DNA of 64,000 nt from Pseudomonas putida. GTDB taxonomy: Bacteria; Pseudomonadota; Gammaproteobacteria; Pseudomonadales; Pseudomonadaceae. Shown here in pieces: positions 1 through 64,000 of this stretch. Both the position numbers and the translations under genes were made by a program. Position 1 is the stretch's first letter; each line of letters opens with the position of its first letter. The stretch spans positions 5,164,001 through 5,228,000 of the forward strand of contig CP163498.1 of assembly GCA_041071465.1 (NCBI GenBank). The letters are read 5' to 3'. The notes beneath the pieces are model-generated. The model saw only the letters and a program-made list of their open reading frames with translations, ran no database searches and had not been told where the DNA came from.

Positions 1-249
1 CTAGGGGCTCAGGTTTTGATGCACGGAGAACTCAGGCGAGTGAGCAAGCACATGTTCTCGATTTTGGAGCCGGGCAATCCGCTGATGATCCAGGCATTGG
101 ATGCGATGAAGCGCTATTACGAGGCTCAGGCCGCGAAGGCTTCTGAGGACGAGCTTGAACGTTTACGCCTGGAGGCTGAGAGTCTCTTCCAGGCGGTCTC
201 TGAATTCCAGCAGCGGGTGATGGGGCGGCGCGACGACACTCTTCACTGA
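1..249 (+). CDS. Small hypothetical protein, start uncertain
   Basis: The frame is open from the first base of the window to a TGA at 247-249. It could be a 76-77 residue protein starting at ATG 19 (or TTG 16), or the C-terminal end of a longer gene cut by the window edge. The product is hydrophilic and alpha-helical, with a charged stretch (KASEDELERLRLEAESLF) that should form an amphipathic helix. There is no membrane segment. I do not recognise a family. Codon use is typical of Pseudomonas, so I believe it is translated. Only the start is in doubt. Confidence 0.55.
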   Translation, partial: LGAQVLMHGELRRVSKHMFSILEPGNPLMIQALDAMKRYYEAQAAKASEDELERLRLEAESLFQAVSEFQQRVMGRRDDTLH

Positions 250-304
250 TGGCCCAACAGATGATGGGAGCATTAGTTGATGGCGCCGCTCTGATGAGGC
301 GTCT

Positions 305-2071
305 TTACCACCTGCTAAATCGCGCCAAACCCTCTAGGAATTTCTGGAGGTAGCTCTCACTGCCAAACGCAAAGCCGGCAGCAAGCAACGGCGCGCTGAA
401 CTCTGGCGTAGAGTACTCCTGACTAAAGCGAGAGATCGTCTCCGAGTGCCAAGATAGACGCCCCATCGCGATGTTTCGGAATTGATTCTGCTGGATTCGA
501 TTATTCAGCTCTTCTTCGTTAACCCCGTTCGCTTGAACGAAGTACAGCAGGTTCAGAAACTCAAAGCGCTCGTACAGCAGCTCGGGATTCTGCACGCCAG
601 CGAACGATGGCGCCCATTTACAGCTGATGTGGCTGGCAAGTCGATTGGATAGCGGCGTGCGGGCATTGCTTTGACCCTCAAGGGTTTTCCAGTGCGTCAG
701 TAGCCCATTGCCGGCCTCCAGATAGAACGGAGACAGTTCATAACCCACCAGGCTTGGCTGCTCACGATGGTTAATCACGGTTGAGCTGAGCAGGCGAAAA
801 AGAACGTCTAGGCGATTAGCACGGGTCAACCCGAGTGCATAGCCGAGTACGATCAACATTACCGGATAGTCCTTCAGTGCTAGCCAATGGGTATAGCCTG
901 ACTGTTCTCTGTGCGCTTCGGCATACAATCCTTTGACTGCATCCAGTACGAGACTGAGCTCTTCTCCCGTTCCCCAGCGGCCTAACACCGAAGCAATGCG
1001 TGCGATCGGTTCGACAGTGGCCTCGTACTCCGGAACCCAGTCACTGAACGCCTGATTTCTCACGTCACCCCCTCCTGCGAAAAGAGGGGCGAAATCAGAA
1101 ATCGTCTGCCGAGTTTGGGCCGTTACCAAGTCGTCGAGCTGGATCCTATGCTCAGGGCGATCCATGAATCGTTTTGTCATGGTAATCATGAGCTCGACGC
1201 TTGCCGGGTTGGGCTGGCGGGATTGCCCAATGGTCTCAAGCTTCAGTGCAAGTGCTTCGAAGAACGTATCTGCGTCAGTGCCACTGACCACCGATGCGCG
1301 GCGCTGTGTGACCAACTCCTGGCCGCGCTCAGATAGACCTCCTCGAGCGAGCCAGTAGGTTGGATAGCGGCGGGAAGGCGCGCGAAGAAACGCGGCCCTC
1401 AGGGCATGATCCCATTCCCCTGACCAGCCGGCGACGATCAGACCGAACTCATCGATGATGCGGTCGAGCAAGATGTTGAACTCGGCAGGGTAGTCACCCA
1501 GTTCAACATCCGTATTCAGAATTCTGGCGTCCTTGTAGTCGCCATGAAGCTTGAGAATAAAGCACTGGGAATGGGTGATCGGTTCGGCCCCTGCCAAAGT
1601 GTCGACTGAACTCACTATCGTGGGCTCAATGCCGGCATCACGCAGTGCATTCTCCATCAGCCTGTCGAAGTTGGTCGTGACGATGACACGCACGTGCCCA
1701 GCGCGCACCATTTCTGCGATAGCTCGATGCGCCCGGGTAGGTACCTTTAACCCGTCTTCCAGCTCTTGGGCTGTCGGCTCCAGGAAACCTTGGACAATAG
1801 CTCTGCGTTCGCTTTGCGTCCCAGCCAAGGTCTCAAGCAGTGTCGAATAGTTTGGCTGCTCTCCTGTCTGACCTACATACCAAGCATGCCAGTCTTCCTG
1901 CTCACCTACCCCTGAGGCGATACCGGCGCGTTTGACCAGCTCCATCGTGATCTCCCAGCCGGTCGGAATGCCGGCGGAGCGTGACACCCCTGACCCCAGG
2001 AGTAGTGCGTACACGCCTTTGTTCTCGTATGCCGAGAAGGCAAGCTGGGTAGTAGGGTCATTGGCGATCAT
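305..2071 (-). CDS. SIR2-domain protein, probable defence NADase
   Basis: A 588-residue protein whose N-terminal half is a SIR2-like NAD-binding domain. Visible motifs are GSGVSRSAGIP (residues 26-36), TTNFDR (132-137), KLHGDY with the candidate catalytic His (174-179) and GWSGEWD (215-221). It has no zinc-binding Cys4 knuckle, which sets it apart from the deacylase at 5992-6741 and places it with SIR2_2-type domains. In described phage-defence proteins (Thoeris ThsA, DSR, SIR2-pAgo) such domains degrade NAD. The C-terminal 350 residues are helical and unrecognised and may sense infection. I chose ATG 2071 over the ATG at 2158 because AGGAAG lies about ten bases upstream and the SIR2 domain begins directly after it. 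The NADase role is inferred from family and context. Confidence 0.75.
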   Translation of the reverse strand: MIANDPTTQLAFSAYENKGVYALLLGSGVSRSAGIPTGWEITMELVKRAGIASGVGEQEDWHAWYVGQTGEQPNYSTLLETLAGTQSERRAIVQGFLEPTAQELEDGLKVPTRAHRAIAEMVRAGHVRVIVTTNFDRLMENALRDAGIEPTIVSSVDTLAGAEPITHSQCFILKLHGDYKDARILNTDVELGDYPAEFNILLDRIIDEFGLIVAGWSGEWDHALRAAFLRAPSRRYPTYWLARGGLSERGQELVTQRRASVVSGTDADTFFEALALKLETIGQSRQPNPASVELMITMTKRFMDRPEHRIQLDDLVTAQTRQTISDFAPLFAGGGDVRNQAFSDWVPEYEATVEPIARIASVLGRWGTGEELSLVLDAVKGLYAEAHREQSGYTHWLALKDYPVMLIVLGYALGLTRANRLDVLFRLLSSTVINHREQPSLVGYELSPFYLEAGNGLLTHWKTLEGQSNARTPLSNRLASHISCKWAPSFAGVQNPELLYERFEFLNLLYFVQANGVNEEELNNRIQQNQFRNIAMGRLSWHSETISRFSQEYSTPEFSAPLLAAGFAFGSESYLQKFLEGLARFSRW

Positions 2072-2300
2072 GGGATGGGATCTTCCTTGCGTTCTGGGGG
2101 CGATTGCCAAAATCATGAAGTCGCCAGCGTTATCCTCGATGGACTGTATTCTAGCCAAAGGCCATCACCGACGCAGCCATTGGTGCGCAGAGTGATTGCC
2201 CAATTGCCATCGCATTGATAGGCAGGTATTAAGGCACATTGAGGAGTCGCAATCGAAGACAACTTGCTTAAGCCGTTGTCCTGGTCTGACTGATACGATG

Positions 2301-2330
2301 AAAGGCCCGAATTTAGTGATTCGGGCCTTT
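2301..2330. terminator. Bidirectional hairpin terminator
   Basis: A perfect inverted repeat, GGCCCGAAT with six loop bases and ATTCGGGCC, is flanked by AAA on the left and TTT on the right. It lies just beyond the 3' end of the leftward gene 2345-2893 and would stop transcription from either side. Confidence 0.75.
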
Positions 2331-2344
2331 CTCTTCGTTGCGAT

Positions 2345-2893
2345 TTACGTCAAGCGAGGACGGCTATACGAGGGTTCAGGACTCAAGAATCGAGGCTCCT
2401 CCGATAGCATGAGGTCGCACTCAACCAGTGCTGGCCCATGCCAGAAAAGCGTCCAGCGATTGTAGTCTTCCTCTGTCTCGATCACGTAAAGCGTTTCTGC
2501 CCTGGATTCCCTGAAAAGATGGAGAAACCAAGCGGGATTGACCTTAGATGGCACCCGAAGCTCATACCCGTCATCCGACCATCCCACCCAGTGGCTAAAA
2601 TAGCTGCGCTCAAAGTCATCATGCATCTGAACGAAGTAGTACGACCGGCTTTTGTCCGCAAATGCTGCTGCACAGAGGTCTCTTCTATGGTCACGCCACG
2701 ATTTGAACGCTTCCTGGAATGATTCCTGGCAGCGCTCCCATGACTCGAAACCGTAGCGTCGCGCGACGATGCCCAAGCATGCTCTATGTCGCAAAGTCTT
2801 TTGGCTTTTGCGCTTAAGAAGCTTGGCTTCGCGTTTGATTTTATGCAGCAGCTCAGGGGTGAGAGGCTGTAACGGAGCAAGTAATTTAGACAT
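2345..2893 (-). CDS. Hypothetical protein, glyoxalase-related N-terminus
   Basis: A soluble protein of 182 residues. The first 50 residues form a very basic helical segment (KIKREAKLLKRKSQKTLRH) followed by a RYGFESWERC-like turn. This resembles the short N-terminal segment annotated as glyoxalase-related in many proteobacterial proteins, which suggests but does not prove a relation. The rest is rich in Trp, Tyr and acidic residues and matches nothing I know. ATG 2893 gives MSKLL; an ATG at 2911 would add six residues. The gene is leftward and ends at the hairpin 2301-2330. Function unknown. Confidence 0.55.
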   Translation of the reverse strand: MSKLLAPLQPLTPELLHKIKREAKLLKRKSQKTLRHRACLGIVARRYGFESWERCQESFQEAFKSWRDHRRDLCAAAFADKSRSYYFVQMHDDFERSYFSHWVGWSDDGYELRVPSKVNPAWFLHLFRESRAETLYVIETEEDYNRWTLFWHGPALVECDLMLSEEPRFLSPEPSYSRPRLT

Positions 2894-2911
2894 GGCTATC
2901 CCATAATCCAA

Positions 2912-3274
2912 TACGGAGCACTGGCCCGCTCAGGCCCTAGATTTTTGGGAATTCGTCAGATTTTTGCTTACAGTGTTCTCACTTGGCCAGCGGGCGGCTC
3001 AGGCACCTGTAGGCGTACCTGTGGCCGAATGGTGCGGCAGCTCTCGTGAAACTGTCAAGGCGCTAGGTATCCTCAGATCTTTCACCGCCTGCGCTAAGGA
3101 TTTTCGCGTCCGCGGTGCGATTCGCCTGCTCTTCATCGCGGTGTGTTTCGCGTCGCAGCTTAACTTTTACTCTTGGTGGGGCGAGGGCTGCTGATGCGCA
3201 CTCTGGGCCGCCTCTCCAGGCCGGAGGGCCGATCGGGTTAGTACGTCGGGAAAAATCACAAGCGGGGATGGCGA
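2912..3274. other. Intergenic stretch without a convincing gene
   Basis: This 363-base stretch holds short open frames on both strands, but none has a ribosome binding site, codon bias or recognisable protein. It separates the leftward gene 2345-2893 from the rightward DUF2384 gene and must contain the promoter of at least one of them. I could not define one. Confidence 0.5.
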
Positions 3275-3466
3275 ATGCAGGATATCGATGTGGTATGGCT
3301 TAAGGCTGAGGAGGTGTTTGGTGACAAAGCCAAAGCTGCGGTGTGGTTGGCTACGCCCAAGCAATTATTCGGTGGGCTGACTGCAATCGACTTCGTAAAT
3401 GATCACCAAAGCTCGCTGCGTGTGATCGAGGCGCTGAGTCAGATCGAACATGGGTATGGCTCCTGA
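3275..3466 (+). CDS. Stand-alone DUF2384 (Xre/MbcA/ParS toxin-binding) protein
   Basis: A 63-residue protein made entirely of the C-terminal toxin-binding domain of Xre/MbcA/ParS antitoxins. It shows the ordered pattern AEEVFGDKAKAAVWLATP, FGGLTAIDFV and a terminal IEHGYGS. Typical antitoxins of this family have an N-terminal helix-turn-helix as well, about 130-160 residues in all. Here a stop codon lies 36 bases upstream in frame, so the DNA-binding part is absent or lost. RES or COG5654 toxins normally follow directly; none is present, and the next gene is a DUF4062 protein 136 bases downstream. A GGGGA sequence precedes the ATG. It is either an orphan remnant or the small partner of that neighbour. 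Confidence 0.65.
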   Translation: MQDIDVVWLKAEEVFGDKAKAAVWLATPKQLFGGLTAIDFVNDHQSSLRVIEALSQIEHGYGS

Positions 3467-3602
3467 AACAGATCCTAATGGTGAGTGAAGCCGAGGTTCA
3501 GATGGCATAGCGAGTGCTCAATGTGCGGGGCAGGGCACTTGGCATCAGCCCCTGTGAGAACATACAGTTGCACAGCACAGCCGTCAGTCATGGGGGATCA
3601 CA

Positions 3603-4649
3603 ATGAAGGTATTTGTTAGCTCGGTCGTCAGTGGTTTTGAGCAGTACCGAGCTGCGGCCCGGAAGGCCATCACGCTTCTGGGGCACACGCCAGTAATGTG
3701 CGAAGACTTCGGAGCGCGCCCGTACTCTTCACAGCATGCGTGCATGACTGAGGTCGACCAGGCAGATGTCGTAGTGCTGATCCTAGGTGCCAATTTCGGC
3801 TATCAGACGGAGACAGGGGAATCCGTCACTCAGCAGGAGTTCCGGCGTGCGAAGGCCTCAGGCAAACCCATCCTGGCCTTCCTCGAAACTGTGGAGATGG
3901 AGGAACGCCAGAAAGCATTCTCCTGGGAGGTATCGGACTACCTTGATGGTCTGTTCCGGGTGACGTTCTCCGATCAGTCAGAGCTGTATGACGGCATCAT
4001 CCAAGGCCTCAACCAGCTTTCTGTAAATCGTAAGGCCATTACTGAACAGGAGTTCGTGCAGCGTCTGCAGCTGCGCAATGGCAATGGGCGCTGGGGTGGG
4101 TACGACCACGAAGCTCGCTTGGAGGTGGCTTTCCTTCCGCAACCCGAAACTCTGGGCACACTGCGCCTCGCACATACTCAGCATGAAGCTTTCTTTCTCA
4201 AGCTCTGCCAGGCCGGGCTGGGTTCAATAAAAGGCGGCTACAAGGATTTCGACTCTGCTGATCAGACCGGGATTGATACCGCAGACCTGAAGTGGCGGCA
4301 TCATGAGAGTGGGCTGAGTTGGTTGACGGTAACTCTCGCTAACACCTCCAGTTCGCGAAACATCATGGACTCCTTCTACCTTTCGCCCTCCAAGGTCAGG
4401 CAGGGGGCGGAGGCTGCGTTCAGCTTGTTGAGTGAAGAGAAGAGTGGGTGGTTCCAGATTGGCCTCTATGGCGTTGGCCACAAGCTATTTGCGGAGCCTC
4501 CAGCAACCCCAGCCAACAGCATCTCGACACCGTTCCGCTCAACCGAAAGCCTGGAGGAGCGAAGCCTCCTAATTCCCGCTACACCGGCTGCATACCGACA
4601 CTGGCTGGACGAAGTGATGTTCCGCTTTGAGCGCAAAATGTCCATGTGA
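3603..4649 (+). CDS. DUF4062 domain protein
   Basis: A 348-residue protein opening with a DUF4062 domain (about residues 1-95): MKVFVSSVVSGFEQYR, then EDFGARPYSSQHACMTEV, then ADVVVLILGANFGYQT, then SVTQQEFRRAKASGKPILAFL. DUF4062 has a TIR/nucleoside-deoxyribosyltransferase-like fold and is common at the N-terminus of conflict and STAND proteins. Here it is joined to about 250 residues I do not recognise rather than to an NTPase. GGGGGATC upstream of ATG 3603 is a good ribosome binding site. The family and the neighbouring SIR2 and helicase genes suggest a defence effector or sensor; no function is proven. Confidence 0.7.
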   Translation: MKVFVSSVVSGFEQYRAAARKAITLLGHTPVMCEDFGARPYSSQHACMTEVDQADVVVLILGANFGYQTETGESVTQQEFRRAKASGKPILAFLETVEMEERQKAFSWEVSDYLDGLFRVTFSDQSELYDGIIQGLNQLSVNRKAITEQEFVQRLQLRNGNGRWGGYDHEARLEVAFLPQPETLGTLRLAHTQHEAFFLKLCQAGLGSIKGGYKDFDSADQTGIDTADLKWRHHESGLSWLTVTLANTSSSRNIMDSFYLSPSKVRQGAEAAFSLLSEEKSGWFQIGLYGVGHKLFAEPPATPANSISTPFRSTESLEERSLLIPATPAAYRHWLDEVMFRFERKMSM

Positions 4650-4801
4650 AAGTCTGTTCGCGAGCTAGCCTTGCCAGGCCCTGGAGCAGATGGGGCGTCA
4701 ACTCGCTGAAGGAAAGGAGGAGGCACTATTGTTGATGCCTGCGTGGCGTCTCAGGCACACAAGATTGCCGGCCTGCTGCTAGCGCCGGCTGGTGTTCGCA
4801 G

Positions 4802-5143
4802 TCACTTCTTGGCTTTGAGGGGCTGGAAGTCGGTTGCGATCGTATTCCACTTTTCATTGATCCACTTGAGCACGGTTCCGCGTCCAGGCGACGTGCTTTT
4901 TAGGTTAACTTTCAGCATCTTCTCAACTCGGAGCCGAGCTTCTTTAGTAAGGTCATTTCCACTGCCGTACACGAACTCAGTACCATCGCTGGCCATGCCG
5001 AGGTTATTCAGAAAACGGATCATCTCATAACCCTCTTTTCGGCTGAGATGGTGGCCGTCATCGTGGATCAGCTTCGGATTGTCGCCCGGGCTAGTCGTCC
5101 ACACATAGTCGTACTGCAAGTCTTGCCGGGTTAATGTTGTCAT
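4802..5143 (-). CDS. Hypothetical protein
   Basis: A 113-residue soluble basic protein starting at ATG 5143 (MTTLTRQDLQYDYVW). It contains a DDGHHLSRKEGYEMIRFLNN segment and a Lys-rich C-terminus ending PLKAKK. The frame continues upstream to 5260, but that extension lacks protein-like composition. The gene converges on the DUF4062 gene. No known domain is recognised; DNA binding is conceivable from the basic character only. Confidence 0.5.
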   Translation of the reverse strand: MTTLTRQDLQYDYVWTTSPGDNPKLIHDDGHHLSRKEGYEMIRFLNNLGMASDGTEFVYGSGNDLTKEARLRVEKMLKVNLKSTSPGRGTVLKWINEKWNTIATDFQPLKAKK

Positions 5144-5328
5144 GGCTGGTTGCTCTCTATACCCGCAAATTGGGGCTAAATAGAGATAGTGGCGATAGGC
5201 CGCCACTTCAAGTGGCGCTCCTATTATTCGCGTGACTAAGAGCAAGCCTCGTCCTGGCACTGCCTGGAATGGTCGCAGGTAACTAGAAGAAGGGGCGGCG
5301 ACTCAAATCGCCGCAATAGCGCATCCGC

Positions 5329-5715
5329 TCATTCGTGAGTGTTAGCGGCATAAGGCGCAAAGCCCTGCACGTCAATCGCCCGAAGCTCGAAGTATTGGCC
5401 GTTTGCTTTGAGCGCTGCCTGCACTTGGCATACGCAGTAGGGTGTCCCGTGATACGTGTTACCTACCTGGATGTCGAAGGTAGATTCGCCTGCAGCTGCG
5501 TAGTGACGTGAGAGCGTCAGTTTCTCAAGGCTACCCTCTGATTCACCGTTGGCCTCGGCGATCTCAATGACCAGATCGCGTAGCGCTGCGGGGGCCGAGT
5601 CAGTGACCTCTGCTGTAAACTTCCGTTGGCGGCTAGCGCCTGTTCTCAATCCTCTTGACTCACTTGCGGTGCCGATTCGGTTGAGGGTGACGTGTACAAG
5701 TGTGACTACTTCCAT
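5329..5715 (-). CDS. Hypothetical protein
   Basis: A 128-residue protein with an ATG at 5715 and a weak ribosome binding site. It mixes short beta-like stretches (STFDIQVGNTYHGTPYCVCQVQ) with charged loops and has no signal peptide or membrane segment. It could be cotranscribed with the leftward gene 4802-5143, 185 bases downstream. I recognise no family. Confidence 0.45.
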   Translation of the reverse strand: MEVVTLVHVTLNRIGTASESRGLRTGASRQRKFTAEVTDSAPAALRDLVIEIAEANGESEGSLEKLTLSRHYAAAGESTFDIQVGNTYHGTPYCVCQVQAALKANGQYFELRAIDVQGFAPYAANTHE

Positions 5716-5991
5716 GATCTAACCATATGGATGATGGCCTGCTAGCAGGCATTCGCCAAGTGGGCGAGAGTTGAGGGGGAGCGGGCAGGCTGTCACAGGC
5801 ACCTAGGTTCTCGGTACCGTAGCTGTGCGTCGCGGTCAGATGCAGTGGCTGTGCCGAGCCGATTTCTGCCAGGCCATTGTAATTCAGTCAGTCAACGGGG
5901 CGAGTGCCTTCCTCGCGATGTTTTGCGGGCAACCGCTCCGAAGTCGCCGTGACTTGCGTGTACCGAATAAGCACTGCGCGTATCAGTAGAT

Positions 5992-6741
5992 TCAGCTGAA
6001 GGCGTCGCTGATCAACGTCCTCATGACGGAAGCCGGCGCTTGGAGGAAATGTTCCTGGTCACTGATTTCAAAACGCACAGGATTGATGTGCACGACTGAC
6101 GCCCCCGTACTCAAGGCCCGAAGCGGCAGCTCTGCTGCCGGGAATACGTTGCCGGAGGTACCAATCGAAAAGAACAGGTCGCAATCCTCTGCCGCTTCAA
6201 GACCAGCGCGCCACGCGGCTTCTGGAAGCATCTCGCCAAACCAAACGACGCCCGGCCTGATGTGCCCGTTGCATGAATGACACCGCGGTGGTTCGACGCG
6301 GCAGCCATCCTCGGACATTTGATCGCAGGCGAGTAACGCTTCGTGCGCAATGCCACAGTCGATACACCGAGGCGAATGAAGGCTACCGTGCAGGTGGATG
6401 ACTCCCTGGCTCCCAGCCCGCTCATGCAGATCATCTACGTTCTGCGTCACCACCGTCAGCTTTTGCACATGCTGGGCGAGCTCTGCAATAGCAAGGTGCG
6501 CATCATTCGGCTGCGCCTGGAGAACCATGCACCTGCGCCACTCGTACCATCCCCAGCAGAGACTTGGATCGGCTCGATAGGCTGCGGCGGTCGCCAGTTG
6601 GGCAGGGTCGAACCGCCCCCACAAGCCTGTCAGCGCATCACGAAAGGTGGGAATACCGCTTTCTGCCGAAACGCCAGCGCCGGTGAAAACAACGACGCGC
6701 TTGGCTTCTCGCAAACGCTGAGCGATAGCATTGATTGCCAT
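5992..6741 (-). CDS. cobB: Class III NAD-dependent protein deacylase (CobB/SIRT5 type)
   Basis: A full-length sirtuin of 249 residues. The NAD-binding signature GAGVSAESGIPTFRD spans 21-35, QNVDDLH lies at 100-106, the catalytic His is 118 in HLHGS, and two Cys pairs (126/129 and 154/157) form the zinc knuckle. The Tyr66-x-x-Arg69 pair is the marker of the SIRT5/CobB group that removes succinyl and malonyl groups from lysine as well as acetyl. The enzyme transfers the acyl group to NAD, giving nicotinamide and O-acyl-ADP-ribose. It sits alone inside the accessory region with nothing resembling an operon, so it may be an acquired extra copy. The symbol reflects family and not a demonstrated orthologue. 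Confidence 0.85.
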   Translation of the reverse strand: MAINAIAQRLREAKRVVVFTGAGVSAESGIPTFRDALTGLWGRFDPAQLATAAAYRADPSLCWGWYEWRRCMVLQAQPNDAHLAIAELAQHVQKLTVVTQNVDDLHERAGSQGVIHLHGSLHSPRCIDCGIAHEALLACDQMSEDGCRVEPPRCHSCNGHIRPGVVWFGEMLPEAAWRAGLEAAEDCDLFFSIGTSGNVFPAAELPLRALSTGASVVHINPVRFEISDQEHFLQAPASVMRTLISDAFS

Positions 6742-6965
6742 GGGTGGGTGCTCCGAAATTCGTTATCCCAGCTTACCAATGTGAATCACACAGGGCGGTG
6801 CTGGATTATTGCTGTCGCCGCTGAGGTACATTCTAGAGCGTGTCGTTGAACACCCAATGTCACCAAGCGTAGCAACTGGCGCACTTGCAATTCATGCGCT
6901 TTGCCAGCACCCTCGGCTGTGACATGCATTAGATTGCCATCATTAGAAGGTCATCGAGGTTATCC

Positions 6966-9900
6966 ATGAACTGCAGGGACGGTCGCATCAGTTCAGCGCT
7001 CAGCCACGAAATCAACTCGCACCGGGCTCGACTGGCTCCGTTCTTCAACGGCAACGCCAAACCTAACCCGTCAGTTAGCTTTGCCAATGATGGGACTGGC
7101 TTTGGCAAGTCCTATAACGTCTTTGACCAGTTCGTCGAAAACTCCGCTGTTCGTAACGAAAGCGGGGGCCACCGCAACCTATTCTTCATCACCCCGCATA
7201 AAGCACAGATCGACGTTTCCAAGGTCACTCAGGAAAGGGCGGCAGCGCGGGGTGTCAGCATTCTGAGCTTCCTGGCCGAGCGGGACTTGTCTGACCTCAA
7301 TTTCGTCGGTTGGGTGACCAAGGTACGTAATGAAGACCTTTACGGCGGCTGGATCAGAGCCCTTAGTACCGACTACTACCGCGAAGCGGTCAGCGAACTG
7401 AGCAGCGCCATCAGCGGGCTGAAAGCCACTGAGTCCGAGCACCTGCGCTACCTGAAGTTAGGCGTGATGGATCATCTTCGGGACATTGAGCTGCGGCGTC
7501 GAATCGACGCGTCGAAGCAACGCCTGCTCTTTGCGTTGCAGGATCTGGCCAAAGCCGTGATCAGGGAGAAAGTCGGTTCTCAGTTCGTGACCACCGAAGA
7601 CCGCTTCAGGGATGCTCGAACTGACCGTGAACGCGCGAAGATCGAAGTGATTGATCATGTCCTGCCGTTCGAGTGGGCCAAGGTGGGGCCAACCATATTC
7701 ATCGCTACCACTGCGCGATTCCTCAAGCGCGCGTTCATCGTGTACATCGACAAGAAGAAAGAACCAAACATCAAGAAGCTGAGCTTCGACGCCATACTGG
7801 GAGCCAAGCGTTCGCCCACGAATGCTGAGGAAGACAACATCGCGCCTATCGGCGCCGCCTGTAGCCTGTCCCATGACGAGCAAATCGCCTACCTCAAAGA
7901 CGACTTCTTTATTTCCGACGAGGCAAATTTCTTCAAGGCCCACGGAATCACCTTTAACCTCGTCATCGACGAGGAACATGACAGTTACGACCGAATTTTC
8001 GAGGAGAGCAAGAAAAAGCTGGTCAGCGAGCGGGTGAAGCGCCCCACGTCATTGCTGGCCTGCACCGGCTGATGGAGATGGTCTCGGAGAAGTATGGCCC
8101 CGATAATGAGGAACCTATCGCGTTCAACGAAACGGTTGAGCTCATGCAGGATCTTCGTCGGCATTACGAAGAGGACTGCCAAACCAGCGTCTCGTTGGAT
8201 GCCATCCTGATGATGTGCTCGGGCAACGTGGGTCACATCACGATCAACAATCGTGATGTCGAACAAATCCTGGCGCTGTCTCGGAATATCTTCAGCCTCA
8301 CCCCGAGGCGCTTCTACAACGAGGAAGCACTCAAGCGAATCAGGATGCGGTCTGTGTGCGGTAAAAGTGAGATCCGTCTGTATTTCGATGATGGAAGCCC
8401 CACTGACGATCCCGACCCCACACTGCACGACTTTCTGCAGGTCATGCTGTGCGCTCTGTACGCCTGCTCCAAAGTGCCCCAGAAAAGCCCACTGCGACAG
8501 CTGTTGGAGCTTGGCCAGGAGGCCAGCCAGAACGCACCGTTGCTGGAGTTCATCAAAACTTCCCGGCAGCATCACGCCTACGTAGCCTCGGTGTTTGACC
8601 GCGCCAGGGACGCTGAAATCTTCGTAGATGCCTTCTTCACTTTCTTCGCCCCGAAAATTGTCTTTTCGCTGATCAAAGTGGACGAAATCCCCTTTGGCGG
8701 TGATGCGGTGAAGAATCGGGTCTTCGTCGATTTCCACCTTGACCTGATCCTTGAGCTTCCTGAAGTGAAGCTGCTTCGTATCCTGCATGGCACCCAGAAC
8801 AGCGCGATGTGCCTCAGCGCTACGACAGGTTTCAAGAATTCTTACTCGGGCAATTTTTCGAGAAAGATGCTGGTTCGCTATGGTGAGACCCAACCATCGA
8901 ATCTAGATGTACGCGTCGTTGAGCGCTCCCTCGCGGATGTAGATGCGATGGCAGACCTTCGGGCGGCCCGGGCCAAGGCCAGGACGATGGAAGTCAGGCC
9001 TTTCTACAAAACATCGGCTGACGACATTAGCGGGCTGCGCAGCGAGCCTGCCTTCAAAAGCGCTTTCAGCTTCTGGTCAAACTCCCTGATGCCGCCAGGC
9101 TTTCGTGACAACAAGTTCCGGATGTCTGCTTACCGCCGGCAGATCGAGGCGATGCTGATGGCCGCCTGGGATGGCAAGAACACCTTCGTGCTCTCGCTCA
9201 ACAACCGCTTTGCCGATCTGTTCAAAAAGCTGTTCGCGCAGGGCATCGAGGGCCGCATTAAGGGGCTTTCGACGCAGTACCAGGACAAAATCTTCGAGCT
9301 GAAACCCTTCGTGGGTGGAACCAAGATTCGGGTCATCCTGTTCAGCGCCCAGCTGGCCAGAGAGGTCAATATCGATGAATACCTGAAGGTGGATTCTGAC
9401 ACGCGGATATGCCTGGTCTCGTCCTACGGCAGCGCTGGCACGGGTCTCAACCTTTTCGTTGAGCGCGCCGAGGATGGCCTCCACCAGGACTTCGATCGCC
9501 TTGTGCTGGTTAACACGCCGTTCTATAGCTCCATCCGCGAAAAGGATACTGGCCTCAATACCGTCAAGAACCACATTCTGCTTCTCAAGCACATCGCGTC
9601 TGGGGGGAGCGAGGCGGTTCGGTTGTCGCAGTTCGACTCCAATCTGATGCAGCCCAAGAACCGCCGCATCCTGAATCAAGAGCATGATCTGGCGGTGCTC
9701 AAAGCCATCATCCAGGCGGTGGGGCGTGTCGAGCGACGTGATACCCACCTGCACAGCGAAATTTTCCTGCCCAGTGATGTGATCAACGATCTGGTGGTGC
9801 GGTACAGCCGACTACGCCGTGAGGGCAATGATCTGCTCATCAACAGCCTTTCGCTGCTCAATCACAAGCTTATGCAGTTCTGCCTGTCTCAAGCAGAGGG

Positions 9901-10888
9901 TCGCTGCTTTGGTACCGAGGAAGAGCGAGAGCAGTTCACTGCTCAGGTGGCTGCCGACGCTGACGACATTGATAGGTTCTTCAACGGCGCTTTTCGCAGC
10001 AAGATCCTCAGAAGCGCACGCGAAGGTGACCGGGAAGCGATGGCGTTTAACGAGATGCTTAGATCTCCCGAGAGCATCACAGCACCAGAGAAGTACGTGC
10101 GCAGGCTTCTGGCCTCGCCACTCGTAAAAGCCTCCGGCTACTACCAGGAAATCATCAACGCCTTCTACTTGCCGCGGGCTGTGACGGATCGGGTCACCAT
10201 CTGCACGACCATCGAGAGCCACAACCACCTGAGTGACCTACTGCATGGGCAGGCTGTGTATCAGCCTGGGAAGTGGCTTGTTCCAGACTACGTCCGCAAC
10301 GATGGCGATGACCGGGAATCAGGTACTGGCATCATCAACATGGCCTGCAACATGGCCAGCGAAGGGATTGATGTCCACTTGCCCAATCCGGCGCTGATAC
10401 CGCTACTGAAGGGCAACGTTGGCGAGTTCATTTTCGCCCGAGTGCTCGCGGTGCTAGAGATCACTCCACTTGACCTCAACCAGTTCATCGACTGCCTGGG
10501 GCCCGCAGTGTATGAGAGCTATGACATCTTCGTTCGGGTGCAAGACACGCTCATCTGCATCGACGTCAAGCGTTGGTCGGGCAGCCTGGATAGCCACGAG
10601 CTCTCGCTCAAAACGCTTCGCAGAGCAGAAGCCAAACGCAAGGATATGAGTGAGTTGTGCGCTGGCCTGAACCTCACGCCGCGCTTCCTGTACGTCAACA
10701 CGCAACCAGACGACAACGATCTAAACGCTGAACGTGAGTTCACCCATGGAGAGTCGATCCACTTTCTGAATGCCTTCAAGATCATGACCCGTTACGTGCC
10801 AGTGACCGAGGCAGGCACCGTTCACCGGGTGGATGACCGTCTGATGATCAACCCCACATTGATACAGCTGCTAAGGAACGCGAAATGA
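6966..10888 (+). pseudogene. SF2 helicase with C-terminal PD-(D/E)XK nuclease, frame broken at 8042-8045
   Basis: Two overlapping frames, 6966-8072 (368 residues) and 8072-10888 (938 residues), make one protein of 1307 residues if one C is added to the CCCC run at 8042-8045. The joined reading VKRPHVIAGLHRLMEM continues a helix across the break. Walker A (GTGFGKSY, residues 43-50) and Walker B (VIDEEHD, about 333-339) are in the first frame. Motif V-like SYGSAGTGLNLF (about residue 450 of the second frame) and motif VI QAVGRVERRD (about 548) are in the second. Near its end, GEF, YESYD and IDVKRW (about 780-830) fit a PD-(D/E)XK nuclease core. The start at 6966 has GAGGTT seven bases upstream. 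The stop and the second ATG overlap as TGATG, so translational coupling of two real proteins is also possible. Expected role: ATP-driven DNA remodelling and cleavage in defence. Confidence 0.7.
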
Positions 10889-12969
10889 CGTCTATCAACC
10901 CTCTGGAAATGGGTGCTGCTGCCAAGGCGCGCACCAACATGCTGAAACTGCCCGGCAACCTTGACGACATCATTGACCGCTTAGCAGTCATTGATGAGGG
11001 TTACGGTCACATTCAGGCGGCTGTGGTTGAGGTCTCCAGGAAGTATGGTGAAGAGTCAGAGGTCTATTACCCGCGGGTCGATGCCACCATCAAGGACTTC
11101 ATCCGTAAATCGCTGGGCGTCCCAGCGTCCACCAAGGTGCACTACAGCAAATTCAGTGGCAGGAAGGGGGTGTTCGGGTTCATCTATCTAAGCACGCATG
11201 CGCCGGCGCCTGGCCATGTCCGCCAAGTGATCAGCGAGCACTCACTCTATCCCTGCTACGTGATCCAAGCACTGGTGGATCTGAAGCTCAAGCTCTCGTA
11301 CCTCAATGACGTCCACCAGCGCTACGCTATAGAACCTGTCGAGTACAACGCGAATTTGTACCTGGGACTTGTTTTCAGCCGTAAGGCCAGAAACGGTAAT
11401 GAGGTGTTCGAGGCTCTGGAGTACGAGCTGTATTTCTCCAAGGAGCAGGAGCTCGTTCTCTCCCTCAAGCGTGCAGTCATGGAGTGCGCTTCGTCTGTGG
11501 AGTCAGCGAGCAGGCCAGTCACCGATTCCGGCATGTTGATGTTCGATTGGAGTGGTAAACGTTACCAGCGCGTACAGTCTCTCAACGCGACCACCAACAG
11601 TGATCGCAAGTACATGGCGTTTGCCACGAACTACTCCGAGGCAAAGGCACTCGACCTTTACCACAACAGCATCAATTACCACCAAACTGACTGCCTGAAC
11701 CGCATCGAGCGACTGCTGAAGCGTGCGGGCATTGAATTCAGTCCTATGGTGTACCAAGCCACCCATCAGGTCAGGACATTCCTGGCAGGATTGCCGACCA
11801 TGTCAAATCCGCTTTGGCTGCTCGATACAGCAAAGGACACAGCGGACAGTGAAGCTTGGCTAAGCACTATCAAGACCCTCGCAGAGAAGTTCGGCGCGTG
11901 CAAGGTACTGAGCGGTGATGGACTGCCATTGCCCACTGAGCTTGCAGTGGGCAACACGAACTACCTGGTCGTCAGCGAGAAGGTCAAAACCTCCGGTAAG
12001 AGCAAGAACGGTTCCAGCATTTCGAAATCGGAAGGGGAGGAGACGCAGGCCTACAACACCTTCTGGCAAGCGCTCAACGATAGCCAACGCAATCCAGGTG
12101 CGCAGTTCGATTACTACACGTCGGTGAAGCTGCATCGCTTCACGACATCCGTCGACACCATCTGCCAGGGTTTCGACGTCGATCTCAAAAAGAAACCTTC
12201 TGATTCAGCTATTGAGAAAAGCCTGCAGGAATTGGCACTGAAGGAATCGATCTTCCGAGACAAGGCCGTGACCATCAGTGGCGCAGCTTTGCCTGACCAT
12301 GCGCTGCAGCTGGTGAGTTGCCGATGTGACCGAAAGGAGAACATCTACATCCAGGTGCTCGACGTGACCGTGAATGGCGAGACCATCAAGATTGAACGCT
12401 CGCGCCGCTTCGATGAGACCTGCGCGGGTGAGTTCAACTACGAGTTCAAGCAGCTGAGCGCGGTGCTCAGAAAAGCAGGTACCAAGGCGTTTGATGCCCT
12501 CTGGGACGGCGCATTCCTGATCCGCGACAAGGAGACGAATACTTGGCTGAACGCTTACAACACCCCCCGGGTACCCCGCATCATCGGCAACACTCTGTTC
12601 GATAACCAGGAGCGGCAGGACGAGGGTACCTCACCGTCCCGCCAGGTCAGTGCTGAAGTGGCGTCTCTGCCTTACTACCTCACGCCAACAAAGCAGAGCC
12701 AGCGGCACAGCGTGTTCATCCAGGACAATGGCCTAGAGGGCGCGTGGTACTTTGTGGCGTCCAACAAAGCCACAAACGGAACCATCGCGAAGCAAAGCTT
12801 GGTGTACAACGTTGTGATTACCGATGAGGTCGGTACCCGTATTCCTGTCCTGAACCACCCACTGGGCGAGCTGTTCTTCTCCAGCTTCACCTACGACATC
12901 GTAAGGCTTCGCGAGGCGGCCAAGACTTCGATTTTCCAGAAGATCGTTGAAGTCTGCTTGCATAACTGA
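10885..12969 (+). CDS. Unrecognised 694-residue protein coupled to helicase-nuclease
   Basis: The ATG overlaps the helicase stop by four bases (ATGA), so the two are cotranslated. The protein is large, soluble and mixed alpha/beta, with no signal, membrane or obvious NTPase motif. Readable segments are a beta-rich N-terminal half (residues 60-230), a YHQTDCLNRIERLLKRAGI helix near 275, a Rossmann-like stretch NPLWLLDTAKDTADSEAW followed by CKVLSGDGLP near 320-350, a low-complexity Lys/Ser linker near 370-390, and a final beta-rich part ending in IFQKIVEVCLHN. Helicase, nuclease and large partner together recall PIWI-RE and other multi-gene defence cassettes, but I cannot place RNase H catalytic residues. 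I make no functional claim beyond partnership with the helicase. Confidence 0.7.
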   Translation: MTSINPLEMGAAAKARTNMLKLPGNLDDIIDRLAVIDEGYGHIQAAVVEVSRKYGEESEVYYPRVDATIKDFIRKSLGVPASTKVHYSKFSGRKGVFGFIYLSTHAPAPGHVRQVISEHSLYPCYVIQALVDLKLKLSYLNDVHQRYAIEPVEYNANLYLGLVFSRKARNGNEVFEALEYELYFSKEQELVLSLKRAVMECASSVESASRPVTDSGMLMFDWSGKRYQRVQSLNATTNSDRKYMAFATNYSEAKALDLYHNSINYHQTDCLNRIERLLKRAGIEFSPMVYQATHQVRTFLAGLPTMSNPLWLLDTAKDTADSEAWLSTIKTLAEKFGACKVLSGDGLPLPTELAVGNTNYLVVSEKVKTSGKSKNGSSISKSEGEETQAYNTFWQALNDSQRNPGAQFDYYTSVKLHRFTTSVDTICQGFDVDLKKKPSDSAIEKSLQELALKESIFRDKAVTISGAALPDHALQLVSCRCDRKENIYIQVLDVTVNGETIKIERSRRFDETCAGEFNYEFKQLSAVLRKAGTKAFDALWDGAFLIRDKETNTWLNAYNTPRVPRIIGNTLFDNQERQDEGTSPSRQVSAEVASLPYYLTPTKQSQRHSVFIQDNGLEGAWYFVASNKATNGTIAKQSLVYNVVITDEVGTRIPVLNHPLGELFFSSFTYDIVRLREAAKTSIFQKIVEVCLHN

Positions 12970-12980
12970 CGCAGCATTAG

Positions 12981-13007
12981 GCCCATCTTTTTTGAGGATG
13001 GGCTTTG
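12981..13007 (+). terminator. Terminator after the helicase/694-residue operon
   Basis: GCCCATC and GATGGGC form a seven-pair stem around a T-rich loop, followed by TTTG. It lies 12 bases after the stop codon at 12969 and ends the rightward operon. Confidence 0.6.
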
Positions 13008-13061
13008 CCGCCCTGACTGCTCTCTGCCTTGCTGGATTATTTAAGCTTGAGAGCGGCACTA

Positions 13062-15116
13062 CTATTGATAGAAAGCCGCCGACCCATAGAATTCAAGTAG
13101 GGCGTAATTTTCCTCTTTTCCACGAAGCTGGCGGATCAGATCAAACTCCCCTCCGATTTTAGACGCAAGGTCTTCTGCAATCTCTGGTGTAGACTTCCGG
13201 ATCGAATTAATCGCTATTTTATAGGCATCGAAAAACGGGGCTCCAGCCGCTAAGTTGAAGGCGAGGTAGGATCCGAACGCTGCAGCGGGGTATCCCATAA
13301 CGGGCCACAAGTGGGAAATTGTCGCTTGGTCGGCGCTCGCGATGCCTGGCGCTATTCCTATTTTAGGAAGCAGGCCTCGTTCTTCAAAGCGCGCTCCATC
13401 GCAGATGTTAAGAAATGTCAGCCGCCGTTTTTCAAGGACAGGAGCTTTCTCCCATAGATCTTCAAGCGAAACGGATAATTCATGACCGATATGCATCTTC
13501 ATATACTTGGGTGACCAGTGATCAAATTCACCGTGAGATGCTACCCAAATGATATCGTAAACAGGGTCTTGATAAGCTTCGAGGAACCTTTGTTGTGTGG
13601 CTTCGGTGAAGGTTACAACATCAACTGCAGCCCCAGCAGATTCGAAAACGTGCCTGATTACATCCGTTTCCAATTCCTCTGTCAGACTCCCTCCGCCACA
13701 CCAAATTAAAATGCGCTGCGGTTTTCGGTCAGGCTTAGGGATAGATAATGAGGAGGATATCGGCCATGTCTCCCCCCAAACTTTCAGCTGAATTGATTGA
13801 ATTGGGGTGCATTCAGTGTCAATAATTAATTGGCTTGAGGGTTTGGAGTGAAAGGGGAACGGGGTAAAGCAGTACCCGTTGGTAAGAGCTAACTCATAAT
13901 CTTCAGAGCAGCCGTATTTAGGTATTCCTATCCGAGTCGGTATGGTTACACCGGAGTTGTCAGAATAAGCTAGAGTCTTTGCTACACCTAAGAACTCATT
14001 ACTAGCAGGAACCAGTTGTTCTAAAATAGCCTGAGAGTCGCGCTCGATGAATGTGCGTTCTTTGCCAAGGATGGCCAAGTAACCATGCTCACCGAATGGA
14101 ATTGATATGCACAAATCTTCAGCGGAGACATTCATGCCGGGTGTTAGCAACTGGTGCCAAAGCAGTAAGCCTTGTAAGGCTAAGCAGGAGTCGCCGGCGC
14201 TGAGGGCTTTGACAACAAAGGGTTGAATCGAACCGCTTCGGAATGCAGCGTCGCGGAAAAACGTTATTCCATCTAGTTTTGTCTTGTAAAAATTTTGAAC
14301 GCGATCTATTTGACTGAGAAGCGCTGTCGGATCTTCATTTTCACCTCCTGCATAAATGGTCGAAAGTAATTGCAATTTATGCGGCTCAGCAAGTATCTTG
14401 TTGAACTTGTCGAGTGTTGTAATTGCCCATTCATGGGATGTCTTGCTTGAAAAGTTGCCTGCGATGGTGGTCAGGCTATAGAATAGAATAGATCGCGCCT
14501 TTTCAGAGAGGTTGTCTTTCTCAGTGATATCTTCCACGACTGGAATGAACACTTTAGCTAAGTTGGGCGCTTCTTTCGCAGCCCAGCACGCCAAGTGGCT
14601 CCCGAGATATGCTTCATCGGCGAAGATGTGCTCCGCAGGCAAGCTCATAGAGGCTTCAAAAATCATCGTGGCGAAGGGCCAAAATTCATGTGCGATGTTA
14701 TTCATAGCCGTACGCTCGCGAGCGTAGTAAAAGAATGCACCAAAAAATTTTACCATTACTGGTACGAAACCTGGCCAAGTTCTTATCGGCGGTGACGAAC
14801 AAAACTCAAAAACTCTTCCTGTGTGCAAGGTTTTTGTGTGACTTTCATTGGTGTCTTCTGATAGCGCCCACCCAATCCAGCTCCCCATTTCTGTAAGCTC
14901 ATAGACTGCATACGAGTCGTAAAGAGCCTGGGTTGCAAAAATTAATTGATAAAAGTATAACGGTAACTTTTCTTCTGCGGGCGCGTTATTTTGCTGATCG
15001 ATAATTATGGAAATAATTCTTTTGACTTCAGCAGGCGAGGATGAAGCTCGGCACGCGTCACGGAATACCTTGTCAAGGTGGCTATGAAAGTTTTCGATTT
15101 CCTGCTCAAGGTTCAA
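13062..15116 (-). CDS. CHAT-domain (caspase-like) protease with long N-terminal region
   Basis: A 684-residue protein whose last 230 residues form a CHAT peptidase domain. The catalytic dyad is visible as His528 in IIWVASHGEFDHW and Cys572 in LTFLNICDGARFEE, and the family's closing segment (PVMGYPAAAFGSYLAF then GAPFFDAYKIAIN) follows. The first 450 residues are helical, possibly repeat-forming, and unrecognised. CHAT proteases serve as executioners in defence, for example the gasdermin-cleaving proteases and the type III-E CRISPR partner Csx29. No gasdermin-like pore protein or sensor lies next to it, so the N-terminal part may itself sense. The start is TTG 15116, with AAGGA nine bases upstream. 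Base composition is clearly more AT-rich than the neighbours, a sign of separate acquisition. Confidence 0.75.
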   Translation of the reverse strand: MNLEQEIENFHSHLDKVFRDACRASSSPAEVKRIISIIIDQQNNAPAEEKLPLYFYQLIFATQALYDSYAVYELTEMGSWIGWALSEDTNESHTKTLHTGRVFEFCSSPPIRTWPGFVPVMVKFFGAFFYYARERTAMNNIAHEFWPFATMIFEASMSLPAEHIFADEAYLGSHLACWAAKEAPNLAKVFIPVVEDITEKDNLSEKARSILFYSLTTIAGNFSSKTSHEWAITTLDKFNKILAEPHKLQLLSTIYAGGENEDPTALLSQIDRVQNFYKTKLDGITFFRDAAFRSGSIQPFVVKALSAGDSCLALQGLLLWHQLLTPGMNVSAEDLCISIPFGEHGYLAILGKERTFIERDSQAILEQLVPASNEFLGVAKTLAYSDNSGVTIPTRIGIPKYGCSEDYELALTNGYCFTPFPFHSKPSSQLIIDTECTPIQSIQLKVWGETWPISSSLSIPKPDRKPQRILIWCGGGSLTEELETDVIRHVFESAGAAVDVVTFTEATQQRFLEAYQDPVYDIIWVASHGEFDHWSPKYMKMHIGHELSVSLEDLWEKAPVLEKRRLTFLNICDGARFEERGLLPKIGIAPGIASADQATISHLWPVMGYPAAAFGSYLAFNLAAGAPFFDAYKIAINSIRKSTPEIAEDLASKIGGEFDLIRQLRGKEENYALLEFYGSAAFYQ

Positions 15117-15393
15117 TGCTTTAATTCCTTTTGGTGTGTGTTGGTTAGTTTTTTTTGATCTCTGACTTCAGGCTGCCCATCCAAGACAAGAGTCCTAGGG
15201 ATTCTCCGAACAAGTCAGCACAGACCACGCGACTGTGCTGAAATAACCTTCCGTTCAGCTACCGCAGCAAGCCTTGCCCATGAGCCAGATGAGCTTCTCC
15301 GATTTCTAATATGCAGGTAAGCGCAAGCAAAGCACTGCGAACAGGAACTGGGGTAGGGTGCTTTGGCCTCAGAGGGGTTGAAGAGTTTGCGGT

Positions 15394-15669
15394 TCACCCT
15401 TTGCTGGCAAGCCCGTAAATCTCCCCGCTAAGCTTATTGACCAGTTCGGTGGTCGATTCGTCGGTGCTTTCGCTGATAGTCAACGTCAATAGCGTCAGCG
15501 GGCTGGGGCATAGGCGGTCACTCAACTGTTGCAGCTTGTCCGAGGTGATGCTCGACTTACCAGCCTCCAGCTTTGAGAGGTAGGTGCGTCTTGTCGTGTC
15601 TGCGAACTCGCGCTGGGAAATATTTCGTTTGGCGCGTAGGACTGTTGCGAATGAAGCCTTGAGTGTCAT
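15394..15669 (-). CDS. Xre-family helix-turn-helix regulator
   Basis: A 91-residue protein with an N-terminal Cro/CI-type helix-turn-helix (FATVLRAKRNISQREFADTT, then YLSKLEAGKSSITSDKL). A typical Xre scaffold helix has QxxLA where this protein has QREFA, and the recognition helix is preserved in YLSKLEAG. The remaining 30 residues are a Thr/Ser-rich tail. It lies between the CHAT gene and the recombinase, all leftward, and could control either. Small single-domain Xre proteins commonly keep defence genes silent; that role here is inference. Confidence 0.75.
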   Translation of the reverse strand: MTLKASFATVLRAKRNISQREFADTTRRTYLSKLEAGKSSITSDKLQQLSDRLCPSPLTLLTLTISESTDESTTELVNKLSGEIYGLASKG

Positions 15670-15849
15670 GAGGCCATCCCGCTCATTTCATCATCAGTTC
15701 GCATGCCTGGTTATACTCCTTGCTGTGTAGTAGCCCTTGCGTCCTAGCGCGCGAGCTTATCGTGACGGTTCCTACTGTCGTTTGGGAGTCTACCACTACA
15801 GTTTTCATCCAGATGGCATCCTGCATCGCCATAGAGAAACCACGACGAT

Positions 15850-16800
15850 TCAGGTTTTCTCAAGGACGTCGGTCGATTGGGATTGAGCTGCCAAGCTGCC
15901 GAAGGAGTTACTGGCGTCTACATACTTCAACGCAGATTTCATGTCTCGCCACCCCACATAGGTCATCAAACCTTTGATGTCCCATCCGTTAGCCGACGCC
16001 CACGTTGCAAAGCCTCTTCGCATCGAGTGACTGCTGTACGCCGCGGCTGGAATGCCCGCAGCCTCTAGAATCCGGCGCAGCAGGGGAATCAAGCTACTGG
16101 CCCTGAAGCCACTGTCGGAAAGATTACCCCAGCGATCGAGCTTGCGGAATATCGGCCCGTCCGCGATACCTGCCAGGCTGATCCAGTTGATGTAGGCCTC
16201 GACCGGGCAAAGTTGCTTGAGGGCGGGGGTGTAGAAGGTGCTGCCCTGGTAGTCGCGGTCGGCCTTGGAGTAGGGCAGATAGAAGGTGATGCCAACACCG
16301 GCTTCCGCCTGAGTCGTCTCAACACGGAGTCGCGCCAGTTCATCGCTTCGAAATCCGCGCCAGAAGCCAATTAGCAACAGGGCGGAATCGCGGCGGTACC
16401 GCATCAAGCTCTGGTAATCACCAGCCTCAATGGCCTGTGCGGCTTTAATGTCCAGCCACGCCACCACCTTCTGCAGATGACGCAACTGAAGGGGCGCAGC
16501 TTGCTTCTGCTGTGCAGGGTGAACTGCGCGAATGCCTTTAAGCATCTGCCGCACCTGAGGAGCCTTCGTCGGATCAGGGAAACCCTGGCTAATGTGCCAT
16601 TGTGCCAGCGCAGCAAGCCGTTGCCTGAGCGTGCTAAGAGCGAGGGTTTCAGCATACTCGGCCAAGTAGCGAACGATCCCCTCCGCTGTCGCTGGCAGGT
16701 ACCCACCCCACGTGACTTCGAAGTGCTCGATCGCCGCGCGGTAGCTCTTACGTGTGTTTTCTCGCGTTCCCGCCGTCAGGTACCGCTGAGCCTTGTCCAT
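15850..16800 (-). CDS. Tyrosine recombinase / site-specific integrase
   Basis: A complete 316-residue recombinase. An N-terminal SAM-like core-binding domain (about 1-95) is followed by the catalytic domain with Arg151 (GFRSDEL), His258 and Arg261 (SSHSMRR), Trp284 (VGW) and the nucleophile Tyr293 (LKYVD). All active-site residues are present, so the enzyme is probably active. Its start at 16800 lies 178 bases from the divergent KfrA-like gene, and the pair probably shares a control region. The family integrates or excises mobile islands; I found no tRNA or clear direct-repeat attachment sites in the window. Confidence 0.9.
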   Translation of the reverse strand: MDKAQRYLTAGTRENTRKSYRAAIEHFEVTWGGYLPATAEGIVRYLAEYAETLALSTLRQRLAALAQWHISQGFPDPTKAPQVRQMLKGIRAVHPAQQKQAAPLQLRHLQKVVAWLDIKAAQAIEAGDYQSLMRYRRDSALLLIGFWRGFRSDELARLRVETTQAEAGVGITFYLPYSKADRDYQGSTFYTPALKQLCPVEAYINWISLAGIADGPIFRKLDRWGNLSDSGFRASSLIPLLRRILEAAGIPAAAYSSHSMRRGFATWASANGWDIKGLMTYVGWRDMKSALKYVDASNSFGSLAAQSQSTDVLEKT

Positions 16801-16941
16801 CTCCCGTTCCTGCCATTCATACAGACTAGAGGGCGATTTTCACCCATTTTGCCGCCTAAGAACACATAACTCTCCATTATTTACTCTTGGATTTCGGGGT
16901 ATTTATTGGTCATAAAATCATCTACAATGTCACGTATGAAC

Positions 16942-16955
16942 GTGTTATGTAACAC
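16942..16955. promoter_or_regulatory. Palindromic operator before the KfrA-like gene
   Basis: GTGTTATGTAACAC is an inverted repeat (GTGTTA/TAACAC) that ends 23 bases before the ATG at 16979. A near-identical 14-mer ends exactly 23 bases before the paralogue that starts at 63575. KfrA proteins repress their own promoters, so this is a probable autoregulatory site; it also lies between the divergent integrase and KfrA-like genes. A possible -10 hexamer (TACAAT) is at 16923-16928. Confidence 0.6.
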
Positions 16956-16978
16956 ATTACGAAATCGTAGGAGAGGTC

Positions 16979-17971
16979 ATGGCTCGCGGCGGCATTAACA
17001 AGGCTTTGGTGCAGAAGGCACGCGCGGCGCTGATCGCCCGCGGCGTCAATCCAAGCATTGACGCGGTGCGAATCGAGCTAGGAAATACGGGATCCAAGAC
17101 CACAATTTCGCGGTATATGCAGGAGTTGGAGTCGGCAGACGTGCGCCCGCAGGCCCATCCGGATCGACTGAGTGATGAGCTGACAGCGATGGTCGGCCAG
17201 CTTTTGAAGCGTGTTTTGGAGGAGGGCAACGAAGCCCTGGCGCAGGAGCGAGTCAGCCACGAGCAGAGCGTCGCAGCCCTGAGTCAGCGCATCAGCGACC
17301 TAGATGCAGAACTCAAAAACAGCAAACAAATCACCGCGAGCCGTGATGCGGCATTGATCGCCCAAGCCGAAGAGCTGCGAACATGCCAATCCTCTTTGCA
17401 GGCCGAGATAACCCGGAACGCGCGCCTCAGCCAAAGCTGTGCAGACCTGGAACTGCGAATGCAAGAGAAGGATGGGCATGTGCGCTCGCTAGAGGAGAAG
17501 CACACGCATGCCCGGGATGCGCTGGAGCACTACCGCACCGCCATCAAGGAGCAGCGAGAACAAGATCAGCGCCGCCATGAGACCCAGCTTCAGCAAGTCC
17601 AGCAGGAACTCCTGCAACTACAACAGGCCCTGATGGTTCGCCAGGATGAATTGACGCGCCTAAATCGTGACAACGAGCGCCTGCTGAGTGAAGCGCGCCA
17701 GCACAGCAAGCTTGCTCACCAGAATCAGGATTCGATGAAGCGACTAGAGGGGGATCTGGGGCTCGCAAACATGGCCACAGCCAGGGCTGAAGGCGCTAAA
17801 GAGATGCTCCAGGAGCAATTGGTGACCGTGAAAAATACCAACGAGGGGCTCTCGTCTGAAATTTCCTCGCTACGAGCCAATGTCGTGAAACTTAGCCAGG
17901 AGCTGGCTGATACAGCCAAAGCACTGAAGATTTGCCGCGGTGAACAGCCTGATATGACTGGCGAATCATGA
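16979..17971 (+). CDS. KfrA-like DNA-binding coiled-coil protein
   Basis: A 330-residue protein. The first 55 residues form a KfrA-type DNA-binding domain (INKALVQKARAALIARGVNP, then IELGNTGSKTTISRYMQEL). From about residue 70 to the end it is a Glu/Gln/Arg-rich coiled coil, with a KHTHARDALEHYRTAIKEQR segment shared with the gene at 62595-63575. KfrA proteins are plasmid-encoded autorepressors that form filaments; chromosomal copies beside integrases are common in Pseudomonas islands. AGGAG lies seven bases upstream of the ATG. Divergent from the recombinase. Possible roles are control of the integrase or nucleoid-like coating of the island; neither is shown here. Confidence 0.8.
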   Translation: MARGGINKALVQKARAALIARGVNPSIDAVRIELGNTGSKTTISRYMQELESADVRPQAHPDRLSDELTAMVGQLLKRVLEEGNEALAQERVSHEQSVAALSQRISDLDAELKNSKQITASRDAALIAQAEELRTCQSSLQAEITRNARLSQSCADLELRMQEKDGHVRSLEEKHTHARDALEHYRTAIKEQREQDQRRHETQLQQVQQELLQLQQALMVRQDELTRLNRDNERLLSEARQHSKLAHQNQDSMKRLEGDLGLANMATARAEGAKEMLQEQLVTVKNTNEGLSSEISSLRANVVKLSQELADTAKALKICRGEQPDMTGES

Positions 17972-18019
17972 CCACAGGGGGGGCCGGTGAAGGACTTGCC
18001 GTGACGCCGCGAGGCACGA

Positions 18020-18337
18020 TCAAACTTTACGTAATTCGGGCGCCGCTTCGGTTAGGCCTTGCTGCCTTTTCAATCGCTCAACAACTGCAAACACGTTGTC
18101 TGCCGGATCGGGTCGTGCACTCTCGTAGCCATTGCGCGCCAGGGTGGCGAAAGCTTCCTCTACAGCCTTTTCCTTTGGGTTTCGGTCGATGAAAGATTTC
18201 ACGGCGGACGCATCCACAGAAAGAATATGGACAGATAGCTGAGCACATCCTGGCCGGTTAGGAAAGGCGCCCAGAGAGTCTCGCCTTTGCTTATGGTGCC
18301 AGGGGAGGTCGGCCGGAGCGTTTCGACCAACCTCCAC
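18020..18337 (-). pseudogene. Possible remnant of a small protein
   Basis: The frame encodes up to 105 residues. Its last 70 (from about VDASAVKSFIDRNPKEKAV to PELRKV) have protein-like composition and suitable codon use. The first 35, with HHKQRRDSLG, look like out-of-frame sequence. There is no convincing ribosome binding site. It lies just downstream of the leftward tautomerase gene. I read it as the 3' part of a decayed gene; a real short gene starting internally is possible. Confidence 0.3.
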
Positions 18338-18354
18338 TCCAGGGGAGTTGCCGA

Positions 18355-18789
18355 TCAGACTGGCTTCGCATCCAGTGGCGGATTTCGAAGCGCATCCAAC
18401 GTAATGGTGTCGCCGAAGACACCCAAATCCGCAGGAGGCACGTCTCGCATGACGATGTAGACGGGCACTAGATCGTTTTCGGGCAGCCCTGCATGCCTGC
18501 GGATGGCATCCGTAAACTGAGCAAAGAGCTCTTTTTTGGCCTGGACATCGAAACCACCTTGGAACGCATTAACTTCAAGCGAAATGACCTTTGTTCCAGT
18601 CGATTTTCCGCCATGGTAAACGTGCGACCGATCGTGATCACGGAAGTAGATCCAGGTGGTGCTCTTTACAAACGGGGTATTTGGCAGTTTTTCGCAAGCC
18701 AGTGCGATGTCAGTGAGTTCGTCAGCTAGCAAGTCGCGCGCCGAGTCTGTGAAGGTGCCTTGCGGGCTGTAAACGTAGATGAGCGGCAT
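18355..18789 (-). CDS. Tautomerase-family protein
   Basis: A 144-residue protein starting MPLIYVYSPQGTFT. After removal of the initiator Met, Pro1 would be the catalytic base, as in 4-oxalocrotonate tautomerase, MIF and CaaD relatives. Its length, about twice that of a 62-residue monomer, and the WIYFRDHDRSHVYHGG segment fit the fused-repeat cis-CaaD/tautomerase_3 group. AGGACGGATC precedes the ATG. It is followed by a truncated dehydrogenase gene on the same strand, suggesting a former small-molecule operon now broken by rearrangement. The substrate cannot be deduced. Confidence 0.7.
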   Translation of the reverse strand: MPLIYVYSPQGTFTDSARDLLADELTDIALACEKLPNTPFVKSTTWIYFRDHDRSHVYHGGKSTGTKVISLEVNAFQGGFDVQAKKELFAQFTDAIRRHAGLPENDLVPVYIVMRDVPPADLGVFGDTITLDALRNPPLDAKPV

Positions 18790-18801
18790 GATCCGTCCTG
18801 C

Positions 18802-19235
18802 TTAATCAAACTTGGTGATGACGACAAAGCCTTTGGTATCAAACGTAGGCATGCGCTCAATGACTGATTGCACCTGGTCGAGAGAGACCTGCTCGGTAAC
18901 ATGTTGTGCCGGGTTCAGCCGTCCAGCTGCAATCATGGACAGAAGCTTTTTGTACTCAGGATGTGGGTTGCCGAGGCTGCCGATGATCGACCATTCGTTG
19001 AACACCAGCTTGTCGACTGGCATATCCAGCTGGCCTTTGTCCTCTTGGCTGGTGAGGCCGACGGTGCACATCCGGCCGCCTTTCTGAAGCACCTCCAGAG
19101 CGGTCAGGGTTGCGTTGCTGATACCGACTGCATCGATGGATGCATTGACCCCTCGACCACCATTCACTTCACGAACTTTTTCGGCCACTTCTTCCGGCGT
19201 CAGGCCTGCCGAGCAGATAGTGCCGACTGGCTTAG
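18802..19235 (-). pseudogene. Truncated zinc-type alcohol dehydrogenase, C-terminal part
   Basis: About 145 residues of the C-terminal half of a medium-chain alcohol dehydrogenase are readable: LTPEEVAEKVREVNGGRG, IDAVGISNATL, LEVLQKGGRMCTVGL, then a normal C-terminus. The N-terminal catalytic domain with its zinc ligands is missing. The frame runs upstream to 19488, but that part does not read as a dehydrogenase and overlaps a different gene remnant on the other strand. The break is near 19.23-19.30 kb. The fragment is only 12 bases from the tautomerase gene, probably its old operon partner. Confidence 0.7.
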
Positions 19236-19327
19236 GGGCGTACGCGCTTGCAGATGTGAGCAGCGGCACCGTTGCCTGCCACGGGAGTATGCCTAGGCCA
19301 AACAATGGCCACGTGTGTGACGCCGGC

Positions 19328-20101
19328 CTGTTTTGCCTGGAAGATTGGCATTTTGGTAGCACCCTGTCTGGGACGTTCAGCGTTTTCGACCCCAGCGGTT
19401 CTGTGATCTTAGCTAAAGAGCTGACGGCAAATATTCTCACCAGCGGTATTTCTAGGCATGGGAAATACGCATTCTGCGCCACAGCCAACAGCCCAACCGA
19501 TCATGGTAACAAGGTGTTCCTGTTTGACCTGGTCAATCGGGTCGAAATGTACAGCGTCACGCCTAAGGCCGGATGGCCTGATAGCTATGAAGTGGACGAG
19601 AGTACAGGGGAGCTCATGGCGTTGTTCAAAGACATGGGGAGCTTCCGGTATAACGTTCACGGCCAATTCATCGATGCTGATCCGCTAGGCGATGCCAAAC
19701 TCAACTCCTCCCGTTACGACCGCATCATCCTCGCCGCAGAGAAGATTTTAGGGGAGGGCGACCTGACAGACGAGCGCACGCTGGAAGTCCTGACCGCTGT
19801 ACAGCGTGCCCGTACACTCGGCGCAGATGAAAACCCTGCCTGGAGGCCCACAGCGCTCAAAGTCCAGGGGCTTGCGCACGAGCAGTTGGGCCAGCACCCT
19901 GAAGCAGCCCGGGTTTATGAGGAAGCGCTGGCTTTGAATCCAAAAATAGGCGTTAAGCGCAGGCTGGCTTTGGTGAGTAAGCTGATGAAGGCTGACACGA
20001 GGATGGAAGCCCGGAGGGCCAAGACCCAGACGCAGTCGGGGCTTGGTTCACGACAGCCGTGCCGCAGGCCGTGCCCAACCCACTGGAGCTTCTGCAGCTG
20101 A
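19328..20101 (+). pseudogene. 5'-truncated gene for a TPR-containing protein
   Basis: From about 19328 the frame reads as a normal protein: a WD/beta-propeller-like stretch (FSVFDPSGSVILAKEL, KVFLFDLVNRVEMYS) and then a tetratricopeptide repeat (ALKVQGLAHEQLGQHPEAAR followed by VYEEALALNPKIG). The open frame continues upstream to 19115, but there it is only the antisense of the dehydrogenase remnant. The true start has therefore been lost at the rearrangement junction. The last 30 residues after KADTRM lose protein-like composition, so the 3' end may also be altered. Function unknown. Confidence 0.55.
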
Positions 20102-20245
20102 ACTCAACGGCGATGCGCGACCGCGGCCAGAGCGACAGCCCACCTACATGCTTTCCCATCCACTGATCAGCCATCACCAATAGATGTAGTTGAACTCCCA
20201 GATGCAGAGCAACGCGCTTCGCCTGAGGCGAGTGTCGCCTACATA

Positions 20246-20261
20246 CTGTAGATATATACAG
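20246..20261. promoter_or_regulatory. LexA-type SOS box, left of the IS element
   Basis: CTGTAGATATATACAG fits the LexA consensus CTGT-N8-ACAG with an AT-rich centre. It lies 82 bases left of the IS end. No intact gene starts beside it. Confidence 0.55.
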
Positions 20262-20361
20262 TCTATTATTTCATCCCGCGAAATTGCACCTCAGTGACCT
20301 TTTCGCAGAGGATCTCCAGTCGTAATACGGCGATTTTCAAGGTAGTTGTCGCGTGAGCGTG

Positions 20362-21411
20362 TCACGCTGCCTTTGATGTTTGCTGCAGTACCGCTTCCCG
20401 CTCCGGGTTCAGGCACACGATTGGTGCCAGCACCCAGTTCCTGATGTTGCCGCTCCAGCGCTCCGGGTGCCGTGCACGCGCCGCCTCGTACAGCTCGATA
20501 CGCTTGCGCAGCAACTCTTCTGCCTGGCCAGTATGTCGCTGCGCCGGGGTCACGAACTTCAGGGCGCTGTGGCGATGTTCATGGTTGTACCAGGCCACGA
20601 AGCTGTTCACCCAGTTCCTGGCCTGCTCCAGCGTGTCGAAGGGCCGCTCCGGCCACAGCGGGCAGTACTTCGCCGTGCGGAACAAGGCCTCGGCATAGGC
20701 GTTGTCATTGCTCACCCGCGGGCGGCTGAACGAGGGCATCACACCCAGGTTCTGCATGGCCGCCAGCATGGTCGAGCCCTTCATCGCGCTGCCGTTGTCC
20801 GAGTGCAGTACCAGCGGCTGGCCTGCCCGCTGTTCACGTAGGCAGGCCTGGCGTAGCAGCTGGGCGGCCTGCTCGGCGCTTTCACTTTCATGCACCTCGT
20901 TGGCCACCAGCTTCCGGCTGTAGACGTCCTTGATCATGTACCAGTAGAAGTAACGGCCCTTGACCGTGGTCGGCAGCCAGGTGATGTCCCAGCACCACAG
21001 CTGGTTCGGGCCGTCGGCCACATGGGTCGTCAGCGCTCGTTTCACCGGTGGGCGGCTACGGCCGCGCGGATGCTGCTGTTCGGCGTCCTTCAGCAACCGG
21101 TAAAAGGTCGACTCCGAGGCCAGCCAGGTGCCCTGATCGGCCAGCCGCGTCACGATCTGCTGCGGCGGCAGGCTGGCAAACTCGGGCTGGTTGGCGACCT
21201 CCAGCACGCGGCAGCGCTCTTGCGGGGTCAGCTTGTTGGCCGGCTCAGCTCGCTGTGCCGAAGGACGCCGATCCTCCGGGCAGTGCTGCCAGCGCTGCAG
21301 GCTGCGCAGCGACAGGCCCAGTTCGGCGCAGGCCTGCGCCCGCCGCGCTCCCGCCGCCACGGCGCCCTCGATCAACTGCAGCGTTTCACGGCGATCCGGG
21401 GCGCTGATCAT
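20362..21411 (-). CDS. IS3-family transposase OrfB (DDE catalytic subunit)
   Basis: A 349-residue integrase-type transposase. A helix-turn-helix segment (QACAELGLSLRSLQRWQ) near residues 26-42 is followed by an rve domain with catalytic Asp142 (CWDITW), Asp205 (HSDNGS) and Glu241 (YAEALF). The D-to-E spacing of 35 residues is typical of IS3. It starts at an ATGA overlap with OrfA, allowing reinitiation, and no slippery run is obvious at the overlap. All catalytic residues are intact. Confidence 0.92.
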   Translation of the reverse strand: MISAPDRRETLQLIEGAVAAGARRAQACAELGLSLRSLQRWQHCPEDRRPSAQRAEPANKLTPQERCRVLEVANQPEFASLPPQQIVTRLADQGTWLASESTFYRLLKDAEQQHPRGRSRPPVKRALTTHVADGPNQLWCWDITWLPTTVKGRYFYWYMIKDVYSRKLVANEVHESESAEQAAQLLRQACLREQRAGQPLVLHSDNGSAMKGSTMLAAMQNLGVMPSFSRPRVSNDNAYAEALFRTAKYCPLWPERPFDTLEQARNWVNSFVAWYNHEHRHSALKFVTPAQRHTGQAEELLRKRIELYEAARARHPERWSGNIRNWVLAPIVCLNPEREAVLQQTSKAA

Positions 21412-21929
21412 TCGTCCTCGTCCTTCCCCCAGAGCGCCTCGGCTTTTTTTCGCAACACCAGCAGAGCTGCGGTTTCTGCCAGCGCCGCATCCTTGCGCCG
21501 CAGTTCACGCTCCAGCTGCTTGATGCGCTTCTTCGCGGCCTTTTCCTCTTCGCGTTCGCGCCGGGTCTTGCTCGGCTGAGCCAGGCTGTTGGCCTGCTCG
21601 CAGGCTTCGCGCCAGGCGTTGATCTGCTCGACATACAGGCCTTTGCGCCGGCAGTACTCCGCCAGCTCAGCCGCATTGAGGCTGGCGCTTTCCAGCACCA
21701 CCCGAAACTTGTCCTGGCTCGACCACTGGTCGGCCTGCTGTCCATCTGCCGGCACCACTGCTCCCGCTGCTCTGGCCTGTTTGCGCCAAGCATACAGGGT
21801 GGCATCAGTAATGCCTGTCGCTTCCACCAGCTCCGGCACCGTCCGGTTCAAGGGCGGCATCATCTGCCGCACCACCCACTCCCGATGCTCTATCGAATAA
21901 CGCGCCACACGGCTCTCACTTCCGCCCAC
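21408..21929 (-). CDS. IS3-family transposase OrfA
   Basis: A 173-residue protein with an N-terminal helix-turn-helix (VVRQMMPPLNRTVPELVEAT, then ITDATLYAWRKQAR) that binds the element's ends. A second basic segment around EYCRRKGLYVEQINAWREAC follows, and a C-terminal coiled coil (REREEEKAAKKRIKQLEREL) typically mediates multimerisation with OrfB. It is the first gene of the element and overlaps OrfB by four bases. Confidence 0.88.
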   Translation of the reverse strand: MGGSESRVARYSIEHREWVVRQMMPPLNRTVPELVEATGITDATLYAWRKQARAAGAVVPADGQQADQWSSQDKFRVVLESASLNAAELAEYCRRKGLYVEQINAWREACEQANSLAQPSKTRREREEEKAAKKRIKQLERELRRKDAALAETAALLVLRKKAEALWGKDEDE

Positions 21930-22112
21930 CGACCAAGACTCATCGAATCAACTCACACGACAACTATCCTGACGCGGCGGGAATACCAATCGGTTAAAAA
22001 CGGCTACAGGCCTTGTGGCGCTTTGCTTTGAGCCATTTTTGGATGGCTCCGAACTCAGAATGGCGGGATTTAAGCATCCCGAATTTAGGCTCTCGCGAGG
22101 TCTGGAACGATA

Positions 22113-22128
22113 CTGTATATAAATACAG
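22113..22128. promoter_or_regulatory. LexA-type SOS box, right of the IS element
   Basis: CTGTATATAAATACAG is an excellent match to CTGT-N8-ACAG. It lies 146 bases right of the IS end. A second box lies on the other side of the element at 20246. No intact gene starts directly beside it. Confidence 0.6.
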
Positions 22129-22162
22129 TTTAGTGGGTTTTCACTGACTGGCCGTTACCGGT

Positions 22163-23995
22163 TCAGCATAGCGGCTGGCACTGCGGCCGCGGCCAATGGT
22201 ACGGTGACCGATCTACCAGTAGTGATTTGAGTGACCAGCTTGGGACATTTGGAGACCGGTTTATGAGAAGGAATGGACGCCGCCAACGTGCACGACGTGG
22301 CATCACACTGATGATTGCCAGGATTGAACGGCTGGAAAGGTTGGGCAGAGTAGCAAAGCAAAGCCTGCGGCAACGTCTTTGGGATGGCCTAGCGGTATTG
22401 CTTCGCGGCCTAACTGGAGCCAGGTCTGCTGAGTTTTCTTTTCCCGGCCGAAGTTTAAGAAATGGCCGCCATAAAATGCTCGATCTAGGATAGATCCTCG
22501 CGCCGACCCACTGTGCCGGAGGGTTCAGGCAGTAAAGATAGAATGATTCGGCATCTGATCCAACTAGATTAGCCGGACTTTTGCCAGCTATAAGCACCGA
22601 CCACAGAGTCAATTTTTCGAATGCTCGAAGCTTAAGGTGATTAGGCCCCATGTTGATAAACGAATGGAACAGTGATGCGCCAGCCGAGCAGATATCCCCA
22701 TTTGCCGCCGGATTAAATGAAGTTAATAAATAGGTTATTACCTTTATAGGAAGCGGGGCCGCAATCTCATTTTTCACGAGATACAAAGGGACTGGTGTGG
22801 CAGGTGTGCAAAGGCTTAGCCCAGCAGCCTCTTGGTAAAACTTATTGATAGCAGAGAAGTCTAATTTCTTGTTAGTTAGCCTTGATCTGTGCCGCTTGTT
22901 CCTATCAAAACCACTCTGCCAGGGACTTCCATGCGCTCGGCATCGTGCGCACCCCAAAAGAAAGGCTCTTAACATTTTAGTTGGAATCAAGCCACTTGAA
23001 CCAAGCTTGGGGATATACGCTGCCGAGTAATTTCTGGCTCGGCAATGAAATAGCGGTCGAATTTCATCTGTTGTAGGGTAAGCCGGCAGCTTAGAAATGC
23101 TTCTCCAACGAAAAAAATACTCCATATAAGCCTCAGGAATCTCACCAGCAATAGATCCCTGACCCGTGTTGACTTTGAATCGACCATTGTCCCGATCTGA
23201 TAAATCAAAGCAATCCCAGGTAAGGTAGTCAGCGCAATCTCTCAGGGGTATTTTGAGGTAAAATGAGGTGGCAAACAAAAGCAAGCCAAGCTCTAACCCC
23301 GCCTTTCCTTTAGTGTTTTCTTTAAATTCATCCAGATAATTGCGGCACCAAGACTCTGCTGAACTGCAGCAACATGTATTATTTCGTGGGATTTCAGAGC
23401 GGGGAAGAGGACAGTACACGAGACCAATAGACTCAGAACACAGAGCAAAAAATCTATTAATAACGCATCTGGTGTCAGGCGAACGTAAGGGGGCATTAAA
23501 TGGGCGCCATTTCGGATTGGGCTTTAGAGCACCATCTTCTTTTATAAATCTCTTGACATGCTTGGATATCCATGACTCAGGAGGATTCTTGCAAAAGTTC
23601 AAGAAATCTAGGACGTCTTTGTTGTTCAGTTCTGCCAGGGATTTCCTTGCAACAATGAAGCTCCACAGTAAAAACTTTTCCAAAACCGAAATATTCCAGC
23701 GGGTATAATTTGGCGTAGCCCTTATAGCAATCGCGTAATCAGCCATCAGTGCTTGGCTTTCTTGAGCCCGCAAAGCCGGCGGAAGGCTTTCGATGTAAAC
23801 GTTCACCAGCTTTTTTTCCGCGCAAGATCTTCCGCTCGCACCTTCGGCAGGCGAGTCGGGGTGCGTCAGCAAGGCATGAAATCTCAAACTCATAATTTGT
23901 AGTCCGAACACGGCCCAGCAATCGCGAAGGGAAATAGTCCCGAGTCTTAGATATCCCAGGGGCTGAAATTTAGACAGCACATGCCGCGAAAGCAA
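22163..23995 (-). pseudogene. Decayed tyrosine-recombinase-like gene with duplicated N-terminal domain
   Basis: An open frame of 610 codons, AT-rich for this genome. Two segments repeat a recombinase SAM-like N-terminal domain. One has EKFLLWSFIVARKSLAEL with NPPESW and PKWRPF (about residues 105-170). The other has EKLTLWSVLIAGKSPANL with NPPAQW and LWRPF (about 465-520). Between them lies a catalytic-domain-like stretch (LELGLLLFATSFYLKIPLRD), but no HxxR or final Tyr motif is present. After about residue 535 the protein turns Arg/Ser/Pro-rich, as if read out of frame. I interpret it as a fusion of two recombinase remnants, as in the multi-recombinase islands of Pseudomonas. The start is uncertain; a TTG or ATG inside the first 35 residues is likelier than 23995. 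Confidence 0.45.
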
Positions 23996-24614
23996 ACATC
24001 AGGGCGCATCAGTCGATGCAGAGGGATTATTGTCCGATTAATTTTCAGCAAAAGGCCAGGCTATGGCACAGGCCCGCAATTTCGGCGCGAGAACAAATTG
24101 ATAGAAAACAGGAATCTGCGTCAGCGCTGGGACTGGGTGAATTCTGTTTTCCAATTTACTTTCGCCACAGTACACACGAAAAAGAATTTCTCGTTGGCTG
24201 CAGATACGAGAAATCAATGGCTTGAGGCCGGTTGTTTCCGATTAAGCACTGAGCTGTAGGTAGCCACCGGATTGAGATAGTACGTCAGCTGTGAGACACA
24301 GCAGATTGATGTTCCTGGCTTTCCGGTTAACTCGCTCACGTTTCCACTTAATCAGTGAGGGTTACAGATAGCGTTAATTGATGCCGTGCTAAGAGTTGAG
24401 GACGCTGAGTGGAGTCGTCCCCTCAAATACACTATTTAACATAATATGCATTATGAGTAACCTCATATTTCAGTGCCGTACCGTGGACGGCCAGATGTTA
24501 AGCCAGCACAAGCTCCTCACTCATTCAAACCGTTGGCTTAATTGATCCAGGTTAAGGTTGGCTCACATTACCTTGAGTAAAATGCGAGCTCCGCACCCTC
24601 ACGGGGAATCTGGC
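23996..24614. other. AT-rich gap between accessory DNA and hldD
   Basis: About 620 bases without a convincing gene. Short frames on both strands lack ribosome binding sites and known domains. The region marks the change from accessory DNA to the high-GC backbone, and its right end must contain the promoter of the epimerase gene. I could not fix -35 and -10 boxes. Confidence 0.5.
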
Positions 24615-25646
24615 ATGACGATCATCGTAACCGGCGCCGCGGGATTCATCGGCAGCAATCTCGTTCAGGCACTCAACCAACGCAACGAGACCAATATCAT
24701 TGCCGTCGACGATCTGACCGATGGCGACAAGTTCAGCAACCTGGCCGACAGTGAAATTGCCGATTACCTGGACAAGGACGATTTTCTCGACCGGTTCGGT
24801 CGCGGCCAGTTTGGCAAGGTGCGCGCCGTTCTGCACCAGGGTGCGTGTTCAAGCACCGTCGAAGGCGACGGTCGTTTCATGATGGACAACAACTACCGGT
24901 TCAGCCGTGAGTTGCTGACGTCTGCACAGCACCAGGAAATCCCGCTGCTATATGCATCATCGGCCGCCGTATACGGCGCAGGACGCATCTTTAGCGAACA
25001 GCGTGAGTGTGAACGCCCGCTGAACGTCTATGGCTATTCCAAGTTTCTGTTCGATCAACAGGTGCGCCGGCAACTGACGGCGGCTCGCAGCCAGGTCGTC
25101 GGCTTGCGTTATTTCAATGTCTACGGGCCCCATGAGCAGCATAAAGGCCCGATGGCCTCAGTGGCCTTACACTGCTTCAATCAGTACCAGGCTCGCGGAA
25201 AAGTCAGCTTGTTCGGTAGCTATGGGGACTTCCCCAGCGGTGGCCATCTGCGGGATTTCGTCTCTGTTGAGGATGTGGTCAAGGTCAATATGTTCTTCCT
25301 TGAGCGACCACAACTCAGTGGCATATTCAATGTTGGCAGTGGTCGTGCCCAGCCATTCAACGACGTTGCTCTGGCTGTGATCAATCGGCTGCGCGAACGG
25401 CAAGACCTACCCCCTTTGTCGCTTGATATGGCCTTGCTTGAGGGGGTGCTGGAGTACAGCGAATTTCCTGATCATTTGCGTGGCAAATACCAGTGCTACA
25501 CCTGTGCCGACCTGGAGCGCTTGCGCGCTGCTGGTTACAAGGCGCCTACATTGACAGTCCAGCAAGGCGTGGCCCGCTACTGTGACTGGTTGCAGGGTAA
25601 CCAAAGCCCGCCGCCCGCTCCTTTCAAGCAAGCGGCGGCAGCTTGA
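24615..25646 (+). CDS. hldD: ADP-L-glycero-D-manno-heptose 6-epimerase
   Basis: A 343-residue short-chain-dehydrogenase-type epimerase that inverts C6'' of ADP-D-glycero-manno-heptose to give the L-glycero form for lipopolysaccharide inner core. The NADP-binding motif [11 protein letters not shown] lies at 6-16, the ASSAAVYG strand carries the catalytic Ser, and [13 protein letters not shown] holds the Tyr-x3-Lys pair. The substrate loop [11 protein letters not shown] is also family-typical. ATG 24615 follows CGGGGAAT and starts exactly at MTIIVTG; an upstream ATG at 24558 would add 19 non-homologous residues. It stands alone beside accessory DNA, and other heptose genes are not nearby, so it may be a second copy. 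Confidence 0.88.
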
Positions 25647-25716
25647 TGTTGCGTATTTGTGTGGTTGGCAGATGCTTTTACCTGCTTTGGTGCGATTTAT
25701 TGGTGAATTATTGACG

Positions 25717-25750
25717 ATAACTACACTAAATAGTCATTTAGCGTAGTTAT
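25717..25750. terminator. 34-base near-perfect palindrome, probable bidirectional terminator
   Basis: ATAACTAC-CTAAAT and ATTTAG-GTAGTTAT pair around a four-base loop, with one mismatch. It lies between the converging hldD and paaX genes, 70 bases from one stop and 34 from the other. It is AT-rich and lacks a classic GC stem, so it could instead be a protein-binding site. Confidence 0.5.
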
Positions 25751-25783
25751 ATAAAAGGTCAGGTTAATGCCTGCACTTTTTCT

Positions 25784-26707
25784 TCAGGCCAACCCACCAA
25801 AACGCTTGTAGAAGCTCTCGTTCACATCCGGCAATGGTCCGTCTGCGGTTTCCAGCGCAGCGTTCAACCATTCCTCTGCCTTGGCAAACACCAGCCGATA
25901 GAGATTGCGGCACAGTTGTCGCGCAGCCCTTCCCTCCCAGTCCCCTGGCAGCAGCTCGTCCGGTAGTTGCGGGTCGCGCAGCAGCAGGCGGCGGTACTCG
26001 TGTATCAGCAGTGTGCGTGCAAGGAAGCAATCTTGCGCATCCAGCAGTTGTTGCTCTTTCAAACCTTGCCACAGCGGCCTGAACAGCTGGATGAACTCGC
26101 TGTACTGCTCCCCCAGCTCCTCGATACGCCAGCTTTCTCGCACTTGAGCGCGCATGGCCTTGGACGCGAGAACCTCCTGGGTGTGGGTTTCGAAGACGAT
26201 GCTGTCGTCACTGGCTTCAAGGTCGCGCAACGTGGCAGCCAGGTCGGCACGGTCAGCCCTTGGGCAGCCCAGCAGGTTCGGAGCCATGACGCCGAACCCC
26301 TGCCATTCCAACTCTTCACGCAACGCCTTGCGCTTGCCAGCCTCGAGTTGTGACAGTAACACCAGCGTCCAGGCGCCGTCCCAAGCGGGTTGGCTCTGGC
26401 TGTAGACGCGTTTGAAGGCTTTTTCGAAACGTCGGCGGCCAGTGCCCGTCAAGCTGTAGTAACTGCGCCGGCCAACCTTTTCAGCGGTAAGCCAACCTTC
26501 TTTGGTCAGGCGAAAGATCGATGTGCGGATCAGCCGTTCATTGATGCCGATCGGCTCCAGCAGATTGATCAGGCTACCTAGCCAGACTGTCCCGCCGTGG
26601 GGCTCGATGGCATCGCCGTACAACGTGATGATCAGAGAGCTGGCGCGAATCGGCGTCTGCTCCTGAAAGCGGGTAATCAAATTGTTCAGTGGGGCAAGAT
26701 TGCTCAT
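25784..26707 (-). CDS. paaX: Phenylacetate degradation repressor PaaX
   Basis: A 307-residue GntR-like winged-helix repressor that releases DNA on binding phenylacetyl-CoA. The N-terminal winged helix is visible in RASSLIITLYGDAIEPHGG, SLINLLEPIGINERLIRTS and FRLTKEGWLTAEKVGRRSYY; the remaining 200 residues form the PaaX effector and dimerisation region. I chose ATG 26707 (MSNLAPLNN), which gives the usual family length; the frame stays open far upstream to 27007 over the paaY gene but that is antisense-type sequence. It lies 77 bases downstream of paaY and is probably cotranscribed with it. Candidate operators are in the paaF and paaA promoters. Confidence 0.92.
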   Translation of the reverse strand: MSNLAPLNNLITRFQEQTPIRASSLIITLYGDAIEPHGGTVWLGSLINLLEPIGINERLIRTSIFRLTKEGWLTAEKVGRRSYYSLTGTGRRRFEKAFKRVYSQSQPAWDGAWTLVLLSQLEAGKRKALREELEWQGFGVMAPNLLGCPRADRADLAATLRDLEASDDSIVFETHTQEVLASKAMRAQVRESWRIEELGEQYSEFIQLFRPLWQGLKEQQLLDAQDCFLARTLLIHEYRRLLLRDPQLPDELLPGDWEGRAARQLCRNLYRLVFAKAEEWLNAALETADGPLPDVNESFYKRFGGLA

Positions 26708-26784
26708 GGGCGAACTGTGCGCGGAGAAAGCACCGACTATACCTGTGCGGCGGGCCGCCTGGCCATGGCGTGTCACTGCCAGGT

Positions 26785-27384
26785 TCATGCGCTTGCCTGG
26801 CCCTTGGGCCTGACACCGGAGTCTTCCATGCGTGGGCGCCCCGGTTCTGCCTCGGCCAGCGGCGGGCATTCGACCATGCTGTTCATGCAACGCTGCGCCA
26901 GATGCTGGTACTGCGCGGTGCCGCGCTGCTTCCAGGCCAGCTCCTGATCGGTCAATGGGCGCTTGACCTGAGCCGGCGAACCCATCACCAGGCTCTGCAC
27001 GGCACATTCGAAGCCGGCCTTGACGAACGCTGTGGCCGCAACGATGCAGCGTGGCGCTACGTGGGCGCCATCCATCACCACCGCGTTCATGCCGATCAAG
27101 GCGTCCTCACCCACGCGACATCCGTGCAGCACGGCACCATGGCCGACGTGCCCATTGCGCTCCACTACGGTGTCACCGCCTGGGAAGCCATGCATCACGC
27201 AGGTGTCCTGAAGGTTGGCGCCCTCCTCTAGCACGATGCGGCCAAAATCGCCCCTCAGCGACGCCAGAGGGCCTATGTAGCAACGAGGGCCAACGATGAC
27301 GTCACCGATCAGGACCGCGCTGGGGTGCACGTAGGCTGTGGGATGAACCACGGGCGTCAGGCCGTCCAGTCGATAGCAAGGCAT
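26785..27384 (-). CDS. paaY: PaaY, hexapeptide-repeat thioesterase
   Basis: A 199-residue left-handed beta-helix protein of the gamma-carbonic-anhydrase-like family. Hexapeptide repeats run through HPSAVLIGDVIVGPRCYIG and VGEDALIGMNAVVMDGAHV; three His (in ASLRGDFGRI...VMHGFP and GHVGHGAV) are placed to bind metal at the trimer interface. PaaY hydrolyses CoA thioesters that arise from the highly reactive ring-opened intermediate and so protects the pathway. ATG 27384 follows AGGAG at a spacing of seven. It is the first gene of the leftward paaYX unit, divergent from paaF. Confidence 0.92.
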   Translation of the reverse strand: MPCYRLDGLTPVVHPTAYVHPSAVLIGDVIVGPRCYIGPLASLRGDFGRIVLEEGANLQDTCVMHGFPGGDTVVERNGHVGHGAVLHGCRVGEDALIGMNAVVMDGAHVAPRCIVAATAFVKAGFECAVQSLVMGSPAQVKRPLTDQELAWKQRGTAQYQHLAQRCMNSMVECPPLAEAEPGRPRMEDSGVRPKGQASA

Positions 27385-27421
27385 GGCAAAGCTCCTGAAA
27401 TGATTTGAAATGCCATTCGAT

Positions 27422-27434
27422 CTTGTATCACAAG
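27422..27434. promoter_or_regulatory. Palindrome CTTGTATCACAAG, candidate PaaX-type site
   Basis: CTTGT and ACAAG form an exact inverted repeat around ATC, 38 bases upstream of the paaY start. It shares TGTATC with the sites in the paaF and paaA promoters and could let PaaX control its own paaYX operon. No footprint data; this is pattern matching only. Confidence 0.4.
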
Positions 27435-27609
27435 ACATTTCGTCGTCAACCGGGTAGATCGTGTATCGCTTCAGTCAGGCCAAGTAAGCTGAAAGAAAGT
27501 GGCAAATCGTCTGCCTAAATGCCTTGATCAAACGTTTCATCAAGAATTTATAAGGTCGATGATGCTGGCAAAAAATACAATAAAGGGATACGAGATGCAT
27601 TTTTGAATG

Positions 27610-27640
27610 TTGCATTTATGTATCGCGTAATGCATATACT
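27610..27640 (+). promoter_or_regulatory. paaF promoter with embedded palindromic operator
   Basis: TTGCAT (27610-27615) and TATACT (27635-27640) are spaced 19 bases as -35 and -10. The segment 27611-27634, from TGCATTTA to GTAATGCA, is an interrupted palindrome lying exactly between them, with TGTATCGCGTA at its centre. The same core occurs in the paaA promoter, so this is a probable PaaX operator that blocks RNA polymerase until phenylacetyl-CoA accumulates. Start of transcription would be about 90 bases before paaF. Confidence 0.55.
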
Positions 27641-27738
27641 GGCCGCACCTGGTCGTGATCCCGCATCACGCCCCTGCAAACAATTCCAAGAAATGCCGGC
27701 CCCACGATGTGCCGTGCGTGCAGCCAGAGGAACCCGAC

Positions 27739-28512
27739 ATGCCGCGATATCTCGCTGTGCAGGCGCCCGAACACGGCGTTCAGCTCATTACCTTGCAACG
27801 GCCCGAGGCCTTGAATGCCCTGTGCACCGAGCTACTGGCAGAACTGGCTGCTGCGTTACAGGCAGCCGCTGGCGACGAACAGATCGGCGCTGTTGTGATT
27901 ACCGGCAGCGCCAAGGCATTCGCTGCAGGTGCCGACATCCGGGAAATGGCCGAGCGTGACCTGGTCGGCATACTCAATGATCCGCGCGTAGCCCACTGGC
28001 AAAGCATCGCGGCATTCACCAAGCCACTGATTGCCGCTGTCAATGGTTACGCCTTGGGTGGCGGTTGCGAACTGGTGATGTGCGCCGACATCGTCATCGC
28101 TGGCACCGATGCCCGCTTCGGCCAGCCAGAAATCAACCTCGGCATCATTCCCGGTGCCGGCGGCACCCAGCGCCTGTTGCGTGCCGTCGGTAAGCCGCTG
28201 GCCATGCAGATGGTTCTGACCGGTGAAGCAATCACCGCTCGCCACGCCCAGCAGGCGGGCCTTGTCAGCGAAATTTCCCAGCCCGAACTTACCGTCGAGC
28301 GCGCCATGCAGGTCGCCCGCAGCATCGCTGCCAAGGCGCCGCTTGCCGTGCGCCTGGCCAAGGAGGCGCTCCTGAAGGCCGGTGATACCGACCTGGCCAG
28401 TGGCCTGCGCTTCGAACGCCATGCGTTCACCTTGCTGGCCGGTACCGCCGACCGGGACGAAGGCATCCGGGCCTTTCAGGAAAAGCGCCAGGCTCGTTTC
28501 CAGGGCCGCTAA
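27739..28512 (+). CDS. paaF: 2,3-dehydroadipyl-CoA hydratase PaaF
   Basis: A 257-residue crotonase-fold enoyl-CoA hydratase that converts 2,3-dehydroadipyl-CoA to 3-hydroxyadipyl-CoA. The oxyanion-hole segments are visible in GSAKAFAAGADIREM and NGYALGGGCELVMCAD; both catalytic glutamates of true hydratases are in place (GGGCELVM and GQPEINLGIIPG). ATG 27739 follows AGAGGAA; the frame upstream is leader sequence. First gene of the paaFGHIJK operon, 34 bases ahead of paaG. Confidence 0.93.
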   Translation: MPRYLAVQAPEHGVQLITLQRPEALNALCTELLAELAAALQAAAGDEQIGAVVITGSAKAFAAGADIREMAERDLVGILNDPRVAHWQSIAAFTKPLIAAVNGYALGGGCELVMCADIVIAGTDARFGQPEINLGIIPGAGGTQRLLRAVGKPLAMQMVLTGEAITARHAQQAGLVSEISQPELTVERAMQVARSIAAKAPLAVRLAKEALLKAGDTDLASGLRFERHAFTLLAGTADRDEGIRAFQEKRQARFQGR

Positions 28513-28546
28513 ACATCATTCCCTCGACTGACGGAGCGAGTCTGTC

Positions 28547-29338
28547 ATGACTTTCCAGCACATCCTGTTTTCCATCGAGGACGGCGTTGCCCTCCTTTCA
28601 TTGAACCGCCCCGAGCAACTGAACAGCTTTAACACCGCCATGCACATGGAAGTGCGCGAAGCACTCAAGCAAGTACGCCAGAGCAGTGAAGCGCGGGTGC
28701 TGTTGCTGACGGCTGAAGGCCGGGGCTTCTGCGCCGGCCAGGACCTGTCCGACCGCAACGTTGCCCCCGGCGCCGAAATACCGGACCTGGGCGAGTCGAT
28801 CGACAAGTTCTACAACCCGCTGGTGCGCACCCTGCGCGACCTGCCGCTGCCAGTGATCTGTGCGGTCAACGGCGTGGCTGCCGGCGCTGGCGCAAATATC
28901 CCGCTGGCCTGCGATCTGGTGCTGGCCGCCCGCTCCGCCAGCTTCATCCAGGCCTTCTGCAAGATCGGCCTGGTGCCGGACTCTGGCGGCACCTGGCTGC
29001 TGCCGCGCCTGGTTGGCATGGCGCGGGCCAAGGCCCTGGCCATGCTGGGTGAGCGCCTTGGCGCCGAGCAGGCCCAGCAATGGGGGCTGATCCACCGGGT
29101 GGTGGATGATGCCGCACTGCGAGACGAAGCCCTCGCCCTCGCCCGCCAGCTCGCCACCCAGCCCACCTACGGCCTGGCCCTGATCAAGCGCAGCCTCAAT
29201 GCCAGTTTCGATAATGGGTTTGACGAGCAGCTGGAGCTGGAGCGCGACCTGCAGCGCCTGGCCGGGCGCAGCGAGGACTACCGCGAAGGCGTGAGTGCCT
29301 TCATGAACAAGCGCACGCCAGTTTTCAAGGGGCGCTGA
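28547..29338 (+). CDS. paaG: 1,2-epoxyphenylacetyl-CoA isomerase PaaG
   Basis: A 263-residue crotonase-fold isomerase. It turns the ring epoxide made by PaaABCE into 2-oxepin-2(3H)-ylideneacetyl-CoA and also isomerises the later 3,4-dehydroadipyl-CoA. Family marks are EGRGFCAGQDLSDRN, NGVAAGAGANIPLACD and FCKIGLVPDSGGTWLLPRLV, the last with the Asp that replaces the second hydratase Glu. Length and motifs are normal. It ends two bases before paaH. Confidence 0.93.
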   Translation: MTFQHILFSIEDGVALLSLNRPEQLNSFNTAMHMEVREALKQVRQSSEARVLLLTAEGRGFCAGQDLSDRNVAPGAEIPDLGESIDKFYNPLVRTLRDLPLPVICAVNGVAAGAGANIPLACDLVLAARSASFIQAFCKIGLVPDSGGTWLLPRLVGMARAKALAMLGERLGAEQAQQWGLIHRVVDDAALRDEALALARQLATQPTYGLALIKRSLNASFDNGFDEQLELERDLQRLAGRSEDYREGVSAFMNKRTPVFKGR

Positions 29339-29340
29339 AC

Positions 29341-30858
29341 ATGAGCGCACTCGCAAGCAATGTGCAGGTGGCGGTGATCGGTGCCGGTGCCATGGGCGCC
29401 GGTATCGCCCAGGTGGCGGCCCAGGCCGGCCACCCAGTGAAGCTCTATGACAACCGCCCGGGGGCAGCTGCCCAGGCAGTGGCGGGTATTGATCGGCAGC
29501 TGGCCCGGCAAGTGGAAAAGGGCAAGCTGCAGGCCGTTGAACGGGAAGCGATCAGCGCCCGTCTGTGCCCGGTCGATACGCTCGAAGCTCTGGCCGATGC
29601 CGGCCTGGTGATTGAAGCCATCGTCGAAAACCTGCAGGTGAAACAGGCGCTGTTCAGTCAGCTCGAAACCCTGTGCGGCGCCGACTGCATTCTTGCCAGC
29701 AACACGTCGTCGCTGTCCATCACCAGCCTTGCTGCCGGTCTTGAGCGCCCGCAGCACGTGGTCGGCATGCACTTCTTCAACCCTGCTCCATTGATGGCGC
29801 TGGTCGAAGTGGTGTCTGGCCTGGCAACCGCCCCGACAGTTGCCGCATGCATCTATGCCACTGCCCAGGCCTGGGGCAAACAGCCGGTGCACACGCGCTC
29901 TACACCGGGGTTTATCGTCAACCGCGTGGCGCGGCCGTTTTATGCCGAAAGCCTGCGCCTGTTGCAAGAAGGTGCCGCCGATTGCGCCAGCCTCGATGCG
30001 CTGCTGCGCGAGGCCGGGGGCTTCCGCATGGGGGCGTTCGAACTCACCACCCTGATCGGCCACGACGTCAATTACGCTGTCACTTGCTCGGTTTTCGATG
30101 CGTTCTATGGTGATTTCCGCTTCCAGCCATCACTGGTGCAGAAAGAACTGGTGGACGCCGGTCGCCTTGGGCGCAAGACCGGCCAGGGCTTCTATAGCTA
30201 TGCCGAGGGCGCCGAACGCCCCCAGCCTGCCGAACTGCACAGCCTCGCCATTGCAGGTGCCTGCGTTGTCGAGGGCTGCCTGGGCGTGATGCAACCGCTG
30301 GCCGAACGCCTGCGCCAAAGCGGCATTGCCGTGACCCAGCGCGCCGGCAGCGGCCTGATCCAGGTGGGCGATGCCACCCTGGCCCTGTCCGACGGCCGTT
30401 TGGCCAGCCAACGCGCCCGTGAAGACGGCCTGCGTAACCTGGTGCTGCTCGACCTGGCGCTGGACTACGGCAGCGCCACGCGTATCGCCATTAGCTGGTC
30501 GGCCGATACCAGCGAAAGTGCCCGCGACCAAGCCGTTGCCCTGCTGCAGCGCGCAGGCCTTAAAGTGACCGGCGTCGCCGACCTGCCAGGCCTGGTGGTA
30601 CTGCGCACCGTCGCGATGCTCGCCAACGAAGCCGCCGATGCCGTGTTGCAGGGTGTCGGCAGCGCTGCCGACATCGACCTGGCCATGCGCGCCGGCGTCA
30701 ATTACCCCTGCGGCCCTCTGGCCTGGGCCGCGAACATCGGTATTGGCCACACCCTGCGCGTACTGGACAACCTGCAACGCAGCTATGGCGAGAGTCGCTA
30801 CCGCCCTTCCCTGCTGTTGCGCCGCTGCGAAGCCAAAGGAGGCACCCTGCATGACTGA
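29341..30858 (+). CDS. paaH: 3-hydroxyadipyl-CoA dehydrogenase PaaH
   Basis: A 505-residue NAD-dependent 3-hydroxyacyl-CoA dehydrogenase that oxidises (3S)-hydroxyadipyl-CoA to 3-oxoadipyl-CoA. The Rossmann motif VIGAGAMGAGIAQVAAQAGH is at residues 12-31. The catalytic His lies in VVGMHFFNPAP, followed by FIVNRVARP. A second, degenerate dehydrogenase C-terminal domain (GVNYPCGPLAWAANIG) gives the long PaaH-type length rather than the 280-residue short form. The stop overlaps the paaI start by eight bases. Confidence 0.93.
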   Translation: MSALASNVQVAVIGAGAMGAGIAQVAAQAGHPVKLYDNRPGAAAQAVAGIDRQLARQVEKGKLQAVEREAISARLCPVDTLEALADAGLVIEAIVENLQVKQALFSQLETLCGADCILASNTSSLSITSLAAGLERPQHVVGMHFFNPAPLMALVEVVSGLATAPTVAACIYATAQAWGKQPVHTRSTPGFIVNRVARPFYAESLRLLQEGAADCASLDALLREAGGFRMGAFELTTLIGHDVNYAVTCSVFDAFYGDFRFQPSLVQKELVDAGRLGRKTGQGFYSYAEGAERPQPAELHSLAIAGACVVEGCLGVMQPLAERLRQSGIAVTQRAGSGLIQVGDATLALSDGRLASQRAREDGLRNLVLLDLALDYGSATRIAISWSADTSESARDQAVALLQRAGLKVTGVADLPGLVVLRTVAMLANEAADAVLQGVGSAADIDLAMRAGVNYPCGPLAWAANIGIGHTLRVLDNLQRSYGESRYRPSLLLRRCEAKGGTLHD

Positions 30859-31291
30859 AGTGGAACTGGCACAAGCCTGTGCCGACGCCATGTACGCCCG
30901 CGACCAGGCCACTCAGGGCCTGGGCATCAGCCTGTTGGATGCCGGGCCGGGCCGGGCCAGCCTGCGCATGCCGGTACGTGCCGACATGATTCAGGGCCAT
31001 GGCACCTGTCATGGTGGCTTCCTGTTCGCCTTGGCCGATTCGGCGTTTGCCTTCGCCTGCAACAGCTACGACCAAGCCACCGTGGCGCTGGGCTGCAGCA
31101 TCGACTACCTGGCCCCGGCATTGCGCGATGACGTGCTCACCGCTCACGCCAGCGAAGTCAGCCGCAAAGGCCGTACCGGCCTGTACGACGTGCGCATCGA
31201 CAACCAGCGCGGTGAGCTGGTGGCGATGTTCCATGGCAAATCCTACAAAGTGCGCGGCACCGTGCTGGCGCAGGAGACGCAAGATGACTGA
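30851..31291 (+). CDS. paaI: Hydroxyphenylacetyl-CoA thioesterase PaaI
   Basis: A 146-residue hot-dog-fold acyl-CoA thioesterase. The motif [20 protein letters not shown] includes the catalytic Asp and the His-Gly-Gly turn typical of PaaI. It is thought to release CoA from dead-end ring-hydroxylated intermediates. ATG 30851 begins in the last codons of paaH (ATGACTGA), with GGAGGC upstream. The same eight-base overlap recurs at its own end with paaJ. Confidence 0.92.
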
Positions 31292-32504
31292 ACCGACCCT
31301 CGCCGATGCCTTGATCATCGACGCCGTGCGCACCCCCATTGGCCGCTATGCCGGCGCCTTGAGCAGCGTTCGCGCCGACGACCTCGCGGCCGTCCCGCTC
31401 AAGGCGTTGATCCAGCGCCACCCCGAACTGGACTGGAAGGCCGTTGATGACGTGATCCTCGGGTGCGCCAACCAGGCAGGCGAAGACAACCGCAACGTGG
31501 CCCACATGGCCAGCCTGCTGGCCGGGCTACCGCTCGAAGTGCCGGGGACTACCATCAACCGCCTGTGCGGTTCTGGCCTGGATGCCATCGGCAATGCGGC
31601 CCGCGCCCTGCGCTGTGGTGAGGCCGGGCTGATGCTGGCTGGCGGCGTGGAGTCGATGTCGCGTGCGCCGTTTGTAATGGGCAAGTCGGAACAGGCATTC
31701 GGTCGCACGGCGGAACTGTTCGACACCACCATCGGCTGGCGTTTCGTCAACACACGGATGAAGGCCGCCTACGGTACCGATTCGATGCCGGAAACTGCCG
31801 AGAACGTGGCTGAGCAGTTTGGTATTTCCCGCGCCGACCAGGATGTTTTCGCCCTGCGCAGCCAGCACAAGGCTGCCGCAGCGCAGGCCCGAGGTCGCCT
31901 GGCCCGGGAAATCGTGCCGGTCGAGATTGCGCAGCGCAAAGGCCCGGCCAAAGTGGTCGAGCATGACGAGCACCCACGCGGCGACACGACGCTGGAGCAG
32001 TTGGCCAAGCTGGGTACTCCATTCCGAGAGGGGGGGAGCGTAACCGCCGGCAATGCCTCAGGGGTCAATGACGGCGCCTGCGCCCTGCTACTGGCCAGCA
32101 GCGACGCTGCCCGCCTGCATGGTCTGAAAGCGCGCGGTCGCATCCTCGGCATGGCCGTGGCCGGGGTTGAGCCGCGGCTGATGGGCATCGGCCCGGTGCC
32201 GGCAACCCGCAAGGTACTTGAAATGACTGGGTTGTCGCTGGCTGACCTGGATGTCATCGAGCTCAACGAGGCCTTCGCCGCACAAGGTCTGGCCGTGTTG
32301 CGCGAGCTAGGCCTCACTGACGACGACGCGCGGGTCAACCGCAACGGTGGCGCGATTGCCCTGGGCCATCCGCTGGGCATGAGCGGTGCGCGGCTGGTGA
32401 CCACGGCGCTGCACGAGCTGGAAGAGACGGGCGGTCGTTACGCCTTGTGCACCATGTGCATCGGCGTTGGCCAGGGCATTGCCATGGTCATCGAGCGCCT
32501 CTGA
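31284..32504 (+). CDS. paaJ: 3-oxoadipyl-CoA thiolase PaaJ
   Basis: A 406-residue thiolase that cleaves 3-oxoadipyl-CoA into succinyl-CoA and acetyl-CoA, and probably also the C8 intermediate 3-oxo-5,6-dehydrosuberyl-CoA. The nucleophile is Cys95 (INRLCGSG). The other catalytic groups are in [18 protein letters not shown] and CIGVGQG. Length is normal for PaaJ/PcaF. It overlaps paaI by eight bases and is followed after 121 bases by paaK. Confidence 0.93.
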
Positions 32505-32604
32505 GCGGTTCACACCATCCGCCTGTTACCGAACTGAACGCAGCCGTATATGCTGCCTCCATGACACTCACCGCGCGGCCTGCAACCGCAGGCGCGCGGC
32601 GTAC

Positions 32605-32612
32605 AAGAACAA
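32605..32612 (+). promoter_or_regulatory. Candidate Crc/Hfq site (AANAANAA) before paaK
   Basis: AAGAACAA matches the catabolite-activity motif recognised in mRNA by the Hfq-Crc complex in Pseudomonas. It lies directly before the Shine-Dalgarno region and 13 bases before the paaK ATG, where binding would block initiation. The motif is short and can occur by chance. Confidence 0.35.
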
Positions 32613-32625
32613 TTCGAGTGAAGCC

Positions 32626-33945
32626 ATGAATATGTACCATGATGCCGATCGTGCCCTGCTGGACCCGATGGAAACCGCCAGCGTCGACGCCCTGCGCCAG
32701 CATCAGCTGGAGCGTTTGCGCTGGAGCCTGAAGCACGCCTATGACAACGTGCCGCTGTACCGTCAGCGCTTTGCCGAGTGCGGCGCCCACCCCGATGACC
32801 TCAAGTGCCTTGAAGATCTGGCGAAGTTCCCCTTCACCGGCAAGAACGACCTGCGCGACAACTACCCCTACGGCATGTTCGCAGTGCCGCAGGAAGACGT
32901 GGTGCGCTTGCATGCTTCCAGTGGCACCACTGGCAAGCCGACGGTGGTCGGCTACACCCAGAACGACATCGACACCTGGGCCAATGTGGTCGCCCGCTCG
33001 ATCCGTGCCGGTGGCGGGCGCAAAGGCGACAAGGTGCATGTTTCCTACGGCTATGGCCTGTTCACCGGTGGGCTTGGTGCGCACTACGGCGCCGAGCGCC
33101 TGGGCTGTACAGTCATCCCCATGTCCGGCGGCCAGACCGAGAAGCAGGTGCAGCTGATTCGCGACTTCCAGCCCGATATCATCATGGTCACCCCATCCTA
33201 CATGCTCAACCTGGCCGACGAGATCGAGCGCCAGGGCATCGACCCGCACGACCTCAAGCTGCGCCTGGGCATTTTCGGTGCCGAGCCCTGGACCGATGAA
33301 CTGCGCCGCTCGATCGAGCAGCGTCTGGGTATCAACGCCCTCGATATCTATGGCTTGTCGGAGATCATGGGCCCAGGGGTGGCGATGGAATGCATCGAGA
33401 CCAAGGACGGCCCGACCATCTGGGAAGACCACTTCTACCCCGAAATCATCGACCCAGTCACCGGCGAAGTGTTGCCGGACGGCCAGCTGGGCGAGCTGGT
33501 GTTTACCTCACTGAGCAAGGAAGCGCTGCCGATGGTGCGCTACCGCACCCGTGACCTTACCCGTCTGCTGCCCGGCACCGCCCGGCCCATGCGCAGAATC
33601 GGCAAGATCACCGGCCGCAGTGACGACATGCTGATCATTCGCGGGGTCAACGTGTTCCCCACGCAGATCGAGGAGCAGGTATTAAAAATAAAACAGCTTT
33701 CAGAGCTTTATGAGATTCATCTGTATCGCAATGGCAACCTGGACAGTGTCGAGGTGCATGTGGAGTTGCGTGCGGAGTGCCAGCACCTCGATGAAGGCCA
33801 GCGCAAGCTGGTTATCGGGGAATTGAGCAAACAGATCAAGACCTACATCGGCATCAGCACCCAGGTGCACCTGCAACCCTGCGGCACGCTCAAGCGCTCA
33901 GAAGGCAAGGCGTGCCACGTGTTCGACAAACGGTTGGCCAGCTGA
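32626..33945 (+). CDS. paaK: Phenylacetate-CoA ligase PaaK
   Basis: A 439-residue adenylate-forming enzyme that activates phenylacetate with ATP and CoA, the entry step of the pathway and the source of the PaaX inducer. Motifs: P-loop-like HASSGTTGKPTVVGYTQ, IYGLSEIMGPGV (A5 region) and RSDDMLIIRGVNVFPTQIEE at the hinge and C-terminal domain. The Lys in TLKRSEGKA near the end is the likely adenylation Lys. ATG 32626 is preceded by GAGTGAAG; frames upstream are noncoding. Last gene before the terminator at 33966. Confidence 0.93.
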   Translation: MNMYHDADRALLDPMETASVDALRQHQLERLRWSLKHAYDNVPLYRQRFAECGAHPDDLKCLEDLAKFPFTGKNDLRDNYPYGMFAVPQEDVVRLHASSGTTGKPTVVGYTQNDIDTWANVVARSIRAGGGRKGDKVHVSYGYGLFTGGLGAHYGAERLGCTVIPMSGGQTEKQVQLIRDFQPDIIMVTPSYMLNLADEIERQGIDPHDLKLRLGIFGAEPWTDELRRSIEQRLGINALDIYGLSEIMGPGVAMECIETKDGPTIWEDHFYPEIIDPVTGEVLPDGQLGELVFTSLSKEALPMVRYRTRDLTRLLPGTARPMRRIGKITGRSDDMLIIRGVNVFPTQIEEQVLKIKQLSELYEIHLYRNGNLDSVEVHVELRAECQHLDEGQRKLVIGELSKQIKTYIGISTQVHLQPCGTLKRSEGKACHVFDKRLAS

Positions 33946-33965
33946 GTCATTCGGCTGCCTTTTCG

Positions 33966-33993
33966 GCCCCGGCATGGTCCGGGGCTTTTTTTT
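33966..33993 (+). terminator. Rho-independent terminator after paaK
   Basis: GCCCCGG and CCGGGGC pair around six loop bases and are followed by eight or nine T residues. It closes the paaFGHIJK unit, so paaA must have its own promoter, as is also seen. Confidence 0.9.
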
Positions 33994-33999
33994 GCCTGT

Positions 34000-34041
34000 T
34001 GGAGCGGCCTTGCGTCGCGATTGGCCTGCAAGGCAGCCCCC
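34000..34041. repeat. REP-like element
   Basis: TTGGAGCGGCCTTGCGTCGC and the following GGCCTGCAAGGCAGCCCC resemble the extragenic palindromic repeats that are frequent in P. putida. A single copy is present here, between the paaK terminator and the paaA promoter. Confidence 0.5.
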
Positions 34042-34091
34042 GTCGGTGGGCAATGTGATACACAAATCTTATTCGATACATATAAAACTGT

Positions 34092-34120
34092 TTGACGTTA
34101 TGTTTTGTATCGCTTACAAA
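34092..34120 (+). promoter_or_regulatory. paaA promoter with candidate PaaX operator
   Basis: TTGACG (34092-34097) and TACAAA (34115-34120) are 17 bases apart. TTTTGTATCGCTTACAAA, 34103-34120, fills the spacer and covers the -10 box. It shares TGTATCGC-TA with the palindrome in the paaF promoter and has TTTGTA/TACAAA half sites. GATACA occurs twice upstream, at about 34057 and 34075. The arrangement predicts repression of paaABCDE by PaaX. Confidence 0.55.
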
Positions 34121-34150
34121 TGACTCATGCCTCAGCAGGAGTCTGAACTC

Positions 34151-35140
34151 ATGTACGCACAGCTAGTGGAAACCGGAGTCAAGCGCGTCAAATCGCTGGA
34201 AGAAATGTCCCCCGAGGAGCGCAACTTCCAGGAAAAGATCGACGCCGAAATCAAGATCGAAGCCAAGAACTGGATGCCCGAGGCCTACCGCCAAACCCTC
34301 ATCCGGCAGATCTCCCAGCACGCCCACTCGGAAATCGTCGGCATGCTGCCCGAAGGCAACTGGGTCACCCGCGCCCCCAGCCTCAAGCGCAAGCTGCAGT
34401 TGATGGCCAAGATCCAGGACGAAGCCGGCCACGGCCTGTACCTGTACAGCGCCATGGAAACCCTGGGTGCCGACCGCGACGAAGAAGTGGCCAAGCTGCA
34501 CAGCGGCAAGGCCAAGTATTCAAGCATCTTCAACTACCCCACCCTCAGCTGGGCCGACATGGGCGCAGTGGGCTGGCTGGTAGATGGCGCGGCCATCGTC
34601 AACCAGGTGGTGCTGCAACGCACCTCCTACGGCCCCTACTCCCGCGCCATGATCCGTATCTGCAAGGAAGAGAGCTTCCACCAGCGCCAGGGCTACGAAA
34701 TGCTCCTGACCATGATGCGTCATGGCACCCAGGCCCAGAAGGACATGGTCCAGGACGCCATCAACCGCCTGTGGTGGCCTGCGCTGATGATGTTCGGCCC
34801 CAGCGACGAACACTCGCCCAACAGCGCCCAGTCGATGGCCTGGAAGATCAAGCGCCAGACCAACGACGAGCTGCGCCAGCGTTTCATCGACCAGACCGTG
34901 CCACAGCTCGAGCTACTTGGCTGCACTGCCCCGGACCCTGAGCTGAAGTGGAACGCCGAACGCGGCCATTACGACTTCGGCGAAATCCAGTGGGACGAAT
35001 TCTACGAAGTGATCAAGGGCAATGGCCCGTGCAACCTGGAACGTGTCGCCACTCGGCGCAACGCCATCGAGAGCGGTGCCTGGGTACGCGAGGCCGCCGT
35101 GGCCTACGCGCGCAAGCAACAGAACAAGAACGCCGCCTGA
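34151..35140 (+). CDS. paaA: Phenylacetyl-CoA 1,2-epoxidase catalytic subunit PaaA
   Basis: A 329-residue bacterial multicomponent monooxygenase subunit holding the diiron centre. Iron ligands fit Glu61, Glu91 and His94 (DEAGHG) in the first helix pair and Glu173 and His177 (KEESFHQ) in the second. With PaaB, PaaC and the reductase PaaE it inserts one oxygen atom into the aromatic ring of phenylacetyl-CoA. ATG 34151 follows CAGGAGTC; an upstream ATG at 34127 would precede the ribosome binding site. First gene of paaABCDE. Confidence 0.95.
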
Positions 35141-35165
35141 GCGGCGATTGATGCGGAGATCGAAA

Positions 35166-35447
35166 ATGTCTGTCTGGACCCTCTACGAAGTGTTCGTGCG
35201 CAGCAAGCACGGCCTTAACCACAAGCATGTCGGCAGCGTGCACGCTGCCGATGCCGCCATGGCCATCGAGAACGCCCGCGAGCTGTACACCCGCCGCAGC
35301 GAAGGCGTGAGCCTGTGGGTGGTGCCTTCGGCGCTGATCACCGCCTCCTCCCCCGACGAGAAAGACCCGCTGTTCGCCCCCTCGGACGATAAGGTCTATC
35401 GCCATGCCAGCTTCTATGAGCTGCCCGACGAAGTCGGACACATGTGA
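35166..35447 (+). CDS. paaB: Phenylacetyl-CoA epoxidase subunit PaaB
   Basis: A 93-residue small subunit (MSVWTLYEVFVRSKHGLNHK, then VYRHASFYELP) that bridges PaaAC heterodimers in the epoxidase complex. It has no cofactor residues. Length is normal. It lies 25 bases after paaA and ends eight bases before the paaC ATG. Confidence 0.93.
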   Translation: MSVWTLYEVFVRSKHGLNHKHVGSVHAADAAMAIENARELYTRRSEGVSLWVVPSALITASSPDEKDPLFAPSDDKVYRHASFYELPDEVGHM

Positions 35448-35455
35448 GGTTGGCC

Positions 35456-36214
35456 ATGCATAAAGAAGCCCTTATTCCTTACCTGCTGCTGCTCGGCGAC
35501 AGTGCCCTGGTGCAGGGCCAGCGCCTTTGCGAATGGTGTGGCCGTGCGCCTGCCATCGAAGAAGAGCTGGCCTTGATGAACGTCGGCCTCGACCTGGTCG
35601 GGCAGGCGCGCAACTGGCTGGAGTATGCCGCCGAGCTGCTCGATGACGGCCGTGATGCCGATGCCCTGGCTTTGCGCCGTGACGAGCGCGCCTACCGCAA
35701 CCTGCTGCTGGTCGAGCAACCCAACGGCGACTTTGCCGTGACCATGACCAAGCAGTTTCTCTACGACGCCTGGCACTTCGCCGTGCTTCAGGGGCTGGTC
35801 GAGTCCAGCGATGCGCGTGTCGCCGGCATCGCCGCCAAGGCCCTGAAGGAAGTCACCTACCACTTGCGCCGCTCCAGCGAGTGGGTACAACGCCTGGGTG
35901 ATGGCACCGAAGAAAGCCGCCAGCGCATGCTCGCCGCTATCCCGTCACTGTGGCGTTTCACTGTCGAACTCACGACCGGCAGCGACAACGAAGTGCATTT
36001 GGCCGAAGCCGGTATCGGCGCCAACCCTGCCGCTGTCGGTGCCGCCTGGCTCCAACAGGTCACAACGACCTTCACTTCGGTCGAGCTGCCGCTGCCCAAG
36101 GCCGCCAGCCATTTCTACCTGGATGGCCGCAAAGGGCTGCACACCGAGCACTTGGGCCTGCTGCTGGCCGAGATGCAGTTCCTGCCAAGGGCCTACCCCG
36201 ATGCAACCTGGTGA
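35456..36214 (+). CDS. paaC: Phenylacetyl-CoA epoxidase structural subunit PaaC
   Basis: A 252-residue ferritin-like subunit that pairs with PaaA. It keeps the four-helix fold (NVGLDLVGQARNWLEYAAEL and TYHLRRSSEWVQRLGDG) but, as usual for PaaC, not the complete set of iron ligands. ATG 35456 follows GAGG at six bases; a GTG at 35444 is less likely. It overlaps paaD by 14 bases. Confidence 0.93.
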   Translation: MHKEALIPYLLLLGDSALVQGQRLCEWCGRAPAIEEELALMNVGLDLVGQARNWLEYAAELLDDGRDADALALRRDERAYRNLLLVEQPNGDFAVTMTKQFLYDAWHFAVLQGLVESSDARVAGIAAKALKEVTYHLRRSSEWVQRLGDGTEESRQRMLAAIPSLWRFTVELTTGSDNEVHLAEAGIGANPAAVGAAWLQQVTTTFTSVELPLPKAASHFYLDGRKGLHTEHLGLLLAEMQFLPRAYPDATW

Positions 36215-36734
36215 GCTGATTGCCGGCGACCGCGGTGCGCGGGCGCTGCAAGGGGGCGACCTGGCACGCGCCTGGGCGGTATTGGGCCAGGTCATGGACC
36301 CGGAAGTCCCGGTGGTCAGCGTGGTCGACCTAGGGATCGTGCGCGACCTCGACTGGCGGGCCGGCCACCTGCACCTGGTGGTCACCCCGACCTACTCCGG
36401 TTGCCCGGCCACCGAGGTGATCGAGGGTGATATCCGCCAGGCGCTGGAGCAGGCCGGTTTCGCCGCACCAGCGCTTGAGCGCCGGCTGACCCCGGCCTGG
36501 AGCACTGACTGGATCACCGAGCTGGGCCGCGAGCGCCTGCGTGCTTATGGCATCGCACCGCCGCAAGGCAGCGCCAGCAAACGCAGCCTGCTTGGCGAAG
36601 CGCCTCAGGTGTGCTGCCCGCAATGCGGCAGCACCCATACCGAATTGCTCAGCCAGTTCGGTTCCACGGCCTGCAAGGCGCTTTACCGCTGCCGCGAGTG
36701 CCTGGAGCCGTTCGACTATTTCAAATGCATTTGA
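36201..36734 (+). CDS. paaD: PaaD, iron-sulfur/diiron maturation protein
   Basis: A 177-residue MIP18/DUF59-family protein. The DUF59 core is EVPVVSVVDLGIVRDL with TYSGCPATEVIEGDI, including the conserved Cys. A C-terminal zinc-ribbon-like extension has Cys pairs in VCCPQCGS and YRCRECLEPFDYFKC. PaaD is needed for an active epoxidase, probably for cofactor assembly on PaaE or PaaA. The start inside paaC indicates translational coupling. Confidence 0.92.
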   Translation: MQPGELIAGDRGARALQGGDLARAWAVLGQVMDPEVPVVSVVDLGIVRDLDWRAGHLHLVVTPTYSGCPATEVIEGDIRQALEQAGFAAPALERRLTPAWSTDWITELGRERLRAYGIAPPQGSASKRSLLGEAPQVCCPQCGSTHTELLSQFGSTACKALYRCRECLEPFDYFKCI

Positions 36735-36749
36735 GCCGTGGAGAACGCC

Positions 36750-37826
36750 ATGAGCCAGTTTCACAGCCTGACCATCAAGCAAGTGCGCAACGAGACCCGT
36801 GATGCGGTGTCGATCGCCTTCGATATACCCGAGCACCTGCAGGACCAATTCCGCTTCACCCAGGGGCAGTACCTGGTCATGCGTACCCAGCTGGATAACG
36901 AAGAAGTCCGCCGCTCCTACTCCATCTGCAGCGCGGTGCAGGACGGCGAGCTGCGTGTGGCCGTCAAACGTGTGCCAGGCGGGCGTTTTTCGGCGTTTGC
37001 AAACGAAGTGCTCAAGGCCGGCCAGCAGCTGGAAGTGATGCCGCCATCGGGCAGCTTCTTCGTGCCGCTGGACCCGACTCGCCAGGGCAATTACCTGGGA
37101 GTGGCGGCCGGCAGTGGCATTACGCCGATTCTGTCGATCATTGCCACGACCCTGGCCAGCGAGCCGAACAGCCGCTTCACCTTGCTGTATGGCAACCGTT
37201 CCAGCTCGGGCGCGCTGTTTCGCGACAAGCTCGAAGACCTGAAAAACACCTACCTCGACCGCCTGAACCTGATTTTCGTGTTCAGCCGCGAACAACAGGA
37301 CGTTGACCTGTACAACGGCCGCATCGACGCCGACAAGTGCGGCCAGCTGTTCTCGCGCTGGCTGGACGTGCCCGGCCTGGACGCCGCATTCATCTGCGGC
37401 CCGCAGGCAATGACCGAAACGGTGCGTGACAGCTTGCAAGCCAACGGCCTGGAAAAACAGCGTATCCATTTCGAGCTGTTCGCCGCTGCCGGCAACGAAG
37501 CCCGACGCGAGGCCCGCGAAGCTGCGCGCCAGGTGGACGCGGCGCTCAGCCATATCACCGTGATCAGCGACGGCCGCGCGCTGACCTTCGACCTGCCGCG
37601 CAACACCCAGAACGTGCTGGACGCCGGCAACGCCATCGGCGCCGAGCTGCCCTACTCGTGCAAGGCCGGCGTGTGCTCCACCTGCAAGTGCCGAGTGATC
37701 GAGGGCGAAGTGGAAATGGACAGCAACCATGCCCTTGAAGACTACGAAGTGGCGGCCGGGTACGTGCTGTCGTGCCAGACCTACCCGGTGAGCGACAAGG
37801 TGGTGCTCGATTTCGACCAGCTTTGA
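36750..37826 (+). CDS. paaE: Phenylacetyl-CoA epoxidase reductase PaaE
   Basis: A 358-residue NADPH:FAD:2Fe-2S reductase. FAD-binding RRSYSICSA and the nucleotide site GVAAGSGITPILSI are followed by a plant-type ferredoxin domain with Cys ligands in SCKAGVCSTCKC and a fourth Cys in VLSCQTYP. It passes electrons from NADPH to the PaaA diiron centre. ATG 36750 has GGAG six bases upstream. Last gene of the epoxidase operon; a REP pair follows. Confidence 0.94.
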   Translation: MSQFHSLTIKQVRNETRDAVSIAFDIPEHLQDQFRFTQGQYLVMRTQLDNEEVRRSYSICSAVQDGELRVAVKRVPGGRFSAFANEVLKAGQQLEVMPPSGSFFVPLDPTRQGNYLGVAAGSGITPILSIIATTLASEPNSRFTLLYGNRSSSGALFRDKLEDLKNTYLDRLNLIFVFSREQQDVDLYNGRIDADKCGQLFSRWLDVPGLDAAFICGPQAMTETVRDSLQANGLEKQRIHFELFAAAGNEARREAREAARQVDAALSHITVISDGRALTFDLPRNTQNVLDAGNAIGAELPYSCKAGVCSTCKCRVIEGEVEMDSNHALEDYEVAAGYVLSCQTYPVSDKVVLDFDQL

Positions 37827-37840
37827 CACCGCGTCGCCTG

Positions 37841-37868
37841 TTTCGCGGGCGCGCCCGCTCCCACAGGG
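37841..37868. repeat. REP element, left member of inverted pair
   Basis: TTCGCGGGCGCGCCCGCTCC and the following CACAGG form the inverse of the repeat at 37899-37929. Such head-to-head REP pairs are typical 3' elements in P. putida. Confidence 0.8.
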
Positions 37869-37898
37869 ATCGCACAAAGGCGAAGAGCAACGCCTTAC

Positions 37899-37929
37899 CT
37901 GTGGGAGCGGGCAAGCCCGCGAAGAGGCC
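37899..37929. repeat. REP element, right member of inverted pair
   Basis: CTGTGGGAGCGGGCAAGCCC followed by GCGAAGAGGCC is the common P. putida REP form. It pairs with the inverse copy at 37841, 30 bases away, and could fold into a long hairpin that stabilises or ends the paaE message. Confidence 0.85.
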
Positions 37930-37995
37930 ATCAGCAACACCGCAACACCCGCGTGACCTCAACAAAACAATTACAACACCCAGAGATCGCAACCC

Positions 37996-38304
37996 ATGAC
38001 ACCCGAACGCATAGAAAGCATCGCCAACCACCCCGACTTCCAGCACCTGGTGCGGCGCAAGCGCCGTCTCAATGGCAGCCTGACCCTGGCCATGCTGGTG
38101 ATCTACTACGGCTTCGTCCTGCTGGTGGCGTTCTCGCCCAGCACATTGGGCCAGTCCCTCAGCGGCGGCGTGACCACTGTCGGCATGCTGGTGGGCGTGC
38201 TGATGGTGCTGCTGTCCTTCGCCCTTACCGGCATCTATGTGCACCGCGCCAACAACGTGCTCGACCCGCTCAACGACAAGGTCAAGCAGGAGTGCGCACA
38301 ATGA
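37996..38304 (+). CDS. DUF485 membrane protein (YjcH type) of the phenylacetate uptake system
   Basis: A 102-residue inner-membrane protein with two hydrophobic segments ([20 protein letters not shown] and [20 protein letters not shown]) flanked by basic residues. DUF485 proteins are nearly always encoded just before a sodium:solute symporter, as yjcH before actP in E. coli, and are thought to be accessory subunits. Its stop overlaps the symporter ATG by four bases. An A/C-rich stretch (AACAAAACAATTACAACA) lies upstream. Confidence 0.88.
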
Positions 38305-39862
38305 ACTGGACCGCCATTTCGATGTTCATGGTGTTCGTCTGCTTCACGCTGATGGTCACCCGCTGGGCTGCCATGCGCACCCGCTCAGCCAGCGACTTCT
38401 ACACCGCTGGCGGGGGCTGACCGGTATGCAGAACGGCCTGGCGATCGCCGGTGACATGATCAGCGCCGCGTCGTTCCTGGGTATTTCCGCGATGATGTTC
38501 ATGAACGGCTACGACGGCCTGCTGTATGCCCTGGGCGTACTGGCCGGTTGGCCGATCATCCTGTTCCTGATTGCAGAGCGCCTGCGCAACCTGGGCAAGT
38601 ACACTTTCGCCGACGTGGTCAGCTACCGCCTGGCGCAAACCCCGGTGCGCCTGACCTCGGCCTTTGGCACCCTGGTGGTGGCGTTGATGTACCTGGTGGC
38701 GCAGATGGTCGGCGCCGGCAAGCTGATCGAGCTGCTGTTCGGCATCAGCTACCTGTACGCCGTGATGCTGGTCGGTGTGCTGATGGTCGCCTATGTCACC
38801 TTCGGCGGCATGCTTGCCACCACCTGGGTGCAGATCATCAAGGCCGTAATGCTGCTGTCGGGCACCAGCTTCATGGCCTTCATGGTGCTCAAGCACTTTG
38901 GTTTCAGCACCGAAGCGATGTTTGCCAGCGCCGTGGCCGTGCATGCCAAGGGCCAGGCGATCATGGCCCCGGGCGGCTTGCTGTCAAACCCAGTGGACGC
39001 GATTTCTCTCGGTTTAGGCATGATGTTCGGCACCGCCGGCCTGCCGCATATTCTGATGCGCTTCTTCACCGTCAGTGATGCCAAGGAAGCACGCAAGAGC
39101 GTGTTCTACGCCACTGGCTTCATCGGTTACTTCTACCTGCTGCTGATCATTGTCGGCTTTGGCGCCATCGTGATGGTTGGCACCGAGCCGTCCTACCGCG
39201 ATGCCACCGGCGCCATCATCGGCGGCGGCAACATGGTCGCCGTGCACTTGGCCCAGGCCGTGGGTGGCAACCTGTTCCTCGGCTTCATCTCTGCCGTGGC
39301 TTTCGCCACCATCCTGGCCGTGGTCGCCGGCCTGGCGCTGTCCGGGGCATCGGCGGTCTCCCACGATCTGTATGCCTGCGTGATGCGCAAAGGCAAGGCG
39401 ACCGAGCAAGAGGAAATGCGCGTGTCGCGTGTTGCCACGCTGGTCATCGGCCTGCTTGCGGTGATCCTCGGCCTGATGTTCGAGTCGCAGAACATCGCCT
39501 TCCTCTCCGGCCTGGTGCTGGCGGTAGCCGCCTCGGTCAACTTCCCGGTGCTGCTGCTCTCGATGTTCTGGAAAGGCCTGACCACCCGCGGCGCGGTGTG
39601 CGGCAGCATGGCCGGCCTGGTCTCGGCGGTGCTGTTGGTCGTGCTGGGCCCAGCAGTGTGGGTCAACGTGTTGCACAACGAGACGGCGCTGTTCCCCTAC
39701 AGCAACCCGGCACTGTTCTCCATGAGCCTGGCCTTCCTCAGTGCCTGGGTGTTCTCGGTTACCGACAGCTCCGAACGTGCCGTCGAGGAACGTGGCCGCT
39801 ACCTGGGCCAGTTCATCCGCTCCATGACCGGCATCGGCGCTGCCGGCGCCAGCAAGCACTGA
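38301..39862 (+). pseudogene. phaJ: Sodium:solute symporter for phenylacetate (PhaJ/ActP type), single-base break
   Basis: The gene starts at ATG 38301 ([20 protein letters not shown]), but the frame stops after TAGGG at 38418-38420. The protein resumes one frame over as [20 protein letters not shown] and runs to 39862. Adding one G to the GGGGG run at 38412-38416 gives TAGGGLTGMQ and a 520-residue symporter with about 13 membrane segments, the normal length. The rest is intact, including the family motif region [11 protein letters not shown]. In P. putida this permease imports phenylacetate. The break is either a real mutation, which would abolish import by this route, or an error in a G run. 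Confidence 0.85.
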
Positions 39863-39880
39863 TTTCAAGGACGAACAACC

Positions 39881-41134
39881 ATGTCGGGTAAAACAACAAC
39901 AATGAACCGCACGCACTTCATGTCAGCCGCCTGGCTGGCCACCCTCGCCCTGCCAATGCCGGCGCTGGCGGACTTCATCGGCGACAGCCATGCACGCCTG
40001 GAGCTGCGCAACCACTACATCAACCGCGACTTCCGCCAAAGCAATGCGCCCCAGGCCAAGGCCGAGGAATGGGGCCAGGGCTTCACCGCCAAGCTGGAGT
40101 CGGGCTTCACCGAAGGCCCCGTCGGCTTTGGCGTCGACGCCATGGGCCAGTTGGGCATCAAGCTCGACTCCAGCCGGGACCGTCGCAACACCGGCCTGTT
40201 GCCCTTCGGCCCGAACAGCCATGAACCCGTCGACGACTACAGTGAGTTGGGCCTGACCGGCAAGGTGCGGGTGTCCAAAAGCACCTTGCGCCTGGGCACC
40301 TTGCAGCCGATTCTGCCGGTGGTGGTGTACAACGACACCCGACTGCTGGCATCCACCTTCCAGGGTGGCCTGCTGACCAGCCAGGACCTCGAAGGCCTTA
40401 CTTTCAATGGCGGCCGCCTGACCAAGGCCAACCTGCGCGATTCCTCGGGCCGCGATGACATCGGCTACGGCGCCGCGACCAGCGACCACCTGGACTTTGG
40501 TGGTGGTAGCTACGCCATCACCCCGCAAACCAGCGTCAGCTACTACTACGCCAAGCTTGAGGACATCTATCGCCAGCAGTTCGTCGGCCTGATCGATACC
40601 CGCCCATTGAGTGAAGGGGTGAGCCTGCGCAGCGACCTGCGCTATTTCGACAGCCGCAATGATGGCGCCGAGCGTGCCGGCAACATCGATAACCGCAACT
40701 TCAACGCCATGTTCACCCTGGGTGTACGGGCGCACAAGTTCACCGCCACCTGGCAGCAGATGTCCGGTGACAGCGCCTTCCCGTTCGTCAACGGTGGCGA
40801 CCCGTTCACCGTCAACCTGGTCACCTACAACACCTTCACCCGGGCCGGGCTGGACTCGTGGCAAGTGCGCTACGACTACGATTTCGTTGCCATGGGTATC
40901 CCTGGCCTGAGCTTCATGTCCCGTTACACCGACGGCCGTCATGCGCAAACCGCCACCGTCAGCAATGGCCGCGAGCGCGAGCGCGATACCGACATCACCT
41001 ATGTCATCCAGAGCGGCCCGTTCAAAGACGTCAGCCTGCGCTGGCGCAACGTCACCTTCCGCTCCGGCAATGGCCTGACCAACGCCGTGGACGAGAACCG
41101 CCTGATCATCGGTTACACCCTGGCGCTGTGGTAA
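39881..41134 (+). CDS. phaK: OprD-family outer-membrane porin of the phenylacetate cluster
   Basis: A 417-residue precursor. The signal peptide ends at PMPALA-DFIGD near residue 30. The mature protein is a beta-barrel of the OprD/OccK type with alternating aromatic strands and ends in a Trp (YTLALW), the usual C-terminal aromatic. It would let phenylacetate cross the outer membrane. AAGGA lies nine bases before ATG 39881; an ATG at 39902 lacks a ribosome site. AACAACAACAA at 39892-39902, inside the first codons, is a candidate Crc/Hfq site. Confidence 0.88.
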   Translation: MSGKTTTMNRTHFMSAAWLATLALPMPALADFIGDSHARLELRNHYINRDFRQSNAPQAKAEEWGQGFTAKLESGFTEGPVGFGVDAMGQLGIKLDSSRDRRNTGLLPFGPNSHEPVDDYSELGLTGKVRVSKSTLRLGTLQPILPVVVYNDTRLLASTFQGGLLTSQDLEGLTFNGGRLTKANLRDSSGRDDIGYGAATSDHLDFGGGSYAITPQTSVSYYYAKLEDIYRQQFVGLIDTRPLSEGVSLRSDLRYFDSRNDGAERAGNIDNRNFNAMFTLGVRAHKFTATWQQMSGDSAFPFVNGGDPFTVNLVTYNTFTRAGLDSWQVRYDYDFVAMGIPGLSFMSRYTDGRHAQTATVSNGRERERDTDITYVIQSGPFKDVSLRWRNVTFRSGNGLTNAVDENRLIIGYTLALW

Positions 41135-41172
41135 CAGCGCCCCCCTCACATTTGAACAGCATGGAGAACAGC

Positions 41173-43227
41173 ATGTCTGCCGCCCCTACTCTGCAAAGTT
41201 TCATCGCCGGCCGTTGGCTCGGCCAGCACGGCGCCCAGGCCCTGCGCAGCGCCCTTGACGGCCACGTGCTGGCCTACAGCCATGAAGAGCGCCCGGACTT
41301 CGCCGAAGCTGTGGATTACGCGCGAGCGCGGGGGCTGGCCTCGCTGATGGGCATGGACTTCCAGCAGCGCGCCCAACGCCTCAAAGCCCTGGCCCTGTAT
41401 TTGGCCGAACGCAAGGAGCAGCTCTACGCGCTGTCCCACCACAGCGGTGCAACCCGTGCCGACAGCTGGATCGACATCGAAGGCGGCAACGCCACGCTGT
41501 TTTCCTATGCCGGCATCGGCAGCCGCGAGCTTCCATCAGGCAACCTGGTGCACGAAGGCCCAGCCATCCCGTTGGGCAAGCAAGGCCACTTTGCCGGCAG
41601 CCATATTCTGGTGCCGCGTGCAGGCGTTGCGGTGCACATCAACGCGTTCAACTTCCCCATCTGGGGCATGCTGGAAAAATTCGCCCCGACCTTCCTGGCC
41701 GGCATGCCATGTATCGTCAAGCCAGCGACCTCGACCAGTTACCTGACCGAAGCCGTGGTGCGCCTGATGAATGCCTCCGGCCTGCTGCCCGAAGGCAGTC
41801 TGCAACTGGTGATCGGCAGTACCGGCGACCTGCTCGACCGCCTGCAAGGCCAGGACGTGGTGACCTTCACCGGTTCCGCCGACACGGCCGCCAAATTGCG
41901 TGTCACGCCGAACCTTGTACGCAATTCGGTACCGTTCACGGCTGAAGCCGACTCGCTGAACTGCGCCATTCTTGGCCCGGACGTAACCCCGGACAGCGAA
42001 GAGTTCGACCTTTACATCAAGGAGGTGGTGCGTGAAATGACCACCAAGGCCGGGCAGAAATGCACCGCCATCCGCCGCGCCATCGTGCCGGCCAAGCATT
42101 TGGACGCGGTCGCCACGCGCCTACGCGAGCGGTTGAGCAAAGTCGTGATCGGTGACCCGTCGGTGGAAGGCGTGCGCATGGGCGCCCTGGCCTCCCACGA
42201 TCAGCAGCACGACGTGGCCGAGCGCGTGCGCAGCTTGCTGCAAAGCTGTGACCAATTGTTCGGCGCCAGCGACGGCTTTGCCCCGCGTGGCGAGGGCGTG
42301 GCCGAGGGCGCCTTCTTCGCCCCGACTCTGCTGCAAGCCCGCGACCCGCATGCCGAAGGTGGCGCCCACGATATCGAAGCGTTCGGCCCGGTCAGCACGC
42401 TAATGGCCTATGACGACCTCGACGAGGCCTTGGCGCTGGCGGCGCGTGGCAAAGGCAGCCTGGTGGCGACCCTGGTTACCGCCGACCGCAGCGTGGCTGC
42501 CAAGGCAATCCCGGCGGCGGCTGCCTGGCATGGCCGCCTGCTGGTGCTCGACAGCGAGGCCGCCAAGGAATCCACCGGCCACGGCTCGCCACTGCCGCAG
42601 CTCAAGCACGGCGGCCCGGGCCGGGCCGGTGGTGGTGAAGAGCTGGGTGGCCTGCGGGCCGTCAAGCACTACCTGCAGCGCGCCGCCATACAAGGTTCGC
42701 CGAGCATGCTCACGGCGGTCACCGGCGAATACGTGCGTGGTGGTGAAGTGATCGAAACCGAAGTGCACCCGTTCCGCCGCTACTTCGAGCAACTGCGCAT
42801 CGGCGAGTCGCTGCTCACCCATCGGCGCACTGTGACGGAAGCTGACCTGGTCAATTTCGGCTGCCTGTCGGGCGACCATTTCTACATGCACTTCGACGAA
42901 ATCGCCGCGAAGGAATCGCAGTTCGGTAAACGCATTGCCCACGGCTACTTCGTGCTGTCGGCGGCGGCCGGGTTGTTCGTGTCGCCCGGTGCCGGGCCGG
43001 TGCTGGCCAACTATGGGCTGGATACCTTGCGCTTCATCAACCCGGTGGGCATTGGCGATACCATCCAGGCGCGCCTGACCTGCAAGCGCAAGATCGACCA
43101 AGGCAAGACCAGCCCGCTGGGGCAGCCGCAGGGTGTGGTGGCGTGGGATGTCGAGGTGACCAACCAGCTGGGTGAGCTGGTGGCCAGCTATGACATCCTG
43201 ACATTGGTGCTGAAAAAGCCACAATGA
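41173..43227 (+). CDS. paaZ: Oxepin-CoA hydrolase / 3-oxo-5,6-dehydrosuberyl-CoA semialdehyde dehydrogenase PaaZ
   Basis: A 684-residue fusion enzyme. The N-terminal aldehyde dehydrogenase domain (about 1-520) has Glu258 and the nucleophile Cys297 (GQKCTAIRR). The C-terminal MaoC-type hot-dog hydratase has Asp568 and His573 (SGDHFYMHFDE). The hydratase opens the oxepin ring and the dehydrogenase oxidises the aldehyde at once, preventing formation of a toxic cyclic product. All key residues are present. ATG 41173 has GGAG six bases upstream. Often called paaN or phaL in older P. putida work. Last gene of the cluster. Confidence 0.94.
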   Translation: MSAAPTLQSFIAGRWLGQHGAQALRSALDGHVLAYSHEERPDFAEAVDYARARGLASLMGMDFQQRAQRLKALALYLAERKEQLYALSHHSGATRADSWIDIEGGNATLFSYAGIGSRELPSGNLVHEGPAIPLGKQGHFAGSHILVPRAGVAVHINAFNFPIWGMLEKFAPTFLAGMPCIVKPATSTSYLTEAVVRLMNASGLLPEGSLQLVIGSTGDLLDRLQGQDVVTFTGSADTAAKLRVTPNLVRNSVPFTAEADSLNCAILGPDVTPDSEEFDLYIKEVVREMTTKAGQKCTAIRRAIVPAKHLDAVATRLRERLSKVVIGDPSVEGVRMGALASHDQQHDVAERVRSLLQSCDQLFGASDGFAPRGEGVAEGAFFAPTLLQARDPHAEGGAHDIEAFGPVSTLMAYDDLDEALALAARGKGSLVATLVTADRSVAAKAIPAAAAWHGRLLVLDSEAAKESTGHGSPLPQLKHGGPGRAGGGEELGGLRAVKHYLQRAAIQGSPSMLTAVTGEYVRGGEVIETEVHPFRRYFEQLRIGESLLTHRRTVTEADLVNFGCLSGDHFYMHFDEIAAKESQFGKRIAHGYFVLSAAAGLFVSPGAGPVLANYGLDTLRFINPVGIGDTIQARLTCKRKIDQGKTSPLGQPQGVVAWDVEVTNQLGELVASYDILTLVLKKPQ

Positions 43228-43239
43228 CCCGTTGAAGCT

Positions 43240-43276
43240 ATTGGCCTCTTCGCGAGTCAGCCGCGCAGAGGCCAAT
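43240..43276. terminator. Hairpin between converging paaZ and DUF6555-like gene
   Basis: ATTGGCCTCT and AGAGGCCAAT form a ten-pair stem around 17 bases. The half GGCCTCTTCGCG is the tail of the P. putida REP sequence, so this terminator seems derived from a REP element. There is no T tract. Confidence 0.5.
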
Positions 43277-43545
43277 TACCCTGTCGCCGCCGGGTCTCCC
43301 GCCGATTGGTTTGGCTTGCTTCCCGAAACCCGCCAGCTCACGGCGGTAATCCCATAGCGTTCGGCCATGGGCCGGCTGACCTTTTTGATCTTTTCGCGAC
43401 CAAACTTGGGAATGATGCCGATGCCCGCATCGCAACTTGCCCAATGCCAGGCTTCGGCATTGTCCAGCCGCTCCAGACGAATGATGAAACTGCGCGGCTG
43501 GCCATGCAGTTGGTAATCGATGATGTACAGCTGTGGGCCTGGCAT
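43276..43545 (-). CDS. Small hypothetical protein, DUF6555-like
   Basis: An 89-residue protein (MPGPQLYIIDYQLHGQPRSF, then IIRLERLDNAEAWHWASCDA). It resembles the DUF6555 group, small Pseudomonas proteins of unknown role beginning with a YxLHGxPxxF strand. AGGAGG is eight bases before ATG 43545; an upstream ATG at 43635 would add 30 unrelated residues. Soluble, basic C-terminus. Confidence 0.65.
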   Translation of the reverse strand: MPGPQLYIIDYQLHGQPRSFIIRLERLDNAEAWHWASCDAGIGIIPKFGREKIKKVSRPMAERYGITAVSWRVSGSKPNQSAGDPAATG

Positions 43546-43651
43546 CGCTGGGGCCTCCTCTTCTCCATGGATGACACCCTGATTGATCAGGCCATGGCCA
43601 GAAAATTCAAAATTTCGGCGAACAATTGGCATCATCTGCGAGCGCTGTCAC

Positions 43652-43861
43652 TCATTGGCTACGGCTCCCGCCGTGGCTGTTCTGCCCACCCTTGCGGCCT
43701 GCTTCCGAAGCCCGTTGGCGATCGTTGGCGAAGTTACCGCCAGAGGCCTTGCCGCCCTTTTGGCCAGCGCGCGAAGCCCGTTCCCGGTCATTGGCGAAGT
43801 TGCCTGGGTTGGTTTCCTTGGTGCCGCCGCGCTGGCGGGTTCGCTCTTGGTCTTGCGCCAT
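43652..43861 (-). CDS. KGG-repeat stress-induced protein
   Basis: A 69-residue hydrophilic protein with two copies of the KGG repeat (NPGNFANDRERASRAGQKGG and GGNFANDRQRASEAGRKGG). These low-complexity proteins (E. coli YciG-like) accumulate in stationary phase and general stress and are probably intrinsically disordered. AAGGAG lies eight bases before the ATG. A paralogue lies at 55914-56096. Confidence 0.85.
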   Translation of the reverse strand: MAQDQERTRQRGGTKETNPGNFANDRERASRAGQKGGKASGGNFANDRQRASEAGRKGGQNSHGGSRSQ

Positions 43862-43980
43862 GTCGTTTCTCCTTGCGATGGGTCGCTGGTCGCATGAATC
43901 TTTGCCATGCCTAGCTTCCGAGCCTCTGAATGATGAGTCTGCTCAATGGTTTTGCCGGCAGCTGACCAATGGCACGAAAC

Positions 43981-44532
43981 TCAGGCATGCACACTCCACT
44001 GAACGGCCTCCACCCCGATCGGCATTTCGTCAATGGCATCAATCAGCCCGTTCTCCATCGCCTCGCGTGGCCCTAGAATCCGCGGATAGGCCATCAGGTA
44101 GCGTGGCACATCCAGCACCTCGGCTGCCCCCTCGGTCCGCTCGGTGACGATCTGCGCATAGAGCCGCAGATCGTAATCCAGGCTCATCGCATACTCGGCC
44201 ATCCGTGAATGGTCCACCGAACCATGCAAAGTCCAGTGAAACGGATGGAACAGGAACTTGCTGAAACTGCACGCCGTGCGCCGTTCTCCGGCCAGGAACA
44301 GGATATTGCCCATGGATTCCACGGTGCCCAGGTTGTGGGTATGCACCTCCACTGGCAACGCCCGCAGAAAATTGTACAAAGTGAACCCATAGCTGCATTC
44401 ACCGCCCATGGTGGCGATGTTCAGTTGCAACACCTCGGCCCCCTGCTGCAACGCCCGCGAACAGGTACTGATCAGGTTGCCACAGGTCGAGGAATTGATC
44501 GGCCCGGTGAAGTGAATGATATGTCTGGCCAT
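43981..44532 (-). CDS. ClpP-like serine protease, non-canonical
   Basis: A 183-residue ClpP-fold protein. The oxyanion GG lies in NIATMGGECSYGF, the candidate nucleophile Ser in GTVESMGNILFLAG and the His in FLFHPFHW. It is shorter than housekeeping ClpP and lacks its leader and hydrophobic ClpX/ClpA docking groove features, so it is probably a separate, accessory family member. ATG 44532 follows GGAGG. It is 22 bases from the upstream iron permease family gene and likely cotranscribed. Substrates unknown. Confidence 0.75.
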   Translation of the reverse strand: MARHIIHFTGPINSSTCGNLISTCSRALQQGAEVLQLNIATMGGECSYGFTLYNFLRALPVEVHTHNLGTVESMGNILFLAGERRTACSFSKFLFHPFHWTLHGSVDHSRMAEYAMSLDYDLRLYAQIVTERTEGAAEVLDVPRYLMAYPRILGPREAMENGLIDAIDEMPIGVEAVQWSVHA

Positions 44533-44554
44533 GCTTGCCTCCAGGGTTGGCAGC

Positions 44555-44929
44555 TCATTCCTTGGTGTTCTGCGCATCGTTGCCCTGCCCGGCCATCTGT
44601 CGGTACTGCTTGCGCAGGGCGTGCAGCTCGGCGGGGTCCATATCCTCCAGGTCCAGCAGCGCCTTGTGTGCCCGGCGCGTGGTGCGCAGCAGTTCGTCGA
44701 TCTTGATGTGCAGTTCGTCGTTGTCGCGGTTCTGGGTGTTCTGGATCAGGAACACCATCAGGAAGGTGATGATGGTGGTCGAGGTGTTGATCACCAGTTG
44801 CCAGGTGTCATTGAAGTGAAACAGCGGCCCGGTCACTGCCCAGGTCAAGATCAGCAGGCAGGCGATGCCAAAGCTCAGCGGGCGTCCGGCCCAATTGGCC
44901 AGCCAGTGGGCGAAGCGGTCGAATTTCAT
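44555..44929 (-). CDS. Low-affinity iron permease family protein
   Basis: A 124-residue inner-membrane protein. Two hydrophobic segments (PLSFGIACLLILTWAVTGPL and LVINTSTTIITFLMVFLIQN) are followed by QNTQNRD and an amphipathic charged helix, the signature of the bacterial Fet4-like family. The name comes from distant yeast homologues; transport has not been shown for the short bacterial forms. First gene of a two-gene unit with the ClpP-like protein. Confidence 0.85.
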   Translation of the reverse strand: MKFDRFAHWLANWAGRPLSFGIACLLILTWAVTGPLFHFNDTWQLVINTSTTIITFLMVFLIQNTQNRDNDELHIKIDELLRTTRRAHKALLDLEDMDPAELHALRKQYRQMAGQGNDAQNTKE

Positions 44930-45081
44930 GCTGGCACCCTTCCACGAAGCGGATAACCGGTGGAAACGTCAGCCGCTCTAAAGTTCAACCCGACATCAGC
45001 ACTTCCCATTGGTCACGTGCGCTGAACCCAGCGGGGGCTCCACCAGTCGCACATTCAGAGCAACTGAATGGAAGGCGCCTT

Positions 45082-45855
45082 GTGGACAAGACCCTGCCCG
45101 CCCCAAACCGTAGCATCGACACAGTCACCACGGTGCGCCGGCTCAATGTGCTGACGCTTAACGTGCACAAGGGCTTCACCTTCTTCAACCGGCGCTTCAT
45201 CCTGCCCGAGTTGCGCGAGGCGGTGCGCGCCACCGGCGCTGACCTGGTGTTCTTGCAGGAAGTGCACGGCAGCCACCAGCAACATGCCCAGCGCCATGCG
45301 GCCTGGCCAGAAACGCCGCAATACGAGTTTCTCGCCGACAGCATGTGGCCGCAGTTCGCCTATGGGCGCAATGCCGTGTACCCGCATGGCGACCACGGCA
45401 ACGCGTTGCTGTCGAAATTCCCCATCAGCCACTTCAACAACCTGGATGTTTCAGTGCAGGGCAACGAACAGCGCGGCTTGCTGCATTGCCAGCTGGAAGT
45501 GCCGGGCCATGATCAGGTGCATGCGGTGTGCGTACACCTGGGCCTGCGTGAGGCCCACCGGCAGCGCCAGGTCACGCTGATGCTGGACCTGTTGGCCAGC
45601 CTGCCGCCCCGAGCGCCGGTGATCGTCGCCGGCGATTTCAACGATTGGCGGCTTAAGGCCGACGCCGTGCTCTGCGAGCACCTGATAGAGGCCTTCGGCA
45701 AGCCGGCGCGCAGTTTCCCCGCGCGCCTGCCGTTGTTACGCCTGGACCGCATCTACTTGCGCAACGCCGTGCCCGGTGCTGCCCAGGTGCTGTCGAAATA
45801 CCCGTGGTCGCACCTCTCCGACCACGTCCCACTGGCTGCGGAGATCAACCTGTGA
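45082..45855 (+). CDS. ybhP: Endonuclease/exonuclease/phosphatase family protein (YbhP-like)
   Basis: A 257-residue metal-dependent phosphoesterase fold: LNVLTLNVHKGF, VFLQEVHG, VCVHLGL, VIVAGDFNDW and the terminal SDHVPLAAEI supply the Asn, Glu, Asp and His metal site. In E. coli ybhP precedes clsB and ybhN, exactly as here, hinting at a membrane-lipid role, but its substrate is not settled. Start is GTG 45082 with GGAAGG upstream. It overlaps the next gene by four bases. Confidence 0.82.
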   Translation: MDKTLPAPNRSIDTVTTVRRLNVLTLNVHKGFTFFNRRFILPELREAVRATGADLVFLQEVHGSHQQHAQRHAAWPETPQYEFLADSMWPQFAYGRNAVYPHGDHGNALLSKFPISHFNNLDVSVQGNEQRGLLHCQLEVPGHDQVHAVCVHLGLREAHRQRQVTLMLDLLASLPPRAPVIVAGDFNDWRLKADAVLCEHLIEAFGKPARSFPARLPLLRLDRIYLRNAVPGAAQVLSKYPWSHLSDHVPLAAEINL

Positions 45856-47054
45856 ACCGACCTTGGGTAGACGGCAACAGCGTGCAGTTGCTGATCAATG
45901 GCGAGCAGTACTACCCCCGCGTGTTCGAGGCCATGGCCCAGGCGCGAGAAGAAATCCTGCTGGAAACGTTCATCATCTTCGACGACAAGGTTGGCCAGCA
46001 ACTGCAGCAGGTGCTGATCGATGCGGCCCGGCGCGGCGTGCGTGTGGAAGTGGCGGTAGACGGCTACGGCACCGCCGACCTGCCAGGCGCGTTCATTTCG
46101 GCGATGACCGATGTGGGCGTGAGCTTCCACGCGTTCGACCCGCAGCCGCGGCTAGTGGGCATGCGTACCAACCTGTTCCGGCGCCTGCACCGCAAGATCG
46201 TGGTGGTCGATGGTGAGCGGGCCTTCATCGGAGGCATCAACTACAGCGCCGACCACCTGGGCGACTTTGGTGCCATGGCCAAGCAGGACTATGCCGTGGA
46301 AGTCACCGGCCCGGTGGTTGCACAGGTACATGCCGCCAGCAAGCGCCTGATGTCGCCAGTGCTGCAGCCACCCAGTGCGGCTCGCCCGGTTACCGAGCCT
46401 GCCGGGGCCAGCAGCGCCGTGCTGGTCGAGCGCGACAACGGGCTGCGCAGTACCGATATCGAAGCCCACTACCTTCAGGCTTTTCGGGGGGCCAAGCAGC
46501 GCATCGTGGTCGCCAATGCGTATTTCTTCCCAGGCTACCGGCTGATGCGTGAGCTGCGCAATGCAGCCCGGCGTGGCGTGGAAGTGCGTTTGATTTTGCA
46601 GGGCCAACCCGACATGCGCTGGGTCCGCGCACTCTCACGCCTGCTGTACAACTACCTGCTGCGCGACGGCGTGGTGATTAACGAATACTGCCAGCGGCCG
46701 CTGCATGGCAAGGTGGCGCTGGTGGACGACCAGTGGGCCACCGTCGGTTCCAGCAACCTCGACCCACTGAGCCTGTCATTCAACCTGGAGGCCAATCTGT
46801 TCATCCGTGACCGAGCCTTCAACCAGCAACTGAATCAGCACCTGCAGGCCCTGGCCAACGAACACTGCAAGCCAGTCACCCTGGAGCGCATGATTCGCGG
46901 TTACTGGTGGCGGGCACCGCTGATTTTCGTATGTTTCCACGTGATTCGCCATTTTCCGCGCATTGCCGGCTGGTTCCCGGCGCACCGCCAGCGGTTGCGC
47001 TCGGTGCAGCCGGAAGCCGAGCCGCAAGGCGACTTGCACGAGGGCAGCACCTGA
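45852..47054 (+). CDS. clsB: Phospholipase D-family cardiolipin synthase B
   Basis: A 400-residue protein with two HKD motifs, HRKIVVVDGERAFIGGINY and HGKVALVDDQWATVGSSN, each carrying the His and Lys of the phosphatidyl-enzyme mechanism. ClsB makes cardiolipin, or other phosphatidyl products, from phosphatidylglycerol and a second lipid or alcohol. The start is GTG 45852 in a GTGA overlap with ybhP; the stop overlaps the next ATG as TGATG. It lacks N-terminal membrane helices, like E. coli ClsB. Confidence 0.88.
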   Translation: MNRPWVDGNSVQLLINGEQYYPRVFEAMAQAREEILLETFIIFDDKVGQQLQQVLIDAARRGVRVEVAVDGYGTADLPGAFISAMTDVGVSFHAFDPQPRLVGMRTNLFRRLHRKIVVVDGERAFIGGINYSADHLGDFGAMAKQDYAVEVTGPVVAQVHAASKRLMSPVLQPPSAARPVTEPAGASSAVLVERDNGLRSTDIEAHYLQAFRGAKQRIVVANAYFFPGYRLMRELRNAARRGVEVRLILQGQPDMRWVRALSRLLYNYLLRDGVVINEYCQRPLHGKVALVDDQWATVGSSNLDPLSLSFNLEANLFIRDRAFNQQLNQHLQALANEHCKPVTLERMIRGYWWRAPLIFVCFHVIRHFPRIAGWFPAHRQRLRSVQPEAEPQGDLHEGST

Positions 47055-48007
47055 TGGCGCGCAAAGGCTGGCAAAGCTGGGGCAAACGCTTGTTCACGCT
47101 GGCGTTCCTGGTCCTCATCCCTGTGTTGCTGTACCTGCTGGCGCGCAACCTGGACTGGAACGAAGTGCGCCAGTCCTTGCTGGCCTACAAACCTGGTGCC
47201 CTCGTCATAGGCTTGGCGATTGCGCTGTGCAGCTACCTCACGTTCGCCAGCTACGACCTGCTGGCACGGGCTTACACCGGCCACCACTTGCCTGCCCGGC
47301 AGGTAGTGCCCATCGCGTTCGTGTGCTACGCCTTCAACCTCAATTTTACCACCTGGGTGGGCGGCGTCGCCTTGCGTTACCGGCTATACGGGCGCCTTGG
47401 CCTGGACACGGCGACGATCACACGCATTCTAACCCTGGGCCTGCTGACCAACTGGATGGGCTACATGCTACTGGGCGGCACAGTATTTGCTTTGGACCTG
47501 GTCGAGCTGCCCAGTAACTGGGCGGTGGGCGCTACAGGCTTGCGCCTGATCGGCCTGCTGCTGCTGGCGATCGCCGGCGGTTATCTGCTGGCCTGTGGTT
47601 TTGCCAAAAAGCGCACCTGGTGCTGGCGCGATCACGAAGTGACGCTACCGTCGCTGCGCCTGGCGTTGAGCCAGGTGGCGCTGGGCGCCAGCAACTGGGC
47701 ACTGATGGCGCTGCTGATCTTCTGGCTTTTGCCGGGCAACGCGTTTTACCCCTCGATACTCGGCATTCTGCTGATCAGCTGCGTGGCTGGCGTGGTCGCG
47801 CATATACCGGCCGGGCTGGGCGTGCTGGAGGCAGTGTTTCTGGCTCTGCTACACGGGCAGATGGCCCAGGGCACGCTGGTGGCTGCCCTGCTGGGCTATC
47901 GCACGCTGTACTACTTGATCCCGCTGCTGCTGGCGGTGATCTGCTACCTGATCCTGGAAAAGCGCGCCAAAGCCATGCGCCAGGACGACACACCCGCCCA
48001 AACCTGA
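47054..48007 (+). CDS. ybhN: YbhN-like integral membrane protein (UPF0104/LPG synthase TM domain)
   Basis: A 317-residue inner-membrane protein with about eight membrane segments and the family motif YAFNLNFTTWVGGVALRYRL. The group is related to the flippase part of lysyl-phosphatidylglycerol synthase MprF. Being translationally coupled to clsB suggests that it moves or shields a phospholipid. No aminoacyl-transfer domain is present. Confidence 0.85.
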   Translation: MARKGWQSWGKRLFTLAFLVLIPVLLYLLARNLDWNEVRQSLLAYKPGALVIGLAIALCSYLTFASYDLLARAYTGHHLPARQVVPIAFVCYAFNLNFTTWVGGVALRYRLYGRLGLDTATITRILTLGLLTNWMGYMLLGGTVFALDLVELPSNWAVGATGLRLIGLLLLAIAGGYLLACGFAKKRTWCWRDHEVTLPSLRLALSQVALGASNWALMALLIFWLLPGNAFYPSILGILLISCVAGVVAHIPAGLGVLEAVFLALLHGQMAQGTLVAALLGYRTLYYLIPLLLAVICYLILEKRAKAMRQDDTPAQT

Positions 48008-48052
48008 CACTGGCTTCAGGGCAACGTCCAGCCGCTCAGCGGCTCGGCTCGC

Positions 48053-48517
48053 TCAAGGCTTGCTGTCCTCGTCAATGACCGCATCATCGCTCCACGGTAT
48101 GCCGTCCAGCGGCGCGGACCGCGCCAGCTCGGCCTCGTCCAAGCCTATGCCGCCCCCGATCTCATCGGCGTTCACCTGCCGCAAGGTCTGATCCGCCGGG
48201 CCCTCACTGTCGCCAGACTCATACGGGTCGCGGGCACCTGTTTCGTCCAGCAGAGTGTCCTGGCTCAAATCGTCATAGGTGACGTTGTCTTCATGCAGGC
48301 TATCACTCAGCGCCTCGCCGCCGGTCATGCCGCTTTCGGCCACACGCCGTGGTGAAAACTCCCGAGCGACGTCGTCGGCCGGTCGTTCGTCGCCCACACG
48401 TCCTTGTCGCTCATCCAGGCGCTCATCGAAGTCCAACTCGTGGACGCTGCCCATGCGGTCTTCGGTGTCATCGATTTCTGTAGGGGTATACGGCGTGGGT
48501 TTATCTGTTCTGGCCAT
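48053..48517 (-). CDS. Acidic low-complexity protein, conserved in Pseudomonas
   Basis: A 154-residue protein very rich in Asp and Glu and nearly free of hydrophobic clusters (TEIDDTEDRMGSVHELDFDE), probably disordered. Relatives are sometimes labelled serine kinase/phosphatase; I see no kinase or phosphatase motif that would support this. GGAGAA lies seven bases before ATG 48517. It diverges from ligD, 127 bases away. Confidence 0.7.
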   Translation of the reverse strand: MARTDKPTPYTPTEIDDTEDRMGSVHELDFDERLDERQGRVGDERPADDVAREFSPRRVAESGMTGGEALSDSLHEDNVTYDDLSQDTLLDETGARDPYESGDSEGPADQTLRQVNADEIGGGIGLDEAELARSAPLDGIPWSDDAVIDEDSKP

Positions 48518-48644
48518 GTGGGTTCTCCGTCGGTTGGCTTCATTCGGTCGACTGCGTCTGCCTGTTGAAGATTCAGAGTTTTTTGAACTACCCCTCACTG
48601 CAGCGCCTCCCACCTTAGAGACTGCGAACCACCCGGAGCCCTCC

Positions 48645-51146
48645 ATGGCCAAGCCCCTGCAGGAATATGCGCGCAAGCGTGACTTCAGCGCCACGCCCGA
48701 GCCAGACGGCAGGCGCAGCCGTGGTAAACAGGCCCACGCCCTGCTGTTCTGCATCCAGAAGCATGACGCCAGCCACCTGCACTATGACTTCCGCCTGGAG
48801 CTTGATGGCACCCTGAAGAGCTGGGCGATCCCCAAGGGGCCGTCGCTGGACCCCAAGGTGCGCCGACTGGCCGTGCATGTGGAGGACCATCCGCTGGACT
48901 ACGCCGACTTCGAGGGGCATATCCCCGAAGGCCACTATGGTGCAGGCGATGTGATCGTTTGGGACCGTGGCATATGGGAGCCCGAGGGCGATGCCCGTGA
49001 GGCTTATGCCAAAGGCAAGCTGCGCTTTCGCCTGCAGGGTGAAAAGCTCAGTGGTGTGTGGAACCTGTTTCGCACCCACCTGGCCGGCAAAAAGGAGCAA
49101 TGGATGCTGGTGAAGTCCCACGATGGCCAGGCGCGCAGCGAAGCTGACTACAGCATTGTCGAGGCCCAGCCTGACAGCGTGCTCAGCGACCGCACCTTGT
49201 TGCCACGCAAGGCCGCTGCAAAAAAGGCCACTACACCGCGCACCAACCGTCAACGCACCGGAAAAGGCCAGCATGCGCCGTTGCCAGCGCAGCTACAGCC
49301 GCAGCTTGCAACGTTGGTGGATTCCCCGCCTAGCGGCGACTGGCGCTATGAAGTCAAGTTCGACGGCTACCGCATCATGGCCCGCATCGACGGCGAAGAC
49401 ATCCGCCTGTTCACCCGCAATGGCCACGACTGGAGCAGCAAAATGCCCCGGCAGGTCGCTGCCTTGCGCGCGCTGGGTGTCGGTTCGGCCTGGCTCGATG
49501 GCGAAATGGTGGTGGTTGACGAAAATGGCGCAGCAGACTTCCAAGCCTTGCAGAACGCCTTCGATACCGAGCATGACGAAGGCATTGCCTATTACCTGTT
49601 CGACCTGCCGTTTCTTGGTGGTCGGGACCTGCGTCAGGTACCGCTGCAGGGCCGCCGCGACACCTTACGCCAATTGCTTGGGCACGATAAGTCGGACGTA
49701 CTCAAGTTTTCTGCCGACTTTGACCAGCCTGTCGAATCCCTGCTCGACAGCGCCTGCCGTCTGCAGCTCGAAGGGCTGATCGGCAAACGCGTCGACAGCC
49801 CGTACAGTGGCCGCCGCAGCTCGGACTGGGTCAAGCTCAAGTGCAAGCAACGCCAGGAATTCGTGATCGTCGGCTACACCGACCCCAAAGGCAGCCGCAG
49901 CGGCTTCGGGGCCTTGCTGCTGGCCCTGCACGACAACGACAGTGGTGAGCTGCGCTATGCCGGAAAGGTAGGTACCGGCTTCAGTGATACCACCCTGGCC
50001 ACCCTGCTTGCCCGGTTAACGTCCCTGGAAACTGCCAAGCCAGCCGTGGCCAGGCCGCCCACCGGTGCCGAAGCCCGTGGTGTGCATTGGCTGCAACCGA
50101 AACTGCTCGCTGAAGTCGCCTATGCCCAGATGACCCGTGATGGCATCGTGCGCCACTCGGTTTTCCACGGCCTGCGCGACGACAAGGCGGCAACAGCTAT
50201 CGACCTGGAGCGCGCCATGCCCGCCAAGACCGTGCCTAAGCGCAGCAAGCAGGCCAAGACGTCTGAAACCCCGGATGAACTGCACCTGACACATCCTGAC
50301 AGGGTGATCGACGCCACCCTGGGTGCGACCAAGCGCGAAGTCGCCGAATACTATGCCGACATCAGCCAATGGATCCTGCCACAGCTCAAGCACCGCCCGG
50401 TGGCGCTGGTTCGCGCACCGGACGGCCTGGCCGGCGAGCTGTTCTTCCAAAAGAACGCGGGCCAGCTGCACATACCCAACGTGCTTAGCTACGAAAAGGC
50501 CGAGGCCGGCCAGGCGGCGATGGTTATCAATCGCCCAGACACGCTGCTAGGCGCGGTGCAGATGAACATGCTTGAACTGCACACCTGGAACGCCACGGAC
50601 AAGGACTTCGACAAACCCGACCGCTTCGTGCTCGACCTGGACCCTGACCCCGCGTTGCCCTGGAAGGCCATGCTGGAGGCGACTCAGCTCACCCTTACCC
50701 TGCTTGACGAGCTAGGCCTGAAGGTGTTCCTGAAAACCAGTGGAGGCAAAGGCATTCATGTTGTAGTGCCGTTGACCCGGCGCGCCGGCTGGGACGAAGT
50801 CAAAGGCTTCAGCCACGCCATCGTCAACTACCTGGCCACGTTGTTCCCGGACCGTCTCAGCGCGGTGTCTGGGCCGAAAAACCGTGTTGGGCGCATCTTC
50901 ATCGATTACCTGCGCAACAGCAAAGGCGCCACCACCGCGTGCGCTTACTCCCTGCGTGCCCGAGAGGGGCTGCCTGTTTCGGTGCCCATATGGCGCGACG
51001 AGCTGGTGCAGCTCAAAGCCGCCAACACGTGGAACATCGCCAACGTGCGCGAGCGTCTCGCAGAAGTCGAAGACCCATGGGCCGACCTGGGCAAGGTGCG
51101 CCAGTCCATCACTGCCCGCATGCGCAAGCAACTGGGGCTCTCGTGA
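48645..51146 (+). CDS. ligD: Multifunctional ATP-dependent DNA ligase D
   Basis: An 833-residue non-homologous end-joining enzyme in the Pseudomonas domain order. The 3'-phosphoesterase comes first (HDASHLHYDFRLELDG from residue 36). The ATP-dependent ligase has the adenylated Lys238 in EVKFDGYRI and later motifs such as EGLIGKRVDSPYSG. The C-terminal primase-polymerase has the metal Asp pair in VLDLDPDPALPW (about 661) and LKTSGGKGIHVVVPL. It repairs double-strand breaks with Ku, encoded 3 kb away. ATG 48645 follows GGAGCC; the frame upstream is antisense to the neighbour. Confidence 0.93.
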   Translation: MAKPLQEYARKRDFSATPEPDGRRSRGKQAHALLFCIQKHDASHLHYDFRLELDGTLKSWAIPKGPSLDPKVRRLAVHVEDHPLDYADFEGHIPEGHYGAGDVIVWDRGIWEPEGDAREAYAKGKLRFRLQGEKLSGVWNLFRTHLAGKKEQWMLVKSHDGQARSEADYSIVEAQPDSVLSDRTLLPRKAAAKKATTPRTNRQRTGKGQHAPLPAQLQPQLATLVDSPPSGDWRYEVKFDGYRIMARIDGEDIRLFTRNGHDWSSKMPRQVAALRALGVGSAWLDGEMVVVDENGAADFQALQNAFDTEHDEGIAYYLFDLPFLGGRDLRQVPLQGRRDTLRQLLGHDKSDVLKFSADFDQPVESLLDSACRLQLEGLIGKRVDSPYSGRRSSDWVKLKCKQRQEFVIVGYTDPKGSRSGFGALLLALHDNDSGELRYAGKVGTGFSDTTLATLLARLTSLETAKPAVARPPTGAEARGVHWLQPKLLAEVAYAQMTRDGIVRHSVFHGLRDDKAATAIDLERAMPAKTVPKRSKQAKTSETPDELHLTHPDRVIDATLGATKREVAEYYADISQWILPQLKHRPVALVRAPDGLAGELFFQKNAGQLHIPNVLSYEKAEAGQAAMVINRPDTLLGAVQMNMLELHTWNATDKDFDKPDRFVLDLDPDPALPWKAMLEATQLTLTLLDELGLKVFLKTSGGKGIHVVVPLTRRAGWDEVKGFSHAIVNYLATLFPDRLSAVSGPKNRVGRIFIDYLRNSKGATTACAYSLRAREGLPVSVPIWRDELVQLKAANTWNIANVRERLAEVEDPWADLGKVRQSITARMRKQLGLS

Positions 51147-51186
51147 TGGCGCAACAGCGAATGGACATGACCCGGGAGACACGCCC

Positions 51187-52230
51187 ATGAGCATCGTTCA
51201 AGACTTCAACCTGACCACCCTTGACCGCCTGTTGCGCGCCTTTGGCGAACGCCAGCAAGCGCTTAACCTCGACACCCAGCTGCCGCAGCTGATTCAGGCG
51301 CTGCAAGCTGACCACCTGGACCTGCTGCCCTTGCCGGGGCAAGGCAACACCCTGCGTCGCTGGCAGACCTTGGCCCGCGTGGCGGGTTGCGACCTGGCTC
51401 TGGCCAAACTCTATGAAGGCCACACAGATGCCCTGGCAATTCTGGCCGAGTGTGGTGCCGCGTACCACGCGCGCGACGGCATCTGGGGCGTGTGGGCCGC
51501 CGAACCGCCTGATGCCCGTACGCGGATCACGGCTCGCGAAGGTAAACAGGTGCTATTGAACGGCCGCAAGGCCTGGTGTTCAGGCGCCTTGCAGATCGAC
51601 CGGGCGTTGATCACCGCCTGGGATGAGGCGGAGCAACCGCAACTGGTGGCCATCGAATTGTCGCAACCGAGCCAGGGTTTGAACATCGAGCATTGGCAGG
51701 CTGTAGGCATGGGCACGACTGCCAGCGTCGAACTGTCGTTCAACGACACTCCTGGTACGCTCATCGGCAAGGCCGGCCAATACCTTGCACGCCCAGGCTT
51801 CTGGCACGGCGGTGCAGGCATCGCCGCCTGCTGGTTCGGCGCGGCTGAAGCGCTGGCGGACTACCTGCGCGAACACTGCCGCAGGCCCCGCCCCGACCCG
51901 CATGCCGATGCCCATCTGGGGGCCGTTGACGCTGCGTTGTACGGTGCCCGCGCAGCGCTGCGCGAGTGCGCCGCCTGGATCGACCTGCAGCCTGCAGCAG
52001 ATGCCAGTTTCGAAGTGCGCCGTACCCGTGCCCAGGTAGAACAGGCGGTGGAACAGGTGATCAGCCATGTCGGGCGAGCGCTGGGCGCTACACCCTTCTG
52101 CCGCAGCAGCCACTTTGCTCGGCTGAGCGCCGATCTGCCGGTGTTCATTCGCCAAAGTCATGCCGAGCGTGACCTGGCGGTGTTGGGCCAGCAGTTGGCC
52201 CAGGGGCCGGCCGGAGCCTGGCAGCTATGA
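51187..52230 (+). CDS. Acyl-CoA dehydrogenase-like protein
   Basis: A 347-residue protein related to acyl-CoA dehydrogenases, with the middle beta-domain (GIWGVWAAEPPDARTRI, LLNGRKAWCSGA) and C-terminal helical bundle. It is shorter than the usual 380-400 residues, and the catalytic Glu of typical family members is not evident. First gene of a tight four-gene set (gaps: overlap, 10 bases, overlap) with a PIG-L deacetylase, a methyltransferase and a glycosyltransferase. This suggests it modifies a sugar- or lipid-linked compound rather than serving beta-oxidation. Confidence 0.75.
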   Translation: MSIVQDFNLTTLDRLLRAFGERQQALNLDTQLPQLIQALQADHLDLLPLPGQGNTLRRWQTLARVAGCDLALAKLYEGHTDALAILAECGAAYHARDGIWGVWAAEPPDARTRITAREGKQVLLNGRKAWCSGALQIDRALITAWDEAEQPQLVAIELSQPSQGLNIEHWQAVGMGTTASVELSFNDTPGTLIGKAGQYLARPGFWHGGAGIAACWFGAAEALADYLREHCRRPRPDPHADAHLGAVDAALYGARAALRECAAWIDLQPAADASFEVRRTRAQVEQAVEQVISHVGRALGATPFCRSSHFARLSADLPVFIRQSHAERDLAVLGQQLAQGPAGAWQL

Positions 52231-52979
52231 ACGAGAATCTGATTCAGTCGAGCAGTGGCACGCCTTGGGCATCCTGGCAACAGGCCGCGCATCTGGCCCG
52301 TGCTACCTGGCTCGATCCGCGCCAGCTTTGCCCGCCAGGGCGCCGCCTGGTATTGATTGCACCCCACCCGGACGACGAAATACTCATGGCCGGCGGCCTG
52401 CTGGCGGGGTTCACCGGTCGCGAAGAAGAACTGGTGCTGATTTCCGCCACCGATGGTGAGGGCAGTCACCCAGGTTCCAGCCACTGGAGCGAGCACCGCT
52501 TGCGCCGCCAGCGCCCTCTGGAGAGCCGCCAGGCCCTGAAGCAGCTGGGCCTGGAGCCAAACCAGATGGACTGGCGCAGGCTGCATCTCAGGGACGGCCA
52601 GCTGCCGCGTGAAGAAGCGTTTCTGGTTAGCCACCTCACCCAGTTGCTGCGGCCCGATGACCTGTTGATGGCTACCTGGCGTAATGACGGGCATTGCGAT
52701 CACGAGGCCGTCGGCCGCGCTGCCGCGCATGCGGCGGCGGCCCGCCAGGTGCAATTGGCCGAGGTACCGGTTTGGGCATGGCATTGGGCAGAGCCTGACG
52801 ATCCACGTCTGCCGTGGCCCCGTGCCCACCGTCTGCAACTCGATGAAAGCCGCTTGGCACGCAAGCGCAAGGCGTTGGCCGCTCACGTCAGCCAGCTGGG
52901 ACGGGACGACGAACAGCCAGTGCTGCCGTCCAATCTGCTGGATTGTCTGCTGCAACCTTTCGAACTGGTCTTTCTGTAG
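52227..52979 (+). CDS. PIG-L family deacetylase
   Basis: A 250-residue LmbE/PIG-L zinc hydrolase. The metal motif HPDDE is in LIAPHPDDEILMAGG (about residues 46-60), and the distal His is in WRNDGHCDHEAVG. Family members remove acetyl groups from N-acetylglucosamine-linked substrates, as in mycothiol, GPI or bacillithiol biosynthesis. ATG overlaps the preceding stop (ATGA). With its neighbours it may act on a glycosylated small molecule or polysaccharide; the substrate is unknown. Confidence 0.88.
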   Translation: MNENLIQSSSGTPWASWQQAAHLARATWLDPRQLCPPGRRLVLIAPHPDDEILMAGGLLAGFTGREEELVLISATDGEGSHPGSSHWSEHRLRRQRPLESRQALKQLGLEPNQMDWRRLHLRDGQLPREEAFLVSHLTQLLRPDDLLMATWRNDGHCDHEAVGRAAAHAAAARQVQLAEVPVWAWHWAEPDDPRLPWPRAHRLQLDESRLARKRKALAAHVSQLGRDDEQPVLPSNLLDCLLQPFELVFL

Positions 52980-52989
52980 TGGAGCCTTC

Positions 52990-53589
52990 ATGAGCCTCGA
53001 TTCGCAGTATTTCGCCGAGCTTTACGCCACCAACGAAGACCCTTGGGCCTTCCGCACTCGCTGGTACGAGAAACGCAAGCGCGAGTTGGTCATGGCCAGC
53101 CTGCCTCGGCAGTGCTATCAGCGAGTGTTCGAGCCAGCCTGTGCCAATGGCGAGCTCAGTGCGCTGCTGGCCGAACGCTGCGCCGACCTGCTCTGCCAGG
53201 ACCTGGACCCGACCGCTGTGAACCTGGCCCGCGTGCGGCTTGCACAGGTACCCAATGCCTCGGTGGAACTGGCCCGGTTACCTACGCACTGGCCGAGCGG
53301 GCGCTTTGACCTGATCGTGCTCAGCGAAGTGGGCTACTACCTCGACTCCACCGACTGGCTGCATGTGATCGAGCAATCAGCGGCCAGCCTGACCTACGAC
53401 GGTGGGCTGCTGGCGTGCCACTGGAAGCATCCCATCGTCGGTTGCCCGCAGGATGGCCGTGAAGTGCACCGCATGCTCGCCCGGCACCTGCCGCTGTATC
53501 AGCAGTTCCAGCATGAAGAGGCGGACTTCGTGCTGGAATACTGGTCCTGCCAGCCCAGCGTGGTCGACCTCGACGAGACCTGCCCATGA
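52990..53589 (+). CDS. SAM-dependent methyltransferase (NodS-like)
   Basis: A 199-residue class I methyltransferase. Motif I is FEPACANGELSALLAERC, motif II region LLCQDLDPTAVNLAR, and motif IV FDLIVLSEVGYYL. The N-terminal DPWAFRTRWYEKRKRE segment is typical of the NodS/NoeI-type group that N-methylates deacetylated chitooligosaccharides. That fits with the deacetylase directly upstream, though the true acceptor is unknown. It ends four bases into the glycosyltransferase gene. Confidence 0.8.
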   Translation: MSLDSQYFAELYATNEDPWAFRTRWYEKRKRELVMASLPRQCYQRVFEPACANGELSALLAERCADLLCQDLDPTAVNLARVRLAQVPNASVELARLPTHWPSGRFDLIVLSEVGYYLDSTDWLHVIEQSAASLTYDGGLLACHWKHPIVGCPQDGREVHRMLARHLPLYQQFQHEEADFVLEYWSCQPSVVDLDETCP

Positions 53590-54284
53590 TTGCCGTGGTC
53601 ATCCCTGCGCATAACGAAGCGCGCCGGCTGGGACGCTGCCTGCGGGCGGTGCTGGTCGCTGCCCAGCAGGCGCAGCAGGCGGGGTACCGCGTGGAGGTGC
53701 TGGTGGTACTCGACCGCTGCAGTGACGCAAGCGCCGCGGTGGCAAGGCGTTTCGGTGTCCAGGCCTTGATGGTGGATGCCGGGAATGTCGGCATGGCGCG
53801 CCGGGTGGGTGCGGCGCACATGCTCGAACGCGGCGCGCAGTGGTTGGCCTGCACCGATGCAGATAGCCGGGTACCGGCACACTGGCTGATGTCGCAGCTG
53901 GCCTGCAGCGCCGATGTGGTGTGCGGCACGGTGCACATCGACTACTGGCAACCCTGGCACACAGCCGCCCTGCGCAAGGTGTACCAGAGCCGTTATGAAG
54001 CGCGCGAAGGCCACCGGCATGTGCACGGCGCGAATCTGGGGGTATGTTCCGATGCCTACGCGCGGGTGGGCGGCTTCAAACCGTTGGCGGCGCATGAAGA
54101 TGTGCAACTGGTCAGTGACCTTCAGGCCTGCGGCGCACAGATCGTCTGGACCGCCAGGCACAGCGTGGCCACCAGCAGCCGGCTTGACAGCCGCGCCCGC
54201 GAAGGGTTTGGTGATTATCTGGCGAGGTTGCAGGCACAGGCCTCGCAAAGCGCCCCCGACAGCCCTCCGGTTAAAACCTCATGA
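53586..54284 (+). CDS. Family 2 glycosyltransferase
   Basis: A 232-residue GT-A enzyme: VVIPAHNEARRLGRCL at the start, VLVVLDRCSDAS, the DxD-like TDADSRVP, and VHGANLGVCSDAYARVGGF with LAAHEDVQL as acceptor and catalytic region. No membrane helices. ATG overlaps the previous stop by four bases. It converges on ku with a six-base overlap. Together with the three preceding genes it predicts a short glycan made by transfer, deacetylation and N-methylation. Confidence 0.85.
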   Translation: MIAVVIPAHNEARRLGRCLRAVLVAAQQAQQAGYRVEVLVVLDRCSDASAAVARRFGVQALMVDAGNVGMARRVGAAHMLERGAQWLACTDADSRVPAHWLMSQLACSADVVCGTVHIDYWQPWHTAALRKVYQSRYEAREGHRHVHGANLGVCSDAYARVGGFKPLAAHEDVQLVSDLQACGAQIVWTARHSVATSSRLDSRAREGFGDYLARLQAQASQSAPDSPPVKTS

Positions 54285-55100
54285 CGCCTTGCGCGCTTTC
54301 TTCGCCGGCTTCTTGCCTGCCAGGCTGCGCTTGAGCAGTTCGGTAAGGTCGAGGATGTCCGCACCCTTTTCAGCACTCGCAGCGTCGCCGTTCACCACAG
54401 ACTCGATCTTGCCCTTGCTGGCCTTCTCTTCCACCAGGTCCATGATGGTCTGGCGGAAGGCATCGTGATACGCCTCGGGCTTCCAAGGCTCGCTCATGTC
54501 CTCCACCAGACGCTTGGCCATGTCCAGCTCGCGCTTTTCCACCTTGTTGTCCGTCACGCTGCTGTCCAGTTCCAGCGTCTCCAGCCCGCGTACTTCTTCG
54601 GGCCAGCGCAGGGTAATCATCACCAGCGCGTCGTCCAGGGGGCGCAGCAGCGCCAGATGCTGGCGGGTATGCAGTACCACGGTGGCCAGTGCCACCTTGC
54701 CGGTCTTCTGAAGCGTCTCGCGCAGCAAGGCATACACCTTGCCACCACGGCGGTCCGGGGTTAGGTAGTACGGCGTATCGAAATGCTGCAGTGGGATCTC
54801 GCCAGCTTCGACGAAGGAAAAGATATCGATGGTCTGGGTCGCTTCGGGCCGAGCCTTGCGGATCTCTTCCTCGCTGATTACCACGTAGCGGCCCTTCTCG
54901 AATTCCACGCCCTTGACGATGTTGTCCTTGTCGATTTCCTTGCCGGTCACCTTGTTCACCCGCTTATAGCCCACAGGCTCCATGCTGCGCTTGTCGAGCC
55001 AGTCGAAATCCACCCGCTCGGTACGCACGGCGGTATGGAGTGCCACGGGGATGTGCACGAGGCCAAAACTGATGGCGCCTTTCCAGATTGCCCGAGCCAT
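54279..55100 (-). CDS. ku: DNA end-binding protein Ku
   Basis: A 273-residue bacterial Ku homodimer subunit that threads onto double-strand ends and recruits LigD. The core starts ARAIWKGAISFGLVHIPVAL and includes the ring region DFDWLDKRSMEPVGYKRVNK and FDTPYYLTPD. A short Lys/Ala-rich C-terminal tail (GKKPAKKARKAS) probably aids DNA binding. ATG 55100 follows CGGAGC. Converges on the glycosyltransferase gene. Confidence 0.94.
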   Translation of the reverse strand: MARAIWKGAISFGLVHIPVALHTAVRTERVDFDWLDKRSMEPVGYKRVNKVTGKEIDKDNIVKGVEFEKGRYVVISEEEIRKARPEATQTIDIFSFVEAGEIPLQHFDTPYYLTPDRRGGKVYALLRETLQKTGKVALATVVLHTRQHLALLRPLDDALVMITLRWPEEVRGLETLELDSSVTDNKVEKRELDMAKRLVEDMSEPWKPEAYHDAFRQTIMDLVEEKASKGKIESVVNGDAASAEKGADILDLTELLKRSLAGKKPAKKARKAS

Positions 55101-55188
55101 GAAGTGCTCCGAAGATTGCCTGCCGATACCAGAAGTGACTGCGGCGGGCGTCAATGGTTTCTCGGCGGGCGCGGGCACCGACCAGCAG

Positions 55189-55776
55189 TCAAGCCTGGCT
55201 GAACAGGACCCGCTTGAACGCCTCGGCCGCGAGGTGCACCTGCACCGACCAATCCCCCGCCGCATCGCTGCCGGCATCGTCGGAAACATACTTCAGACAA
55301 ACAAACGGAATGCCTTCGTCACGCGCGATCAACGCCAGCACATAGGCTTCCATATCGACCACGTCGTAAGGTGCATCGCCGTGGTTGATTTCGAAGCTGT
55401 CACCGCTGCCACAGGCTTCCAGGGCCAGGCCGGGGATCACTGCCCCATGCTCCAGTACTACCGGGATATCCGACAAGGGTGTTTCGTAGCGGGCAAAGCC
55501 CAGTGGGGTCACGTCCATGTCGCGTTGCACGAAGCGGTTACAGCACACCACCTGGCCCTTGCCATGGCGCTGGCTGCCAGCTGAGCCAAGGTTGACGATA
55601 AGCTTGGGCTTGCGCGTTGCGATCGCTTTGGTGAGCGCAATAGCCGCATTGACCTTGCCAATGCCAGTGAACACGGTGTTCACCTCGTTGAACACATCGC
55701 CAGCCTCGGCCTCGAGGGCGAAAACGAACAGCGTGTCATTCAGGGAAATGTCGGGGAATTGCTTGATCAGCATCAT
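55189..55776 (-). CDS. MTA/SAH nucleosidase-like phosphorylase-family protein
   Basis: A 195-residue PNP/UDP-family nucleosidase. Readable are LFVFALEAEAGDVF, NTVFTGIGKVNAAIALTKAI, LIVNLGSAGS and the active-site segment YDVVDMEAYVLALIARDEG, whose Met-Glu pair binds ribose. It probably splits 5'-methylthioadenosine, S-adenosylhomocysteine or a related nucleoside. Somewhat shorter than MtnN (230). Start at ATG 55776 or the adjacent 55773. Confidence 0.82.
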   Translation of the reverse strand: MMLIKQFPDISLNDTLFVFALEAEAGDVFNEVNTVFTGIGKVNAAIALTKAIATRKPKLIVNLGSAGSQRHGKGQVVCCNRFVQRDMDVTPLGFARYETPLSDIPVVLEHGAVIPGLALEACGSGDSFEINHGDAPYDVVDMEAYVLALIARDEGIPFVCLKYVSDDAGSDAAGDWSVQVHLAAEAFKRVLFSQA

Positions 55777-55913
55777 TGAGCAGGTGTTTCCGCGTGGCTG
55801 CAAGGGGCGCGGCCATTGTCGGCCAACCCCGGCTAATTGCAAGCCTGGCGGTGCTGAGTGCCGCCCTTTTCGCTGATTGCAGTGCCAGGTCGCCCCGGCA
55901 CTGCGTCGGTCAA

Positions 55914-56096
55914 TTACGAGCGGCCGCCCTTGCGACCCGACTCGCGATCGTGCGGCATGTTGCTGCCCGAAGACTGGCCGCCCTTGCGTCCGGCTTCAGA
56001 AGCCTTTTCTCGGTCATTGGCGAAATTACCTGGGTTCTTGTTACCGCCCTGGCTGCCTTGTTGATTGCCGGTACGGCTGTTGTCTTTAGTGGCCAT
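55914..56096 (-). CDS. KGG-repeat stress-induced protein
   Basis: A 60-residue hydrophilic protein with one full KGG repeat (NPGNFANDREKASEAGRKGG) and a second degenerate one (NMPHDRESGRKGG). It is a paralogue of 43652-43861. GAGG lies about ten bases before ATG 56096. Probably disordered and induced in stress or stationary phase, as in the family. Confidence 0.82.
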   Translation of the reverse strand: MATKDNSRTGNQQGSQGGNKNPGNFANDREKASEAGRKGGQSSGSNMPHDRESGRKGGRS

Positions 56097-56243
56097 GGTG
56101 CTCAAACCTCATGTGACTTCGGAATGCACGGCAAGCTGCCGTACACAGGTTCGGAGTTCGGCGATATCGCGGGATTCGTTTTATTGCGAAGGGTTCGGAC
56201 CGGTGGCGTTAAATAAGCGGCAACGCCATATTTGGCGCGCCTG

Positions 56244-57527
56244 TCAGTCGCGCGGCGGGCTATCCATACGAGCCTGGTGGCGACCCAGCCAGCCACCTGT
56301 CGCTGCCCAGCCCAGGGCAATCAGCGCGCCGATCAACATCGCCAGTTGCGGGTGCTCGCCGATGACGTCCAGCGCACGCTTGACCCAGCCGCTCAGGGCA
56401 TCGCCGCCACGATAGACCACGGTGTCGATGAAGTTCTTGGCCTTGTACTTGTCCTCGGCGGGCAGCACGGTGAACAGCATCTCGCGACCTGGCCGCACCA
56501 GCGCATACTCGCCGGCACGGCGCACCACCATCACTACAACGAACACGGCGAACACCGGCGCCAGTGCCAACCACAGAAAGCCTGCTGCCATCACCACCGG
56601 CACTGCCACCAGCAAGACCCCAACGCCTAGCCGACGAGCCAGGCGCCCGGTAATGAACACCTGGGTGAGGATGGCCAGCGCCTGCACAACGGTGTCGATC
56701 AGGCCGAAAACCTGGGTTTGCCGGGTGCGGTCGGTAAAGGTTTCACTGACGATGCGCGCCTGTTCGAAGTACAGAAAGGTGCTGACGCTGGCCAGCAGCA
56801 CCACGAATAACGCGATACCCAACAGGTACGGCGAACGGAGCACGGCGGTGGCGCCGGCAAACGGGTTGCCGCCTAATGGGCGCGAGGCCAGACGTTCTGT
56901 TTGCGCCGGCAGCGGTTGGCGCGCCCGCCAGCGTTGCAGGAACAAGGCCGCGACGATACTGCCTATCAGAAATGCCGCGGCCAGCACCAACAAACCGGCA
57001 TGGCCCAGCGGTGCGACCAACAAGGCGCCGAACAGGGGGCCGCTAAGCCCACCCAGGCTTGCCCCGGCCGCCAGCAGGCCGAACAAGCGCTTGCCTTGCG
57101 CGGTTGAAAACAAGTCGGCGAGCACGCTCCAGGCCAGCGAGATCGTCAGCAAGTTGAACACTGATAGCCAAATGTAGAAGGCTCGGGCAGTCCACAGGTC
57201 GTCTGGATTGCCGGCAAACAGTGCCGCGAACAGTAGCAGGTTGCTGGCGAAGAAACCGTAGGCCCAGGGCAGGATATGCCTGCGTTGCACCTTGGAGGCC
57301 AACCAACCGAATAGCGGCAGGCACGCCAGGGTAGCGATGAAGGTGCCGGTGAACAGCCATTGCAGGTTGTCCACGCCACCGGCAACCCCCATGGTTTCGC
57401 GCACCGGGCGCAGCATGAAGTAACCGGTGAACAACAGGTAGAACAACAGCAAGCCGGCGATGACCGCCGGCCCTTCGCCGGGCTGGATGTTCAGCCCTTG
57501 GTCCAGACGCCGCCGCCACGCCTCCAT
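56244..57527 (-). CDS. MFS-type NTP/NDP exchange-transporter-like protein
   Basis: A 427-residue integral membrane protein with 12 predicted helices. The opening IAGLLLFYLLFTGYFMLRPV with RETMGV, and the REMLFTVLPAEDKYKAKNFI segment, are shared with the nucleotide-transporter (Tlc-like) branch of bacterial MFS proteins. True ATP/ADP exchange is known in obligate intracellular bacteria; free-living homologues have no assigned substrate. Starts four bases after the aldo/keto reductase stop, so the two are cotranscribed. Confidence 0.78.
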   Translation of the reverse strand: MEAWRRRLDQGLNIQPGEGPAVIAGLLLFYLLFTGYFMLRPVRETMGVAGGVDNLQWLFTGTFIATLACLPLFGWLASKVQRRHILPWAYGFFASNLLLFAALFAGNPDDLWTARAFYIWLSVFNLLTISLAWSVLADLFSTAQGKRLFGLLAAGASLGGLSGPLFGALLVAPLGHAGLLVLAAAFLIGSIVAALFLQRWRARQPLPAQTERLASRPLGGNPFAGATAVLRSPYLLGIALFVVLLASVSTFLYFEQARIVSETFTDRTRQTQVFGLIDTVVQALAILTQVFITGRLARRLGVGVLLVAVPVVMAAGFLWLALAPVFAVFVVVMVVRRAGEYALVRPGREMLFTVLPAEDKYKAKNFIDTVVYRGGDALSGWVKRALDVIGEHPQLAMLIGALIALGWAATGGWLGRHQARMDSPPRD

Positions 57528-57531
57528 GGTG

Positions 57532-58443
57532 TCAGGCGAACTGCTTGATCAGCGCCTGTTGCTGCGCGTGAGTGAGCATGGGGTCATGCCCAGCCTTGAG
57601 CTGGTCAAGCTGGCGGTCGGGCCGGCCGGTGGCGGGGATGACCGTGGTCACTGCCGGGTGGCTGATGGCGAACTTCAAAAACAACTGCGCCCAGCTGCCG
57701 ATGCCCGCTTCAGCGGCCCAGCCCGGCAAGGCCTGGTCCTTGACCCGGGCGAACAGGCGGCCATCGTCGAAGGCACGGTTGATCAATACGGCAACGCCCT
57801 TGTCCTGGCACAGCGGCAGCAGCTCACGGGCGGCGTCGGGGGCGTTGACCGAATAGTTGATCTGGATAAAGTCCAGCGGCTCGCTACGCACTATTCGCGC
57901 GACTTCGTCCTGGCCACTGTTCAGGTAATGGGTGATGCCGACGTAACGCGTTTTGCCTTGCTGCTTCAGCTCACGGGCATAGGGCAGTTGGGTCTGCCAG
58001 TCGCGCAGGTTGTGGATCTGCAGCAAGTCGACCTTGTCGGTGCGCAGGCTTCTGAGGCTGCCGGCCCACTGCCTTTCGGCGTCAGCCCGGTTGTCGGCGG
58101 CGATCTTGGTAGCGATGAAGCATTGCCGGTGCCAGCCGCCCTCCTCCAGCAATTGGCCAAGAATGCTGTCGGCGCCGCCATAGTTGGGCGAGGTATCGAT
58201 CACCCGCCCGCCACCGTCGAAAAACGCCTTGAGCACCGCTTTGAGCTGCTGGTACTGAGCCGAGCCAGCCTCCACCTCGAAGCTGCCGGAAGTGCCCGCG
58301 CCGATCACCGGTAAGGCTTCACCGGTGGACGGCACTTTGCGAGCCAGCAAGCCCACCGGGGTGGCAGCATGCAGCCAGGGGCTGACGACGGTCAGCAAGC
58401 CCAACGTGGCACCTGTGCGTAGGACATCACGACGTGCGTACAT
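57532..58443 (-). CDS. Aldo/keto reductase with Tat signal
   Basis: A 303-residue protein beginning MYARRDVLRTGATLGLL, a twin-arginine signal, with cleavage near WLHAA. The (beta/alpha)8 aldo/keto reductase part has the catalytic Asp-Tyr pair in RVIDTSPNYG, the Lys in FIATKIAADN and the His in LLQIHNLRDW. Periplasmic aldo/keto reductases are uncommon and would need cofactor bound before export. Cotranscribed with the downstream transporter. Confidence 0.85.
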   Translation of the reverse strand: MYARRDVLRTGATLGLLTVVSPWLHAATPVGLLARKVPSTGEALPVIGAGTSGSFEVEAGSAQYQQLKAVLKAFFDGGGRVIDTSPNYGGADSILGQLLEEGGWHRQCFIATKIAADNRADAERQWAGSLRSLRTDKVDLLQIHNLRDWQTQLPYARELKQQGKTRYVGITHYLNSGQDEVARIVRSEPLDFIQINYSVNAPDAARELLPLCQDKGVAVLINRAFDDGRLFARVKDQALPGWAAEAGIGSWAQLFLKFAISHPAVTTVIPATGRPDRQLDQLKAGHDPMLTHAQQQALIKQFA

Positions 58444-58532
58444 GAAAAAGCTCCCGTCATGAATCGGAAACTTTCAAGGCTAGCCGCTCTAACCCACGCC
58501 AGCGGGTGTTTCTGTATCTGGATGTTTAGTGA

Positions 58533-59395
58533 TCAGGCCCGCAGCAGTTGGCTCAGGTCGACACCCGTCTCAGCCATCGGCGGGCACCAGTAGTAGCCGC
58601 CTGTGAGTGGCCGGCTGAAGCGGTAGAGACCGTCGATAATGCCGTCTTCCAGGCCGCTCATGCGTCGCAGCTGTACTTCGAACGCATCGAAGCTTTGGCC
58701 CAGGGCGACGAAGGCCAGGCCGGCACCGCGCTGGTCGGCCCAGGCCACCGAGCGACGGACCATGAACGCCTCGGGTTCGAAACTTTCCTGAGCCGTACGT
58801 TTGACGTGTGCGGACTCGGGTGCATCGTCGAGTTCCTCGTTGTCGCTCAGGCGGCGGCCGATGATGTTGTCCTGATCAGCTTGGGGCAGCGACTTGAAAT
58901 ACTCCAGGTCGTGCTTCCACAGCTGGAACGCGGCATAGCTGGAACCATCGGCGGCAATGGCCGCTTTTACGGCAGCTTCGTCCACCGGATTTTCGGTGCC
59001 GTCTTCGTAACCGGTCAGGTCGTGGCCGCCACGGTGCAGGAAACCATCAACGCTGTCGGCCAGGCGCAATGCCGGTGCCAGCGCCTGCTCGAGCGCCTGG
59101 GCGCGCAACAGCAGGTCGCCACGTTCGTTGCCACGCAACCACAGCCACGGGCGTGTTGGGTGCTGGGGTTCTCCACGGCGGCATCCAGCAGCGGGAAGGC
59201 GCGCAAGCCTGGCACATCACGGCCCATGGCCTTGACCAGCGGGGCGCCAATACCGAGCAGAAGCTGTTCACCATCGACCTGTGGCAGCAAGGCATCCAGG
59301 GCGGCAGGCAACGCCTCGGGCGACTGCAGGGTGAAGAACAGGTGGCGGGCGTGGGCCGGCACCGGGGTGGCAAGCAGACCTTGCTGGAACGGCAT
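58533..59395 (-). pseudogene. Dye-decolorising peroxidase (DyP), single-base break
   Basis: A DyP-type heme peroxidase. The first part (MPFQQGLLATPVPAHARHLF to NPSTQHA) is in one frame, and the rest (WLWLRGNERGDLLLR to the stop) is in another. They join if one base is added near the CCC at 59149-59151, giving 287 residues. The catalytic GxxDG motif (GYEDGTENP) and the region of the proximal heme His (SAHVKRTAQ) are intact. DyP enzymes oxidise dyes and phenolics with hydrogen peroxide. Apart from the break the gene looks fully conserved, so a sequencing error is likely. Confidence 0.85.
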
Positions 59396-59579
59396 GACAG
59401 GCTAATCCTCGGTTAAAAGCGGCATGCTACTGCGCCCACAGGCCCGCTGCAATGCGGCATGCAGCCTCGCCACGCGCTGCGCTTGGTAACAAACGGTTAC
59501 CAAGTGCTGGCCCTTTGCGATTAGCTATCAATCAGGGCCGGCCTACACTGCTCGAGATCCTTCGCCCGAGAGACCGCCC

Positions 59580-60473
59580 ATGACCGCCTCGCCCTTGCTC
59601 ACAGCCTTTCTGCCGCTTGCCCTGGGCATCATCATGCTCGGCCTGGGGTTGTCGCTCACCCTGGCTGATTTCGCTCGCGTGGTGAAGTACCCCAAGCCGG
59701 TGGTGGTAGGCCTGGCCTGTCAGATCCTGCTGCTGCCGCTGGTGTGCTTCCTGATCGCCAACGGCTTTGGTCTGGAGTCTGCCTTGGCAGTGGGGCTGAT
59801 GCTGCTGGCCGCCTCGCCAGGCGGCACCACGGCCAACCTGTTCAGCCACCTGGCTCATGGTGACGTGGCGTTGAATATTACCCTGACGGCGGTCAACTCG
59901 CTGATTGCGATCCTGACCATGCCGTTGCTGGTGAACCTGTCGCTGAGCTGGTTCATGGCTTCGGACCAGGCTATCCCATTGCAGTTCGCCAAGGTCATGC
60001 AGGTGTTTGCCATTGTCTTGCTGCCGGTGGCGCTGGGCATGCTGATTCGCCATTTCGCCCCGGCATTCGCTGCGCGCATGGAAAAGCCGATGAAACTGGT
60101 AGCGGCGCTGTTCCTGGCCTTCACCATCGTCTTGGCATTGGCCAAGGACTGGCAGACCGTGGTCGAGTACGCACCGGTGGTAGGCCTGGCCGCGCTGCTG
60201 TTCAACCTGCTGAGCCTGACGGTGGGCTATTGGGTGCCACGGCTGCTGAACATCCCCAAGCGCCAGGCGATTGCCATCGGCATGGAGATCGGCATCCATA
60301 ACGGGACCTTGGCCATTGCCCTTGCATTGAGCCCGTCGCTGCTGAACAACGCGACCATGGCAGTGCCGGCTGCGTTGTACAGCCTGATCATGTTCTTTAC
60401 TGCGGCTGGGTTCGGCTGGTGGGTCAGCCGAGGGCAGGTGGCGGCGCAACCCAAAGGGGAAACGGCGAATTGA
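59580..60473 (+). CDS. Bile acid:sodium symporter family transporter
   Basis: A 297-residue inner-membrane protein with about nine or ten helices. The BASS family marks LMLLAASPGGTTANLFSHLA and GIHNGTLAIALALSP are present. Members carry organic anions with sodium; bacterial forms may take pantoate, pyruvate or similar acids. Alone in its direction, with CrtZ-like gene converging 15 bases away. Substrate unknown. Confidence 0.88.
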   Translation: MTASPLLTAFLPLALGIIMLGLGLSLTLADFARVVKYPKPVVVGLACQILLLPLVCFLIANGFGLESALAVGLMLLAASPGGTTANLFSHLAHGDVALNITLTAVNSLIAILTMPLLVNLSLSWFMASDQAIPLQFAKVMQVFAIVLLPVALGMLIRHFAPAFAARMEKPMKLVAALFLAFTIVLALAKDWQTVVEYAPVVGLAALLFNLLSLTVGYWVPRLLNIPKRQAIAIGMEIGIHNGTLAIALALSPSLLNNATMAVPAALYSLIMFFTAAGFGWWVSRGQVAAQPKGETAN

Positions 60474-60488
60474 ACCCCTGTCGGTTTA

Positions 60489-60956
60489 TCACGGCTGGCT
60501 GCGCTTGCGTCGAAGCTGCGCCGTCAACCTCTTCAGGGGCGGCGCATAGAAGAACCCGAACGACACACTCCCCGTGCGCCCCTTCACCGCATGGTGCAAC
60601 CGATGCGCCCGGTGCAAGCGTTTCAGATAGCGGTTGACCGGCCGTGGCTTGTGCGGCCAATGCCGGTGAAAGAAGCCGTCGTGGGCCAGCACATACAGCA
60701 CCCCGTACCCTGCCACGCCGCCGCCTACCCACTGCAGCGGTGCAAAACCGCTTTTCCCGAGCGCCACCAGCGCCGTGGCAATCAGCCCCAGGGCCACCAG
60801 GTAGAGGTCGTTGGTTTCGAGCATGCCCAGTTGTGGCTCATGGTGCGAGCGATGCAGCCACCAGCCCCAGCCATGCATGATGTACTTGTGAGCCAGCGTG
60901 CCAACGCCCTCCATGGCCACCAGGGTGCCGAACAGGACGGCGAAATTGAACAGCAT
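60489..60956 (-). CDS. CrtZ-like sterol desaturase/beta-carotene hydroxylase family protein
   Basis: A 155-residue membrane di-iron hydroxylase. His clusters HKYIMHG, HRSHHEP, HDGFFHRHW and HRAHRLHHAV match the eight-to-ten His pattern of CrtZ. Beta-carotene hydroxylase adds hydroxyl groups to make zeaxanthin. No other carotenoid gene is in the window and P. putida is not pigmented by carotenoids, so the true substrate is uncertain. Start is either ATG 60956 or 61019 with 21 extra residues. Confidence 0.75.
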   Translation of the reverse strand: MLFNFAVLFGTLVAMEGVGTLAHKYIMHGWGWWLHRSHHEPQLGMLETNDLYLVALGLIATALVALGKSGFAPLQWVGGGVAGYGVLYVLAHDGFFHRHWPHKPRPVNRYLKRLHRAHRLHHAVKGRTGSVSFGFFYAPPLKRLTAQLRRKRSQP

Positions 60957-61076
60957 GGAACGGTCCGGGTGATGGCAAAGGGAGGCGCAAGGGTACCGGC
61001 TGCTCAGGTATTTTTCCATGCGGGCGTGACCGGCTGCAGGCCATTCGCGGATGAAGCCATTGTCATGTTTTTGCCC

Positions 61077-61105
61077 TTGACCTGCCCTGCCACGCGGCGT
61101 ATGGT
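61077..61105 (+). promoter_or_regulatory. Promoter of the mgtC leader
   Basis: TTGACC (61077-61082) and TATGGT (61100-61105) are exactly 17 bases apart, a good sigma-70 match. Transcription would start near 61112, giving a leader of about 240 bases before mgtC. Confidence 0.55.
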
Positions 61106-61144
61106 CCGCGGCGCAATTTTGCCTTCCTCAACAGGAGACCTGCC

Positions 61145-61192
61145 TTGGACAGTAGCCCCAGTCGCTTGCGACAGGCCCACGTGGCGCGCTAG
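61145..61192 (+). CDS. Putative 15-codon leader peptide before mgtC
   Basis: A short frame, TTG to TAG, encodes a peptide reading LDSSPSRLRQAHVAR (Leu read as Met at the start). AGGAG is seven bases upstream, better than many real genes. It sits about 33 bases into the predicted transcript and 160 bases before mgtC, with GC-rich inverted repeats after it (GCAGTG/CACTGT at 61197-61213). The layout resembles leader-peptide control of magnesium genes such as mgtC and mgtA in enterics, though the sequence is unrelated. Whether it is translated is unproven. Confidence 0.4.
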   Translation: MDSSPSRLRQAHVAR

Positions 61193-61352
61193 CCCGGCAG
61201 TGTCCTGCACTGTCTGGCCGCTCTGGCAAGACGGTGGTTTCTTGTAACCCCGCACCTCCTTCCCTCCTCGTGGTCCTGCGCATTTTTCTGGTTTTTCAAC
61301 CGCGCCAACTGATGGCGTTCATGCGGGCGTTTGCCTGCGGAAGAGGTTTGCT
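61193..61352 (+). promoter_or_regulatory. Untranslated leader of mgtC
   Basis: This 160-base stretch follows the putative leader peptide. It contains GC-rich complementary segments near 61195-61235 and a T-rich part (ATTTTTCTGGTTTTTCAA, about 61281-61299) that could serve as a terminator-like element. GGAAGAGG precedes the mgtC ATG. No match to a riboswitch class that I know. Confidence 0.35.
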
Positions 61353-62066
61353 ATGGATTGGAAAGTATTTTTACTGCGCGTTGCCATTGCCCTGCTGCTG
61401 GGGGCGCTGATCGGTGCCGAACGGCAATTGCGCCAACGCCTGACCGGGCTGCGCACCAATGCACTGGTCAGTACCGGTGCCTGCCTGTTCGTGCTGATGA
61501 CCCAGGCAGTGCCAGGCATGGCGCCTGCCGATGCGTCGCGCGTGGCCGCCTATGTCGTGTCGGGCATCGGCTTTCTGGGTGGCGGCGTGATCATGCGCGA
61601 CGGTTTCAACGTGCGTGGCCTGAACACCGCAGCCACCTTGTGGTGCACGGCTGCAGTCGGCGTGCTGTGCAGCCTTGGGCTGCTGTTGGAGGCTGCGCTG
61701 GGTAGCCTGGTGGTGCTGTGCGCCAATATCCTGCTGCGCGACATCGCCCAGCGCCTGGACCGTCAGGACGTGGTGCCGGCCAGCGAGGTGGAGCAGCACT
61801 TCGAAGTACGTATCGTCTGCCGCGCCGAGGACGAGATTCAGGTGCGCAGCCTGATGCTGCATAGCCTGGGCGACCCGCAACTGCGGCTGCAGTCACTGCA
61901 GAGCGCAGACCTGGACAACCCTGCACGCCTGGAAGTACGTGCCGAACTGCTGGGCACCACGCAGGCGCCGGCGCAGCTGGAGCGGCTGGTCAGCCGGGTC
62001 AGCCTGGAGAAAGGTGTAAGCTCGGTGCGCTGGCAATTACAGCCGCAGGTGTTGGCGGCTGATTAG
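61353..62066 (+). CDS. mgtC: MgtC/SapB family membrane protein
   Basis: A 237-residue protein. The N-terminal MgtC membrane domain has five hydrophobic segments and the diagnostic ALLLGALIGAERQLRQRLTG, LRTNALVSTGACLFVLM and GIGFLGGGVIMRDG; conserved NTAATLWCTAAVG follows. A C-terminal soluble ACT-like domain (about 150-237) completes it. MgtC proteins help growth in low magnesium and, in pathogens, survival in macrophages by acting on the ATP synthase. The long leader upstream suggests post-transcriptional control. Confidence 0.9.
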   Translation: MDWKVFLLRVAIALLLGALIGAERQLRQRLTGLRTNALVSTGACLFVLMTQAVPGMAPADASRVAAYVVSGIGFLGGGVIMRDGFNVRGLNTAATLWCTAAVGVLCSLGLLLEAALGSLVVLCANILLRDIAQRLDRQDVVPASEVEQHFEVRIVCRAEDEIQVRSLMLHSLGDPQLRLQSLQSADLDNPARLEVRAELLGTTQAPAQLERLVSRVSLEKGVSSVRWQLQPQVLAAD

Positions 62067-62083
62067 AACGACAGGAGTGATTC

Positions 62084-62593
62084 ATGCTTATCCGCCCTAC
62101 CCTTGAGCGCGACATTCAACGGCTGCCAGGCGTCGAGCGATCGGCAGCCCAGGCTTTTGTCGGCTGGCCGGCACTGGCCTGGCTGGCGCAAGGTGATGTG
62201 ATGGACTGCGCTGCACACAGGGCTTTCGTCGAGGAAGGTGGTAGTTGGGTCGCTGAGGATCCGGCTGGGCGCATTGTCGGTTTTGCCTGCGCCAGGCTTG
62301 CGGACCAAGCGCTGCACCTTCATGAAATATCAGTGTGCCGGGAGGGCCAAGGGCAAGGTGTCGGGCGCCGCTTGCTGCGGCAAGTGGTCGATGCCGCACG
62401 CTGCGCCGGTGTGCGCGAGCTGACCTTGACCACCTTTGTCGATGTGCCCTGGAATGCGCCGTTTTATGCCCGTTTTGGGTTTGAGAGGCTGCATGAAAGG
62501 CTGCTGAACGATCGACTCCGGGGCATTCTGGCCAGCGAGCACGCTCACGGTCTCGAAGGGCGTTGTGCAATGCGCCTCTGCGTCGGCCATTAA
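62084..62593 (+). CDS. GNAT family N-acetyltransferase
   Basis: A 169-residue acetyltransferase. The acetyl-CoA site is LHEISVCREGQGQGVGRRLL (Q/R-x-x-G-x-G/A motif), preceded by a beta-bulge strand IVGFACARLADQ and followed by the NAPFYARFGFERL motif B. AGGAG lies seven bases before the ATG. Only 17 bases from mgtC, so probably the second gene of its operon. Substrate unknown. Confidence 0.88.
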   Translation: MLIRPTLERDIQRLPGVERSAAQAFVGWPALAWLAQGDVMDCAAHRAFVEEGGSWVAEDPAGRIVGFACARLADQALHLHEISVCREGQGQGVGRRLLRQVVDAARCAGVRELTLTTFVDVPWNAPFYARFGFERLHERLLNDRLRGILASEHAHGLEGRCAMRLCVGH

Positions 62594-62594
62594 C

Positions 62595-63575
62595 CTATGG
62601 GGCTGGCAAGGCCGCTCTGCACTGGGCCAGCGCCTCGTCCCGTTCTTTCACGCGCTCCTCGAGCCGCTGCAACTGGCGAGCCTGCTCGGCGCACACATCG
62701 TGCCTGTGCTCCAGGTTTTGCGCTTGCTCCTCCAGTTGGCGACGCATTTCCTCGCTGGCGCCCTGGGCCTGGGCCAGGATCGTGCGCAAGCCCTGGATCT
62801 GCGCTTCACGCTGTTCCAGCAACTCGCCCTGCGCCCGGCACTCGCTGGCGGCCTGGCGGTGCTCGCCCAGCAACCGCTCGTTATCGCGGTGCAGACGGGT
62901 TAGCTCGTCCTGCTTGACGATCATGCCTTGCTGTAGCTGGCGTATTTCCACCTGCATCTGCTGCAACTGCGCTTCATGGCGGCGCTGTTCCTGCTCGCGC
63001 TGTTCACGGCTGGCATTGCGGTAGTGCTCCAGAGCATCGCGGGCATGGCGGTGCTTGTCTTCCAGCGACTTGACCTGCTCGTCCTTGTCGGTCAGGCGCA
63101 CCTGCAATTCACCTAGCGACTGGTTAAGGCTGGCGCTGCGCAGTTGTTCCGCTTGCAACGTGCTTTGCGTGGACAGCCGTTTTTCTGTCTCGGCGGCCAA
63201 GGCCGCTGCATCGATCTTGTGTTGCTGATGAGCTGCATTCAGCGCCTGCTGGGCGATTTCCAGCTGCGCCTCAAGCGTTTCCCGCTGTTGGGTGAAGGTG
63301 CTCTCGGCCTGTTCGATCTTCAAATCGGCCTCGTCCTGCAGCTGGGTTGCCAGTTGCCCGACCAGGCGGCTCAGCACATCGCTCAGCGCAGCGCCGCCTT
63401 CGGAGGCCACCGGCTGCTGGCCGTTCAACTCCTTCAGATAGCGGTGAATGGTGGTTTTAGAGCCGGTATTGCCCAGCTCGATACGTATGGCATCGATGCT
63501 GGGGTTGTCGCCCCGGGCAATCAGCGCCTGCCGCGCCTGCTGCACTACCACCTTGTTGATACCGCCGCGCGCCAT
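62595..63575 (-). CDS. KfrA-like DNA-binding coiled-coil protein, second copy
   Basis: A 326-residue paralogue of the gene at 16979-17971. The DNA-binding N-terminus is almost the same (MARGGINKVVVQQARQALIA, then IELGNTGSKTTIHRYLKEL), followed by a long Gln/Glu coiled coil with KHRHARDALEHYRNASREQR. No recombinase gene adjoins it. The promoter carries an operator nearly identical to that of the island copy at the same 23-base distance, so the two proteins may regulate each other. Tail to tail with the GNAT gene, one base apart. Confidence 0.82.
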   Translation of the reverse strand: MARGGINKVVVQQARQALIARGDNPSIDAIRIELGNTGSKTTIHRYLKELNGQQPVASEGGAALSDVLSRLVGQLATQLQDEADLKIEQAESTFTQQRETLEAQLEIAQQALNAAHQQHKIDAAALAAETEKRLSTQSTLQAEQLRSASLNQSLGELQVRLTDKDEQVKSLEDKHRHARDALEHYRNASREQREQEQRRHEAQLQQMQVEIRQLQQGMIVKQDELTRLHRDNERLLGEHRQAASECRAQGELLEQREAQIQGLRTILAQAQGASEEMRRQLEEQAQNLEHRHDVCAEQARQLQRLEERVKERDEALAQCRAALPAP

Positions 63576-63598
63576 GCTTGCTCCTACGATTCTGTACT

Positions 63599-63612
63599 GT
63601 GTTATGTAATAT
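63599..63612. promoter_or_regulatory. Operator before the second KfrA-like gene
   Basis: GTGTTATGTAATAT matches the island operator GTGTTATGTAACAC at 12 of 14 positions. It ends 23 bases before the start codon at 63575, as does the other. Likely site of auto- and cross-regulation. Confidence 0.6.
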
Positions 63613-63745
63613 GTAATTACGTACCAATTATGACGACTTCAAAGCGCAGCTGCAATCAATTACTATGGTTGAATAATCACGGCTTATCGCATGTCAGGCA
63701 TAAAATTGGCAAAACGATCGCGAATAACCGTATGTTCAAAAGCAA

Positions 63746-63779
63746 AACGCCCCGCCAGGCACGGGGCCTGCGGGGCGTT
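63746..63779 (-). terminator. Terminator of the cytosine deaminase gene
   Basis: On the minus strand AACGCCCCGC and GCGGGGCGTT pair in a ten-base stem, followed by TTTTGCTTTTG. It lies 21 bases after the codA stop. Confidence 0.85.
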
Positions 63780-63800
63780 GCATAGGGGCGTAGTGGCGTA

Positions 63801-64000
63801 TCAGAACGAGCGGTCGACCCGCGCAGGCGTGCGGCGCATCAGCACCTTGCCATTGCGCACCGACACCAGTGCATGCCCTTGGCTGCGCACCATCTCGTAA
63901 TCATCCGGCGCCGACAGCAGCAACAGGTTTGCGGGGCGCCCCACTTCGATGCCATAGCGTTCGCCCAGGTTCAGCGTGCGGGCGCTGTTGTCGGTGATCA
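63801..64000 (-). CDS. codA: Cytosine deaminase, C-terminal end (cut by window edge)
   Basis: The last 66 residues of an amidohydrolase-superfamily protein, ending at the TGA 63801-63803. The readable stretch ITDNSARTLNLGERYGIEVG, then RPANLLLLSAP and HALVSVRNGKVLM, matches the C-terminal beta-sandwich of CodA-type cytosine deaminases, which convert cytosine to uracil and ammonia. The metal site and catalytic residues lie outside the window, so the assignment rests on this end alone. Typical high-GC codon use. Confidence 0.7.
   Translation of the reverse strand, partial: ITDNSARTLNLGERYGIEVGRPANLLLLSAPDDYEMVRSQGHALVSVRNGKVLMRRTPARVDRSF

What the first reader, a model, noticed from the sequence alone, without database searches (positions are those of the whole stretch)
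6966..12969. Helicase-nuclease coupled to an unknown 694-residue protein: candidate undescribed defence cassette
Seen: an SF2-type helicase with Walker A, Walker B and motif VI ends in a PD-(D/E)XK-like core and overlaps by ATGA a large protein with no recognisable domain; a terminator closes the unit. Known: helicase plus nuclease plus partner is the layout of many anti-phage systems, and the surrounding genes (SIR2, DUF4062, CHAT) are defence-type. Inference: the two (or three) genes form one system that I cannot match to any named one.
Basis: partly seen in the sequence, partly recalled or inferred. Interest (0 to 1): 0.8.

Follow-up and report, generated by a model that had tools for sequence, protein, structure and literature searches.

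The report
Diverged ApsAB antiplasmid system, gene broken
This pair of bacterial genes is a distant Pseudomonas relative of ApsAB, a known system that removes plasmids with a helicase-nuclease and an Argonaute-like guide protein; here the helicase gene is split by a frameshift, so this copy is probably silent.

Summary
The cassette is real, but it is neither undescribed nor led by one intact helicase gene. The helicase lies in two reading frames (6966-8072 and 8072-10888). All 59 homologues found for the larger piece are longer proteins (1109-1595 aa), the nearest, 97% identical, being one protein of 1307 aa; so the gene is frameshift-split here.

The pair matches ApsAB, a published antiplasmid system of E. 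coli (PMC11096173). An E. coli copy with every ApsA and ApsB residue number that I saw printed there aligns with the window's proteins nearly end to end (28% and 32.5% for the two helicase pieces, 24% for the 694-aa protein).

In 29 of 29 relatives the genes are adjacent, in some beside Gabija or Shango.

Verdict: new member of a known kind. Modestly new: ApsB looks like a DdmE-type Argonaute, which the ApsAB paper did not conclude.

The parts
6966..8072 (+). apsA-like gene, 5' piece (368 aa): first helicase lobe with Walker A (7092-7112) and DEEH (7968-7979)
   Evidence: 28% identity to E. coli ApsA residues 184-552, E 4e-43
8024..8051 (+). stretch in which the reading frame changes; the first frame runs on to its stop at 8070-8072, which overlaps the ATG at 8072-8074 (TGATG)
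   Evidence: own-genome match of P0001 in two frames; stop and start letters
8072..10888 (+). apsA-like gene, 3' piece (938 aa): SAT (8816-8824), AGTGLN (9434-9451), QAVGRVERRD (9713-9742), KGNxGE (10409-10426), nuclease D (10523-10525) and DVK (10562-10570)
   Evidence: 32.5% identity to E. coli ApsA residues 579-1557, E 1e-163
10885..12969 (+). apsB-like gene (694 aa), Argonaute-like guide protein; ATGA overlap with the piece before it
12115..12243 (+). MID guide-pocket motif Y411, K415, Q428-G429, K453 of ApsB
   Evidence: 31 of 31 rows; equals the published Y[X]3K[X]nQG[X]nK
12964..12966 (+). C-terminal Asn 694 of ApsB
   Evidence: last residue in 31 of 31 rows; N743 in ApsB
12981..13003 (.). 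small hairpin after apsB, doubtful terminator
   Evidence: 7-bp arms, T-run in the loop, TTT after; not called by the scan

Best explanation
The cassette is a diverged apsAB operon of the ApsAB/DdmDE group of plasmid-defence systems, with apsA split by a frameshift in this genome. Proposed working of intact relatives: ApsB, an Argonaute-like protein without a conserved set of PIWI catalytic residues, holds a short guide by its 5' end in the MID pocket and pairs with plasmid DNA; it then recruits ApsA, whose SF2 helicase motor runs along the freed strand while its C-terminal PD-(D/E)XK nuclease cuts, so that the plasmid is lost. In this genome the motor is in two pieces, so the system is probably inactive. 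Shown here: homology, linkage, motifs, fold of ApsB, split frame. Shown by others for E. coli ApsAB: active plasmid loss that is abolished by helicase and guide-pocket mutations and reduced by a nuclease mutation. Inferred: guide use, recruitment, strand choice, and inactivity of this copy.
Against: No activity has been tested for the Pseudomonas branch. It lacks about 173 N-terminal residues that E. coli ApsA has. Sequence profiles of both proteins find no DdmD, DdmE or Argonaute chain in the PDB. Profile comparison of ApsB with two single pAgo sequences is uninformative. The ApsAB paper itself judged ApsB and DdmE structures different and ApsB without a conserved RNase H fold. The helicase structure could not be predicted. 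A sequence error at the split is not excluded.
Confidence: 0.85

Rival explanations
1. The split is real and functional: the two helicase pieces are made through the coupled TGATG stop-start (or by frameshifting) and together form a working motor.
For: Stop and start overlap; both pieces stay 95-97% identical to P0001; apsB is intact.
Against: The helicase is in one frame in 27 of 29 other loci; all 59 protein relatives of the second piece are longer than it; the other two broken copies (L002, L030) are each in three pieces; in the published evolution experiment, frameshifts were among the mutations selected in plasmid carriers.
Confidence: 0.08
2. An undescribed anti-phage cassette.
For: No PADLOC or NCBIfam model covers it or the relatives tested; defence neighbours in the window.
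Against: Match to ApsAB on both proteins; ApsAB had no activity against eight phages.
Confidence: 0.03
3. A divergent pPIWI-RE system (REase, DinG-type helicase and PIWI protein; PMC3702460).
For: Similar parts list (passages); three collinear motif segments between the helicases and a likeness around the nuclease D-x-K-x-W; pPIWI-RE proteins take the top five of 73 places against the ApsB profile.
Against: All these profile matches are at most 2.3% probability and overlap the background; no pPIWI-RE Pfam domain in any of the three ORFs, while a canonical triad shows them; the nuclease is a separate first gene in the triad.
Confidence: 0.02

Closest known systems
ApsAB antiplasmid system of E. 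coli ST38 (Zongo et al. 2024, PMC11096173)
   Same: Gene order, ATGA-type overlap, helicase motifs, D-x12-DVK nuclease core, MID motif with QG, C-terminal Asn; alignable nearly end to end
   Different: About 31% (intact relative P0001) and 24% identity; DEEH in place of DELH; no N-terminal extension of about 173 residues; apsA split here
DdmDE plasmid defence of V. cholerae and L. casei
   Same: Helicase-nuclease with an Argonaute-like partner; ApsB model fits DdmE over residues 12-694; same order of domains in DdmD (review passages)
   Different: No detectable sequence similarity to the PDB chains; the ApsAB paper reports that DdmE lacks the MID-like motif
pPIWI-RE three-gene system (PMC3702460, passages)
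   Same: Nuclease, helicase and PIWI-type partner in one operon
   Different: Separate nuclease gene placed first; other Pfam families; no significant profile match
Catalytic long pAgos (e.g. T. thermophilus Argonaute)
   Different: No fully conserved acidic set in the C-terminal half of ApsB; obligate helicase-nuclease partner

Membership tests
ApsAB | Two-gene operon, helicase-nuclease then Argonaute-like protein | tested here: met
   Window ORFs; 29 of 29 other loci
ApsAB | ApsA homology along the protein with SF2 motifs GFGKS, DExH, SAT, QAVGRVER | tested here: met
   residue is DEEH, not DELH
ApsAB | C-terminal PD-(D/E)XK nuclease (D1420, D1433-V-K1435) | tested here: met
   D818 and D831-V-K833 of the 3' piece; same spacing of 13
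ApsAB | ApsB motif Y[X]3K[X]nQG[X]nK and C-terminal Asn | tested here: met
   31 of 31 rows, window included
ApsAB | Both genes intact, as needed for activity in E. coli | tested here: not met
   apsA is in two frames in this genome: a member by descent, probably not a working one
ApsAB | Plasmid destabilisation | not testable with these tools
   needs an experiment
DdmDE | Partner with the DdmE fold | tested here: met
DdmDE | Helicase-nuclease homologous to DdmD | tested here: inconclusive
   No sequence hit to PDB chains; structure job never accepted. [quoted passage not shown]
pPIWI-RE system | pPIWI-RE Pfam domains (PF13032, PF18157, PF13111) in the partner | tested here: not met
   No hit at E <= 1; a canonical triad is recognised
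Catalytic long pAgo | Conserved DEDX tetrad in PIWI | tested here: inconclusive
   In residues 461-694 only D548 (30 of 31), D671 and E677 (29 of 31 each) are conserved acidic residues and none is invariant; active-site geometry was not examined

The most novel reading that the evidence does not exclude
ApsB is a DdmE-type Argonaute with a degenerate PIWI half, so ApsAB and DdmDE are two sequence-diverged branches of one guide-directed plasmid-killing machine. The ApsAB paper instead reported a different 3D structure (RMSD 30.6) and no conserved RNase H fold. In some hosts, this one included, the motor gene is broken while the guide-protein gene is kept, perhaps because carrying a plasmid selects for loss of the motor.
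Probability: 0.6. Interest if true: 0.5.

Novelty: new member of a known kind. Interest (0 to 1): 0.35.

Why it matters
It moves the cassette from 'unknown anti-phage system' to a plasmid-defence class and points to intact Pseudomonas relatives for testing. The DdmE-like fold of ApsB gives a structural reason to treat ApsAB and DdmDE as one mechanism, which can be tested directly. No PADLOC or NCBIfam model caught any of the six ApsA/ApsB relatives tested, so scans with those libraries miss such systems: 147 of 5426 complete E. coli genomes have a match to the E. coli operon, 141 of them over at least 80% of it, and in the 60 rows listed it is annotated as hypothetical proteins.

Tried and rejected
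pPIWI-RE: considered because of the long inserts between helicase motifs, as in DinG-type helicases (recalled layout). Canonical triads were fetched and compared by profile: best probability 2.3%. In one search the top five of 73 scores are pPIWI-RE rows (26.6 to 23.9) against a best background of 23.6; several of these rows look near-identical by their ends, and the other three pPIWI-RE rows rank 8, 17 and 28. Dropped after the ApsAB match.

Classical pAgo by profile: two single sequences, ranks 42 and 48 of 73, uninformative. A motif likeness to the pAgo in L040 was seen by eye.

PDB by sequence profile: no relevant chain for either protein.

Phage and plasmid link: no match in 50,697 phage records; none of 48 pattern matches in viral contigs confirmed; the helicase in 1 plasmid record of 72,556, the partner in 2, one of them over 19% of the query only.

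A protein search with the broad ApsB alignment listed only proteins already found.

Left island edge: not found in the 40 kb left of the window.

Helicase structure: never accepted. Foldseek 'pdb' for the ApsB model: never accepted; only the VIA-align second look ran, which is limited to chains that Foldseek ranked high.

Whether the DdmE-like fold of ApsB is already in print: not seen in the search listings and the passages read; most subscription papers are not held, and supplements of PMC11096173 were not seen, so Pseudomonas relatives may already be in its lists.

Recalled, from no call: residue numbers of human AGO2 and the role of the Argonaute C-terminal carboxylate.

Dropped before counts: the ApsB count of 31 rows comes from 70 sequences, less 3 fragments under 600 aa and 36 near-duplicates. 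Neighbour proteins for searches were 20 chosen by hand from 301 ORFs of 26 loci.

Full report
WHAT IS THERE. Three forward ORFs fill the reported span: 6966-8072 (368 aa), 8072-10888 (938 aa) and 10885-12969 (694 aa). None has a library match above noise: Pfam none at E <= 1, PADLOC best E 0.0012, NCBIfam best E 0.016. The first two are not separate genes in relatives: all 59 homologues of the second ORF are longer than it (1109 to 1595 aa), and the nearest, 97% identical, is a single protein of 1307 aa. A search of the window's own genome with that protein gives two matches in different frames that overlap at window 8024-8051. The helicase gene is therefore split by a frameshift, and the Walker A and DEEH motifs are cut off from SAT, motif V, motif VI and the nuclease. 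The third ORF is intact.

LINKAGE. A scan of species-representative genomes with the helicase alignment gave 28 distinct loci; one E. coli plasmid record was added. In 29 of 29 the homologue of the third ORF follows the helicase directly: 22 overlap by 4 nt, the others by 8 nt (1) or 1 nt (2) or with gaps of 7 nt (3) and 47 nt (1). The helicase is in one frame in 27 of 29; L002 and L030 are broken too, each in three pieces. In the 298 Pseudomonas genomes of each search (own genome included) the helicase was found in 4, one a fragment, and the partner in 4, one in fragments; both are full length in the same two other genomes, and the window's genome has the full partner with the split helicase. 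Two protein trees share the same deep split: of the loci in both, L008 and L009 fall with Pseudomonas, and L012, L016, L024, L025 and L027 with E. coli. Both trees carry long-branch warnings.

IDENTITY. In a 31-row alignment of the 694-aa protein, Y411, K415, Q428, G429 and K453 are kept in 31 of 31 rows, and so is the last residue, N694. This is the pattern of the guide 5'-end pocket of Argonaute MID domains. A literature search on DdmDE and Argonaute led to PMC11096173, of which I saw the abstract and outline, passages and section 9. It describes ApsAB, an antiplasmid system of E. coli ST38: ApsA with GFGKS at 218, DELH at 532, SAT at 823, QAVGRVER at 1140, D1420 and DVK at 1433-1435; ApsB with Y409, K413, Q431, K489 and C-terminal N743. 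The intact E. coli copy L058 has all of these at those numbers, and a record labelled E. coli strain ST38 is 99.9% identical to it. The window's pieces align to it at 28% (ApsA 184-552), 32.5% (579-1557) and 24% (ApsB 7-743) identity with E-values 4e-43, 1e-163 and 1e-49; the intact relative P0001 aligns at 30.9% over 1393 columns. The paper found a 28/25% identical E. coli system still active, so the distance here is like the one tested, though this branch is untested. [quoted passage not shown] its supplementary lists were not seen.

MECHANISM. A review (PMC12409362, passages) gives the DdmDE model: DdmE binds DNA guides, finds the plasmid and recruits the dimeric, autoinhibited DdmD, which loads on the non-target strand, translocates and cuts. 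For ApsAB the paper reports active plasmid elimination after induction, and that it is abolished by helicase mutations (K221A, E533A) and a pocket mutation (K413A) and partly lost with a nuclease mutation (K1435A). I infer the same order of events for intact relatives of the window system. Guide type, guide source and avoidance of self are unknown.

STATE IN THIS GENOME. With apsA in two frames the motor is probably not made. In the published evolution experiment 86 of 138 evolved plasmid-bearing clones had mutations in the two genes, frameshifts among them. Of the 60 E. coli rows listed out of 147 with a match, 10 look interrupted or truncated (insertion elements or extra genes within the match, an extra reading frame, or under 80% covered). 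A sequence error at the split cannot be excluded without reads.

CONTEXT. In the window BovA (Borvo) faces apsB and a SIR2 candidate system (PDC-S65) lies about 5 kb upstream; a tyrosine integrase and a KfrA-like gene follow. A same-species genome has neither gene, and its match to the window begins at about 24420, so the region is accessory. Of 20 hand-picked neighbour proteins of relatives scanned with PADLOC at 1e-10, Gabija proteins appear in L003 (GajB only), L007 and L011, a weaker GajB-type hit in L005, Shango in L004 and L018, a PifA-like protein in L003, a DrmD-like helicase with a type IIG enzyme in L020, and a weak candidate-family hit in L016; 5 of the 20 had no match. This shows occurrence, not enrichment.

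VERDICT. New member of a known kind: a Pseudomonas branch of ApsAB, broken here.

Noticed in passing
window 13062-15116 (-): Full-length match to BovA of Borvo (826 bits), facing apsB.
   Followed up: no
window 305-2158 (-): SIR2-type protein matching the candidate defence family PDC-S65 (704 bits).
   Followed up: no
window 5992-6741 (-): The SIR2 gene next to the cassette scores as an ordinary NAD-dependent deacylase (278.8 bits against a cut-off of 243), not as a defence SIR2.
   Followed up: partly
window 3603-4649 (+); L003:8542-9609 (+): DUF4062 protein upstream of apsA in the window; a protein with a like start (by eye) lies directly upstream of apsA in L003, but no like start was seen in the ORF listings of the other 25 loci.
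   Followed up: no
window 15850-17971; L004:2742-3713: Tyrosine integrase followed by a KfrA_N protein; a protein with a like start occurs near apsA in L004: perhaps a shared island type.
   Followed up: no
window about 24420: Edge of the match with a same-species genome (99% identical to the right of it); nothing left of it matched that genome's adjacent 16 kb.
   Followed up: partly
L002:12001-16707; L030:9443-13913; G855; G1043: Other broken or partial copies: helicase in three pieces in an E. coli plasmid record and in Vibrio maritimus; a helicase fragment alone in one genome and partner fragments alone in another.
   Followed up: partly
L043-L052: Canonical pPIWI-RE triads in 9 of 248 genomes of the same family and 1 of 299 of the phylum; L049 and L050 look broken, and some neighbours resemble the Shango genes of L004 by eye.
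   Followed up: partly
P0028, P0029, P0045 and kin, residues 1 to about 170: Longer ApsA forms begin with a region opening W-[TS]-x-x-[ED] that the Pseudomonas branch lacks; its role is unknown.
   Followed up: no
PMC12904381, passages: That review states the roles of DdmD and DdmE the other way round from PMC12409362.
   Followed up: no
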